DNA of 45,863 bases, taken from assembly GCA_001798135.1 (NCBI GenBank), contig MGRJ01000029.1:1-45863 (forward strand). The letters run 5' to 3'. The translations under genes and the position numbers were made by a program. This DNA is from Deltaproteobacteria bacterium RIFCSPHIGHO2_02_FULL_40_28 (GTDB lineage: Bacteria > UBA10199 > 2-12-FULL-40-28). Every line of letters starts with the position of its first letter. Position 1 is the stretch's first letter. The notes beneath the pieces were generated by a model that had not been told where the DNA came from, did not search any database, and saw only the letters and a program-made list of their open reading frames with translations. Positions 1-45,863 of the stretch are shown here, one piece after another.

Positions 1-110
1 AACGCAATTATTACGAACATATTATTCGAAATGAAATTGATCTTAATCAGATTAGAAAATACATTAATGACAACCCATTAAAATGGGAATGGGATGAATA
101 TTATATTTAG
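1..110 (+). CDS. C-terminal end of a REP-associated tyrosine transposase (RAYT, Y1_Tnp/IS200-like), cut by window edge
   Basis: Reading from base 3, the frame gives about 35 residues and ends in TAG at 108-110. The residues include NYYEHIIRNE, then IRKYI and NPLKWEWD. This is the typical C-terminal signature of the RAYT/COG1943 group of Y1 single-strand transposases, which bind and move REP palindromes. The catalytic HUH motif and tyrosine would lie upstream, outside the window, so it is not possible to tell whether the gene is intact. Its presence fits the many palindromic repeats in this window. The family assignment rests on a short but characteristic stretch. Confidence 0.72.
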   Translation, partial: RNYYEHIIRNEIDLNQIRKYINDNPLKWEWDEYYI

Positions 111-119
111 GGAAATTTT

Positions 120-2054
120 TTATTGAACGTAACCCAAAGCTCGAAGGGCTTCGCCTTCGATTTCAAAAGTTTCGAGGTTGGTGGAAGAATCAATAATAAT
201 GCCATTGGCATCAACTACACTTTCTAGATAATCTTGTACTCGTTGTGCAAGAGGACTTTCTACAGCTTTTAAACCTAAAAGAGCGTATGCAGTTGCTTGA
301 GCTTCTCCATCATCAGCAGATCCATTGGTAACCAAACCCGATTCGTCAACGAGGGCAAAAAGACGAGTATAAAGTTCGTCAATTAAATCAGAGTATAAAC
401 CAGATTCGCTGCTGGTTGCTAAAACATAAAGAGGCATGGCTAAAGAAAGATCACCATAGGTGTAAGAATTATCCGCATCGTAAGCAGGTAAAAAAGTGGT
501 ATTTAAATAATCTGCCAAAAATTCCAAAGCATCGGTGTAATCTTGTGAAAAATCTGTGCTGATTTCTGCCATAGCTCCAACCCCTTCAACACAAAGAGCT
601 AAATCCCAGGGAATAAGGCCCGGGATGCTTACTCGTGCTTGAATGATGCGATTGGCTACTCCATCAAAACGTATCGAAGCATCATCCCCATAAGTAGTAT
701 CACGTGCATCCAGCAAGGCATCAAAGGCTGTATTGGTTTCTGTTTCTAAAGTTGCGTTTGGATTATCTTGTAAGTACCAAGAAAGAAAAACCCAGTTAGG
801 ACAAGAAAGATTATTAGCGGTATCTGTTGGGTTTGCAAGGAGTGTATCCATTTTGGTATCAAAATAAGAAGCTGTGGCCTCAAGAGCTTCTTGCCAATCG
901 GGATCGCTGCCATAATTTGTAGCCAAAAAAAATCCAAGCGCTGTAACCCCCGTTACATTTTGATAACCTGTGGTTGTTGGGGTGAGCGGATCTCCCGCAG
1001 TGATTTGCCAATCAAAGCTTCCATCATCATTTTGTGCTTCTGCCAATCGATTAGCTAAAAGAATAATAATATCTTCGTTAACAGTTACGCTAAAATCGGT
1101 GCTGGCATAGTACCAAACTTTTTTGTCTGTATCTTGAGCAATAAACACATCGCAATTACTAGAAAGAGCAACGCCTTCTTGGTCACTTTGGGGAAGATCC
1201 CATTCTTGAATAAAACTACCTGATGGTGTTACAGCCACTAATTGATTAGGCCCATCATAACCTACAAAGATCACATCATTAGTGGCATCATAATCAAGAC
1301 TTGCCAGATCGGTATAACCTGCAACCGGAACAAAGGAGGTTACAAAAGTAACATCGGTAGAAGTTGCAGAAGATTGAATGGGTAGACGAAAAACATAAAC
1401 ACTTCCTTCTCCCTGATGGCCTGCATAAAAAAGCCCTCCTTCGGAATCAGCACTGTTGGGTACAAAAGCCAAAGCTTCTAACCCAGCATTATCTGCGCCT
1501 GTCATCCAGGTGGTTAAAGTAAAAGTGCGAAGTACAGTACCTGTGGTGGTATCAAACTCGATAATGCCATCGGGATTTTCAACACCCACGTAGATAATGC
1601 CGTTTGATTCATTGGCAATGGCTACACCTTCTAAATCTCCACCAATATTCCAGGTTGTAATGCCTGATCCATCTTTGTTCATGCGTGAGAGATTTCCTTC
1701 GTCATCAGCAATGTAAAGTTTTTCTGTAGTGTCGTTATAGTCGGCCCCACTGGGTTCATCACCACTTGGAAGATTGATTCCAATATCGGTTGGATTTTGA
1801 GTAAAATCGAGAGTAGAACAAAAATCGTAAGTGATGCTTTCTTCGGTTGTATCGGAGCCCCCAGAAGTGGGATCACTTCCCCCACCCGAACCTGTGGGAT
1901 CTTCACCTTCTGTTCCTGTATCTTCAGTTTCGGTGCTCTCATCAGCCCCATTGGAAGAATGTTTCCCATTTCCGCAGGCAGAAAGCCCTAAGGTGAGCCC
2001 AAGAATCAGAAGAAAAAACCCGTTAAGTTGAATTTGTTTAATCATTTGAACCAT
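120..2054 (-). CDS. Lipoprotein with an SdiA-regulated/YjiK-like beta-propeller and an alpha-helical C-terminal domain
   Basis: The 644-residue product starts with a basic n-region, a hydrophobic core and the lipobox LSAC, with the lipidated Cys near residue 27. A low-complexity Ser/Thr/Glu/Asp/Gly linker follows to about residue 72. Residues about 75-330 contain blade-like repeats (GADYNDTTEKLYIADDEG, LEGVAIANES, LASLDYDATNDVIFVGY) resembling SdiA-regulated/YjiK or esterase-like phytase propellers. Residues about 335-640 are mostly helical with Trp/Tyr-rich hairpins (TTGYQNVTGVTALGFFLA) and look like an alpha/alpha toroid of the glycosidase or terpene-cyclase type. It probably sits on the outer or inner membrane facing the periplasm. 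No substrate can be named. An alternative ATG lies three codons downstream. Confidence 0.7.
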   Translation of the reverse strand: MVQMIKQIQLNGFFLLILGLTLGLSACGNGKHSSNGADESTETEDTGTEGEDPTGSGGGSDPTSGGSDTTEESITYDFCSTLDFTQNPTDIGINLPSGDEPSGADYNDTTEKLYIADDEGNLSRMNKDGSGITTWNIGGDLEGVAIANESNGIIYVGVENPDGIIEFDTTTGTVLRTFTLTTWMTGADNAGLEALAFVPNSADSEGGLFYAGHQGEGSVYVFRLPIQSSATSTDVTFVTSFVPVAGYTDLASLDYDATNDVIFVGYDGPNQLVAVTPSGSFIQEWDLPQSDQEGVALSSNCDVFIAQDTDKKVWYYASTDFSVTVNEDIIILLANRLAEAQNDDGSFDWQITAGDPLTPTTTGYQNVTGVTALGFFLATNYGSDPDWQEALEATASYFDTKMDTLLANPTDTANNLSCPNWVFLSWYLQDNPNATLETETNTAFDALLDARDTTYGDDASIRFDGVANRIIQARVSIPGLIPWDLALCVEGVGAMAEISTDFSQDYTDALEFLADYLNTTFLPAYDADNSYTYGDLSLAMPLYVLATSSESGLYSDLIDELYTRLFALVDESGLVTNGSADDGEAQATAYALLGLKAVESPLAQRVQDYLESVVDANGIIIDSSTNLETFEIEGEALRALGYVQ

Positions 2055-2133
2055 TTATCTTTTTCTCTCTATCTATGTTATCGGTAATCTAACCTGTAAA
2101 GTTGCGTTTTGGAACATATTTTTAATTATATTT

Positions 2134-2222
2134 CCCCCCTCCCTTGAGGGGAGGGGGTGAAGGGGGAGGGTGAAATTCAAGACCACCCTCTCCCCCGCCC
2201 CTCCCCCCTCAAGGGGGAGGGG
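2134..2222. repeat. Palindromic repeat, CCCCTCCC family (family B)
   Basis: This is a C-run/G-run palindrome made of two adjoining hairpins (CCCTCCCTTGAGGGGAGGG, then CTCCCCCCTCAAGGGGGAG). It lies between the lipoprotein gene and the hydrolase gene. Related copies occur at 5237-5324, 6051-6080, 14245-14333, 23056-23094 and 36321-36360, often next to an ATATTT or AAATAT end. It resembles REP/BIME-type elements. Confidence 0.8.
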
Positions 2223-2238
2223 ATTAAAGATGGGTCTC

Positions 2239-3240
2239 TTACACAGTCGAAATTCGGTGATACTGATCCCCTTCATAAACAAGGTAAGAAGTTTCATCGG
2301 TAACGCGATTGAGTTCTGGATGCCCCTGCAGGTAATCATCAATGATTTTGATGGCCAATGCTGGGGTATCACTCATTAAAGTGTGTCCTGCTGTGGGAAC
2401 ATTGTTGTGAGGAATCACTAAAAGTTCTGAGTGAGGAATTTCATGATCGAGGGCATGTCCTGTTTCTTCTGGAACAAACCCATCCCATTCCGATTGCACA
2501 ACAAGGGTTGGTTGAGTAAGCCGACTCTTTAAAATCCTGCGTCTTTCCATTTCATCAGGATCTTTGATGAGTTCAATTTCTTCTCTAGAATAACCCATGC
2601 GGGCTTGCTGACGTTCCCTAACTTCTTCACGGGTGTTATCATTGCCAATTAAATAAGGCCCTGCAAATTGTTCTTGCAACCAACTCACATCGGTAGGTTT
2701 TCCACGGGGCTCCATGCTATCAAAAAGAATGATGCGCGCAATACGAGGATTATCAACGGCTAGCGACTGGGAGATGGGTCCACCCAGCGAAGAAGCCACC
2801 AGAGTTACATTGGAGGTGAGCCCTTTATCATCCAGGAATTGATTGAACCACAAGGGCAGGGCGGTATCAAAATCATAATCATGATCGGGCAGGGAATCTG
2901 AATAACCACTTCCCGGGAGATCAATGGGATGACCGTGAATCACAGCTTGTAATTTATCCGAATGATCTTTAGCTGCCTGCCAATAACCATAGCCAACAAC
3001 TCCAGCAGCAGTAACTCCTCCTGCAATAGCAAGTGGGAGAATAAGTCCAGCAGCCGAATAAAGAGCAACTCCTGCTCCCGCACCCGCTAGCACGCTTGTT
3101 GTTTCAAGTGCTTCTTCGGTAGAAGCCAAATTTCCGATGGTTGAAAGGATACTCATGGTGTTTCGTGTATCGGCCCCCATCCTGCTATGTTTCTTGGTTT
3201 TTGCAATATTTTTTTGGTGCCGGGCACGCTTGTAAACCAT
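2239..3240 (-). CDS. Alpha/beta-hydrolase fold protein with a hydrophobic N-terminal region
   Basis: The 333-residue product has the second half of an alpha/beta-hydrolase core: HPIDLPGSGYSD, the nucleophile elbow VASSLGGPIS (Ser followed by LGG), an acid in SEWDGFVP, and the catalytic His in TAGHTLMS. Residues about 30-85 form an Ala/Gly-rich hydrophobic stretch (VLAGAGAGVALYSAAG, ILPLAIAGGVTAAGVVGYGY) that could anchor it in the membrane. The usual first strands with the oxyanion-hole HG motif before DLPG are not evident, so the domain may be remodelled. Start choice is uncertain: no clear Shine-Dalgarno is seen before 3240, and Met21 or Met29 are alternatives. The substrate is unknown. Confidence 0.72.
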   Translation of the reverse strand: MVYKRARHQKNIAKTKKHSRMGADTRNTMSILSTIGNLASTEEALETTSVLAGAGAGVALYSAAGLILPLAIAGGVTAAGVVGYGYWQAAKDHSDKLQAVIHGHPIDLPGSGYSDSLPDHDYDFDTALPLWFNQFLDDKGLTSNVTLVASSLGGPISQSLAVDNPRIARIILFDSMEPRGKPTDVSWLQEQFAGPYLIGNDNTREEVRERQQARMGYSREEIELIKDPDEMERRRILKSRLTQPTLVVQSEWDGFVPEETGHALDHEIPHSELLVIPHNNVPTAGHTLMSDTPALAIKIIDDYLQGHPELNRVTDETSYLVYEGDQYHRISTV

Positions 3241-3244
3241 TGTT

Positions 3245-3404
3245 GGATAAGTGAGTAGAAGAAAAAATTTTTAGCAAAAGACGCGATCTTTAAGGCATCG
3301 AGCCTTAAAGTCGCTCGCTCTCGCCAATTTGTTTATTTTTTTCGGATGGACAAATTGGCTCCGAGACGCTTTTGCTAAAAATTTTTTCTTCTACTCACTT
3401 ATCC
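3245..3404. repeat. Perfect 36-bp inverted repeat with structured 88-nt centre
   Basis: The arms 3245-3280 and 3369-3404 are exact reverse complements over 36 bases (outer end GGATAAGTGAG, inner end TAGCAAAAG). The centre holds further hairpins: CTTTAAGGC/GCCTTAAAG around 3288-3310 and GCCAATTTGT/ACAAATTGGC. Such a long perfect palindrome could be a non-autonomous mobile element, a cruciform-forming site or a structured RNA. It directly abuts the start of the hydrolase gene on one side and DnaA-box-like sequences on the other. Confidence 0.85.
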
Positions 3405-3560
3405 ACATCTGTGCATAAAACTGTGGATATAAATGTATGGTAGTGTATGTTAAAAATTAACCCCAGAGGCATGTCCAATTTGAGGAGTAAAGTCCCCATA
3501 TTTTGTACACTGTCTTTATAAATAGCTAATATTATTTATTATTTTTAATAACGCATGATG
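3399..3560. other. DnaA-box-like cluster followed by AT-rich DNA (possible replication origin or DnaA-regulated site)
   Basis: TTATCCACA at 3399-3407 is an exact match to the classical DnaA box. TGTGCATAA at 3410-3418 and TGTGGATAT at 3422-3430 are each one mismatch from the same box on the other strand. About 80-120 bases further on, 3510-3550 is almost entirely A/T and could melt easily. The stretch lies where genes to the left run leftward and the next gene runs rightward. Exact boxes also occur by chance and in gene promoters, and no dnaA, dnaN or other origin marker gene is in view, so this is a candidate only. The rest of 3431-3607 shows no other feature. Confidence 0.35.
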
Positions 3561-3607
3561 GCATTATCTTTGCTTAAAGTGTTCATAGAATGGACGTTTT
3601 AAAAAAG

Positions 3608-3738
3608 GAGTCTGTTGAAAAAAGTAGTTTTCCACCAATTTTGTCATTCCCGCGGAGGCGGGAATCCAGTCTTTTCAATAAGTTCTGGATCCCTGCCTTC
3701 GCAGGGATGACAGAGGAATGACATTCTTCAACAGACCC
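3608..3738. mobile_element. 131-bp MITE copy 1 with terminal inverted repeats and 5-bp target duplication
   Basis: The element begins GAGTCTGTTGAA and ends TTCAACAGACCC. Its interior carries the GTCATTCCCGCG/CGCAGGGATGAC palindromes. AAAAG flanks it at 3603-3607 and 3739-3743. A second copy of identical length lies at 40402-40532, with roughly a dozen base differences. No coding capacity is present. The right-hand AAAAGGAG now supplies the Shine-Dalgarno of the gene at 3752. A transposase would have to act in trans. Confidence 0.8.
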
Positions 3739-3751
3739 AAAAGGAGCAAAA

Positions 3752-4471
3752 ATGGGAGTTTTAAATAGTTTTTTTCCAAATGTAACCAGAAATGTTTCAA
3801 CAGGGGAATTTTTAGAACTTCCCATGGGGAAGAGATTTAAACCTCACAGTACTGAGCAAGTTCAATTGAGTGAGGACTCTCTCTCAAATGTTTCAGTTGG
3901 CACTTATCGCAATGTTTTTGGTGACCATGCTCTGGGAATTCAAATTGAAAAGGGGAATCAAACTCAATTTTCTGCTTTTAATTTTTCCTCTGGATTTACA
4001 GGTGCTAGTAATCCCATTACAGACCTTGATACCCTTTGGAAGGATATTGATAGTGATGGCGACCTGGATTTACTTTGTGGATTTTTAACAGGTGGGGAAA
4101 ATTGTTGTGCTGAAGCTGGTTTTTTGATTTTTGAAAATAACAAAGGCCGCTTTTTACAACGCATTTCCACCCTAGATAGTGATGGAACAGGATTTTATTC
4201 GTGTGGAGCCTGCATGATAGGCTTAAGTTTATTTGATAAGCGCATTAAAATAAAAGCTCGCAACATGGATGTTTTTGAAAATGAGGGCCGTATTGGAATT
4301 CGTTTTGAATATTATCATCCTCAAAGTGAGGCTTACAAGGAAGTAAGCTTGGGTGAAAACGAATGGAATTTTACCTTGGATGATGAAGGAGAAATTAATC
4401 AAGACAGCATCGCAACTTCCAAACCAGATGAAGAACTTTATGTTCAGCTGTACGAGGATTATTTATCCTAG
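3752..4471 (+). CDS. Hypothetical protein with one VCBS/FG-GAP-like Asp-rich loop
   Basis: The 239-residue product has no signal peptide or membrane segment that I can see. Around residue 97 it has DIDSDGDLDLLCG, an Asp-rich calcium-binding loop of the kind found in VCBS/FG-GAP blades and EF-hand-like repeats. A Cys-rich stretch follows (GGENCCAEAG, FYSCGACMIG). I do not recognise the family. The start is supported by AAAAGGAG about six bases before the ATG. A 131-bp MITE sits directly upstream, so its original promoter has been separated from the ribosome binding site. A strong terminator follows at 4500. Confidence 0.65.
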   Translation: MGVLNSFFPNVTRNVSTGEFLELPMGKRFKPHSTEQVQLSEDSLSNVSVGTYRNVFGDHALGIQIEKGNQTQFSAFNFSSGFTGASNPITDLDTLWKDIDSDGDLDLLCGFLTGGENCCAEAGFLIFENNKGRFLQRISTLDSDGTGFYSCGACMIGLSLFDKRIKIKARNMDVFENEGRIGIRFEYYHPQSEAYKEVSLGENEWNFTLDDEGEINQDSIATSKPDEELYVQLYEDYLS

Positions 4472-4499
4472 ACTTTTTTGCTCGTTGGGGTGAGAGGTC

Positions 4500-4525
4500 A
4501 GGGGCCCTTTGGGGCCCCTTTTTTT
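4500..4525 (+). terminator. Rho-independent terminator after the gene at 3752-4471
   Basis: An 8-bp GC-rich stem (AGGGGCCC pairing with GGGCCCCT around loop TTTG) is followed directly by a run of seven T. It ends transcription of the upstream + strand gene and separates it from the convergent vapC. Confidence 0.88.
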
Positions 4526-4547
4526 AACTGCCGTCTGCAGGACTTTT

Positions 4548-4943
4548 CTACCAATATTCTAGCCGAAGGTTAGGAACTCGTACAAATTCGTTACGGTTTC
4601 TGGTTACTAAAGTGAGGTCGTAGGCTAGAGCTGTAGCTGCAATCAGCATGTCATTGGCTCCAATGGGAGTCCCCACTTTTTTAAGGCTGGTTCGAATGAT
4701 GCCATAATGATCGATGGCTTGATCATCAAAAGGAAAAGAATCAAATTGTTCAAAAAATATTTTGAGGATACGGAGATTTTCATCCACTTTTTGGCTGAGT
4801 CTGGCTCCATAAACGAGCTCGGCTTTCACCACGCTGCACAAAAAAATTTCCACTGGATTCAGCGAATGGATTTTATCTACAAGTGTATGATCATGTCCTT
4901 TAAGAAGGGCGATACAAATATTGGTGTCGATTAAGTAGCTCAT
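4548..4943 (-). CDS. vapC: VapC-type PIN-domain ribonuclease toxin
   Basis: The 131-residue product starts MSYLIDTNICIALL, the first strand of a PIN domain with the metal-binding Asp6. It also has KAELVYGAR (conserved Glu), GANDMLIAATA (third acidic residue) and LVTRNRNEFVRVPNLRLEYW, the typical VapC C-terminus. VapC toxins are Mg-dependent RNases that often cut tRNA or rRNA. The start overlaps the stop of the antitoxin gene by ATGA, so the two are translationally coupled. All expected acidic positions seem present, so the toxin looks intact. The RNA target cannot be told from sequence. Confidence 0.92.
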   Translation of the reverse strand: MSYLIDTNICIALLKGHDHTLVDKIHSLNPVEIFLCSVVKAELVYGARLSQKVDENLRILKIFFEQFDSFPFDDQAIDHYGIIRTSLKKVGTPIGANDMLIAATALAYDLTLVTRNRNEFVRVPNLRLEYW

Positions 4944-5164
4944 TCAAATTCATCATCGTTGCATGGGAGCCGTTCAATTTCTGGGAAATTTTCCTGCCAA
5001 CCACCCACAATTTTGGTAAAGAAATTTTTCTTCCAACCACGAGGGGCAAGTTTTTCTTTTACCAAGCTTGCAAGATAAGCTGATACTTTTTCCCCCTTTT
5101 TTTGAGCAGCTTGCCGGATGCTTTTTTCTAAAATATCAGGGACATAAAAATTAAGTTGAGCCAT
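4940..5164 (-). CDS. vapB: VapB-type antitoxin with ribbon-helix-helix N-terminus
   Basis: This 74-residue protein begins MAQLNFYVPDILEKSIRQAA, a ribbon-helix-helix DNA-binding pattern (short strand, then two helices with KKGEKVSAYLASLV). The tail GWKKNFF, GGWQENFPEIERLP is the likely toxin-neutralising segment. It overlaps vapC by four bases and lies upstream in the operon, as usual for antitoxins. A palindrome at 5183-5206, just before the gene, is the probable autoregulatory operator. Shine-Dalgarno AAGGAG precedes the ATG. Assignment rests on fold pattern plus the VapC partner. Confidence 0.85.
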   Translation of the reverse strand: MAQLNFYVPDILEKSIRQAAQKKGEKVSAYLASLVKEKLAPRGWKKNFFTKIVGGWQENFPEIERLPCNDDEFE

Positions 5165-5182
5165 TTTTTCTCCTTAAAACAA

Positions 5183-5206
5183 GTATATCAATTATACTTG
5201 ATATAC
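5183..5206 (-). promoter_or_regulatory. Probable vapBC operator (inverted repeat)
   Basis: GTATATCAA and TTGATATAC form a perfect 9-bp inverted repeat around a 6-bp spacer. A nested AAGTATA/TATACTT repeat overlaps it. The position, 19 bases before the antitoxin start, fits binding of the ribbon-helix-helix antitoxin for autorepression. Confidence 0.65.
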
Positions 5207-5236
5207 TTTATTTTTTCAACCCTTTTTATTTATTTT

Positions 5237-5324
5237 CCCCTCACCCCCGCCCCTCTCCCCAAGGAGAGGGGAGAGAAAATATCCCCCCTCCCTTGAGGGA
5301 GGGGGTGCAGGGGGAGGGGGAGAG
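5237..5324. repeat. Palindromic repeat, CCCCTCCC family (family B)
   Basis: Two hairpins in tandem (CCTCTCCCCAAGGAGAGG, then CCCCTCCCTTGAGGGAGGGG) separated by AAAATATC. It fills the gap between vapB and trmFO. Just downstream, 5331-5352 (CCCTGAACTTGTCAAAGGG) looks like a further short repeat. Confidence 0.8.
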
Positions 5325-5378
5325 ACCCGAGCGACCCTGAACTTGTCAAAGGGAAGTTGATGGGTGTAGGGTTATGGG

Positions 5379-6734
5379 GTGACACATGTAACAATTATTG
5401 GTGGGGGTTTGGCAGGCTGTGAGGCTGCATGGCAGTTGGCCAAGCGAGGAATTGATGTTTACCTCTATGAAATGCGTCCTCAAGTTCAAACAGGAGCCCA
5501 CTCTGGGGGAGATTTAGCCGAACTGGTTTGTTCCAATTCTCTGGGTTCCATTCTTCCCAATAAAGCTTCTGGAATTTTATTTAACGAACTTAAAATGTTG
5601 GGCTCTCTTTTGATGGAATGTGCTCAAAAAGCAGCGTTACCTGCTGGCGGAGCCTTGGCGGTTGATCGAAAAGTTTTTTCAGAAAATGTGACGCATGCTT
5701 TAAATCAAAACGCACACATTAAAATTATTCGGGAAGAAATATTTGATATCCCAGAAGGACCAACAATTATTGCTTCAGGACCGCTTACTTCTAAAAATCT
5801 TTCCCATACTCTTCAAAAATTAACGAAAGAGGAACATCTTTATTTTTTTGATGCCCTGTCTCCCATTGTAGAAGCTGCTAGTGTTGATATGAACATTGCT
5901 TTTAAGGCTTCGCGGTATGGAGTGGGTGAAAAAGAAGGTGGTGATTATATTAATTGCCCTTTGAATAAAGAAGAATATCAAAATTTTGTACAAGAACTTT
6001 TAAAAGCAGAACGCATTCCATTAAAAGATTTCGAGAAGAACATTGAACATATCCCCCCTCCCCTTGTGGGAGGGGCGATCTACTTCGAAGGATGTCTTCC
6101 TGTTGAAGTTCTTGCCTCCCGTGGGGAGCGTTCTTTGGCTTTTGGTCCGATGAAGCCTGTGGGGCTTGATGATCCCAGAACAGGAAGGTGGCCGTATGCT
6201 GTTGTTCAATTAAGACAAGATAATGTGGCAGCTAGTTTGTACAATTTGGTTGGGTTTCAAACTAATTTAAAATATCCCGAACAAGAGCGGATTTTTCGAA
6301 TGATTCCTGGTTTAAAAAATGCCGAGTTTGTTCGTTTTGGGCAAATGCATCGAAACACCTTTCTTAACTCCCCTAAGGTTTTAAGGCCGACACTTCAGTT
6401 TAAAGAAAGAGATAATTTATTTTTTGCAGGGCAAATAACAGGAGTAGAAGGTTATATGGGAAATATTGCTACAGGACTTTTAGCAGGAATTAATTTGGCT
6501 TTGGTGATGAAAAATTTGGAGGCGTTTATTTTGCCACAAACAACAATGCTGGGGGCTCTTTGCCATTATATTACCCATGCCGATTCAAAACATTTTCAAC
6601 CCATGAAGGCCAATATGGGGATTTTAAAACCACTGGATGTTTTGGAAAAAGATAAAAAGAAAAAAAATGAAGAACTTGCTTTAAAATCAAAACAAGCCCT
6701 GCAAAAATTAATAGGCATTGCGTTGCATGTCTAA
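5379..6734 (+). CDS. trmFO: TrmFO, folate/FAD-dependent tRNA (uracil-54-C5)-methyltransferase
   Basis: The 451-residue product makes 5-methyluridine-54 in the T-loop of tRNA, using methylene-tetrahydrofolate and FADH2. Seen are the N-terminal FAD motif [26 protein letters not shown], the conserved Cys region [33 protein letters not shown], and the C-terminal [14 protein letters not shown]. The start is GTG at 5379; no strong Shine-Dalgarno is visible. An unusual stretch at residues about 222-236 (HIPPPLVGG) is encoded by a family B palindrome, where relatives usually run almost straight from FEK to FFEGC. The 3' end overlaps the convergent MopE-like gene by 27 bases. Confidence 0.95.
6051..6080. 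repeat. Family B palindrome inside trmFO coding sequence
   Basis: ATCCCCCCTCCCC-TTGTG-GGAGGGGCGAT is an in-frame copy of the intergenic CCCCTCCC palindrome, read as [10 protein letters not shown]. It keeps the frame open. It lies at a loop between FEKN and YFEGC, where other TrmFO proteins have no such insert as far as I know. Confidence 0.7.
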
Positions 6735-9700
6735 AGTTCCAGCTTGTGAACTTGCTTTTGGAGAAGCGATGAATAAATCATAATCTCCATCTCCATCAGG
6801 ATCGGCAAAAACCATGGCAGTTCCAGCTTCATCATCCGTTGCCCCATACCAACGGGTTAAACCTTCCTGATCGGTATCGATAGAAAAAGTACCTGGTGTA
6901 AAACCAAGAAGAGTGGCTCCATTCCAAAGCCCTACAAGACCGGCATCGGTTCCATAAGTATCATCCGAATAAGCTGATAGGGCTATTTCTGCTACCCCAT
7001 CTCCATCCGTGTCTGCTGCTGCCGCACTATTTCCAAAAAGATTTTGCTCTGTTGCAGGACCAGTTAATGTATAATCGGCATCGGTTGTGTCAAGACTGCC
7101 GCCCGCTGCTGCACTAAAGGTGGCACTGTTAGCTCCATTAGTTAAAAAGAGGTGGCAGGCTCCATCATAGCTAGCACTCACAGTTTCGTAAGGGGCACAA
7201 ACCAATACTTCATCCTGACCATCCCCATCCATATCGGGAATGATAAGAACCTGGTGTCCTAGTTTGGAAGAGGCGGCTCCATCGATGGTGATCCAACTTA
7301 TAGAATCAAGTGTTCCGCTTGTGATGTCTGTTCCTAAAACAAGGTTAACACGCCCTGTGTCAGAAGCATCATACTCGGTTTGGGAAACAGCTAAATCAGG
7401 TGTGCCATCTCCATCTACATCACCTGTACTCATGGAAGCGCCTGCTACATCACCCGAGCTTGTGCCTGTCATCAAGGCATCAGCATCGGTACGATCGTAG
7501 GCCCCAGAATAACGTGTGCCACTTCCATCAAAAAGAAGAACTGCACCTGTATTGCTGCTGTACCCTGCAGCCGAGGTAAATAATTCATCGTCCCCGTCTC
7601 CATCAATATCAGCATGGGTTGCAGCCCATCCCATGTATTCGTTGGCACTGAGACCATCAATTATTGCGTTGGCAGAAGAAGCAGAGACGGTGCCGGAAAG
7701 TGGGCCATAAAAAAGATAACCAGCTCCGTAGAGATAAGTTGAATTAGCAAAAGGGGCACCTACAAAGGCTTCATCATAACCATCTCCATCCACATCGCCC
7801 GCATTGGCAACAGCAAGACCATAATTATCACCAGCAGCTTCACCAGTACTGGTATGGCTTGCAGCAGAAGCAATAGCAGATGATGCGGGGGAGGCACTTC
7901 CCAAAACAGCAAAAGCAGCACCCGCATTGATTCCAGCCGTATCACTATAGGGTTCACCTGCTAATATATCATCGTACCCATCTCCATTAAAATTACCAGC
8001 AGCTAAAGTCGTATTTCCATAACCAAACAAGTCAGTTCCTGTGTAGCGAATACCACTGACTGTGGTTGCAAAAGGTCCTTCATAAGAAAGGCTGCAATCA
8101 TTGGGAAGTCCATCAATGGTTGAATCAGTAACGGTTGAACCGGTGTAACGGTTTGCATTGCCATCATCGCAATCGGTATTGTTACTTACTTCGTAGGTTG
8201 TTGTGGCATCACATAAATTGCTTCCGGTACTGGTTTCATCACCATAAGTATCATTATCCACATCGGGGAAGAAGGTAGTAAGACCTGTGGCTGGCAAATC
8301 ATTATTATCGGCGGTGCCATCGCAATCTTCATCGGTGTTAGAGGTATCGCAAACCTCGGTTTCGCCGGGGTTACGATCTGCATCGCCATCATCGCAGTCA
8401 CCGCTTGTGGCCACATAACCCGTTGGGGCTGTACAGGCCGCTGTTGTAGGAGATGAGGCCCCATAGCCGTCGCTATCCCCATCGTAATACCATGTGGAGG
8501 CATCGGTGGCTGAATCATCAGCCGTGCCATCACAATCTTCATCAACGCTATCGCAAATTTCTGAGGCCCCTGGATGGATGGTGTTGTCTCCATCGTCACA
8601 ATCGGTGTGGTCGGTGGTGCTGTAAGTTGCTGTAGCATCGCATAGGGAACTTCCTGTGCTGGAGGTGTCTCCATAACCATCCCCGTCTCCATCGGGATAA
8701 AAAGTGGTGAGGCCCGTGGTGGGAAGATCATCGTTGTCGGCAGCGCCGCTACAATCTTCATCGGTATCAAAGGCATCGCAAACCTCGGTTTCGCCGGGGT
8801 TGCGAGTAGGATCGGTGTCATCGCAGTCTGTAGCATCTGCCGTATAACCCGTGGGGGTTGTGCAACTGCCAGTAACGGTGCTATCGGTTGAAGAGCTGGC
8901 ATTGCCATAGCCATCTTCATCAATGTCTTCGTACCAAGTAAGCACATTGGTTGTTGGATCGGTATCATCACAGTCGCTGGTGTTAGAAACAAACCCTGCA
9001 GGGCGTGTGCAAGCCGCTTGTGTGCTTAAAGGATTTCCATAGCCATCTCCATCAGAATCTTCATACCAGGTGCGGGCATCAGAGGCAGTGTCTTCGTCAA
9101 TAGTGCCATCGCAGTTATTATCGGCACCATCGCAAACTTCTATAGCATCCGGATTAATGGCTGGATCGCTATCATCGCATTCTTCGCAGGCTGCAAAGCC
9201 ATCCACGTCGGCATCCGTATAACCAATGGAGCCATCACAGTTGTAATCTTCGGTATCGGTGCAAGATTCGTCGGCATCCGGGTTGTAGAGTGTACTGGTG
9301 TCGTCGCAATCTCCGTCGTAATCCACGTGACCTAAGGGTGTATCGCAGCTACCTTCTTCAACGCTGGTTGTGCTGGTTGAAGAGCCATAACCATCGGTAT
9401 CATTATCCTCATACCAAGTTTTAATTCCAACAAGGGCATCGAGATCATCACAATCATCGGCATTATCAACATAGCCTTCGGGAGGAAGGCAGCTGCCGGT
9501 TTCTGTACTGGTTACAAAAGAGTCAGGATTTCCATAGCCATCGCTGTCGGCATCTTCGTACCAGGTGATAACACCCACATCCAGATTGTTATCATCGCAG
9601 TCATCTGTATTTTCTACGTAACCTTCAGGAAGTTCACAGGTGTCTAGTGCGGCACTCGTGGCGGGATTGTCTGGGTCGCCCAAACCATCTCCGTCGGTAT

Positions 9701-10250
9701 CGGCATACCAGGTTAAAATATTCACATCGGGGTTGGTGTCATCGCAATCATCATCATTAAAAACGTATCCTTCGGTATCATCTTCAGGAATCGAGGTTCC
9801 TGTTTCTGGGTCGCCATACCCATCGCCATCGTTGTCTTCCCATGCATCAACGTACACAGTGGCATCTTCAATGTCTTGGCCATCACAATCCGAGTCAATT
9901 CCATCAGCGGTTTCAGCTTCGGGGGCACGGGGATTGATATCCTGGTTGGTGTCGTCGCAGTCACCACCAGGCAGGCCATCGATAATGTCATCTAAGGTAG
10001 GAGCATAATCATCAGCAACATACCCATCACCATCCTGGTCAAAATCGCTTAACCCATCGCAATCTCCATCAACGCCATCGTACCAGGTTTCGGCATTACC
10101 GGGCTGGGCCTCCGCATTGCTGTCATCACAATCAATACTACTGGGGGCCCCATCCCCATCGGCATCAGGATAAGACAGCGACCAATCGGTTGTTCCTTTA
10201 TCGGTAAAGCAGGCCGCGAGGAGAGTTAGCAATAAAGATGGAGCAGGCAT
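6708..10250 (-). CDS. Large secreted lipoprotein-like protein with MopE-type metal-binding repeats and FG-GAP repeats
   Basis: The 1180-residue product begins with a short hydrophobic signal ending LLAACF, a plausible lipobox. Residues about 25-720 carry many Asp-rich repeats of the MopE/PF11617 type. About nine modules read T-W-Y-x-D-x-D-x-D-G-Y-G and alternate with DCDD..NP.E.CD..DEDCDG. These bind calcium or other metal ions in known relatives. Residues about 730-1165 contain FG-GAP/integrin-like blades ([52 protein letters not shown]), likely a seven-blade propeller. The start ATG directly follows the TAA of the upstream gene (TAAATG), so it is translationally coupled. Its role is probably surface adhesion or metal binding, which is inference. 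Such proteins are frequent in Myxococcota. Confidence 0.82.
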
Positions 10251-12692
10251 TTAAAATCCCTCCTGAATTTCATCGATGATTTTTAAAGGATCAACCACAG
10301 CGCCAACAACCCATTCGTTACCACTTGCCTGGACTGTGTTGCTAAATTGAACAGGCAAACCTGTTTCCCCGTGGGCATAGGCTGTAAAGGGAACAGAACC
10401 AAAAGCGATCGAGTCGCGACTCCCATAAACAGTAAGAGCATGGTTCAAAAATGTAGCTTGTACAATGGGGGCCACACGCATGTTCAAACCCAAACCACTG
10501 GCGTGGGCCAGATAGGGGGCAGTACCAACTGGGATATCTCCTTCTTGAGCGGAGAGACCCCTGGCCCCAAAGCGAATTCCTGCTGCAATGGCCCAATCAT
10601 CGCCATCATGATCAGTAATGCCAAGGGTTGCATGTTCCCTAAAGCCAAAGCCAGCCCCTCCCGCAAGTGTGGCTTCCCTGCCATCGATTCCCGGAAAAGG
10701 GGAGGTGTAATCACTTGTGGAGAAACCATCTACAAAAATATCCACGTCCATAAAACCATCAAGGACATCACCCTGCACAAGATACTGTCTCATTCCCACC
10801 ATCAGGGCTGGAGTAAAAGAGTGCCCCTCGTAGTTATAGCCATAAAAAGATAAATTTCCAGAACCCACTTCAGCTCCAACGCCGGTAGTGATTCTGCGTC
10901 TTATGTCATATTCGTTTTTATCACGAGTAACCTGAGGAGCAGCAATTTCATGCTCTGCCAATGGAGCCCCTGGCTCGTAGGTTCTTGTGGTGGTTTCCCC
11001 CCCATGTTCTGTGATGGTGGTTTGATTTTGCTGGGTGATGCTTGTAGTGTGAATATTGTTAAGCCAGTCATCATATTCAATGCGGGTTTCAATTACCACG
11101 TCATCCGCTGATGGACTGCTTGAATCGGGCCCAGGATTAATGATCGTTGTTTTTTTCACACGGCGTTCCAATAAATCCCACACGAAAGGATCTTTTCCAA
11201 AACGTTCCACTTCACGGGTAAAGGTGATCTGGCCGTCCTGTGCGCTGCTTGCTATTTCAGTGATGACAATTTTTCTTAAAATGGGTGTTCCTTGTTTTGT
11301 AACACTAACAAATCCCGTGGATGTAGTGACAATAACTTGTTCCCCTGTTTTTTTATCGGTGTACACTCTGTTTTTCACATCCCAGGGTTCTTCGGGTTTT
11401 CTTTCTACACGAGATGGTTTTTCTAACTCCTCTGTTTGGGGTGCTGCTTCAGGTTCTGGCGCTGTTACTGGTTGTGCTGCTAATTCTGTTGGCGTTATGG
11501 AGCCCAGTTTTTGGGTCCAATAGAAACGATAAATGGGGGGCTCTCCATCTGGTTTTGTACTATAGTCATCCAAAAACCAACCCCTAATTTCAACCATCCC
11601 TGTTACAGTGGGATGGATAGTAAACCCTTGTCCCGTTTGTTCGATAGGGTATTGAGTAGACTCATCTAAAAAAAGAATATTGTCCATGCTGGGGATATAA
11701 AATTTGCCAGAAGGAGGGATTTCTTGGCCCGGTACGGGGGTAAGCGTGATTGTCTGCCAAGTGTTTTGTGTACGATAGGTTCGTTCTTTAAAAACAGGCT
11801 TTCCTTCTAAATCGACTTTATAGCCTTTTTCATCAATCAAGTATCCTAGGGCGTCGATATGGTGTTGTGTTTGGGTATCAATGTATTCCCTTTGCGTATC
11901 ATCGAATCCCTGCCGCTCTGCTGGGATTTGTACCCCTAATTCTTGGGAGGCATGGATTATGTCTGTGTAGCCAAAACGATTACGCTCATAACAATTTCCG
12001 CGCCAAACTGTGTCTGTATAGAGGCGAAGATTAATTGTCCCGTCTGTTTCGAGATGAGGGGTATAAACAACAGGGGTGGTTCGGTTGGCAATTGTAACGT
12101 GTTCTGTGCCACTATCCGGAGGATTGAAGGTTTGTACTTGTTCATCAGTGGGAATAGAATCAATGAGTGTTCCGTCGGGGAGTTGATCATTGGTTACCCA
12201 CACATTGTGCCGATAACGAAAAGAATCAGGGACATCCTCGATTATTGTTTCCGAAAGAATCGTGATCTCTTTGGCCTTGATTGGAGTAATGGGGGACTTA
12301 AAAATAATTTCATAGATGGTGACTTCTTGTTTTCTTTCAATCACTCGTCCGTCTCCATCCGTGATCCGGAGTGTTTGAGGAATCTTTACTACCTCGTTGA
12401 TTTTTTCAATAGCGTAGGGAGCATTTTGAAGGAGATAATATTTATCAGGTAGACGCCAGATTTCTTGGAGGCTTAGGCTAGCTTCTTGGGGTTGGGCAGT
12501 AGGGACGGGGTCACTTTTCTTTTTGCCAGATTCTACATCATTAAGTGTTTCTTCATCCCCGGCCAAGGCAAACCCATCTCCCTCTTCCTCTGATCCTAGA
12601 AGGACAGGGGGTGCTAGGGCTTCATCACCTTCCTCAGGGGCAGGGGGTGAGAGCACTGGTCTTGCATCATCAACAATCAAACGATCAGCCAT
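10251..12692 (-). CDS. Large protein of unknown function with a possible C-terminal outer-membrane beta-barrel
   Basis: The 813-residue product has an acidic Pro-rich start (residues 1-70) with no classical signal peptide. A long beta-rich region with repeated ITIL/TITLTPVPG-type strands, possibly Ig-like, follows. A Pro/Glu linker lies around residues 395-430. The last 220 residues (GVGAEVGSGNLSFYGYNYEGH, AGGAGFGFREHATLGI, AAGIRFGARGL) show short alternating strands with Gly/aromatics and end in Phe, as outer-membrane barrels do. AAGGAG lies about nine bases before the ATG. It is first in a two-gene operon with the MopE/FG-GAP protein, which suggests that it exports, anchors or displays that protein. 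This is inference, and I cannot name the family. Confidence 0.6.
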   Translation of the reverse strand: MADRLIVDDARPVLSPPAPEEGDEALAPPVLLGSEEEGDGFALAGDEETLNDVESGKKKSDPVPTAQPQEASLSLQEIWRLPDKYYLLQNAPYAIEKINEVVKIPQTLRITDGDGRVIERKQEVTIYEIIFKSPITPIKAKEITILSETIIEDVPDSFRYRHNVWVTNDQLPDGTLIDSIPTDEQVQTFNPPDSGTEHVTIANRTTPVVYTPHLETDGTINLRLYTDTVWRGNCYERNRFGYTDIIHASQELGVQIPAERQGFDDTQREYIDTQTQHHIDALGYLIDEKGYKVDLEGKPVFKERTYRTQNTWQTITLTPVPGQEIPPSGKFYIPSMDNILFLDESTQYPIEQTGQGFTIHPTVTGMVEIRGWFLDDYSTKPDGEPPIYRFYWTQKLGSITPTELAAQPVTAPEPEAAPQTEELEKPSRVERKPEEPWDVKNRVYTDKKTGEQVIVTTSTGFVSVTKQGTPILRKIVITEIASSAQDGQITFTREVERFGKDPFVWDLLERRVKKTTIINPGPDSSSPSADDVVIETRIEYDDWLNNIHTTSITQQNQTTITEHGGETTTRTYEPGAPLAEHEIAAPQVTRDKNEYDIRRRITTGVGAEVGSGNLSFYGYNYEGHSFTPALMVGMRQYLVQGDVLDGFMDVDIFVDGFSTSDYTSPFPGIDGREATLAGGAGFGFREHATLGITDHDGDDWAIAAGIRFGARGLSAQEGDIPVGTAPYLAHASGLGLNMRVAPIVQATFLNHALTVYGSRDSIAFGSVPFTAYAHGETGLPVQFSNTVQASGNEWVVGAVVDPLKIIDEIQEGF

Positions 12693-12802
12693 CCGATGGA
12701 CTCCTTAAAAGGGCTTCACTAACCCTATATTTTCGGCACAATCAAGCAAAAGTTGCTAAAATAATGCATTGCGTTAAAAAACGATGAAAGACAAGAAAAA
12801 GT

Positions 12803-12838
12803 TTTATGGTTTTAAGGGTCTAGTATATAATTTCCTTT
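12803..12838 (+). promoter_or_regulatory. Promoter of tldD, probably giving a leaderless mRNA
   Basis: A perfect -10 box TATAAT lies at 12826-12831. A weak -35 (TTTATG) lies at 12803-12808 with a 17-base spacer. The expected transcription start near 12838 is two bases from the ATG at 12840, and no Shine-Dalgarno precedes that ATG. Confidence 0.55.
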
Positions 12839-12839
12839 C

Positions 12840-14237
12840 ATGCTTTCCAAACCCCATATCACCCAGGTTTTAGAAGAAGCTCTTTCTACTGGTGGAGATT
12901 GGTCTGATCTTTTCATGGAAGAAACCAAACGCCACACGGCAGAACTTTCTGAAAATACAATTAAAAGTGTGGCTCATAACGAAAACACAGGGGCCGGGGT
13001 AAGGGTGGTTAAAGATGGCAAAGAATTTTATGCCTACACCAACGATTTAAGCCGTGAAGGTTTAGGAAAAATTGCCAGGGAAGTAGCCAGTGCTGTTTCT
13101 AATAAAGGCCCAGGTAAAAAAGTGGCTTTGGATACTTCGCAAGTTCAAAGAAGTAACGCCCAACAATCACCCGAACGGGTGACCCCCAAAGGGGGCCTGC
13201 AAACCCACGAAGTGGGGATTGCACTTTTACGCAAGGCCAATGAGGTAGCAAGGCTGGTTTCGCCTGAGATTGTGCAGGTTAATGCGAGTTACTTGGATGA
13301 AGTTCAAAACGTGTTGGTGGCTAATTCGGATGGGATGATTAAAAACGATACCCGCACGCGCGGAAGGTTTTATGTAACAAGCATTGCAGGTTGTGGGCAG
13401 GAAAAGCAAGTGGGAACAGAGTCTCCGGGTGCCTCGAAGGGTTTTGATTTTTTCGAATCACTTGATGTTGATGCGTGTGCGAAAAATTCGGCAGAATCAG
13501 CTTTGCGTATGTTAACGGCAGGGCCTAGCCCCCGGGGCCGCATGACGGTAATTATCGATTCGGGTTTTGGCGGGGTTATTTTTCATGAGGCCTGTGGGCA
13601 TTTATTAGAGGCCAGTGCTGTGGCCAAAAAATCAACGGTGTTTGCTGAAAGTATGGGGCAAGTGATTGCTTCATCTTGCGTATCAGCGGTTGATGATGGA
13701 ACATTAAAATCTGAATGGGGTTCTCAAACCATGGATGATGAAGGTTTTCCCACTCAAAGAAATTTACTTATTGAAAATGGGGTACTTAAATCTTTTTTAG
13801 TTGATCGTTTAAATGGAGAAAGATTGGGGTTGAAGGTAACGGGTTCTTCACGTCGGCAATCTTATCGTTTTTCGCCTACCTCACGGATGAATAATACTTT
13901 TATTTTGCCGGGCACTTCTAGTTTAACTCAAATGATTACCGAAACCGATTATGGTTTATACGCCAAAAAACTAGGTGGGGGTTCGGTAAATCCGGCCACA
14001 GGAGAATTTAATTTTGCAGTAACAGAAGGCTATATGATTCGCAAAGGCTTGATAGCAGAACCTGTGCGGGGTGCTGTTTTAATTGGTCGCGGAGAGGAAA
14101 TTTTAAAAAAAATTGATCGTGTTGGAAGCGAATTAAAATTAGCGCAAGGTTTGTGTGGTGCAGCTTCGGGCTGGGTGCCCGTGGATGTAGGCCAGCCTCC
14201 CATTCGTGTGCAGGATTTGTTGGTGGGAGGGAGATGA
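12840..14237 (+). CDS. tldD: TldD, zinc metalloprotease subunit
   Basis: The 465-residue product is the catalytic half of the TldD/TldE heterodimer, which threads unfolded peptides such as the CcdA antitoxin or microcin precursors and cuts them. The metal-binding and catalytic motif HEACGH is at residues 249-254 in GVIFHEACGHLLEAS. Other family blocks are MDDEGFPTQRNLLIENGVL, RLGLKVTGSSRRQSYRF.PTSRMNNTF, and the C-terminal CGAASGWVPVDVGQPPIRV. Residues about 106-125 (QQSPERVTPKGGL) are encoded by small palindromes and look inserted. The start has no Shine-Dalgarno and is probably leaderless. tldE follows 107 bases downstream, after a family B repeat. Confidence 0.96.
   Translation: MLSKPHITQVLEEALSTGGDWSDLFMEETKRHTAELSENTIKSVAHNENTGAGVRVVKDGKEFYAYTNDLSREGLGKIAREVASAVSNKGPGKKVALDTSQVQRSNAQQSPERVTPKGGLQTHEVGIALLRKANEVARLVSPEIVQVNASYLDEVQNVLVANSDGMIKNDTRTRGRFYVTSIAGCGQEKQVGTESPGASKGFDFFESLDVDACAKNSAESALRMLTAGPSPRGRMTVIIDSGFGGVIFHEACGHLLEASAVAKKSTVFAESMGQVIASSCVSAVDDGTLKSEWGSQTMDDEGFPTQRNLLIENGVLKSFLVDRLNGERLGLKVTGSSRRQSYRFSPTSRMNNTFILPGTSSLTQMITETDYGLYAKKLGGGSVNPATGEFNFAVTEGYMIRKGLIAEPVRGAVLIGRGEEILKKIDRVGSELKLAQGLCGAASGWVPVDVGQPPIRVQDLLVGGR
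13168..13196. repeat. Pair of small palindromes inside tldD
   Basis: CACCCGAACGGGTG is followed by CCCCCAAAGGGGG, read in frame as SPERVTPKGGL. These adjoining palindromes look like another in-frame repeat insertion. This copy differs in sequence from families A to C. Confidence 0.5.
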
Positions 14238-14244
14238 TATTTTA

Positions 14245-14333
14245 TCCCCTCCCCCTTGAGGGGGGAGGGTTAGGGAGAGGGTGAAAATTTTAACACCCCT
14301 CACCCTGCACCCTCTCCCCCAAGGGGAGAGGGG
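14245..14333. repeat. Palindromic repeat, CCCCTCCC family (family B)
   Basis: Two hairpins in tandem (CCCCTCCCCCTTGAGGGGGG and CCTCTCCCCCAAGGGGAGAGG) lie between tldD and tldE. The right end GGGGAGAGGGGAAATATTGG runs into the start of tldE and supplies its only Shine-Dalgarno-like sequence. Confidence 0.8.
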
Positions 14334-14344
14334 AAATATTGGAG

Positions 14345-15718
14345 ATGATTTATTGGAATAAATACATGCTTAAAGATAAAGTAATTCAAGTTTTCAATTC
14401 TGCTCTCGCCGATAAAAAAAAATATGGTGTCGATCATCTTTTTTTATCTGGGCTTTTACGTTCTCAAAAGGGTGTTTCTCTTTTTGAAGGTAAAATCGAT
14501 TCTGTTGAGGTGGCAGATGAAATCAAAATAGGTGTGTGGGTTGGCTGTGGTGGTCATTGGGGATCGTCTTCATTGGAATCGGTAGATGGAAAAAAAATTT
14601 CAGAAGCTATTTTAAAAGCCAAAGAAGTTTCACATTTTTTGGATCCCGATCCTTCTTTTAATTTAAGTGAGCCTTCTCCAAAACCAGTTATTTTAAATCA
14701 AATTGATTCCTCCATTCCTGCTCTTTCTTTGGACCAATTAGAAGAAATTACTTTAATCATGGAAGGAAGGGCTAAAAATTTTTCTCCCCTGATTACAAAT
14801 GTTCCCCATGTGGTGTGTGGATATGATCATGTGGCCCGCATTGTAGCTAATTCCAAGGGTGTGATGGTTGTAGAAGAAAATGCCCAGATGGGAGGAAGTC
14901 TTTCTATTACAGCACAGGGGAAGGATGGCCGTCTTGTTAATTGTTATGATGGTAAAAGGGTAACAAATTTTAAAGATTTTATACCAGCTGATATAGTGAA
15001 TGATGTAGCAACAGAGGCTATAGGCAGGGTTAATCCCCAAAAGGGAACTACAGGTTTATGGCCTATTATTTTTTCTCCTCGAACTTTAGCTCAGCTTCTG
15101 ATGAATTTTTGGAGTATTTTTAGCGGTGATTTTGCTTATCGCAAAATGACTCGCTTTGAGGGGCAATTAGGGGAAAAAGTGATGGCGCCCAATTTTTCAA
15201 TTGTTGATGAAGGCCTTTTTGGCTTAGTGCCCCATAGTTATGATGCCGAAGGGAGTGTGGTACAAAGCCGTTCTTTAATTCAAAACGGAATTTTACAAGG
15301 TTTTTGTCACAACATTTACACGGCCAGTAAGTGTGATGTTAAAACGACGGGTAATGCAAGTGGGGGGCTCGAATCCTCCCCGCAAGTTTCTGCAGCCAAT
15401 TTAAAGTTTACAGGAAAAACAATTCCTGTTTTACAAATGATTTCCACCATGAAAAAGGGTATTTTAATTACCGAGCTTCATGGTTCTGCAGCTTCTCCTA
15501 TTTCAGGTGAGTTTTCGTATGGGGCGTTAGGGTATTGGATTGAAAATGGAGCAAAAGTTTGTCCCATTGCCGATTTTACAATTGCAGGTAATTTTTTTGA
15601 TTTTCTTAAAAACATTGAAGCTCTTGGTGATGATGCCAATTATTTTTTCCCGCATCTTTTTGGATCTTACGGAGGCGCTAGTTTATTGGTAAATCAATTA
15701 GCTGTTTCGGGGCAATAG
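14345..15718 (+). CDS. pmbA: TldE/PmbA, non-catalytic partner of TldD
   Basis: The product of about 457 residues is the TldE partner that forms the TldD/E proteolytic chamber and lacks the HExxxH motif. Family features are FEGKIDSVEVADEIKIGVWV near the N-terminus, the GGSLSITAQGKDG block, FSPRTLAQLLMNFWSIFSGD, SIVDEGLFGLVPHSYDAEG and the C-terminal FGSYGGASLLVNQLAVSGQ. The start could be TTG 14339, ATG 14345 or ATG 14366. I chose 14345 because GGGGAGAGG lies about 12 bases upstream. That ribosome binding site comes from the repeat between the two genes. Co-transcription with tldD is likely. Confidence 0.93.
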   Translation: MIYWNKYMLKDKVIQVFNSALADKKKYGVDHLFLSGLLRSQKGVSLFEGKIDSVEVADEIKIGVWVGCGGHWGSSSLESVDGKKISEAILKAKEVSHFLDPDPSFNLSEPSPKPVILNQIDSSIPALSLDQLEEITLIMEGRAKNFSPLITNVPHVVCGYDHVARIVANSKGVMVVEENAQMGGSLSITAQGKDGRLVNCYDGKRVTNFKDFIPADIVNDVATEAIGRVNPQKGTTGLWPIIFSPRTLAQLLMNFWSIFSGDFAYRKMTRFEGQLGEKVMAPNFSIVDEGLFGLVPHSYDAEGSVVQSRSLIQNGILQGFCHNIYTASKCDVKTTGNASGGLESSPQVSAANLKFTGKTIPVLQMISTMKKGILITELHGSAASPISGEFSYGALGYWIENGAKVCPIADFTIAGNFFDFLKNIEALGDDANYFFPHLFGSYGGASLLVNQLAVSGQ

Positions 15719-15720
15719 AT

Positions 15721-15830
15721 GTAGGGCGCCGGGGGGAGTGTTTTTTTCGTCGCTGCGGAACTCCTCGCCTTGAAGGCTCGTCAGACAGTCCTCGCTCCTC
15801 AAAAAACACTCCCCCCGGCTCAGCCCTTAC
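15721..15830. repeat. Long imperfect inverted repeat (about 28-bp arms)
   Basis: The left arm GTAGGGCGCCGGGGGGAGTG with T7 (15721-15747) pairs with A6 and CACTCCCCCCGGCTCAGCCC (15801-15830), with only a 3-base bulge. The centre (15748-15800) contains CTCGCCTTGAAGGCTCG and GTCCTCGCTCC. It could end tldE transcription. It also contains the last codons of the frameshifted gene on the other strand. Its architecture resembles the 3245-3404 element. Confidence 0.75.
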
Positions 15831-16140
15831 GTTGTTTTATCTTCCGGGATTAAATGAGGATCAATTTTGAAAACCAAACCAGCTCCAAGGGCCAAACCCC
15901 AGGTGTGTATTATTTGTTGAGTAATAAAAGGAGGCGAAATTCGTTTAAAACCTGGGTTTGAGACCCAAAGCGAAGGAAGGTCGACCTCCAACCAGGTGCT
16001 TGTTTTTGTGTGGTTATTTCAATGGCTTCGGCTTCAATGCAGGTGGGAGTAGGTAGTAAGGGCGTATGGTCATACGCCCCTACTACCACTTCTACATCCT
16101 GATACAGTTCTAAAGCTTCAGACTTACCCCAAACTTGCAT
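15827..16140 (-). pseudogene. Small frameshifted gene of unknown function with a repeat insertion
   Basis: One frame runs from ATG at 16140 (MQVWGKSEALELYQDVEVVV) to a stop at 15910. From about 16005 the -1 frame is also open and reads TSTWLEVDLPSLWVSNPGF, then ITQQIIHTWGLALGAGLVFKIDP, ending in TAA at 15827. Both halves look protein-like, so a single base change near the A5 run at about 16009 probably broke one gene of about 100 codons. The N-terminal half also carries a family C hairpin (16055-16085) read as VGAYDHTPLLP. The family is not recognised. A sequencing error or programmed shift cannot be excluded. Confidence 0.45.
16055..16085. repeat. TAGGGGC-type palindrome (family C) inside the broken gene
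   Basis: AGTAAGGGCGTATG and CATACGCCCCTACT pair around a 2-base loop. Similar elements starting TAGGGGC and ending GCCCCTA lie at 29143-29172 and 31639-31696. Confidence 0.7.
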
Positions 16141-16269
16141 ACTATCCTTCCCATTGAGTTAATGATGCAACCCTTGTGCCATAGATTAGTTTTTTGAAAA
16201 ACGGAGTATCCTTAAATGTGTAGAGGTGCCCTTTGAGGCGCCCCAGTTGGAAAACTCATTGTAAACATA

Positions 16270-16392
16270 GAGATTTTTTGCCCACCTCTAATCTTTGTCA
16301 TTCCCGCGGAGGCGGGAATCTATCTTTAATTTTTTAAGATGGATCCCCGTTTTCACGGGGATGACAAAAAAATAGGGTTTTGCAAAAATCTC
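16270..16392. mobile_element. MITE-like element with GTCATTCCC core and a different terminal repeat
   Basis: GAGATTTTTTGC (16270-16281) and GCAAAAATCTC (16382-16392) are near-perfect terminal inverted repeats. They surround the GTCATTCCC...GGGGATGAC core (16297-16365), which the two 131-bp MITEs also carry with other ends. No target duplication is obvious. The rest of the gene-free stretch 16141-16482 holds a family C hairpin at 16431-16455, and I see nothing else in it. Confidence 0.5.
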
Positions 16393-16430
16393 AATTTGAA
16401 AAACGGTCAAGATGTTGACGAATATTCTTG

Positions 16431-16455
16431 TGTAGGGGCGCCCATTGGCGCGCCC
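16431..16455. repeat. TAGGGGC-type palindrome (family C)
   Basis: TGTAGGGGCGCC pairs imperfectly with GGCGCGCCC across the short loop CATT. It lies just downstream (3' side) of the CHAP-like gene on the minus strand. Confidence 0.55.
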
Positions 16456-16482
16456 TCAAGATCTTCCACCCCCTTTAAGACG

Positions 16483-17322
16483 TTATGTTATCGTTACAAA
16501 AGGTCTGGCCACATAGGTTCGGTAATTATTTTTAGGATTCATGGTGATGGTTGTAACTTTTCCCTGAGATTGATGTGCTCCGTACAATTTTATTTTTCCA
16601 TCTGGTAGCACTGCTTCTACAATGCCCGCATGGCCAATGAGCATTTTTTCACCAGTGTCTTTATTGGTTCCCCAGTACCAGTATTGAATCACATCACCAG
16701 GTTGTGCTTCTGGTAGAGTGATTTCCCGTCCAATGCCATAGTTGGCAATAGCACCTACCGGCCCTTTAATTTTGGTATCATTTTTTGCAACAAGGGTAGG
16801 AATTTGATCTGCCTTACAAACAACCATGCATTGCCTTTTAAAATCTTCCTGGCTTGTTGCATCTACATGGTCTGCATAACCGCAAGTTTCCAAACATTCC
16901 CACACAAAGGTAACACAGTTATATGTTCCTTTAGTTCCGGTTCCATAAGGTGTTCCTCGAAATTCTTCTACTTTGGTTAAATCAATTCCTACTTGGGCTG
17001 GAAGAGATTCACAAAAGGGATCATTACTTGTCATCGCGCAAATATTTCTTATATGGCCAGAAGGAGGGGTAATATCCAAAGACATGGGAGGTTGTTCAGT
17101 GTAGGTATCCGTACAAAGTGGAGTGTCATAAAATACAAAATTTTCTGGGTTAGTTGAAGCTGGTGTTTCTGCAGGGGTAACAGACTCTGATGGGGTAGCC
17201 CCCGAAGGAGCGAGCCCCAATGGGGCGGGCGGATCTTCACACACACCGGGTTCGGGCGTAGCCCCAGTTATTGCGCTTGTAAAGTCATTCCAGCTATTCC
17301 ACCAGCTCATACTGGAATACAC
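16483..17322 (-). CDS. Secreted CHAP/NlpC-P60-like cysteine amidase or peptidase
   Basis: The 279-residue product has a C-terminal papain-like fold of the CHAP/NlpC type. The probable nucleophile is Cys in TYNCVTFVWECLE, the general base His is in LIGHAGIVEAV, and AQPGDVIQYWYWG is the usual strand before it. Such enzymes cut peptidoglycan peptides or amide bonds. The N-terminal 60 residues are Pro/Ser/Thr-rich and partly encoded by palindromes. The listed start is GTG 17322, with ATG 17310 as an alternative. In the same frame just upstream lies LIKWPLGILLAVYSS, a good signal-peptide core without a standard start codon, so the true start may be further upstream or non-canonical. Confidence 0.72.
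   Translation of the reverse strand: MYSSMSWWNSWNDFTSAITGATPEPGVCEDPPAPLGLAPSGATPSESVTPAETPASTNPENFVFYDTPLCTDTYTEQPPMSLDITPPSGHIRNICAMTSNDPFCESLPAQVGIDLTKVEEFRGTPYGTGTKGTYNCVTFVWECLETCGYADHVDATSQEDFKRQCMVVCKADQIPTLVAKNDTKIKGPVGAIANYGIGREITLPEAQPGDVIQYWYWGTNKDTGEKMLIGHAGIVEAVLPDGKIKLYGAHQSQGKVTTITMNPKNNYRTYVARPFVTIT
17191..17230. repeat. Palindromic sequence inside the CHAP-like gene
   Basis: GGGGTAGCCCC and GCCCCAATGGGGC are two adjoining small palindromes, read on the minus strand as PPAPLGLAPSGATP. They sit in the non-conserved Pro-rich linker and may be another repeat-derived insertion. Confidence 0.4.
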
Positions 17323-17416
17323 AGCAAGTAGAATGCCAAGAGGCCATTTTATAAGCTTGTGAAATAATACTAGATTTTGAGATTAACGAGGGGGGTGGGT
17401 GCTAGAAATTTGACGC

Positions 17417-17575
17417 TTAAGGTTTAGGATCGTCGTGATCCCCTTTAATGGAGTTTTTGAAGTTTTTAAAGAATTGACCAATACCACGGCCCAACTCTGG
17501 CAAGCGTTTGGGGCCGAAGATGATGATAACAACGGCTACAATTAAAACAATTTCCCATGGTCCTAAGCGAAACAT
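17417..17575 (-). CDS. tatA: TatA/TatE-family twin-arginine translocase subunit
   Basis: This 52-residue protein starts MFRLGPWEIVLIVAVVIIIFGPKRLPELGRGIGQ-type. It has a short N-terminal transmembrane helix, the FGPKRLPELG hinge, then the amphipathic helix FFKNFKNSIKG and an acidic tail (DHDDPKP). That is the complete signature of TatA, which forms the pore for folded Tat substrates. It is shorter than many TatA proteins (60-90 residues) but complete. TTAGGATG before the ATG may serve as ribosome binding site. No tatC or tatB is adjacent. It is divergent from the mraZ promoter. Confidence 0.93.
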   Translation of the reverse strand: MFRLGPWEIVLIVAVVIIIFGPKRLPELGRGIGQFFKNFKNSIKGDHDDPKP

Positions 17576-17618
17576 AATTGCATCCTAATCTCTTCAATAA
17601 GGGACGTCAATGGTTGTC

Positions 17619-17647
17619 TTGACAAGGGAAGGAATTGTGTTTACTCT
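17619..17647 (+). promoter_or_regulatory. Promoter of the dcw cluster
   Basis: A perfect -35 TTGACA at 17619-17624 is followed after 17 bases by TACTCT at 17642-17647 as a weak -10. Transcription would start near 17654, just before the MraZ boxes. The -35 lies in a small inverted repeat (TTGTC/GACAA). Confidence 0.6.
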
Positions 17648-17655
17648 GCCCAAAA

Positions 17656-17684
17656 GGTGGTATAAAGTGGTATAAGAGGGTGTG
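17656..17684 (+). promoter_or_regulatory. Tandem MraZ-binding boxes
   Basis: GGTGGTATAA, AGTGGTATAA and GAGGGTGTGC lie head to tail with a 10-base period directly before mraZ. MraZ proteins are known to bind GTGG/TGGG-containing direct repeats at about 10-bp spacing upstream of their own gene. Placement overlapping the initial transcribed region suggests autorepression of the cluster. Confidence 0.7.
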
Positions 17685-17690
17685 CATGGT

Positions 17691-18131
17691 ATGTTTCGTG
17701 GGAGATATGAACATAGCATTGATACGAAGGGAAGAAGCTCGATTCCTTCACGGTTTCGTGAGGTCTTGGTGGCTAACTACGACGAGCGCCTTATTATCAC
17801 CAACTTTGATGGCTGTTTGTGGGCCTATCCTGTGGCCGAATGGCAGGTAATTGAAAATAAAGTGGCAGCCCTTCCTCAGTTCAAAGAGGAAGTAAGGGCC
17901 TTGCAAAGAGTATTTATTTCGGCGGCAACCGAATGCCCTATCGATAAACAAGGACGTATTTTGATCCCTCCCACCCTGCGGGAGTATGCAGCTTTGAAAA
18001 ATGAAATCGTGTTTGTGGGAATGATTAAACGCATTGAAATTTGGTCGAAGGCTCGTTGGAAAGATGTGTTTGATGATTCTCAAAAACAAATGGTTAGTCT
18101 CACTAAAAGTTTGGCGGACTTGGGATTATAA
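17691..18131 (+). CDS. mraZ: MraZ, transcriptional regulator of the dcw cluster
   Basis: The 146-residue product has two AbrB-like swapped-hairpin halves. These are MFRGRYEHSIDTKGRSSIPSRFR at the N-terminus and ATECPIDKQGRILIPPTLREYA at about residues 80-100, both with the family D.KGR..IP..LR motif. MraZ forms a ring and binds tandem boxes in its own promoter, as found here. I chose ATG 17691 rather than the GTG three codons upstream because MFRG is the family start. Its TAA is followed directly by the ATG of the STAS gene, which indicates tight coupling. Confidence 0.95.
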   Translation: MFRGRYEHSIDTKGRSSIPSRFREVLVANYDERLIITNFDGCLWAYPVAEWQVIENKVAALPQFKEEVRALQRVFISAATECPIDKQGRILIPPTLREYAALKNEIVFVGMIKRIEIWSKARWKDVFDDSQKQMVSLTKSLADLGL

Positions 18132-18548
18132 ATGATCGATTGCACCAAAGTTTCTGATATTTCTATTCTCCATGTGTATGGAGAGGTAACGCTTTTAGAA
18201 TTAGAACTGATCCAAAAAATGATTACCTCTTTCAAAAAATGCAGATTTAGAAAATTTTTGCTCGATTTAGCACAAGTTGATCATATTCATTTCAAAGCCA
18301 TTCAAAGCCTGGTGGCAGAAGCCCAATCGCTTCGCAGCATTAATGGAGATATCAAAATTGTTCATCCCAACAAACAAACGCGTGAAATTCTTAAATTCAC
18401 GGGGGCAGATCAAAGTTTAGAAGATTATTCCACTATTTCCGAAGCTATTTTAAGTTTTCTGAAAAATCCAGGGCCAGAACATGCTGGAGCTATGAACTGG
18501 GCTGGCGAGGCATCGGGAAACCCCGATCCTGTTGTATCAATGAATTAG
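18132..18548 (+). CDS. STAS-domain protein inserted between mraZ and rsmH
   Basis: The 138-residue product matches the STAS/anti-anti-sigma fold. Strand VSDISILHVYGEVT is followed by helix LLELELIQKMITSF, strand RKFLLDLAQVDHIHF, helix KAIQSLVAEAQSLRSI, strand GDIKIVHP and helix KQTREILKFTGADQ. The usual D-S-S/T-G phosphorylation loop is replaced by H53-F54-K55-A56, so control by a SpoIIAB-type kinase is unlikely. The last 30 residues are a non-conserved Gly/Pro/Asn tail. The gene starts at the base after the mraZ stop and is ten bases from rsmH, so it belongs to the dcw operon. Such a gene is not part of the standard cluster; a regulatory or scaffolding role is inference. Confidence 0.75.
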   Translation: MIDCTKVSDISILHVYGEVTLLELELIQKMITSFKKCRFRKFLLDLAQVDHIHFKAIQSLVAEAQSLRSINGDIKIVHPNKQTREILKFTGADQSLEDYSTISEAILSFLKNPGPEHAGAMNWAGEASGNPDPVVSMN

Positions 18549-18557
18549 TTCCATGGG

Positions 18558-19436
18558 ATGCACATCACTGTTTTAAGAAAAGTTGCGGTTGATTTTTTGG
18601 TAACCAACCCTTCCGGGTATTACCTGGATGTAACAGGTGGAGCTGGAGGACATGCCGAAGAAATTTTAAAAAAGCTGGATCTCAATGGACGTTTAATTGT
18701 GTGTGATCAAGACCCGAAAGCTGTAGATCTTTTAAGTACAAAATTTTCAGATTCTAGAGTTGAGGTAAGAAGAGCTAGGTTTTCAGAGGTCTTTGAAAAA
18801 AAAGAAAACTTTGATGGCATTTTGGCTGATCTTGGAATTTCTAGTAATCAACTTGATGATGCCCAAAGGGGGCTTTCTTTTTTAAGAGACGGTCCTCTTG
18901 ATATGAGGCTTAATCCAAATGAAACAGAAACCGCAGCCCATGTTATTATGGAACGAAGTGAGGAAGAACTTGCTAATATTTTTTTCCATTTTGGAGAAGA
19001 AAGGTATTCACGCAAAATAGCCAAGGCCATTGTAAGGGTGAGAGCCCATCAAGAATTTAAAACCACCTTCGATCTCAAAGAGATAGTGGAAAAAGAATTA
19101 GGGCCGCTTTACCGAAGACAAAAAATTCATCCAGCAACACGGATTTTTCAGGCTCTTCGAATTTTTGTAAACGATGAGATGGAAGAATTAAAAAAACTAC
19201 TCTCTGGAATTAAAAATCACCTTTCAAAAGGAGGAAGAGCTGTAGTGATTTCATTTCATTCCTTGGAGGATAGGGAAGTAAAAAAAGCTTTTAACGAAGT
19301 GGTTAGTTCCGAAGGGATAACCCAAGGTTTTAAACGCATCACTAAAAAACCAGTGGTGCCAACAGATTTAGAAATTAAAGAAAACCCTCGCGCACGCAGT
19401 GCAAAACTAAGGGTTTTAGAGCGGAGGATAACTTGA
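18558..19436 (+). CDS. rsmH: RsmH (MraW), 16S rRNA m4C1402 methyltransferase
   Basis: The 292-residue product N4-methylates cytidine 1402 of 16S rRNA using S-adenosylmethionine. Seen are MHITVLRKVAVDFL, the SAM-binding loop DVTGGAGGHAEEIL, the acidic CDQDPKAV, ADLGISSNQLDDAQRGLSF, GPLDMRLN, HPATRIFQALRIFVNDE and VISFHSLEDREVK. The length is slightly short but complete. The Shine-Dalgarno is poor, so translation may depend on the upstream STAS gene. The TGA overlaps the TTG start of ftsL. Confidence 0.96.
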   Translation: MHITVLRKVAVDFLVTNPSGYYLDVTGGAGGHAEEILKKLDLNGRLIVCDQDPKAVDLLSTKFSDSRVEVRRARFSEVFEKKENFDGILADLGISSNQLDDAQRGLSFLRDGPLDMRLNPNETETAAHVIMERSEEELANIFFHFGEERYSRKIAKAIVRVRAHQEFKTTFDLKEIVEKELGPLYRRQKIHPATRIFQALRIFVNDEMEELKKLLSGIKNHLSKGGRAVVISFHSLEDREVKKAFNEVVSSEGITQGFKRITKKPVVPTDLEIKENPRARSAKLRVLERRIT

Positions 19437-19780
19437 GTCGTATTCTTTCATCGCAAATGCTGGGTAGGGATTTAATGAAAAGACAAAGAGCCTATACCAA
19501 GGATGATTTTTTTAGAAATAAAACTGTACTGCGAATTCTTTTTTTAGTCGCCTTTGCTTCTACCTTGTGTCTGTTCTACATTTGGTCACGCGTACAAATT
19601 GTACAAACCGGATACGAGCTTAACATCTTAAGATCCAAACAGCATCTTTTAGAGGAAGAAAATAGAAGACTAAAACTAGAGGTGGCAACACTTAAATCCC
19701 CTACTCGTCTCTCAAGCATTGCAACAGGCAAGTTAGGGATGGTTGCTACCCCCATCAATCGTGTTCAAGCCCTGGAGTAA
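19433..19780 (+). CDS. ftsL: FtsL, bitopic divisome protein
   Basis: The 115-residue product has a basic cytoplasmic N-terminus (KRQRAYTKDDFFRNK), a single membrane helix (TVLRILFLVAFASTLCLFYIW), then a periplasmic coiled coil (GYELNILRSKQHLLEEENRRLKLE). It ends SPTRLSSIATGKLGM, the typical FtsL/LytB-fold ending. FtsL joins FtsQ and FtsB and activates FtsW/FtsI. I keep TTG 19433 because GGAGG lies six bases before it and it overlaps the rsmH stop (TTGA). ATG 19457 is a possible alternative. Confidence 0.9.
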   Translation: MSRILSSQMLGRDLMKRQRAYTKDDFFRNKTVLRILFLVAFASTLCLFYIWSRVQIVQTGYELNILRSKQHLLEEENRRLKLEVATLKSPTRLSSIATGKLGMVATPINRVQALE

Positions 19781-19782
19781 GA

Positions 19783-21552
19783 ATGAGAGAGGTTAGCCAG
19801 ACATCTCTTAAAATGATTAAAATTAGGATTCTCATGATCAATTTTTGTCTGGGAATTTTTTTAATTCTCATTTTGTTTCGAGGGTATCAGCTTCACATTG
19901 TCGAAAATGCCCAGGTAGAAAATTTAGCCTTAAAACAATACCAGGCAACCCTACCCATAGAACCTAAAAGAGGGTCTATCTATGATCGCAATGGACATCC
20001 CTTAGCCATGGATGTTCAAACGATTTCAATTGCACTGCACCCCTTACAAATTGGGGATAAAAACAAAGTCATTTCTGAATTATCACGTATTCTTTCCATT
20101 CCTGTTCAAAAAATTTGGCCAAAAATTAATTCTCATAAAAAATTTGAGTGGCTTGTCCGCCGGATAGATTTGGATAAAGGAAACGAAGTTGCCAATCTTA
20201 AATTAAAAGGAGTTTCTACTGTTTCTGAATATCGCAGGTTTTATCCCAATAAAGAATTGGCAGGAAATGTTTTGGGAGCTGTAGGTTATGATGCCAAAGC
20301 CTTGGGAGGGCTAGAGTTGTCCCTCGATTCTTTTCTTAAATCTTCATCAAGTCGTGTTGTAGCCAGCCGTGATGCTAAAGGCAGGCTTTACACATCCATT
20401 GAAAACCAGGAAACAAATCACAATGTGTATTTAACCTTGGATATGAATTTACAATTTATTGCCGAAAAATATCTATGGGAGACAGGAAAAAAATATAAGG
20501 CAGCTTCGGGTTTTGCAATGATTGCCAACCCCCGCACAGGTGAACTTTTAGCTGTAGCCAATTATCCATCTTTTAATCCCAATGTTTATTGGGAATATGC
20601 ACAAGCTTCTTGGAAAAATCATGCTTTTATTGATAGCTTTGAACCCGGATCCACTTTTAAACCTTTTATTGTGGCAGCAGGTTTAGAATCACATAAAATT
20701 AAAATAGGGGATAAATTTTATTGTGAAAATGGGAATTACAAAGTGGGTAATCGAGTTATTAGAGATCACAATCCCTATGGGACTCTTACTCTGGGTGAAA
20801 TTGTAAAATATTCTTCTAATATTGGAGTAACTAAAATTGGTGAAAAAGTGGGAAAGGATTTTTTCTATAAAACCATGATTGATTTTGGTTTTAGCCAAGC
20901 TTCGGGTCTTGGGTATCCCTTAGAATCAAGTGGTTTTGTGCCACACAAATCAAAATGGAAAGAAATTGATAGAAGTAATATGGCCTTTGGGCAAGGGTTA
21001 ACTGTTAACGGGCTTCAGATGCTTAAAGCTTATTCTACTTTAGCTAATGAAGGCAATTTGATGCGACCTATTTTAGTAGGTCGTGTGACTGCTGTGGCAG
21101 GTGATGTTGTTTTAGAAAACAAACCCATTGTGGAACGTCAGGTTGTTAGCAGTGATGTTGCGAAATCTCTTTCCTCTATGTTGATAGATGTTGTTGGTGC
21201 TGGCACAGGAAGGCTTGCAGCGATCGAAGGATTTTCTGTGGCAGGCAAAACAGGCACAGCACAAAAAGTTAATCCTAAAACACGCACCTATGATGAACAT
21301 AATTATGTGAGTTCCTTCATTGGTTATATTCCAGCAAAAAAACCTGAGTATGTTATTTATGTTGTGTACGATTCGCCACAACCTATTCATACAGGGGGCG
21401 CTGTTGCAGCTCCTGTTTTTAAAGGAATTGCACAAGAGGCTTTGGCTTATAAAGGGCTGATGCGCGAAGAAATTAAATTGGCTAATCGAAGTTTCAGTCA
21501 GGATATGAGTCGGGATGTGACTGTGGTGGACCACACTGTGGTGGATCAATGA
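19783..21552 (+). CDS. ftsI: FtsI (PBP3), septal peptidoglycan transpeptidase
   Basis: The 589-residue class B penicillin-binding protein has one N-terminal membrane helix (MINFCLGIFLILILFRGYQL). A pedestal domain begins at RGSIYDRNG, and the transpeptidase domain carries the active-site motif S290-T-F-K, S344-S-N and K489-T-G. It cross-links peptidoglycan at the septum with FtsW. No PASTA domain follows, which fits Gram-negative-type FtsI. The gene starts two bases after ftsL and its stop overlaps murE by ATGA. Confidence 0.96.
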   Translation: MREVSQTSLKMIKIRILMINFCLGIFLILILFRGYQLHIVENAQVENLALKQYQATLPIEPKRGSIYDRNGHPLAMDVQTISIALHPLQIGDKNKVISELSRILSIPVQKIWPKINSHKKFEWLVRRIDLDKGNEVANLKLKGVSTVSEYRRFYPNKELAGNVLGAVGYDAKALGGLELSLDSFLKSSSSRVVASRDAKGRLYTSIENQETNHNVYLTLDMNLQFIAEKYLWETGKKYKAASGFAMIANPRTGELLAVANYPSFNPNVYWEYAQASWKNHAFIDSFEPGSTFKPFIVAAGLESHKIKIGDKFYCENGNYKVGNRVIRDHNPYGTLTLGEIVKYSSNIGVTKIGEKVGKDFFYKTMIDFGFSQASGLGYPLESSGFVPHKSKWKEIDRSNMAFGQGLTVNGLQMLKAYSTLANEGNLMRPILVGRVTAVAGDVVLENKPIVERQVVSSDVAKSLSSMLIDVVGAGTGRLAAIEGFSVAGKTGTAQKVNPKTRTYDEHNYVSSFIGYIPAKKPEYVIYVVYDSPQPIHTGGAVAAPVFKGIAQEALAYKGLMREEIKLANRSFSQDMSRDVTVVDHTVVDQ

Positions 21553-23045
21553 AACTTTCTTTTTTGGTAGATCAGCTTACAGGCGTTAAAGCCAAAGGGG
21601 ACATTGAAATTGAAATTACGGATATTGCTTTTCATACACAAGATGTGATGAAAGGCTCCCTCTTTGTGGCAATGCCAGGCACAAAAAATGATGGCAGAAG
21701 CTACATTCCAGAGGCTGTAGCCAGGGGCGCTAGTGCTGTTGTTTTTGAGGGATCGTTCTTTGACAATTTGGAAGCCGCGCAAATCCGGGTTTTGGGAGCA
21801 AGATCTATTTTAGCTGCACTTTCTGCCAAGTGGTTTGGCTCTCCCACAAAAAAAATGTATGTATGCGGTATTACAGGTACCAATGGCAAAACAAGTTTAA
21901 CCTACATGATGGAGAAAATTTGGTTGCAAGAGGGCCTTATGGTTGGAGTGAGTGGAACCATTAATACGCGTTATCATCAAACAGTAGTGCCCTCAAGTCA
22001 CACCACTCCCGAATCCCGGGTTTTGCAGGAAATGTTTTCTCAAATGCATCAGGCAGGGGTGGGTTATGTAGCCTTGGAAGTTTCTTCACATGCTCTGATG
22101 CAACATCGAACAGACTGTATTGATTTTGATATGGGGGTATTTACCAATTTAACCCAAGATCATTTGGATTATCATCCCAGCATGGAAGATTATTATCTCG
22201 CCAAAGAAATTTTTTTTACCAAACTTTTACCTGCAAGTGTGAAGCAAAACAAGATGGCTGTGATTGGGATAGATGATATTTATGGAAAAAGATTATTCCA
22301 AAAAATAAAAAATTCATCCTTAAAGGTCGTAAGCTACGGGTTTTGCGATCAAGCAGACTATGTGATTAAAAAGTTTTCCTATTCTTCAAAGGGGATGGAG
22401 GCAAAAGTTAAAAGTTTAGAGGGAGAAATTAATTTTTTTACCCCACTTTTAGGTAAGTTTAATCTTCTTAATTTATTGGCAGCTTTTTTAGCAGCTAAAC
22501 ATTCAGAAGTGAAAGAAGATAAAATACTCCAGGCTTTTGCCGCCATGCCCTCTGTGCCAGGTCGATTAGAAAGAATTTCGGATAGGCAAGGGAGATTGAT
22601 TTTTGTAGATTATGCTCACACGCCCGATGCTCTCAAAAATGTTTTAGAAACTTTAAAAGAATTACCACACAAAAAAATCATTACTGTTTTTGGTTGTGGG
22701 GGAGATCGGGATACGAAAAAAAGACCTTTAATGGGCATGGAGGTGGGGAAGCTTTCTGATATTTGTCTTGTTACCTCTGATAATCCACGTACAGAAAATC
22801 CTCAAAAAATTGTTGATGAGATTATCCCGGGATTAAAAAAATCGGGCCAGAAAGAAATGAGGGATAAAAAGGGATATGTGGTGGAATTGGATCGACGAAA
22901 GGCATTACAAATGGCCCTGGAAATTTCAGCTCCAGGGGATATTTTGCTGGTTGCAGGAAAAGGACACGAAGATTATCAGATTATAGGAGATAAAAAATTT
23001 CCATTCTCGGATCAAAAAATTTTATTGAAACTATTATCCGGGTGA
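21549..23045 (+). CDS. murE: MurE, UDP-MurNAc-L-Ala-D-Glu:meso-diaminopimelate ligase
   Basis: The 498-residue Mur ligase adds the third residue of the stem peptide. The ATP loop is CGITGTNGKTSLTYM. The signature D411-N-P-R marks the meso-diaminopimelate rather than lysine specificity. SSHALMQHRTDCIDFD, NLTQDHLDYH and GKGHEDYQI are other family blocks. The start overlaps ftsI by ATGA. The stop is followed by repeats, the first gap of any size in the cluster. Confidence 0.97.
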   Translation: MKLSFLVDQLTGVKAKGDIEIEITDIAFHTQDVMKGSLFVAMPGTKNDGRSYIPEAVARGASAVVFEGSFFDNLEAAQIRVLGARSILAALSAKWFGSPTKKMYVCGITGTNGKTSLTYMMEKIWLQEGLMVGVSGTINTRYHQTVVPSSHTTPESRVLQEMFSQMHQAGVGYVALEVSSHALMQHRTDCIDFDMGVFTNLTQDHLDYHPSMEDYYLAKEIFFTKLLPASVKQNKMAVIGIDDIYGKRLFQKIKNSSLKVVSYGFCDQADYVIKKFSYSSKGMEAKVKSLEGEINFFTPLLGKFNLLNLLAAFLAAKHSEVKEDKILQAFAAMPSVPGRLERISDRQGRLIFVDYAHTPDALKNVLETLKELPHKKIITVFGCGGDRDTKKRPLMGMEVGKLSDICLVTSDNPRTENPQKIVDEIIPGLKKSGQKEMRDKKGYVVELDRRKALQMALEISAPGDILLVAGKGHEDYQIIGDKKFPFSDQKILLKLLSG

Positions 23046-23055
23046 CGCTGTCTTG

Positions 23056-23125
23056 TCCCCTCCCCCTTGAGGGGGGAGGGTTAGGGAGAGGGTGGGTTCT
23101 GTCATTCCCATGAAAATGGGAATCC
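23056..23125. repeat. Family B palindrome followed by a half copy of the GTCATTCCC palindrome (family A)
   Basis: CCCCTCCCCCTTGAGGGGGGAG with the tail GGGTTAGGGAGAGGGTG is followed by GTCATTCCCATGAAAATGGGAAT. They fill the murE-murF gap. The hairpin could weaken transcription or protect mRNA ends inside the operon. Confidence 0.75.
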
Positions 23126-23146
23126 ATCTTTGAATCTAATTTTATT

Positions 23147-24526
23147 ATGAAATTAACTGTACAGGAAATTTTAAAGGTAACTGGTGGAAAGTTAATTCAA
23201 GGAAATTCTTCAGAAATTGTAACGGGCATTTCCACCGATTCACGTAAAATCCAAAAAGATGAATTTTATTTGGCCTTAAAAGGAAAACGTTTTGATGGAC
23301 ACCAGTTTGTAGAAGAAGTTTCCCAAAAGGCTCACGGGGTGATTATAGAAAATTTAAGCATACAAAAAATTTTAAAAAAAAATCCATCACTTCTGGCAAT
23401 TTTGGTTCCCAATACCTTAAAAGCCTTGGGAGATATAGCTTGCGCTTGGAGACAAAAATTTAATATTCCTGTTATTGCCATTACAGGCAGTAGTGGAAAA
23501 ACCTCAACAAAGGAAATGCTTTCTTTGTTTTTATCAACAAAAGGGAAGGTCTGCAAAACAGAGGGAAACTTAAACAACCTCATTGGTTTGCCATTAACTC
23601 TTTTTACACTCAATCAATCTCATCAATTTGTTGTTTTAGAAATGGGCATGAATGCCTTTGGTGAAATTAGAAGACTCACACAAATTGCACAACCCACTAT
23701 TGGTTTGATTACAAATGTGGGAGCAGCTCATTTAGAGGGAGTAGGAGATTTGGATGGAGTAGCTAGAGCCAAGGGGGAATTATTTGAAGAGCTCGATTCA
23801 AAAGCCTATGCTGTTATTAACCTTGATTGTCAGCGAACCAAAAATTTGTCCACGAAGGCGCAAAGAATTACTTATTCCATCCAAGATCAGGCTGATGTTT
23901 GGGTCAGTGATATCGAGTTTAGTGATGAAAAAAACAATTTCACCATTCATGACCATACCAGTATGACTCGTTTTTCACTTCCTGTGGTGGGATTTCATCA
24001 TCTAACTAATTTTGTAGCCAGTTATACTGTGAGTAAACTCTTGGGCGTGGGTGTGGATAAAATACAAAAAGCCTTGGGACAATTTCAACCGGTTCAAATG
24101 AGGGGAGAAGAAATTCAATTAAGCTTCATGACGATTTTAAATGATTGTTATAATGCCAATCCTGATTCTATGAAAATGGCGTTAGAAAATATGAAACTTA
24201 AATTTCCTTCACGAAGAAAAATCGCAGTGCTGGGAAGCATGCTAGAGTTAGGCAGTAAGGCAGATGAATATCATTATGAAGTGGGGTCTGATGCAAAAAA
24301 AAATAATGTTGAAATTCTTTTTGCCTATGGCCCTAGTGCAGAAAAAATACAATCAGGTTTTAGTTCATCAGCTAAAAATGTTTTTGTCTTTCAAGAGAAT
24401 CAAATGGATCAATTACTCAAAAAACTTGAGGTAAAAGTAAAAAAAGACGATGTAGTTTTAATCAAGGGTTCGCGGGGAATGAAATTAGAAAGAGTATTGG
24501 AATTTTTTTATCATCAGAGGAAATAA
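23147..24526 (+). CDS. murF: MurF, UDP-MurNAc-tripeptide:D-Ala-D-Ala ligase
   Basis: The 459-residue ligase completes the pentapeptide. Seen are the N-terminal substrate domain with STDSRKIQKDEFYLALKG.RFDGH, the ATP loop AITGSSGKTSTKEM, the TEGNLNNLIGLPLTL block, EMGMNAFGEI, TNVGAAHLE and NDCYNANPDSMKMAL. No clear Shine-Dalgarno precedes the ATG. mraY follows after one base beyond the stop, so they are co-translated. Confidence 0.97.
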   Translation: MKLTVQEILKVTGGKLIQGNSSEIVTGISTDSRKIQKDEFYLALKGKRFDGHQFVEEVSQKAHGVIIENLSIQKILKKNPSLLAILVPNTLKALGDIACAWRQKFNIPVIAITGSSGKTSTKEMLSLFLSTKGKVCKTEGNLNNLIGLPLTLFTLNQSHQFVVLEMGMNAFGEIRRLTQIAQPTIGLITNVGAAHLEGVGDLDGVARAKGELFEELDSKAYAVINLDCQRTKNLSTKAQRITYSIQDQADVWVSDIEFSDEKNNFTIHDHTSMTRFSLPVVGFHHLTNFVASYTVSKLLGVGVDKIQKALGQFQPVQMRGEEIQLSFMTILNDCYNANPDSMKMALENMKLKFPSRRKIAVLGSMLELGSKADEYHYEVGSDAKKNNVEILFAYGPSAEKIQSGFSSSAKNVFVFQENQMDQLLKKLEVKVKKDDVVLIKGSRGMKLERVLEFFYHQRK

Positions 24527-24527
24527 T

Positions 24528-25604
24528 ATGCTTTATCATCTTTTGTACCCACTTCATGATTTGTTTGGCGGTTTTAATGTTGTTAAATACATCACATTTC
24601 GAAGTTTTGTGGCCTTGTTTACTTCTTTGTTTTTATTTTTTGCCTTTGGGGGAAAATGGATTGCCTATCTAAAATTAAAACAATTTTCTCAAATCATTCG
24701 TGATGATGGCCCACAAACCCATTTAGGTAAAAAAGGAACTCCCACCATGGGTGGAGTTTTATTAGTGGGATGCATTACAGTTTCTGTACTTTTATGGACT
24801 AATCTCACCAATTCTTTTGTTTGGGCCTGTCTTTTTGTTCTGCTCAGTATGTCAGCTATTGGCTTTATTGATGATTATCGCAAAGTGGTTAAAAAAGATG
24901 CCAAGGGTTTTCCAGGACGGTATAAAATTATTTTAGAAGTCATCATTTGTCTTGTTGTTGCACTTTGGCTTTATGGTTACCAAGGGCTTGATACAAAACT
25001 TTATTTTCCTTTTGCTAAAGGTTTTCAACCTGATCTTTCTGCAGGTTATCTTTTTTTAACCCTTTTTGTTGTTGTTGGTTGTGCCAATGCAGTAAATTTA
25101 ACAGATGGTTTAGATGGGTTGGTTTCTATCCCTTCCATGACTTCTTTTTCTACCTATGCCCTTTTTACTTATATTGCAGGCAATGCTGTTATTTCAAACT
25201 ATCTCCAATTGCCTTATGTTTCACAAGCTGCAGAAGTCAGTGTAGTATGTGGGGCTGTAGCAGGAGCTCTTTTGGCTTTTCTTTGGTACAATGCCTATCC
25301 GGCCGATATTTTTTTAGGAGATGTGGGAGCTTTGGGACTAGGAGGTTTATTGGGATTAGTAGCCTTGATGGCTAAACAAGAAATTTTATTAATCATGATT
25401 GGTGGTCTTTTTGTTTTAGAAACTCTTTCTGTTATCACACAAGTTATTTCATTTAAATTTACAGGGCAAAGAATTTTTCGAATGGCTCCACTTCATCATC
25501 ATTTTGAACTTAAAGGTTGGAGCGAACCAAAGGTGATTGTAAGATTTTGGATTATTTCTTTTATTTTGGCTCTTTTATCACTGGCAACATTAAAATTAAG
25601 ATGA
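24528..25604 (+). CDS. mraY: MraY, phospho-MurNAc-pentapeptide translocase
   Basis: The 358-residue integral membrane enzyme transfers phospho-MurNAc-pentapeptide to undecaprenyl phosphate, giving lipid I. About ten membrane helices are visible. Family motifs are GKKGTPTMGGVL, the catalytic-site GFIDDYRKV, VNLTDGLDGL and the PLHHHFELKGWSE loop near the C-terminus. AGAGGAAATA lies before the ATG. The last codon and stop overlap the murD start by ATGA. Confidence 0.97.
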   Translation: MLYHLLYPLHDLFGGFNVVKYITFRSFVALFTSLFLFFAFGGKWIAYLKLKQFSQIIRDDGPQTHLGKKGTPTMGGVLLVGCITVSVLLWTNLTNSFVWACLFVLLSMSAIGFIDDYRKVVKKDAKGFPGRYKIILEVIICLVVALWLYGYQGLDTKLYFPFAKGFQPDLSAGYLFLTLFVVVGCANAVNLTDGLDGLVSIPSMTSFSTYALFTYIAGNAVISNYLQLPYVSQAAEVSVVCGAVAGALLAFLWYNAYPADIFLGDVGALGLGGLLGLVALMAKQEILLIMIGGLFVLETLSVITQVISFKFTGQRIFRMAPLHHHFELKGWSEPKVIVRFWIISFILALLSLATLKLR

Positions 25605-26947
25605 AAAAAAAATTGCCTCAATTTCCCTGTGTTATTGGACTTGGTAAAAGTGGGACTGATCTTTTGGATTTTTTTTGTTCGCAAAGAATACCTTGTGTTG
25701 GATTTGAGGAATTATCTAGAGAAAATTTTGAGGCAGCCCTTAACACTTATGCATCCAGGGGGGCAAAACTTTTTTTTAAGGATTTTCCAAAAAATGAAGT
25801 TAAAGAATGTGATTTGTTTTTAATCAGCCCGGGGGTTCCGTTAACCAGACCATGGCTTTCTGGAGGTATTCCAGTCGTTGGTGAACTGGAATTTGCATCA
25901 CGTTATTTAGATGGAAAAATTCTGGCAGTGACGGGGACGAATGGAAAATCAACAACTGTCACGCTTTTGGATTTTATCTTTAAAAACGCGCAATGCACCT
26001 CAAGTTTAAAAGGCAATATCGGAATGCCACTTATTTCTGCTGTTAACGAACCCCCGTCCAGTTTTTATGTGGTGGAAGTTTCTAGTTATCAGCTAGAAAC
26101 CATTGATACCTTTCATCCCTTTATTGCCATGATGCTTAATGTAACCGAAGACCACCTCGATCGTTATCAAACCATTGATGAATATGCAGCTGCCAAGGCC
26201 CGTATTAGTATGAATCAGGGGCCGGGTGATTTTTTTATTTATAATGCAGATGATCCAAAATGTATTCACATGGCTAAAAAAGTAAAATCAAAGGCCATTC
26301 CTTTTAGCTTGGTTAATCAATTACCAGAAGGTGGGTTTGTTAAAAAAAATGCCTTGGTTATTCGTTACAAGGGAATTGAGGAAATGTATCCTTTAAATGA
26401 ATGTTCCCTTCAAGGGTTACATAACCAAGAAAACATGTTGGCAGCGGTTTTGGCGGCTACTCTTGCAGGAGTTAATTCACAATCGGTTAGACAAGCCCTT
26501 AAAAGTTTTACGGCCTTAAAACATCGCTTGGAATATGTTGGAGAATTTTTAGGAATGAAATTTTATGATGATTCCAAGGGAACCAATGTGGGATCGGTTG
26601 TGATGTCCTTGGCCTCTTTTGAAAAAAATATAATCTTAATTCTGGGAGGTAAAGATAAGGGTGGGGATTATGCTCCTTTGGCCTCGATGATTAAAGCAAA
26701 AGTAAAACTTCTTTTGGTTCTTGGTGAAGCCAAAAATAAAATTGTGAGTGCTTTAGGAAGTAGCACAAAAACAATCAAGGTTTCAACTATGCGTGACGCC
26801 ATTCAGAAAAGTTTTGAATTAGGTCAAAAAGGAGATACGGTTTTACTTTCCCCAGCTTGTTCTAGTTTTGATCAATATAAAAATTATGCTGAACGTGGAA
26901 CCGATTTCTCTCACTGGGTTCATTATTACGGGGAAGGGGCATCATGA
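25601..26947 (+). CDS. murD: MurD, UDP-MurNAc-L-Ala:D-Glu ligase
   Basis: The 448-residue product adds D-glutamate. It begins MKKKLPQFPCVIGLGKSGTDLLDF (a Rossmann-like N-terminal domain). It has the ATP loop AVTGTNGKSTTVTL, KGNIGMPL, VEVSSYQLETI, NVTEDHLDRY, FYDDSKGTNVGS and LLSPACSSFDQYKNYAERG. An upstream in-frame start at 25517 lies within mraY and is rejected in favour of the ATG at 25601, which overlaps the mraY stop. Confidence 0.97.
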   Translation: MKKKLPQFPCVIGLGKSGTDLLDFFCSQRIPCVGFEELSRENFEAALNTYASRGAKLFFKDFPKNEVKECDLFLISPGVPLTRPWLSGGIPVVGELEFASRYLDGKILAVTGTNGKSTTVTLLDFIFKNAQCTSSLKGNIGMPLISAVNEPPSSFYVVEVSSYQLETIDTFHPFIAMMLNVTEDHLDRYQTIDEYAAAKARISMNQGPGDFFIYNADDPKCIHMAKKVKSKAIPFSLVNQLPEGGFVKKNALVIRYKGIEEMYPLNECSLQGLHNQENMLAAVLAATLAGVNSQSVRQALKSFTALKHRLEYVGEFLGMKFYDDSKGTNVGSVVMSLASFEKNIILILGGKDKGGDYAPLASMIKAKVKLLLVLGEAKNKIVSALGSSTKTIKVSTMRDAIQKSFELGQKGDTVLLSPACSSFDQYKNYAERGTDFSHWVHYYGEGAS

Positions 26948-28044
26948 AAAATAAAACCTTTGATGTGTACCTTCTGTTTGTCACCTTGCTTTTGGTTTTT
27001 ATAGGAACAGTGATGGTTTTTTCGAGTAGTGCGGTAACCGCCAAAGAAACTTATCACGATACCTACTACTTCCTTAAAAAAAATCTTTTCTTTGTTAGTT
27101 TTGGTTTGTTGTGTCTTTTTATTACTAAAAGCATTCCCTATCAGGCCTATAAAAAATTAGTTTATCCACTTTTAGTTCTTATTATTTCTCTTTTGGTAGC
27201 TGTGCTTTTTATAGGGCATGGAGGAGGTTCTTCTGGAGTGAAGCGTTGGATTCACATTGGTGGGTTTTCGCTTCAGCCAACCGAGTTTGCTAAATTAGCA
27301 GTTATTCTTTTTGTGGCCTATGCGCTTTCTAAAAAAAGAGAAAAAGTGAGAGATTTTGCAAAAGGATTTTTGCCTATTTTACTTGTGAGTAGTTTGTTTC
27401 TTTTTTTAATTTTAGCTCAGCGTGATTTGGGTTCTGTTTTTACCTTGGGTTCAATTATCATGATGATGCTTTTTATTTCAGGTACACGTCTTGTTTATCT
27501 TTTGGGGCTTGTTGGTCTTTCTATTCCTGCTCTCTATGTGCTCATTTTTTCTGTTGATTTTCGAAGACAAAGAATTTTAGCTTTTTTAGATCCTTGGCAG
27601 CATCGGTTAGACGCTGGTTTTCAAATCATTCAGTCTTATGTGGCTTTCCAGTCGGGAGGTTTAACTGGGGTTGGTCTTGGAGAGGGAAAACAAAAACTTT
27701 TTTATCTCCCAGAAGCACACACCGATTTTATTTTTTCGGTAGTTGGAGAAGAGTTGGGTCTTATTGGAGTGCTTGCTGTGATTGCTTTATTTGCTTTTTT
27801 TATGTTTCGTGGTTTTGCCATTGCCCTCAAAAGTAAAGATCCTTTTGGAATGTATTTAGCTTTTGGAATTACTTGTCTGATTGGTTTTCAGGCATTGATT
27901 AACATGGCTGTGGTGATGGGTTTGCTTCCTACCAAGGGTCTTACTCTTCCTTTTTTAAGCTATGGGGGTTCTTCACTGGTGATGTGTTTAATGAGTGTGG
28001 GAATTCTTCTCAATATTTCCATGAATACGGGGGATGAACATTAA
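26944..28044 (+). CDS. ftsW: FtsW, SEDS-family septal peptidoglycan polymerase
   Basis: The 366-residue protein has about ten membrane helices and starts with MKNKTFDVYLLFVTLLLVFIG-type topology followed by FSSSAV. The SEDS blocks RWIHIGGFSLQPTEFAKLA, ILAQRDLGS, HTDFIFSVVGEELGLIG and LPFLSYGGSSLV are present. It polymerises glycan from lipid II as partner of FtsI. The start overlaps murD by ATGA, and the TAA is followed at once by the TTG of murG. Confidence 0.96.
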   Translation: MKNKTFDVYLLFVTLLLVFIGTVMVFSSSAVTAKETYHDTYYFLKKNLFFVSFGLLCLFITKSIPYQAYKKLVYPLLVLIISLLVAVLFIGHGGGSSGVKRWIHIGGFSLQPTEFAKLAVILFVAYALSKKREKVRDFAKGFLPILLVSSLFLFLILAQRDLGSVFTLGSIIMMMLFISGTRLVYLLGLVGLSIPALYVLIFSVDFRRQRILAFLDPWQHRLDAGFQIIQSYVAFQSGGLTGVGLGEGKQKLFYLPEAHTDFIFSVVGEELGLIGVLAVIALFAFFMFRGFAIALKSKDPFGMYLAFGITCLIGFQALINMAVVMGLLPTKGLTLPFLSYGGSSLVMCLMSVGILLNISMNTGDEH

Positions 28045-29145
28045 TTGGAAGGTTTAAAACTCATGATTGCGGGTGGTGGAACGGGCGGGCATCTCTATTG
28101 TGGGCTGGCCATAGCAGAAGAATGGAAAGCCAGATTTGGGACGGTTATTTTTGTAGGAACCCCGCAAGGCTTAGAGGTAAAACTGGTTCCTGCCTATCAG
28201 CATCCACTTATTTTAATTCGCATGGCCCCCTTGAAAGGAAAATTTTTTTTAGCAAGGCTTAAGGCTCTTTTTTGGCTACCTTATGCCATGGGTAAAAGTT
28301 TTTTGGTTTTAATAAAAGAAAAACCGAATGTTGTTTTAGGTATTGGGGGTTATGTCTCAGGACCTTTTGTTTTAGTGGCTCGTATGTTTGGATTTAAAAC
28401 AGCTGTTATTGATCAAAACGCTATTCCAGGTTTTACTAATCGTTTGTTGGGAAAATGGGTGCACCTGGTTTTTTTAACTTTCGAGGGTTCTCAAAAATTT
28501 TTTTCTCAGAAAAAAATTCGTTTTTTTGGGAATCCTGTTTTAAAAGAAAGAGTGCCAATTAATCCCCGCCTTCGTCAAGACTTTGGCGGGCAGGCCCGCC
28601 TTCCTTCTAAACCTCTTCTCTTAATTTGTGGAGGATCCCAGGGAGCCCATGTTCTTAATGAAACCATGCTTAAACTTTATCCAAAACTAGTAAGGGAGTT
28701 TCCTCATCTTGTTATTGTGCATCAAACAGGACCAACTGATTTTGATAACATGCAAATGGAAGCCCAAAAAATTTCAGATCATATTGAAATAAAATCCTAC
28801 ATTGATAATATGGCTCATTACTACAGACTAGCTACTTGTGTTGTGGCGCGTTCTGGGGCGGGTACCATAACAGAATTGGCTCTTTGGGGTTTGGCTTCTA
28901 TTTTAATTCCCTATCCCTTTGCAGCAGATGATCACCAGTTATTTAACGCACGCGAGTTAGAAAAAAAGAAGGCTGCTTTCATTGTAGAACAAAAAAATAT
29001 TGATCTGGAAAATTTGTTTTCACTCATTAAAAAAATCTTGAGTGATGATGATTTGAGAAAAACCATGGAGCACAATGCGAAGCAACTGGCAAAGCCAAGA
29101 GCTGCAAGTGATGTAGCGGAATCACTCAAAGAATTGTGTGAGTAG
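28045..29145 (+). CDS. murG: MurG, lipid I GlcNAc transferase
   Basis: The 366-residue GT28 enzyme makes lipid II on the inner face of the membrane. Motifs are IAGGGTGGHLYCG, GIGGYVSGP, DQNAIPGFTNRLLG, FFGNPVLKE, CGGSQGAHVLNET, YIDNMAHYYRLA, ARSGAGTITELA and PYPFAADDHQLFNARELE. The TTG start follows directly after the ftsW stop; ATG 28063 would cut the first strand, so I keep TTG. Residues about 173-190 (PRLRQDFGGQARL) are encoded by a palindromic repeat between the GNPV and GGSQGA blocks and look like an insertion into the interdomain linker. Confidence 0.95.
   Translation: MEGLKLMIAGGGTGGHLYCGLAIAEEWKARFGTVIFVGTPQGLEVKLVPAYQHPLILIRMAPLKGKFFLARLKALFWLPYAMGKSFLVLIKEKPNVVLGIGGYVSGPFVLVARMFGFKTAVIDQNAIPGFTNRLLGKWVHLVFLTFEGSQKFFSQKKIRFFGNPVLKERVPINPRLRQDFGGQARLPSKPLLLICGGSQGAHVLNETMLKLYPKLVREFPHLVIVHQTGPTDFDNMQMEAQKISDHIEIKSYIDNMAHYYRLATCVVARSGAGTITELALWGLASILIPYPFAADDHQLFNARELEKKKAAFIVEQKNIDLENLFSLIKKILSDDDLRKTMEHNAKQLAKPRAASDVAESLKELCE
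28563..28600. repeat. Palindromic repeat inside murG coding sequence
   Basis: CCCCGCCTTCGTCAAGACTTTGGCGGGCAGGCCCGCC includes CCCGCC...GGCGGG and GGCGGG...CCCGCC pairings. It is read in frame as NPRLRQDFGGQAR. The peptide pattern RLRQ-x-F/Y-GGQA appears to come from a dispersed repeat rather than the MurG fold. Confidence 0.65.
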
Positions 29146-29172
29146 GGGCACGGGGCAAAGTGCCCCTACAAG
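29143..29172. repeat. TAGGGGC-type palindrome (family C) between murG and murC
   Basis: GTAGGGGCAC pairs perfectly with GTGCCCCTAC over ten bases around GGGGCAAA. It overlaps the murG stop and ends two bases before the murC start ATG at 29175, so it may influence murC translation. Confidence 0.85.
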
Positions 29173-29174
29173 GT

Positions 29175-30557
29175 ATGTATAAAAAACAAAAAATTCATTT
29201 TGTAGGTATTGGTGGTGTAGGCATGAGTGGTATTGCCGAAGTGCTTTTAAATTTAGGCTATCCGGTGAGTGGTTCCGATTTAAAACAATCCAAGTACACT
29301 CAAAGACTTAAAAAACTAGGTGCGAGAATTTATATTGGTCATCGCAGAAGTAATTTAAAAGAAGTGAGTGTTGTTGTAATGAGTACTGCTGTTAAATCTG
29401 ATAATCCAGAACTACTCGAAGCTCATGCAAGGCAAGTACCTGTTATTCGTAGGGCTCAAATGCTGGCTCAATTGATGCGTTTTTCCAAGTATGGAATTGC
29501 TGTGGCAGGTACCCACGGCAAAACAACCACCACTTCACTTATTGCCTCCATGCTTTATCACGGGGGGCTGGATCCAACTGTCATTATTGGCGGTAAAGTA
29601 AATAGTTTTCGTTCGAATGCAAGGCTGGGACGCGGAGAATTTATGGTAGCCGAGTCAGATGAATCGGATGGCTCTTTTTTAATTTTAGATCCAGCCATTG
29701 CCATTATTACCAATATCGATCGCGAACACATGGATTATTACAAAAATTTTGAAGGAGTGAAAAAAGCCTATCTCGAATTTGCAAAAAAAGTGCCTTTTTA
29801 TGGAGTAGTTATTTGTTGTGTGGATCATCCTGTGGTTTCTGAACTGATTAGTCAGTTGGATGAACGTTTAATTACCTATGGTACGGTGGCAAAAGCAGAT
29901 CTCATGGCTAAAAATATTACTTTTCATGGGGCCTTAACCACTTACGATCTTTATACCCATGGTGTTTTTGAAACAGAGGTAACTCTTAATTTAACAGGAG
30001 AACACAATGTAGCTAACTCTTTAGCAGCCATTGCAATTGCTAAAGAAGTAGGCATTACTCAAAAAAAATGGCTTGATGCATTAAAATCTTTTCAAGGCAT
30101 TGAAAGACGATGTCAGGTTTTACTGCAAAATTCAGATATTACTGTGATTGATGATTATGGTCATCATCCCCAGGAAATTAAAGCAACTATTGCAGCGATT
30201 CGTGGTTCTTATGCAGGAAGGCTCGTTGTTTTTTTTCAGCCTCATCGATATACTCGGACCAAAGATCTTTTTTCTCAGTTTAAATCATCATTTGATGGAG
30301 CCAATGTTTTGGTATTAACCGATATTTATGCTGCCAGTGAAAAACCAATTCCAGGAGTTAACGCAAAAAAATTGGTAAAAGCTATCCATCAAGATAAAAA
30401 AAATGTTTATTATTTTCCAAAAAATAAAAAAATAAGTGATGAAGTGATTAAGTTGTTACGTAAAGGAGATATTTTGCTAACTTTGGGTGCTGGTGATATT
30501 ACAAAGTATGGAAAAGAGTGTGCGCAGAAATTAAAGAAAATGGAATTACAAACATAG
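29175..30557 (+). CDS. murC: MurC, UDP-MurNAc:L-Ala ligase
   Basis: The 460-residue product starts the stem peptide. MYKKQKIHFVGIGGVGMSGIAEVL gives the N-terminal Rossmann motif. VAGTHGKTTTTSL is the ATP loop, and ESDESDGSFL, TNIDREHMDYY, GEHNVANSLAAIA, IDDYGHHPQEI and FQPHRYTRT follow. GTG 29160 would add MPLQG from the repeat hairpin, so ATG 29175 is preferred. A structured element, then murB, lies downstream. Confidence 0.96.
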   Translation: MYKKQKIHFVGIGGVGMSGIAEVLLNLGYPVSGSDLKQSKYTQRLKKLGARIYIGHRRSNLKEVSVVVMSTAVKSDNPELLEAHARQVPVIRRAQMLAQLMRFSKYGIAVAGTHGKTTTTSLIASMLYHGGLDPTVIIGGKVNSFRSNARLGRGEFMVAESDESDGSFLILDPAIAIITNIDREHMDYYKNFEGVKKAYLEFAKKVPFYGVVICCVDHPVVSELISQLDERLITYGTVAKADLMAKNITFHGALTTYDLYTHGVFETEVTLNLTGEHNVANSLAAIAIAKEVGITQKKWLDALKSFQGIERRCQVLLQNSDITVIDDYGHHPQEIKATIAAIRGSYAGRLVVFFQPHRYTRTKDLFSQFKSSFDGANVLVLTDIYAASEKPIPGVNAKKLVKAIHQDKKNVYYFPKNKKISDEVIKLLRKGDILLTLGAGDITKYGKECAQKLKKMELQT

Positions 30558-30560
30558 AAA

Positions 30561-30612
30561 AAACGGGTGGCATGGGGAAACCTTAAGGTTTCCCCAATGA
30601 CAGGACCCGTTT
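30561..30612. other. Hairpin with conserved asymmetric internal loop between murC and murB (copy 1 of motif)
   Basis: AAACGGGT (30561-30568) pairs with ACCCGTTT (30605-30612). Above it lies an internal loop with GG on the 5' side and ACAGG on the 3' side. Then comes a long stem (CAT.GGGGAAACC with GGTTTCCCC.ATG) closed by TTAA. The element at 44267-44355 has the same basal stem end (CGGGT/ACCCG) and loop pattern (GA / GCAGG). It fills the whole murC-murB gap. It could be an RNA motif or a mobile palindrome. Confidence 0.55.
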
Positions 30613-30619
30613 CTACCGT

Positions 30620-31621
30620 ATGACTGACTGGAAAGAAGAAATTTTAAAAAAATGGAATCGTCAATCACCACGTAAGGTGGAAATCTCAGATAAATTACGT
30701 GATCGTCTTGTGTGTGAATTGAAGGGCGAGGTTTTTTATAAAGAACCTATGAGCCGCCATACCAGTGTGCGCACTGGAGGTATTGCCGATATTTATTTTA
30801 AGCCCAGTAACATTGAAGATATTAAAACCATTTATCGAATTGTAAAAGAAGAAAACATTCCTCTTTTTATTCATGGTTTAGGAAGTAATACCCTGGTGCG
30901 AGATGGAGGTATTCGTGGAATTGTTGTTACTCTTTCGCAGCTTAAAAAAATTGAAAAGGTTGCAGAAGGTGAAGACTATGCCGATATTTTAGTTGAAAGT
31001 GGTGTGGGCATTAATCGTTTTGTTAATTTGAGTTGTGAATTAGGCCTTACTGGTTCTGAAGAATTAATTGGTATTCCTGGTTCCATTGGTGGAGCCATTG
31101 CCATGAATGCAGGAGCTAGAGGTGTAGAGATTAAAGATCTCATTCGAGAAGTTACTCTTTTAACAGAAGAAGGAGAACTTAAGAATATTTCTAGAGAAAA
31201 ACTTGATTTTACTTATCGCCACCTCAAAATTTCCAAAGGATCTGTTATTTTATGTGGTTTGTTTCGCTTAAAAAAAGGGGATCCCAAAGCAATTGCTTCT
31301 CGCTTGGAAGATTTTCAGAAAAAGAGAGTTGAAACCCAGCCTATTAATTATCCCAACATGGGGTCAGTTTTTAAAAATCCTCAAACTGATTCTAAAAAAA
31401 CAACCAAAGTTTATGCAGCTCAATTGATTGAAGAGGCAGGGCTTAAAAATATTCGTGTAGGTGGAGCCAGGGTATCGCCCAAGCATGCCAATTTTATTAT
31501 TAACGAAAAAGACGCCACCGCTAAAGATGTTTTGGTTTTAATTGGGTTGATGAAAGACAAAGTGAAGGAAAAAACAGGGATTTTATTGGAATTAGAAGTT
31601 AAAGTGATTGGAGAGGATTAG
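30620..31621 (+). CDS. murB: MurB, UDP-N-acetylenolpyruvoylglucosamine reductase
   Basis: The 333-residue FAD enzyme reduces the enolpyruvyl group to make UDP-MurNAc, using NADPH. Seen are MSRHTSVRTGGIADIYFKP, FIHGLGSNTLVRDGGI (FAD binding), IGIPGSIGGAIAMNAGARG, NYPNMGSVFKNP with the proton-donor Ser, AAQLIEEAGLK..RVGGARVSPKHANFIIN. The N-terminal 35 residues are a charged extension. The gene sits after the hairpin element and before a family C repeat, so the cluster is interrupted on both sides. Confidence 0.96.
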   Translation: MTDWKEEILKKWNRQSPRKVEISDKLRDRLVCELKGEVFYKEPMSRHTSVRTGGIADIYFKPSNIEDIKTIYRIVKEENIPLFIHGLGSNTLVRDGGIRGIVVTLSQLKKIEKVAEGEDYADILVESGVGINRFVNLSCELGLTGSEELIGIPGSIGGAIAMNAGARGVEIKDLIREVTLLTEEGELKNISREKLDFTYRHLKISKGSVILCGLFRLKKGDPKAIASRLEDFQKKRVETQPINYPNMGSVFKNPQTDSKKTTKVYAAQLIEEAGLKNIRVGGARVSPKHANFIINEKDATAKDVLVLIGLMKDKVKEKTGILLELEVKVIGED

Positions 31622-31638
31622 CGGGTGGCGCTCTTATT

Positions 31639-31696
31639 GTAGGGGCGGCCCCCTGTGGCCGCCCATGAGCGGGCAACCACGGGGGGTTGCCCCTAC
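31639..31696. repeat. TAGGGGC-type palindrome (family C), two-hairpin form
   Basis: GTAGGGGC and GCCCCTAC bracket two inner hairpins (GGGCGGCC/GGCCGCCC and GGGCAACC/GGTTGCCC). It lies between murB and ddl. Confidence 0.8.
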
Positions 31697-31743
31697 GGAT
31701 TAATTATGGTGTTGATGGTGTTGAATAGAGGATTAAAATCAAT

Positions 31744-32658
31744 ATGAAAATTTGTGTTCTCATGGGCGGTTTATCCAAAGAACGCGAAATTTCACTTCGC
31801 TCTGGTATTGCTGTGGCCAAGGCTTTGGGAACAAAGGGACATCAGGTTGTGAGCGTTGATGTATGTGATGCTGGTTTTATTTCTACTTTGCAAAACGAAA
31901 AACCCGACGCTGTTTTTATTGCCCTTCATGGACGTTATGGTGAAGATGGAAGTGTGCAAGGCATTCTCGAATGGCTCAAAATTCCCTATACAGGTCCATC
32001 GATTTTAGCTTCAGCTCTTTGTTTTGATAAGCTCATGACCAAACGTGCCGTGATAGAGGCAGGATTTACTTCACCTCGCTATGCAGTAATTTATAAAAGT
32101 GATTCTTTAAAGTCGTGGCTTCCAAAATTAAAGTTAAAACCCCCTTTGATTGTAAAACCAAATGCAGAAGGTTCTACTATTGGTATTACACGAGTGATAA
32201 AAAAGGAAAAGTTGATTCCTGCCATTTGCGAGGCCTTTAACTACGATGAATGTGTTTTAGTAGAACAATATATTCAAGGCAGGGAAATTACAGTGGGAGT
32301 CCTTGATGGAAATGCTCTTTCCATTGTTGAAATCAAGCCCAAAAGTGGGTTTTATGATTATCAATCCAAGTATACAAAAGGAGCAACAGAGTATGAAGTG
32401 CCGGCGGGCATTAAAAAAAATGTGACCAAAAAAATTCAGGAGGATTCACAAAAAATTTATAACATTCTTCAATGTGAGGGGGCTGTACGGATGGATTATA
32501 TGTTAAAAGGAGATAAGGCTTATTTTTTGGAGGTAAATACCATCCCAGGAATGACAGCAACCTCATTACTTCCAAAAGCAGCTGGGGCTGTAGGTATTTC
32601 TTTTGAGGATTTATGTGATCGCATTGTAAAAGGGGCTAGATTGAAGAACACGGTATGA
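31744..32658 (+). CDS. ddl: Ddl, D-alanine:D-alanine ligase
   Basis: The 304-residue ATP-grasp enzyme makes D-Ala-D-Ala for MurF. Family blocks are MGGLSKEREISLRSG, FIALHGRYGEDGSVQG, GPSILASALCFDKLMTK, VKPNAEGSTIGI, VEQYIQGREITVGV and the metal site FLEVNTIPGMTATSLLPKAA. The length is typical of the short DdlB type found in dcw clusters. The stop overlaps the ftsQ start by ATGA. Confidence 0.97.
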   Translation: MKICVLMGGLSKEREISLRSGIAVAKALGTKGHQVVSVDVCDAGFISTLQNEKPDAVFIALHGRYGEDGSVQGILEWLKIPYTGPSILASALCFDKLMTKRAVIEAGFTSPRYAVIYKSDSLKSWLPKLKLKPPLIVKPNAEGSTIGITRVIKKEKLIPAICEAFNYDECVLVEQYIQGREITVGVLDGNALSIVEIKPKSGFYDYQSKYTKGATEYEVPAGIKKNVTKKIQEDSQKIYNILQCEGAVRMDYMLKGDKAYFLEVNTIPGMTATSLLPKAAGAVGISFEDLCDRIVKGARLKNTV

Positions 32659-33512
32659 AATTATTTTTTTGGAACAGAGGAAACCGCAAGGTAAAAAAAG
32701 AGCACCCTATTTATAGGGCGAGAAGAAGTTTTTTGGATTGGATGAAGATTTTTGTTTTTTTGGGGCTTGCTCTTCTTGGCACTTGGGGAGGAATCAGGTT
32801 TTTTTGGGGGTCGACCCATTTTCAAATTACAGAAATCGAAGTGAGAGGGCGTTTAACCCATTTAAAGGGTGAGGAAGTTGTGCGTTTAGCTAGAGCTCCT
32901 TTTGGTCAAAACCTTTTTTCGATTAGTTTAAGCCAAATCAGTTGGCAAATCTTACGGCACCCCTGGGTTCATCATGTACGCGTAAGGCGTAATTTTCCAC
33001 AAGGGCTCATCATTGAGGTTGAGGAATACATTCCCCTTTGTGTTGTAGCTGCTACTGTAAAGGATAAAAAAGGTGAGATGAGTGGTTTTGAACACTACTT
33101 AGTTTCTACCGAAGGCATTCTTTTTATGAAAACAAACGATGTGAAACCAGATCTTCCCCTTGTTTTAGGTTTTGTGGACGCTCGTTTGGCAAAATTTCCA
33201 AAATTTTATCGTTCTAAGTTGAATATGGTCTTTGAAATGATCGAAAAATTTGGTAAGGATGAAGGTAATAGTTCTTTTCCGATCAGAAAAATTTTTTTTA
33301 ACGAGATGGGTAGTATCGAAATGGTTGTGGCCCATGCAAAAAATGGTTGTTTAAATGGGAATTGTCCTCAAATGAAAATTTATTTTGGTCGTACCAATTG
33401 GGATCAACAAATCAAAAAATGGGGAAATTTACGTGAAGCCATGCTCAAAAGGGGGGATTTCTTTTCTACAGTTGATTTACACGTGGCAGGAAAAATTTTT
33501 GTCAGATCATAA
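32655..33512 (+). CDS. ftsQ: FtsQ, divisome membrane protein with POTRA domain
   Basis: The 285-residue product has a basic cytoplasmic head, one membrane helix (MKIFVFLGLALLGTWGGIRFFW), then a POTRA domain beginning FQITEIEVRGRLTHLKGEEVVRLA, with HPWVHHVRVRRNFPQGLIIEVEEYIP. The beta domain follows (LVSTEGILF, DLPLVLGF). FtsQ joins FtsB/FtsL and links early and late division proteins. It overlaps ddl by ATGA. The 44-base gap to ftsA contains the ftsA Shine-Dalgarno. Confidence 0.92.
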   Translation: MKLFFWNRGNRKVKKEHPIYRARRSFLDWMKIFVFLGLALLGTWGGIRFFWGSTHFQITEIEVRGRLTHLKGEEVVRLARAPFGQNLFSISLSQISWQILRHPWVHHVRVRRNFPQGLIIEVEEYIPLCVVAATVKDKKGEMSGFEHYLVSTEGILFMKTNDVKPDLPLVLGFVDARLAKFPKFYRSKLNMVFEMIEKFGKDEGNSSFPIRKIFFNEMGSIEMVVAHAKNGCLNGNCPQMKIYFGRTNWDQQIKKWGNLREAMLKRGDFFSTVDLHVAGKIFVRS

Positions 33513-33556
33513 AAAGATGGGCTTTTGGAACAGCCTGTTAAAAGGGGAGAAAAAAT

Positions 33557-34783
33557 ATGGCGCGAAAGGATAACCTGGTTGTTGGCCTGGATATAGGCAC
33601 TACAAAGGTTTGTGCCATTGTGGGGGAGGTAACTCACGATGGAATTGACATCATTGGTATTGGATCACACCCATCTAGGGGTTTACGAAAAGGGGTGGTG
33701 GTTAATATCGAAGCAACGGTAGAATCCATTAAAAAAGCTATTGAAGAAGCCGAACTAATGGCTGGTTGCGATATTACTTCAGTTTATGCTGGCATTGCTG
33801 GGGGGCATATCAAGGGTATTAATAGTCATGGCATTGTGGCTGTAAAAAATAAGGAAGTAAGCGAAAATGACATATCCCGTGTGATTGATGCGGCTCAAGC
33901 GGTGGCTATTCCCATGGATCGCGAAGTGATTCATGTTATTCCTCAAGAATTTATTGTAGACGATCAAGACGGTATTAAAGAGCCTCTTGGTATGTCTGGA
34001 GTAAGGTTAGAGGCCAAGGTTCATATTATTTCTGCTGCTGTTACTTCAGCTCAAAACATTGTTAAGTGTGCCAATCGATGTGGTTTAAATGTAAATGACA
34101 TTGTTTTAGAACCACTGGCCAGTGCTGAGGCTGTTTTAAGCTCGGATGAAAAAGAGCTTGGGGTGGTGATGGTTGATATTGGTGGGGGCACAACAGATAT
34201 TGTGGTGTTTTCAGAAGGCAGCATTGTTTACACCTCGGTTTTAACCTTAGGGGGTAACCACATTACCAATGATATTGCTGTGGGGCTTAGAACTCCCGTT
34301 GGCGAGGCCGAAAAAATTAAGCAAAAATATGGCTGTGCCTTGGCTTCCTTGATTCAAAAAGACGAAACCATTGAAGTGCCTTCGGTTGGTGGAAGAAAGC
34401 CCAGGGTGCTCTCTCGTCAAATCTTGGCTGAAATTATCGAACCAAGGGTAGAAGAGATTTTTTCGCTAGTTCGTCAAGAAATGGTGAAATCTGGTTTTGA
34501 AGAAATGATAGCTTCGGGTGTTGTGTTAACTGGAGGGGCAACTCTTCTTTCTGGAATGCCCGAACTTGCAGAACAGGTATTCGATTTTCCTGTAAGGCGT
34601 GGTATTCCCAAGGGTATGGGAGGATTGGTAGATGTTGTTAGATCCCCCATGTATTCTACTGGTGTTGGTTTAGTGATGTGTGGGAGTAAAAGTCTGCAAG
34701 ATGCCAAGTTTAAAGTGAGAGAAGATGGGGTTTATCAAAAAGTAAAAGAACGAATGAAAAACTGGATCGTTGAAATTTTTTAA
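33557..34783 (+). CDS. ftsA: FtsA, actin-like membrane tether for FtsZ
   Basis: The 408-residue actin-like ATPase begins LVVGLDIGTTKVCAIVGEV (phosphate loop 1). It has a 1C domain (KGVVVNIEATVESIKKAIEEAE, IHVIPQEF), GVVMVDIGGGTTDIVVF (phosphate 2) and VLTGGATLLSGM (adenosine motif). It ends in the amphipathic membrane helix VKERMKNWIVEIF. GGGGAG lies about nine bases before the ATG. It is followed by a repeat, then ftsZ. Confidence 0.97.
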   Translation: MARKDNLVVGLDIGTTKVCAIVGEVTHDGIDIIGIGSHPSRGLRKGVVVNIEATVESIKKAIEEAELMAGCDITSVYAGIAGGHIKGINSHGIVAVKNKEVSENDISRVIDAAQAVAIPMDREVIHVIPQEFIVDDQDGIKEPLGMSGVRLEAKVHIISAAVTSAQNIVKCANRCGLNVNDIVLEPLASAEAVLSSDEKELGVVMVDIGGGTTDIVVFSEGSIVYTSVLTLGGNHITNDIAVGLRTPVGEAEKIKQKYGCALASLIQKDETIEVPSVGGRKPRVLSRQILAEIIEPRVEEIFSLVRQEMVKSGFEEMIASGVVLTGGATLLSGMPELAEQVFDFPVRRGIPKGMGGLVDVVRSPMYSTGVGLVMCGSKSLQDAKFKVREDGVYQKVKERMKNWIVEIF

Positions 34784-34793
34784 ACGGTTTTGT

Positions 34794-34884
34794 GTCATCC
34801 CTGCGAAGGCAGGGATCCAGAAACTTTTGAAAAGACTGGATTCCCGCTGGAGTTTACCCCTGCGAAGGCAGGGGCGGGGATGAC
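34794..34884. repeat. GTCATTCCC/GTCATCCCTG-type palindromes (family A) between ftsA and ftsZ
   Basis: GTCATCCCTGCGAAGGCAGGGATCC begins it, a damaged middle ATTCCCGCTGGAG... follows, and CCTGCGAAGGCAGGGG...GATGAC closes it. This is the interior of the MITE core without its terminal repeats. It happens to be open in the ftsZ frame back to ATG 34790, which would give a false N-terminal extension of FtsZ. Confidence 0.8.
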
Positions 34885-34900
34885 AGTTAAGGAGGATAAT

Positions 34901-36310
34901 ATGTTTGAATTTGAAGAAAATTTAGCTCATGCCGCAAAAATTAAAGTCATTGGGGTAGGTGGTGGTGGTGGAAATGCAGTCCGAACCATGATTCGCTCCA
35001 AGTTAGATGGGGTTGAGTTCATTGTAGGAAATACAGATGTGCAAGCCTTGAGAAATCACGAGGCCATGGTGAAAATCCAGCTTGGAAACGATCTCACCCG
35101 TGGTTTAGGGGCAGGGAGTAATCCAACCGTAGGACGAGATGCAGCCTTAGAGGATGTAAGATGTATTCAAGAAGCCTTAGCTGGTGCCGATATGGTATTT
35201 ATTACAGCGGGTATGGGTGGTGGTACGGGAACGGGCGCCTCTCCTGTTATTGCACGTATTGCCAAAGAAGTAGGAGCTTTAACGGTAGGTGTTGTTACCA
35301 AACCTTTTTCATTTGAGGGGAAAAGGCGATTATCTCAAGCAGAAATTGGCATTCAAGAATTAAGAAAAGAAGTGGATACCTTGATTACCATTCCAAATGA
35401 GCGTTTACTTACAGTAGCCACTAAAGACACTCCTATTTTGGATTCTTTCAAAATGGCTGATGATGTTCTTTTGCAGGCCGTTAAGGGAATTTCAGATTTA
35501 ATTACCATTCCTGGGCTTATCAATTTAGATTTTGCAGATGTTAAAACCGTGATGCGAGAAACAGGTATGGCCTTGATGGGTACAGGCAGGGCTCATGGAG
35601 AAAACCGGGCGCTAGAAGCAGCGAAGCAAGCTATTTCTTCGCCTCTTTTAGAAAATGTTTCCATTGCTGGAGCGACGGGCATCCTTTTAAATATTACTGG
35701 TAGCTCAAACATGACTTTATTTGAAGTAAACGAAGCTTCTAAATTAATTCAAGAAGAAGCTCATCCTGAAGCTCATATTATTTTTGGAGCTGTGATTGAC
35801 GATAAAATGAAAGATGATTTGCGTGTTACTGTTATTGCCACTGGTTTTCAGAGAGAAGGAGACAGTAAAGTTGTAAATATGCCAGAGCGTCAGCCTTATG
35901 TTTTAAAAAGTTGGGCTAGAGCTAAGGCTCAATCTCAAACCCAACCTGCTGGATCCCAAACAACAACTCCTGCTTCTGCTGTTTCACGCCCTTCTCAGTA
36001 TACACCTTCAGAGTCTCCACATTTTCAGCCTGGAGAACGTGTTGAAACCAGATCTCGGTTTGAAACGGAAACTCCCAGAAGCATGTTTGAAACAACCCCT
36101 CGTTTTGAAACCCCAAAAAGGGCTCCTGTGCCTCAGGCCACGCCCATGTTAGCTGAGGTTGCTTTTGAAAAAGAAGATCCGCCATTTAAAGCCAAGATTA
36201 ATTTCGAAAAAGAAGAAACCGATCTCAAAAAAATGATGTCGGAAGTTGATCTTGCTAATATCGATGATGAATACGACATCCCGGCCTTTATTCGTAGGCG
36301 AGCGGATTAG
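34901..36310 (+). CDS. ftsZ: FtsZ, tubulin-like division GTPase
   Basis: The 469-residue product polymerises at midcell. [17 protein letters not shown] starts the GTPase core, [15 protein letters not shown] is the tubulin signature, and [11 protein letters not shown] and [21 protein letters not shown] are in the C-terminal subdomain. A variable Pro/Thr linker (about residues 330-440) leads to the conserved C-terminal peptide [14 protein letters not shown] that binds FtsA. The start ATG 34901 has AAGGAGG six bases before it. The in-frame ATG 34790 is inside a repeat and is rejected. Confidence 0.98.
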
Positions 36311-36320
36311 AAAAAAGAAG

Positions 36321-36360
36321 TCCCCTCTCCCTTGAGGGGAGAGGGGCAGGGGAGAGGGTG
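36321..36360. repeat. Palindromic repeat (family B) supplying the ftsK ribosome binding site
   Basis: CCCCTCTCCCTTGAGGGGAGAGGGG is followed by CAGGGGAGAGGGTGAAATATTGG. The end is almost identical to the one before tldE. GGGGAGAGGG lies about seven bases before the ftsK TTG. Confidence 0.8.
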
Positions 36361-36365
36361 AAATA

Positions 36366-38684
36366 TTGGCTTCCAAAGCTTCCTCAAAAAATATTCCTAA
36401 AGGGATTTCTCTTTTTAAAAGGGAAATGTATGCCGTCTTTTTTTTGGGGCTAGGTATTTTTTTCTACCTGAGTTTGTTTTCTTATCACTCTTTGGATCCT
36501 TCCTTTTTAAGCCATAATACAGGACGCACCATTCATAATTGGGGAGGGATTTTTGGAGCTTATCTTTCAGATTCTCTCATTTTTCTTTTTGGTTTAGCTT
36601 CTTATTGCATCGGTATTTTTTTTATTTTTATTTCTCTTCTTTTTTTTAAGGGCACTATCTCCAGTTTAAGAACACATCAAATTCCTGTTTATTTTCTTTT
36701 TATCATTTTTTTGTCAGTTTTATTTCAATTATTGGTGTCCCAAGTGCGTCTAGGTGACGCTCGTATTGAGGCTGGTGGTCTTTTGGGGAGTCTTTTAGCC
36801 TCTGGGGGAATTGAGTACCTAGGGCGTCCTGGTACTTATCTTTTGGTGTTAGTAGGAGCAATTCTTACCTTTATTTGGGCTACACGTTTTTCTTTGAGGG
36901 AAATGGGAAATTTTTTCTTCACCAGAAGTGTTGCTTTTATTAAAACAACGGGGCAATGGATTCAAATTTATTGGGCTAGAATTAAAAAAATGATTTCTAA
37001 GTGGAGAGTTAAAGAAATTGCTCTACCCGCTCAAGAGGTAAAAATAAATCGAACAGCGCTTTTAGAAAAACCAACCATTGAATTACCAGCAAAGCCAAAA
37101 CAACTAGCTTTTGTGGAGCCCAAAATTTTTGATCGTATTGATAAAACTAAAACAGTCAAACCTCATACATCACAATTAGAATTTCAAAATTTAGCCAAAG
37201 GTTACACTTTTCCTTCTTTAAATTTACTTGATGCTGAAGCGCGTGAAACTATTCCGGTGGATGAGGAAAGTTTAAAGATGAATGCCCGGCTTTTAGAAAA
37301 AAAATTAGGAGATTTTGATGTTCAAGGGCAAGTAACCGAAATTCATCCTGGCCCCGTGATTACGATGTACGAATTTCAGCCAGCCCCCGGGGTTAAATTA
37401 TCACGCATTGCTAATTTGGTTGATGATCTTTCTATGGCCATGGGAGGGCGTTCGGTGCGTATTGTGGCACCATTGCCTAATAAGCCAGCTGTGGGTATTG
37501 AGATTCCTAACAATGCTCGTGAGACGGTGTGGTTAAAAGAAGTAATTGCCGATGAAAAATTTCAAAAAAGTGAAGCTAAACTGATGTTGGCTTTGGGAAA
37601 AGATATCGAAGGCACACCTTTTATAACCGATTTGGCAAAGATGCCTCATCTTCTTGTTGCGGGGGCTACCGGTTCTGGAAAATCAGTTTCAGTTAATTCA
37701 ATGATTCTTTCTATTTTATACAAGGCCTCACCCGAAGATGTGCGTTTATTGATGGTAGATCCTAAAATGCTGGAACTCTCCATTTATGAAGGCATTCCCC
37801 ATTTACTTTTGCCTGTGGTTACAGATCCCAAGAAGGCATCCCTGGCTCTGCGTTGGGCTGTGCGGGAAATGGAAAGACGTTATCATTTAATGTCCGATGT
37901 GAACGCGCGAGATATTTTATCTTACAATAAAAAGATTATCAGTGGAAATTTTGTTAGTAAATCAGCAGGTCGTGGTGAAGAAATTACAGGGGGAAGTGAA
38001 GAGCCTGTCATTCATGAAGGAAAAATTCCCTATATTGTTGTGCTGATTGATGAGTTGGCTGATTTGATGATGGTTTCATCCCGTGAGGTAGAAGAATCCA
38101 TTACTCGTTTAGCTCAAATGGCCCGTGCTGCTGGGGTTCACTTGATTTTAGCAACTCAGCGGCCATCGGTGGACGTGTTAACTGGAGTTATTAAAGCCAA
38201 TTTTCCAGCGCGTATTTCGTTTAAGGTTTCTTCTAAATACGATGCCCGCACCATTTTAGATACTATTGGGGCCGAGCGTCTTTTAGGTGCCGGGGATATG
38301 TTGTTTATTCCTCCAGGAACTTCTCGTATGGTGCGTGTGCATGGTACTTATATTACCGATGCCGAAATTTCACGTGTAGTGGATCATCTAAAAAAACAAG
38401 GGCGCCCCATCTACAATGAGGCTATCTTAAAGCCTATAGAAACCGAAGGGGTAGATGGCTTGGAAGGGGGCGAAGCTGAAACCGATACTTTGTATGATCA
38501 AGCGGTTGCCATTGTAGCCGAAACCAGACAGGCCTCTATTTCAATGATTCAAAGAAAATTGCGTGTTGGTTATAACAGAGCTGCCCGGATGATTGAAAAA
38601 ATGGAGCTGGAGGGAATTGTTTCTTCTCCTTCTGGTTCTGGTCACAGACAAGTTTTAGTTTCTTCTTATTCAGAACCGCAATAA
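36366..38684 (+). CDS. ftsK: FtsK, septal DNA translocase
   Basis: The 772-residue product has four N-terminal membrane helices (from VFFLGLGIFFYLSLFSYH to LVLVGAILTFIWA), a charged linker of about 150 residues, and a motor domain. Its Walker A is G433-ATGSGKS. Walker B is in VVLIDELADLMM, and LILATQRPSVDVLTGVIKANFPARISF follows. A C-terminal winged-helix gamma domain (LYDQAVAIVAETRQASISMIQRKLRVGYNRAARMIE) reads KOPS-type sequences. It pumps DNA during septation and activates XerCD. The start TTG 36366 is likely; ATG 36426 would remove part of the N-terminus. Location right after ftsZ is not the usual one. Confidence 0.95.
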   Translation: MASKASSKNIPKGISLFKREMYAVFFLGLGIFFYLSLFSYHSLDPSFLSHNTGRTIHNWGGIFGAYLSDSLIFLFGLASYCIGIFFIFISLLFFKGTISSLRTHQIPVYFLFIIFLSVLFQLLVSQVRLGDARIEAGGLLGSLLASGGIEYLGRPGTYLLVLVGAILTFIWATRFSLREMGNFFFTRSVAFIKTTGQWIQIYWARIKKMISKWRVKEIALPAQEVKINRTALLEKPTIELPAKPKQLAFVEPKIFDRIDKTKTVKPHTSQLEFQNLAKGYTFPSLNLLDAEARETIPVDEESLKMNARLLEKKLGDFDVQGQVTEIHPGPVITMYEFQPAPGVKLSRIANLVDDLSMAMGGRSVRIVAPLPNKPAVGIEIPNNARETVWLKEVIADEKFQKSEAKLMLALGKDIEGTPFITDLAKMPHLLVAGATGSGKSVSVNSMILSILYKASPEDVRLLMVDPKMLELSIYEGIPHLLLPVVTDPKKASLALRWAVREMERRYHLMSDVNARDILSYNKKIISGNFVSKSAGRGEEITGGSEEPVIHEGKIPYIVVLIDELADLMMVSSREVEESITRLAQMARAAGVHLILATQRPSVDVLTGVIKANFPARISFKVSSKYDARTILDTIGAERLLGAGDMLFIPPGTSRMVRVHGTYITDAEISRVVDHLKKQGRPIYNEAILKPIETEGVDGLEGGEAETDTLYDQAVAIVAETRQASISMIQRKLRVGYNRAARMIEKMELEGIVSSPSGSGHRQVLVSSYSEPQ

Positions 38685-38692
38685 CCTTTTTC

Positions 38693-38727
38693 TTGACCAT
38701 TTTTATATGTACCTATACAATAGGTAC
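38693..38727 (+). promoter_or_regulatory. Promoter and palindromic operator of the HTH/nucleotidyltransferase module
   Basis: TTGACC (38693-38698), a 17-base spacer and TACAAT (38716-38721) form a strong promoter. A perfect palindrome GTACCTAT-ACA-ATAGGTAC (38709-38727) covers the -10 box. A bound repressor would block RNA polymerase. The expected transcription start near 38728 is three bases from the ATG at 38731, so the mRNA is probably leaderless. Confidence 0.7.
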
Positions 38728-38730
38728 AGT

Positions 38731-39117
38731 ATGAAAGAAATTTTTGGAAGTGAAACAAAAGCCAGGATAATCAAGTTTTTAGGAATGAGGGGTGGTTATT
38801 CTGGAAGGCAAATAGCAGCTCATATTGGCAAATCGCCTACACAAGTTTTTAAAGCCCTTCATCAGTTGAAAAAAAATAGCCTTATCAAACAGTTTTATAA
38901 TCCCAATTATTACACGCTTAATCCACACTATCATTATTTTGATGAACTTGTAGCTTTAGTGTACAAAGCATCTCAAACAGAAAAAAAATATTTGCCACAC
39001 TTAGAAGAAAAAAGGCGTATTGATCCTTTTTTCATTTATCAAATTGTTAAACTTCGAGGTAGGGCCAAAACTCATATTCCCAAACTCTCAGATCTTTTAA
39101 GGCAATATTATGCTTGA
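38731..39117 (+). CDS. Winged-helix DNA-binding protein, likely antitoxin/repressor
   Basis: The 128-residue product starts MKEIFGSETKARIIKFLGMRGG, followed by the helix-turn-helix YSGRQIAAHIGKSPTQVFKALHQLKKNSLI and a wing (KQFYNPNYYTLN). The C-terminal half is basic and helical. I chose ATG 38731 because the in-frame ATG 38707 lies within the promoter/operator palindrome. It overlaps the downstream nucleotidyltransferase gene by eight bases, the classic order of repressor-antitoxin then toxin. It is probably the autorepressor that binds 38709-38727 and perhaps neutralises the partner. This is inference from context. Confidence 0.75.
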   Translation: MKEIFGSETKARIIKFLGMRGGYSGRQIAAHIGKSPTQVFKALHQLKKNSLIKQFYNPNYYTLNPHYHYFDELVALVYKASQTEKKYLPHLEEKRRIDPFFIYQIVKLRGRAKTHIPKLSDLLRQYYA

Positions 39118-39586
39118 AACTCTCATTAAAGTTGTTCAAATTTTTAAAAAAGAAAAAATTGAATATTGTCTTATTGGCGGCTTGGCCATGTTACTTCACA
39201 ACGGCAGAGCCAACACAGTTGACATGGATTTTTATATTTTAGTTAATGATTTAAAGAAAATTTCAGATCTGTTTTTAAAATTAGGATACGAAACACGGAG
39301 CGCTGGTGATTATCAAATTAAAACCAAAATAGATAATGTGCCCATCGATCTTTTATATGCAGATCATTACGTGGGTGCCGATGTTGTTCATCGTGCTGTA
39401 GAAAAAAAACTGGGTAATATTTTTATACGCATAGCTACCCCAGAAGATTTGATTGTTCTTAAAAGCATAGCCGATAGAAGCATTGATAAAAGAGACATCG
39501 AAGAATTAAGGGAACTTTTTGGAAAAAAACTTGATGAAGACTACATTGAGAAAAAGCTTCGTTACGTTAAAAAACTGCTCAGTTAA
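39110..39586 (+). CDS. Nucleotidyltransferase-fold protein, MNT/AbiEii-like putative toxin
   Basis: The 158-residue product has the minimal nucleotidyltransferase signature: IEYCLIGGLAMLLHNGRANTVDMDF, with GG at 23-24 and D38-x-D40 as metal ligands. A third acid is likely in VPIDLLYAD. The C-terminus TPEDLIVLKSIADRSIDKRDIEELRELF is typical of AbiEii/DUF6036-like proteins. Such enzymes transfer nucleotides to tRNA or proteins. The gene overlaps the winged-helix gene and is convergent with a second nucleotidyltransferase module. The active-site residues look intact. The target is unknown. Confidence 0.8.
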   Translation: MLETLIKVVQIFKKEKIEYCLIGGLAMLLHNGRANTVDMDFYILVNDLKKISDLFLKLGYETRSAGDYQIKTKIDNVPIDLLYADHYVGADVVHRAVEKKLGNIFIRIATPEDLIVLKSIADRSIDKRDIEELRELFGKKLDEDYIEKKLRYVKKLLS

Positions 39587-39588
39587 GG

Positions 39589-39789
39589 CTACAATTCGCC
39601 TCGGCGAAACATCTCCTGAATCTTGGCAATTTGGGGGTTTTTAAGTGCCACTTGCTTGTTGAAGTTCCACATATCCTCCAACCAACGAAGTTTTTTGTCG
39701 GCAGGGATGGCCATATAATCGAGAAGTTCTTCGTCCGTGCGATAAAATTCGAATCCTTTCATTTCTGTATCACTTTTCTTTTTTTTCAT
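39589..39789 (-). CDS. Small partner protein of the second nucleotidyltransferase module
   Basis: The 66-residue charged protein reads KGFEFYRTDEELLDYMAIPADKKLRWLEDMWNF and then a basic C-terminus. Similar small proteins (DEE..YM..P...KL.WLEE) commonly neighbour AbiEii-like nucleotidyltransferases. It overlaps the upstream gene by ATGA. It could be the antitoxin or an accessory subunit; function is not established. Only two bases separate its end from the convergent 39110-39586 gene. Confidence 0.65.
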   Translation of the reverse strand: MKKKKSDTEMKGFEFYRTDEELLDYMAIPADKKLRWLEDMWNFNKQVALKNPQIAKIQEMFRRGEL

Positions 39790-40289
39790 GGCCCCTTATC
39801 CTTTCGTAGCCGGAGAATTTTATGGAGTGCGCGGATGTCAGATTGATCCTGAAGACGCCCCGCAGCTTTTTTTAATTTTATCAGGTCGGATATGGAAATA
39901 ACAGAAGTATTAAAGTCTCCGACTGCAATTACTTCTCTATTGTTGTACATATTTTCAAAAGGAAGAGGATGTTGCACGAAAATATCAATGACTTTCATCA
40001 TATCGTCTTTGTGATAAAAACTGAAAACAATCATATTTTTGTTATCGATCCAGTCCTGTCTTTTTTTCGGATCGGCAAACTCTTCGGCTTTAACGGGCAC
40101 CTTTGGATGAAAACCCAAGTTTGTCATCAGATGAATGAAACGGAGGAGGTTTTCTCTTTCGAGATAAACCACTAAATCAAGATCCTTAGTGGGCCGAACA
40201 ATACCGTGCAAATTTACGGCTATTCCGCCAACAATGAGATAACGAACCCCGGACTTCTCGATACTTTGAAGCAATTCTAAAAACTGCAT
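39786..40289 (-). CDS. Second nucleotidyltransferase-fold protein (AbiEii-like)
   Basis: The 167-residue product has VRYLIVGGIAVNLHGIVRPTKDLDLVVYL, with G21-G22 and D36-L-D38 as the metal-binding motif, and a downstream acid probably in MKVIDIFV. The C-terminus SISDLIKLKKAAGRLQDQSDIRALHKI fits the same family as its convergent neighbour, but the two share little detail outside the motif. It lies upstream of, and overlaps, the 66-residue partner gene. It is a probable toxin or nucleotide-transfer enzyme of a toxin-antitoxin-like module. No strong Shine-Dalgarno is visible. Confidence 0.78.
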   Translation of the reverse strand: MQFLELLQSIEKSGVRYLIVGGIAVNLHGIVRPTKDLDLVVYLERENLLRFIHLMTNLGFHPKVPVKAEEFADPKKRQDWIDNKNMIVFSFYHKDDMMKVIDIFVQHPLPFENMYNNREVIAVGDFNTSVISISDLIKLKKAAGRLQDQSDIRALHKILRLRKDKGP

Positions 40290-40401
40290 AATTTCTAAAT
40301 GTTTACCATTTCCTTAAAAAACTCAAACAAATTAAAAAAAAAGAAACATTTATATGTAAAAAGATTCAGTTGGAAAAAAACTCTGTTATCCGATAAATTA
40401 T

Positions 40402-40532
40402 GGGTCTGTTGAAAAATATAGTTTTCCACCAATTCTGTCATTCCCGCGAAGGCGGGAATCCAGTCTTTTCAATAAGTTCTGGATCCCTGCTTTCGCAGGG
40501 ATGACAGAGGAGAGACATTTTTCAACAATCCC
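40402..40532. mobile_element. 131-bp MITE copy 2 with 5-bp target duplication
   Basis: It begins GGGTCTGTTGAAAAA and ends TTTTTCAACAATCCC, with two mismatches between ends. ATTAT flanks it at 40397-40401 and 40533-40537. The interior matches the 3608-3738 copy at equal length. It lies just upstream of pepA and provides an accidental in-frame ATG at 40501. Confidence 0.85.
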
Positions 40533-40563
40533 ATTATATCAATTATACCCCATGGAGGTTTTC

Positions 40564-42054
40564 ATGAAGTTTTCAGTGAGTACTGGTGATGTAACCAAAG
40601 CAAAATCAGATTTAATGATGGTGTTGGTAAATAAAGAATTTGCAAAAGATCAAAATTTTAAAACCCTCGATAAAAAACTGGGAACCCTGCTCACACAGCT
40701 TTTAAAAAGGGAAAATTTCGAGGGAAAATGGGGACAATCAAAAGTGGTGATTTCCCATAAAAAAATCCCAGCCCTTTATGCCGGGGTTTTTGGTTTGGGA
40801 GATAAAGATAAAATAGAATACGAATGTCTTCGCAAGGCTGGTGGTCGTATTTCAAAAATAGCCAGCCAACTCAAAACAAAAAAAATTACCCTTGGCTTAA
40901 AGTTTGGAAATCTCGCTTTAAAAGATCCTGCTAAAATAGCACAAGCCCTGGGAGAGGGGCTTATTTTGGCCACTTATGAATTTTTGCGTTACAAAAAGAA
41001 AAGTAAGAATTCTTTTTATCTCGAAGAAGTATCTTTGATTATCGATGATTCCAAAAAAATTTCTTTTCTCAAAAAAGGTTTTGAAAAAGCAGTGGCTTTG
41101 GGAGCTGGAATTTTTTTAGCAAGGGATCTTATCAACACAACGGCCAATCATATGACTCCCATGGAACTAAGCCGATCGGCTAGGGGGTTAAAAGGTGTAA
41201 AAACACGCATTTTAGGATCTGCTGAAATTAAACGATTAAAGATGGGCTCGTACTTGGGGGTTGCTCAAGGAAGTAAAAATCCCCCGGCCTTTATCGAAAT
41301 GCATTACAAACCTTCTGGGAAATCCAAGACTCATGTGGCTTTGGTAGGCAAGGGCATTACTTTTGATTCGGGTGGATTATCTTTAAAACCACCTAAACAA
41401 ATGGAAACCATGAAGGATGATATGTCGGGAGCTGCTGCGGTTATTGGATTGATGTCGGTTATTTCGCGTTTAGCGCCCAAAGTAGAAGTATGGGGGTATG
41501 TTGCTGCGGCAGAAAACATGCCCGATGCCAGTGCGATTAGACCGGGAGATATTATCACTTCCATGAAGGGAAAAACAATTGAAGTGCTTAATACCGATGC
41601 TGAAGGAAGGCTTACTTTAATTGATGCCATGACCTATGCTCAAAAAAGAAAGCCAACCTACATGATTGATTGTGCCACTTTAACCGGAGCTTGTTTGGTG
41701 GCCTTGGGTGATCGCATTTCTGGAATTATGGGAAATGATGAAAAACTTATCGAATCTCTTATTTCCTGTGGCAAGGATGCGGGTGAAAAAATGTGGCAGC
41801 TTCCCTTGGCAGAAGATTACAAAGATGAACTTAAATCTCCCATTGCCGATTATAAAAATGTGGGATCTGGTTATGGGGGCACCATTACAGCGGGATTATT
41901 TTTGCAGGAATTTGTAGAACCCAAAGTGAAGTGGGCTCATATCGATATTGCAGGGCCTTCTTGGTCAGATAAATCACGCGATTACGAATCCATTGGCGGT
42001 ACTGGCGTTCTTGTACGTACTTACGCAGAATTTTTAGAACGTCTTTCGAAATAA
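40564..42054 (+). CDS. pepA: Leucyl aminopeptidase (M17 family, PepA)
   Basis: The 496-residue product is a two-metal cytosolic aminopeptidase that forms hexamers. The C-terminal catalytic domain has VALVGKGITFDSGGLSLKPP, MKDDMSGAAAVIG, the signature N343-TDAEGRL, and GAPS-like AHIDIAGPSW. The N-terminal domain is less conserved. I chose ATG 40564, which has GGAGG five bases before it. Starts at 40501 and 40552 would include MITE-derived residues. Confidence 0.94.
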   Translation: MKFSVSTGDVTKAKSDLMMVLVNKEFAKDQNFKTLDKKLGTLLTQLLKRENFEGKWGQSKVVISHKKIPALYAGVFGLGDKDKIEYECLRKAGGRISKIASQLKTKKITLGLKFGNLALKDPAKIAQALGEGLILATYEFLRYKKKSKNSFYLEEVSLIIDDSKKISFLKKGFEKAVALGAGIFLARDLINTTANHMTPMELSRSARGLKGVKTRILGSAEIKRLKMGSYLGVAQGSKNPPAFIEMHYKPSGKSKTHVALVGKGITFDSGGLSLKPPKQMETMKDDMSGAAAVIGLMSVISRLAPKVEVWGYVAAAENMPDASAIRPGDIITSMKGKTIEVLNTDAEGRLTLIDAMTYAQKRKPTYMIDCATLTGACLVALGDRISGIMGNDEKLIESLISCGKDAGEKMWQLPLAEDYKDELKSPIADYKNVGSGYGGTITAGLFLQEFVEPKVKWAHIDIAGPSWSDKSRDYESIGGTGVLVRTYAEFLERLSK

Positions 42055-42244
42055 TCATCCAATGTTGAATATATTTGCCCAGGTAAATATATATCATTAG
42101 CTTTTAATCGCCATTAATTTGACATTCTTCCCCCTCAAAATGAGACATTTTTTTAATAAATGTCTTTCCAAGATCTTCTTCCTCATGTAAATTCCTTTAA
42201 ATCAAAATTTTTTGTTGGCATGCCATTTGCTTTCATTGAAGGGA

Positions 42245-42508
42245 ATGAAGAAAAAAATGGAAAGAGCAACCAAAAATCTAGTGGCATTTTTAGGTGGTGA
42301 AGCCCAATCAGTAAGAAAAGATATTGTGGCGATCAAGGGGCAATTAGTAATTCTGAGTGGCATGTCAGTAGCGCAGCAAAAATTACAAGGCCTCGAAGAG
42401 GCTTTGCAAAAAATAAATCAAGTGCAAATGGAATTTGATAAACGCATTCGTTTACTTCAAGAAAAATTGTTTTCAAGCAAATCCTCTCTTGCATCTCTTA
42501 AGAGCTAA
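42245..42508 (+). CDS. Small coiled-coil protein of unknown function
   Basis: The product of about 87 residues begins MKKKMERATKNLVAFLGGEAQSVRKDIVAIKGQL-type and is nearly all helical. Heptads in LQGLEEALQKINQVQMEFDKRIRLLQEKL suggest a dimeric coiled coil. No signal peptide is seen. Start is uncertain: TTG 42212, ATG 42245 and ATG 42257 are all in frame, with GAAGGGA just before the second. It precedes a PilZ gene by 20 bases and may be co-transcribed with it. The family is not recognised. The preceding gap 42055-42244 is AT-rich, and I see no clear feature in it. Confidence 0.5.
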   Translation: MKKKMERATKNLVAFLGGEAQSVRKDIVAIKGQLVILSGMSVAQQKLQGLEEALQKINQVQMEFDKRIRLLQEKLFSSKSSLASLKS

Positions 42509-42528
42509 TTCTATAATTCTTTTTATTC

Positions 42529-42969
42529 ATGATGGATCAAAGAATGGATCAAAGAGAATTTCCAAGGATGAATGTTGTTACAACTCAACACATCATTCGT
42601 TTTACAGAATGGCGTTCAGTGGATGCAAATATTGTTTTAACCCGTAATGTTTCGGCCTCTGGTTTTTGTTTTCGTTCGGCCAAATCTTATGCTGCGGGCG
42701 AATACCTGCTTATTTATTTAAATAATTCGGTTTTAGAAGAGGTAAAAGAAAATCGCGCTCAAGTAATGAAAGCCGGTAATTATTTTTTAGCTCGTGTGAT
42801 TTGGAAAAGATCAGAACACCCTTTAAGTGATGGAGGTTTTTTTGAAGTAGGATGTGCTTTTGTAAATATTGTAGAAGCCTCTTTGGATAAAGTAGAATTA
42901 TTTATTAATCTTGTTAATTCTTATACTGCAGAAAAACTTTCTACTGCGATGTTTTCTCGGCTACCATAA
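42529..42969 (+). CDS. PilZ-domain protein, likely c-di-GMP receptor
   Basis: The 146-residue product carries R9-EFP-R13 (the RxxxR motif) and N40-VSAS-G45 (D/NxSxxG), which together bind cyclic di-GMP in PilZ domains. Beta strands NIVLTRNVSASGFCFRSA and YFLARVIWKRSE, and FFEVGCAFVNI, follow the fold. No other domain is attached. It may regulate motility or surface properties; a second PilZ gene lies at 44372. Its 3' end overlaps the convergent methyltransferase gene by 29 bases. Confidence 0.8.
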   Translation: MMDQRMDQREFPRMNVVTTQHIIRFTEWRSVDANIVLTRNVSASGFCFRSAKSYAAGEYLLIYLNNSVLEEVKENRAQVMKAGNYFLARVIWKRSEHPLSDGGFFEVGCAFVNIVEASLDKVELFINLVNSYTAEKLSTAMFSRLP

Positions 42970-43582
42970 GTAAAAACCAACTCGAATCATTTTGATGTGT
43001 AATATGAAAACCACTTTTAGAAAGGTAAGTAGAAAATTCTACTTGATCAAACATGTGGTCAAAGGGGCGATCAACAATTTGTCTTGTGATAATCCCTAAA
43101 AGCGGCATCGAGTAAGTATCCATGCTATAATCACGAAACAAAAATTTCCCTTTGGGCTTTAGCACTCTTTTTATTTCACGAATAGCGCGTCGCCAATCGG
43201 CCACATGATGGAGAGTATCAAGCATAATAACTACATCAAACGAAGATTTATTAAAGGGGAGTCTTAAAACATCAGCTCTCTGAAAAATAATTTTGGAATC
43301 CTCAGCGTTTTTTGATTCGGCACGGATAATGGTTTGGGTATCTGCATCAATAGCTGTATAGTTTTTACAATGAATTTTTTTAGAAATAGTTTGTGAATAT
43401 TTTCCTGTGCCGCATCCCACCTCTAAAATGGAGAGCCCTCTGGAAAGTTTAGCCCAACGAAGCAAGGTAGGAATATCCAGATATATTTTAAGCCAATAAT
43501 CGAGAGGAAAATCATTCGATTTTTTTTCAAAAGCACGCACATGATCTAATGTATGAATAATTTTAGAAACCAAAGATGTCAT
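42941..43582 (-). CDS. Class I SAM-dependent methyltransferase (methyltransferase 11 type)
   Basis: The 213-residue product has motif I LSILEVGCGTGKYSQTI, motif II acidic AIDADTQTI, FQRADVLRLPF, and VVIMLDTLHHVADWRRAIREIKRVLKPKGKFLFRDYS (motifs IV-VI). The fold is clear, but the substrate is not. It overlaps the pterin dehydratase gene by ATGA and is last in a three-gene minus-strand operon. This is a small-molecule or quinone/lipid-type methyltransferase rather than an rRNA enzyme, judged only by domain type. Confidence 0.88.
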   Translation of the reverse strand: MTSLVSKIIHTLDHVRAFEKKSNDFPLDYWLKIYLDIPTLLRWAKLSRGLSILEVGCGTGKYSQTISKKIHCKNYTAIDADTQTIIRAESKNAEDSKIIFQRADVLRLPFNKSSFDVVIMLDTLHHVADWRRAIREIKRVLKPKGKFLFRDYSMDTYSMPLLGIITRQIVDRPFDHMFDQVEFSTYLSKSGFHITHQNDSSWFLLMVAEKTSQ

Positions 43583-43845
43583 GAAACAAGTTCCTCTGCT
43601 TTTTTAGCAAACTCAAAATCTTTGTCTGTTAATTGATTAGAATGAAGATCAATCAGGCTAATTCTTACTTGATTAAAAAGCAAGGTAACCTCGGGATAGT
43701 GGAGTAATTCTTCAGCAGGATCCACCAAACGGTTTACAAATAAAACAGCAGTTGGAAAACTAGTAAACTTAAAAATTTTAGTTAACCGGCCCTCAACAAT
43801 TTTCCAGCCAGGTAAGCTTGTTAACTTTTCATCAAAGTTTTGCAT
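43579..43845 (-). CDS. phhB: Pterin-4a-carbinolamine dehydratase
   Basis: The 88-residue product matches the PCD/DCoH family: LPGWKIVEGRLTKIFKF at the N-terminus, then AEELLHYPEVTLLFNQVRISL, IDLHSNQLTDKDFEFAKK. The catalytic pattern E-x3-H-x-P...H...D is kept, though the common HHP is LHYP. It recycles 4a-hydroxy-tetrahydrobiopterin, usually with phenylalanine hydroxylase, which is absent here; PCD-like proteins also assist molybdenum cofactor enzymes. It overlaps the TauE gene by one base (TAATG) and the methyltransferase gene by four. Confidence 0.88.
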   Translation of the reverse strand: MQNFDEKLTSLPGWKIVEGRLTKIFKFTSFPTAVLFVNRLVDPAEELLHYPEVTLLFNQVRISLIDLHSNQLTDKDFEFAKKAEELVS

Positions 43846-44207
43846 TATTTTCCTAAAATCAGTTTAAGGGATACTAATCCTAAAAAAACACCAAATATTT
43901 TTTTAAGATGGGTATCTTCAATTGGTTGAATAAAACTTGCTCCCACAAGGGCTCCTACAATAAATCCAATGGCAATCCAAAGAGCCACCATGGGTTTTAA
44001 GTTTCCAGCTTGATGGTATTTCCATACAGCTAAAAGGCCAACGGGTGGAATCATCACAGCAAGGGATGTGCCTTGAGCCATATGTTGGCTCATCCCACAA
44101 AAGAAAACTAAGGCTGGAACCATAATAAGCCCCCCACCTATTCCAAACATCCCACTGGCTAAACCTGCAATAAGCCCTAGGAGCACATAAAGGAGAATTT
44201 GATTCAT
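43845..44207 (-). CDS. Half-size TauE/SafE-family membrane permease
   Basis: The 120-residue product has about four membrane helices. It begins ILLYVLLGLIAGLASGMFGIGGG, with the glycine-rich family motif GxGGGxxxxP in GIGGGLIMVPAL. The usual TauE/SafE (sulfite or anion exporter) protein has about 250 residues with two such repeats, so this is a single-repeat form that would have to dimerise. It is first in the operon with phhB and the methyltransferase. The transported substrate is unknown. Confidence 0.85.
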   Translation of the reverse strand: MNQILLYVLLGLIAGLASGMFGIGGGLIMVPALVFFCGMSQHMAQGTSLAVMIPPVGLLAVWKYHQAGNLKPMVALWIAIGFIVGALVGASFIQPIEDTHLKKIFGVFLGLVSLKLILGK

Positions 44208-44266
44208 GGGTGATAGGATACAAGAGGTGGAAGAGAGGTCAATGCAAAAATTATGGAATATTTTAT

Positions 44267-44355
44267 GAGCGGGTGACGCCAGGAGGAGGGCTTCCGATGG
44301 CGCGCAGCCTTAGGGCGAGCACCAGCGGGAAACCTCCTGGCGGCAGGACCCGCTC
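44267..44355. other. Large hairpin with conserved asymmetric internal loop (copy 2 of motif)
   Basis: GAGCGGGT (44267-44274) pairs perfectly with ACCCGCTC (44348-44355). The next loop has GA on the 5' side and GCAGG on the 3' side. A perfect 10-bp stem CGCCAGGAGG/CCTCCTGGCG follows, then an imperfect upper hairpin (TTCCGATGG with CCAGCGGGAA). The pattern GGGT-GR-stem-RCAGG-ACCC is shared with 30561-30612. It lies between the PilZ and TauE genes. Confidence 0.6.
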
Positions 44356-44371
44356 TGTAAGATTCAAATTA

Positions 44372-44728
44372 TTAGTGCATTCGGCTTTTGATGAATCGAT
44401 CAATGGCAAGTATATTTTCGTCGTACAGGCGGTTAAAACGAATCGCAACACCTTCTTTTTGGCTTGAAGGATTTTCTTTACCTGCACGGCTTATGACTCC
44501 AAAAACTTTTACAGGTTTTGCATGATCTGGCAGATGGATGGTTAATTCAACTTCGAGTTGCTTGGGGATAACTTCATAATCAACGGGAACAAAAATTCCA
44601 CCACAACTTAAATTTGTAGCTGTGGTATCAATTTTTTTTCCGTCCACAATTAAATTAACGTCAATGTCTACATCAATACGGCGATGTGTTCTTTTTTCTG
44701 GTCTATCAAAAGAATAATCATCAGCCAT
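44372..44728 (-). CDS. PilZ-domain protein
   Basis: The 118-residue single-domain protein contains R13-THR-R17 (RxxxR) and N39-LSCG-G44 (NxSxxG), the two c-di-GMP contacts. Strands GGIFVPVDYEV, LEVELTIHLPDH and KVFGVISRAG follow, and the end is VAIRFNRLYDENILAIDRFI, typical of stand-alone PilZ (YcgR/PlzA-like C-domain). GAGAGG lies before the ATG. The hairpin at 44267-44355 follows its stop. It may control gliding, pili or exopolysaccharide. Confidence 0.87.
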   Translation of the reverse strand: MADDYSFDRPEKRTHRRIDVDIDVNLIVDGKKIDTTATNLSCGGIFVPVDYEVIPKQLEVELTIHLPDHAKPVKVFGVISRAGKENPSSQKEGVAIRFNRLYDENILAIDRFIKSRMH

Positions 44729-44831
44729 TTTCTACCTCTCTCTACCCCACACCTAGCATGGAAGAAGGGGAGCCTGTCAAATTTTATTCCTAACATTATG
44801 CGTCATTATGATGGTAACCAAACGAAATGAT

Positions 44832-44847
44832 TGGTATACTTGATACG
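44832..44847 (+). promoter_or_regulatory. Extended -10 promoter of gpsA, probably leaderless
   Basis: TGGTATACT at 44832-44840 is a TGn extended -10 box with TATACT at 44835-44840. The expected transcription start, seven bases on, coincides with the GTG start codon at 44847. No Shine-Dalgarno is present. Confidence 0.5.
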
Positions 44848-45782
44848 TGATTTTTTCATCGGCAAAACACATTGCAATTATGGGAGCTGGAAGTTTTGGC
44901 ACTACACTGGCCCACTTGTGGAAAGGGGCAGGGCACGAGGTTATGTTGTGGGGAAGAGGTGACAATTTAGAAAAAACTTTAAAGGATGCTCATTTTATTG
45001 TGTTTGCAATTCCCTGCCAAATGATTCGATCTGTTTTAAAAAAAATTAACCCTCACCTTTTGAAAAAACCGATTCTCATCAATACAGCCAAAGGAATTGA
45101 ACAAAATACTTTAAAGCTAGGTTCTCAAATTTTTTTAGATGAAATTAAAGACAGCGAAGAAAGATTTGTTGCTCTTTCTGGGCCCACCTTTGCTTTAGAA
45201 CTAGCAAAAGGAGAACCCAGTGGGGCTGTGGTTGCTTCAAAAAATCAATCTATTGCTACCCAAGTTCAACAAACTCTCTCGTTACCCTTTTTAAGGCTTT
45301 ATACGAGTGATGATGTTGTTGGTGTTGAATTAGGTGGAGCCTTGAAAAATGTGATGGCCATTGCAACAGGTATTGCAGAGGGTTTAGGTTTTGGGCTTAA
45401 TTCTCGTGCGGGGCTTATTACGCGCTGTTTACACGAGATGATTAAACTAGGAGTAAACCAGGGTGCTAATCCACTTACTTTTTCTGGGCTTTCGGGTTTA
45501 GGGGATTTAATTCTGACGTGTACGGGAGATTTATCACGTAATCGTAAAGTAGGAATAGAATTAGGGCGTGGGATATCCTTAGATGAAATTAAAAAAAATC
45601 TTTCAGGTGTAGTAGAAGGTATTGCAACAGCGGAGTCGGTTCATGAATTAGCCAGGAAACAAAAAGTTGAAATGCCTAATGCAGAATTTGTGTATCGTAT
45701 TTTGTACGAGGGTTTATCCCCAAGACAAGCTTTAAAAGAAATGCTTGCTCGGGAATTGAAGAATGAAAGAGAGGGGCTCTAG
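44847..45782 (+). CDS. gpsA: GpsA, NAD(P)-dependent glycerol-3-phosphate dehydrogenase, short form
   Basis: The 311-residue product makes sn-glycerol-3-phosphate for phospholipids. Seen are IAIMGAGSFGTTLA (nucleotide binding), NTAKGIE, ALSGPTFALELAKGEPS, the catalytic-Lys region GVELGGALKNVMAIATGIAEGLGFGLNSRAG, and SGLGDLILTCTGDLSRNRKVG. Between HEVMLWGRG and LKDAHFIVFAIP it lacks about 30 residues that the usual enzymes of 330-340 residues have (the third strand and the helix leading to the acidic site). Start is GTG at 44847. Catalytic residues appear intact, so it is probably active. Confidence 0.92.
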   Translation: MIFSSAKHIAIMGAGSFGTTLAHLWKGAGHEVMLWGRGDNLEKTLKDAHFIVFAIPCQMIRSVLKKINPHLLKKPILINTAKGIEQNTLKLGSQIFLDEIKDSEERFVALSGPTFALELAKGEPSGAVVASKNQSIATQVQQTLSLPFLRLYTSDDVVGVELGGALKNVMAIATGIAEGLGFGLNSRAGLITRCLHEMIKLGVNQGANPLTFSGLSGLGDLILTCTGDLSRNRKVGIELGRGISLDEIKKNLSGVVEGIATAESVHELARKQKVEMPNAEFVYRILYEGLSPRQALKEMLARELKNEREGL

Positions 45783-45863
45783 AGTCTGTCATCGCGGGCA
45801 TAATACTCACAAAGTGTTGCTAATTTTGAGGTTATGGAAGTAGCAATACCAGTTGAGATATTG
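45779..45863 (-). CDS. Possible C-terminal end of a convergent gene at the window edge
   Basis: On the minus strand the frame NISTGIATSITSKLATLCEYYARDDRL ends in TAG overlapping the gpsA stop. It is open to the window edge but is only 27 codons long. On the plus strand, ATG 45834 (MEVAIPVEIL) after GAGG is an equally short alternative. Neither can be assigned a family. Confidence 0.3.
   Translation of the reverse strand, partial: NISTGIATSITSKLATLCEYYARDDRL

Follow-up and report, generated by a model that had tools for sequence, protein, structure and literature searches.

The two 131-bp elements in the window, by which we mean the whole 45,863-nucleotide stretch of DNA analysed, are very probably MITEs that were moved in trans by a transposase, probably of the DDE type, making a 5-bp cut, with a CGTC-1 REP dimer as their cargo. 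The dimer is separable from the ends that enclose it and appears to have been captured repeatedly.

Two MITEs in the window enclose a CGTC-1 REP dimer

The first-pass annotation had described two copies of equal length with distinct flanking 5-bp repeats. Re-reading the window confirmed both copies, their coordinates (Table 1), their length of 131 bp and the repeats, AAAAG/AAAAG around copy 1 and ATTAT/ATTAT around copy 2. The copies are ~92% identical (120/131). Their ends had been given as GGGTCTGTTGAA; the ends do match as inverted repeats, but this exact sequence is found at one end per copy only, the others being GAGTCTGTTGAA on the left of copy 1 and GGGATTGTTGAA on the right of copy 2. 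The consensus end over many copies is GGGNNYGTTGAAAAAT, and we refer to ends of this type as TIR-A. The interior had been called a widespread palindrome, and this palindrome is present in both copies as two REP hairpins in opposite orientation.

CGTC-1 REPs consist of a C/TGTC tag, an 8-bp stem starting with AT, a 4-nt loop and a CCA tail, and are paired as dimers (PMC3733652). All four monomers of copies 1 and 2 have exactly this structure, with TGTC as the tag, and in being paired they resemble the published CGTC-1/dRS3 dimers (PMC3733652). The window contains eight CGTC-1 monomers, compared to 0-1 in shuffled sequence. CGTC REPs occur in several phyla, include the neisserial dRS3 repeats, which belong to the CGTC-1 family, and have been reported without a dedicated transposase (PMC3733652). 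A search of the window against Rfam gave no match.

Table 1. Positions of the MITEs, their parts and related repeats. Positions are those of the window, except in the last row, where they are those of the named loci of genome G023.
Feature	Position	Strand	Remarks
MITE copy 1	3608..3738	+	131 bp; TIR-A ends around CGTC-1 REP dimer
Copy 1 left target duplication	3603..3607	n/a	AAAAG
Copy 1 right target duplication	3739..3743	n/a	AAAAG
Copy 1 left terminal inverted repeat	3608..3623	+	GAGTCTGTTGAAAAAA
Copy 1 right terminal inverted repeat	3723..3738	-	GGGTCTGTTGAAGAAT
Copy 1 CGTC-1-type REP monomer	3642..3668	+	TGTC-ATTCCCGC-GGAG-GCGGGAAT-CCA
Copy 1 CGTC-1-type REP monomer	3686..3712	-	TGTC-ATCCCTGC-GAAG-GCAGGGAT-CCA
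MITE copy 2	40402..40532	+	131 bp
Copy 2 left target duplication	40397..40401	n/a	ATTAT
Copy 2 right target duplication	40533..40537	n/a	ATTAT
Copy 2 left terminal inverted repeat	40402..40417	+	GGGTCTGTTGAAAAAT
Copy 2 right terminal inverted repeat	40517..40532	-	GGGATTGTTGAAAAAT
Copy 2 CGTC-1-type REP monomer	40436..40462	+	
Copy 2 CGTC-1-type REP monomer	40480..40506	-	
REP dimer	16296..16366	n/a	without TIR-A ends
REP dimer	34793..34885		without TIR-A ends; right arm widened by inner palindrome; just upstream of ftsZ
CGTC-type REP monomer	23100..23126	+	single
35-36-bp elements	L129 110-144, L130 127-161, L131 123-157, L141 1989-2024, L143 1950-1984		two TIR-A ends back to back

Ends and core moved together and left 5-bp duplications

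A BLAST search of the own genome (2.16 Mb, 31 contigs) with copy 1 returned 54 matches, of which about ten are near full length. We also searched this genome for the ends, as the first-pass annotation had proposed, and paired them regardless of their flanks. This yielded 16 elements of 35-236 bp, 11 of which are flanked by exact 5-bp duplications; in two more, four of the five bases match. Four of the 131-bp copies (G000 C30:58291, C30:14775, C22:61022 and C10:36553) are identical to the letter, with the duplications ATAAA, TTAAT, ATAGT and TTTAA, respectively. Since four identical composites carry four different duplications, the ends and the core must have been inserted together, and recently. 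The orientation of the core relative to the ends is constant among the 131-bp copies of this genome. The elements thus have what characterises MITEs: 16-bp terminal inverted repeats, a short length (mostly 106-236 bp) with no conserved ORF seen, a target duplication of fixed length, here 5 bp, and near-identical copies at unrelated sites, as in the four identical copies with differing flanks.

The duplications were then counted in nine genomes of one class, using 67 pairs picked by their ends alone, from loci that had been retrieved by end motif or similarity without use of the flanks. Exact 5-bp duplications were found at 33 of the 67 pairs, whereas 2000 shuffles that re-paired the flanks averaged 0.93 and never exceeded 5, which shows that they are not due to chance. 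Repeats of 2, 3, 4, 6, 7, 8, 9 and 10 bp were exact at 4, 2, 1, 0, 0, 0, 1 and 0 of the 67 pairs, respectively. The 33 exact duplications have an A+T content of 84%, with T at position 2 in 27 and A at position 4 in 26 of them, and this consensus fits a symmetric NTNAN target. In genome G011, 15 of 20 pairs lack a duplication, and eroded duplications are more frequent than in the other genomes. The end motif itself was matched 45 times in G011 and 43 times in G023, compared to one match in each for the reversed control.

The ends carry other cores and the dimer lies between other ends

TIR-A ends are also found around unrelated sequence in relatives, the nearest of those compared belonging to the same order. 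In G023 and G008 they enclose a different palindrome, with exact 5-bp duplications in each genome; in G005 they enclose a TTGCGAGC-type REP dimer (duplication ATCAA). A 152-bp element in G036 has an unrelated core (AATCA), and G025 has a 106-bp element (TTAAA). Five elements of G023 are 35-36 bp long and consist of two TIR-A ends back to back and little else (Table 1), each with its own, different, exact 5-bp duplication. Either these are transposons of an extremely small size, or they are the footprints of core deletions between GCCAT direct repeats.

Conversely, in relatives the CGTC-1 dimer lies in the middle of at least two MITE families with other ends. One family in G011 (family C), of 133-135 bp, has the terminal inverted repeat GTAAC..GTGA..GGGTG and 8-bp duplications at three sites (CAAAAAAT, ACTCTCGT and TAGTTTTT), the last of which requires that a C at the right tip be changed to T. 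Another, in G025 (family D), is represented by one clean copy of 128 bp with a duplication of about 10 bp (AATTTTTTAT). The own genome also has REP dimers between a second set of ends, which are IS5-like (TIR-B), with duplications that are not clean enough for a claim. Free-standing CGTC-1 dimers without TIR-A ends occur as well. In a sample of 38 dimers lacking TIR-A ends, 13 have flanking inverted repeats with a score of at least 9, compared to 1.8 expected, this sample being biased by the retrieval of its loci through similarity to the 131-bp unit. Because the same ends occur with other or almost no cores, and the same dimer occurs elsewhere, the ends and the core are separable.

Search for the mobilising enzyme

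The first-pass annotation had also suggested looking for an IS that shares these ends. No autonomous element with TIR-A ends, which MITE membership does not require, was found in the own genome, the class relatives or the viral contigs searched. Family searches of the own genome for DDE_Tnp_1, IS1182, Tn3 and DDE_Tnp_1_5 were all negative and so gave no partner with TIR-A ends, and no transposase gene was recognised by eye in 40 sampled contig-end pieces of this genome. In the relatives, reading from unpaired ends to ~6 kb gave no second end at IS length with a convincing duplication, and among 90 end-motif matches in viral contigs there was no plausible pair at IS length. The TIR-A ends presumably resemble those of IS903. 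For TIR-B, a viral contig contains an IS5-family element of 1,296 bp (NF033581), whose ends, GGGCACCTCTAAAAAC/GGGAACCTCTAAAAAC, match TIR-B and whose flanks have a 4-bp repeat (CTCT). An IS5-type element was found for TIR-B ends only and none for TIR-A, and the own genome yielded no IS5-type transposase.

Origin of the composite elements

The outer palindromes could be targets only, with CGTC REP dimers inserting themselves and the composite never having been mobile as a unit. The published description of Halothiobacillus neapolitanus is similar, as all CGTC-1 dimers there lie within a GGG...CCC palindrome that was called the target (PMC3733652). Dimers do occur without TIR-A ends, and some lie inside the halves of other REPs, so that they seem to enter palindromes. 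However, each of the four identical composites is flanked by a different 5-bp duplication, and the core-to-end orientation is constant among the 131-bp copies. Self-insertion into a passive target is therefore already disfavoured for this family, and we consider it improbable.

We give still less credence to the possibility that the unit is a REPIN, with the outer repeats as part of it, moved by a RAYT (Y1 transposase). The own genome has three Y1_Tnp matches, one of which weakly matches the model of REP-associated tyrosine transposases, below the cut-off. However, REP palindromes flanking a RAYT gene, the arrangement that marks REPIN/RAYT systems, were not found: none of the palindromes GTCATTCCCGC, GTCATCCCTGC and GTCATCCCGGC was present near the three Y1_Tnp genes. 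TIR-A ends also occur without REPs, and exact 5-bp duplications are generally not expected of Y1 (HUH) enzymes. A chance or convergent hairpin without transposition, such as a terminator family, would fit the very stable folding of the units (RNA z = -9.7) and the mostly intergenic position of the copies in the own genome, but the excess of 5-bp duplications (33/67 compared to 0.9 expected) refutes it for the whole family, and we assign it next to no probability.

Movement as MITEs with a captured dimer is the explanation we favour. A transposase, probably of the DDE type, would recognise ends of the GGGNNYGTTGAAAAAT form in trans and cut AT-rich NTNAN targets with a 5-bp stagger. The CGTC-1 REP dimer would have been acquired as a cargo core and, once between the ends, would be copied along with them. 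We infer both that a DDE enzyme moved the elements in trans and that the dimer entered the MITE, as opposed to growth of the ends around the dimer; entry would have been into pre-existing MITEs, possibly through a preference for the loop of a palindrome. The first-pass annotation had left open whether the palindrome is a transposable unit in its own right or has been captured by one. Capture is favoured because ends and palindrome move together, because the same ends carry other or almost no cores, and because the palindrome also occurs free-standing and in other families of terminal inverted repeats with other duplication lengths; the palindrome itself being the transposon did not hold.

The dimer-bearing MITE families have duplications of 5, 8 and about 10 bp. 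CGTC-type REP dimers may have spread by repeated capture into unrelated MITE families, each with a different transposase, although we put this forward tentatively and rate it somewhat below even. If true, a palindromic cassette is passed between transposon shells.

Relation to known repeats

A REP-bearing MITE is already known from one precedent, QMITE2 of Coxiella burnetii, a 150-190 bp MITE with terminal inverted repeats and copy-specific direct repeats that contains a REP (PMC5896051). The window elements are likewise REP-bearing MITEs with terminal inverted repeats and copy-specific direct repeats. In contrast, QMITE2 has a GTAG REP and direct repeats of 7-11 nt (PMC5896051), whereas the elements described here have a CGTC-1 dimer and 5-bp duplications, and one end type is common to several genera of one class while the cores differ. 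They also differ from the dimers of PMC3733652, in which the outer palindrome is called the target, in that the outer repeats here are transposon ends with target duplications. Three things are new: a CGTC-1 core in elements that have 5-bp duplications, a single end type that several genera share around differing cores, and the presence of one core in several MITE families. Searching the literature for either the core or the end sequence brought up nothing relevant.

CGTC dimers in MITEs with clean duplications provide a concrete route for the spread of repeats that have no known mover. Looking for inverted repeats and a duplication outside a CGTC dimer is a test that can be used on any genome. 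Palindromic cores that differ widely can be carried by a single set of transposon ends in different genera of the same class.

Repeats and gene starts near the elements

The arms of some REPs contain a 22-bp palindromic expansion (GGAGTTTACCCCTGCG.AGGCAGGGGC), seen at window positions 34848-34878 and in L104, L105 and L106 of G011. Both the own genome and G011 have this expansion, which explains the unit lengths of 110, 132 and 154 bp. REP dimers lie beside or inside half of another REP at seven loci (L018, L021, L023, L024, L030, L033 and L045), often with a similar, ATCATT-like 6-bp spacer, as if inserting at REP loops; such nesting hints that dimers prefer palindromes. The window also has a second family of dispersed palindromes, of the CCCCTCCCTTGAGGGGAGGGG type, at 2133-2176, 5281-5324, 14245-14288, 23056-23099 and 36321-36364, and a MITE copy of 236 bp (L019) contains related sequence within its loop. 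Just upstream of copy 1, at 3244-3405, is a perfect 37-bp inverted repeat (TGGATAAGTGAGTAG...) with arms 88 bp apart, of which there was no second copy among the loci fetched.

The right AAAAG of copy 1 forms, with the next bases, the Shine-Dalgarno-like sequence AAAAGGAG shortly 5' of an ATG at 3752. The longest ORF of the leucyl aminopeptidase gene begins within copy 2, at an ATG (40501) that shares its frame with the probable true start (40564), so automatic annotation could overextend this gene. The longest ftsZ ORF likewise starts at a TTG beside a REP dimer (window 34790-34901), which poses the same annotation hazard; the likely start is the ATG at 34901.
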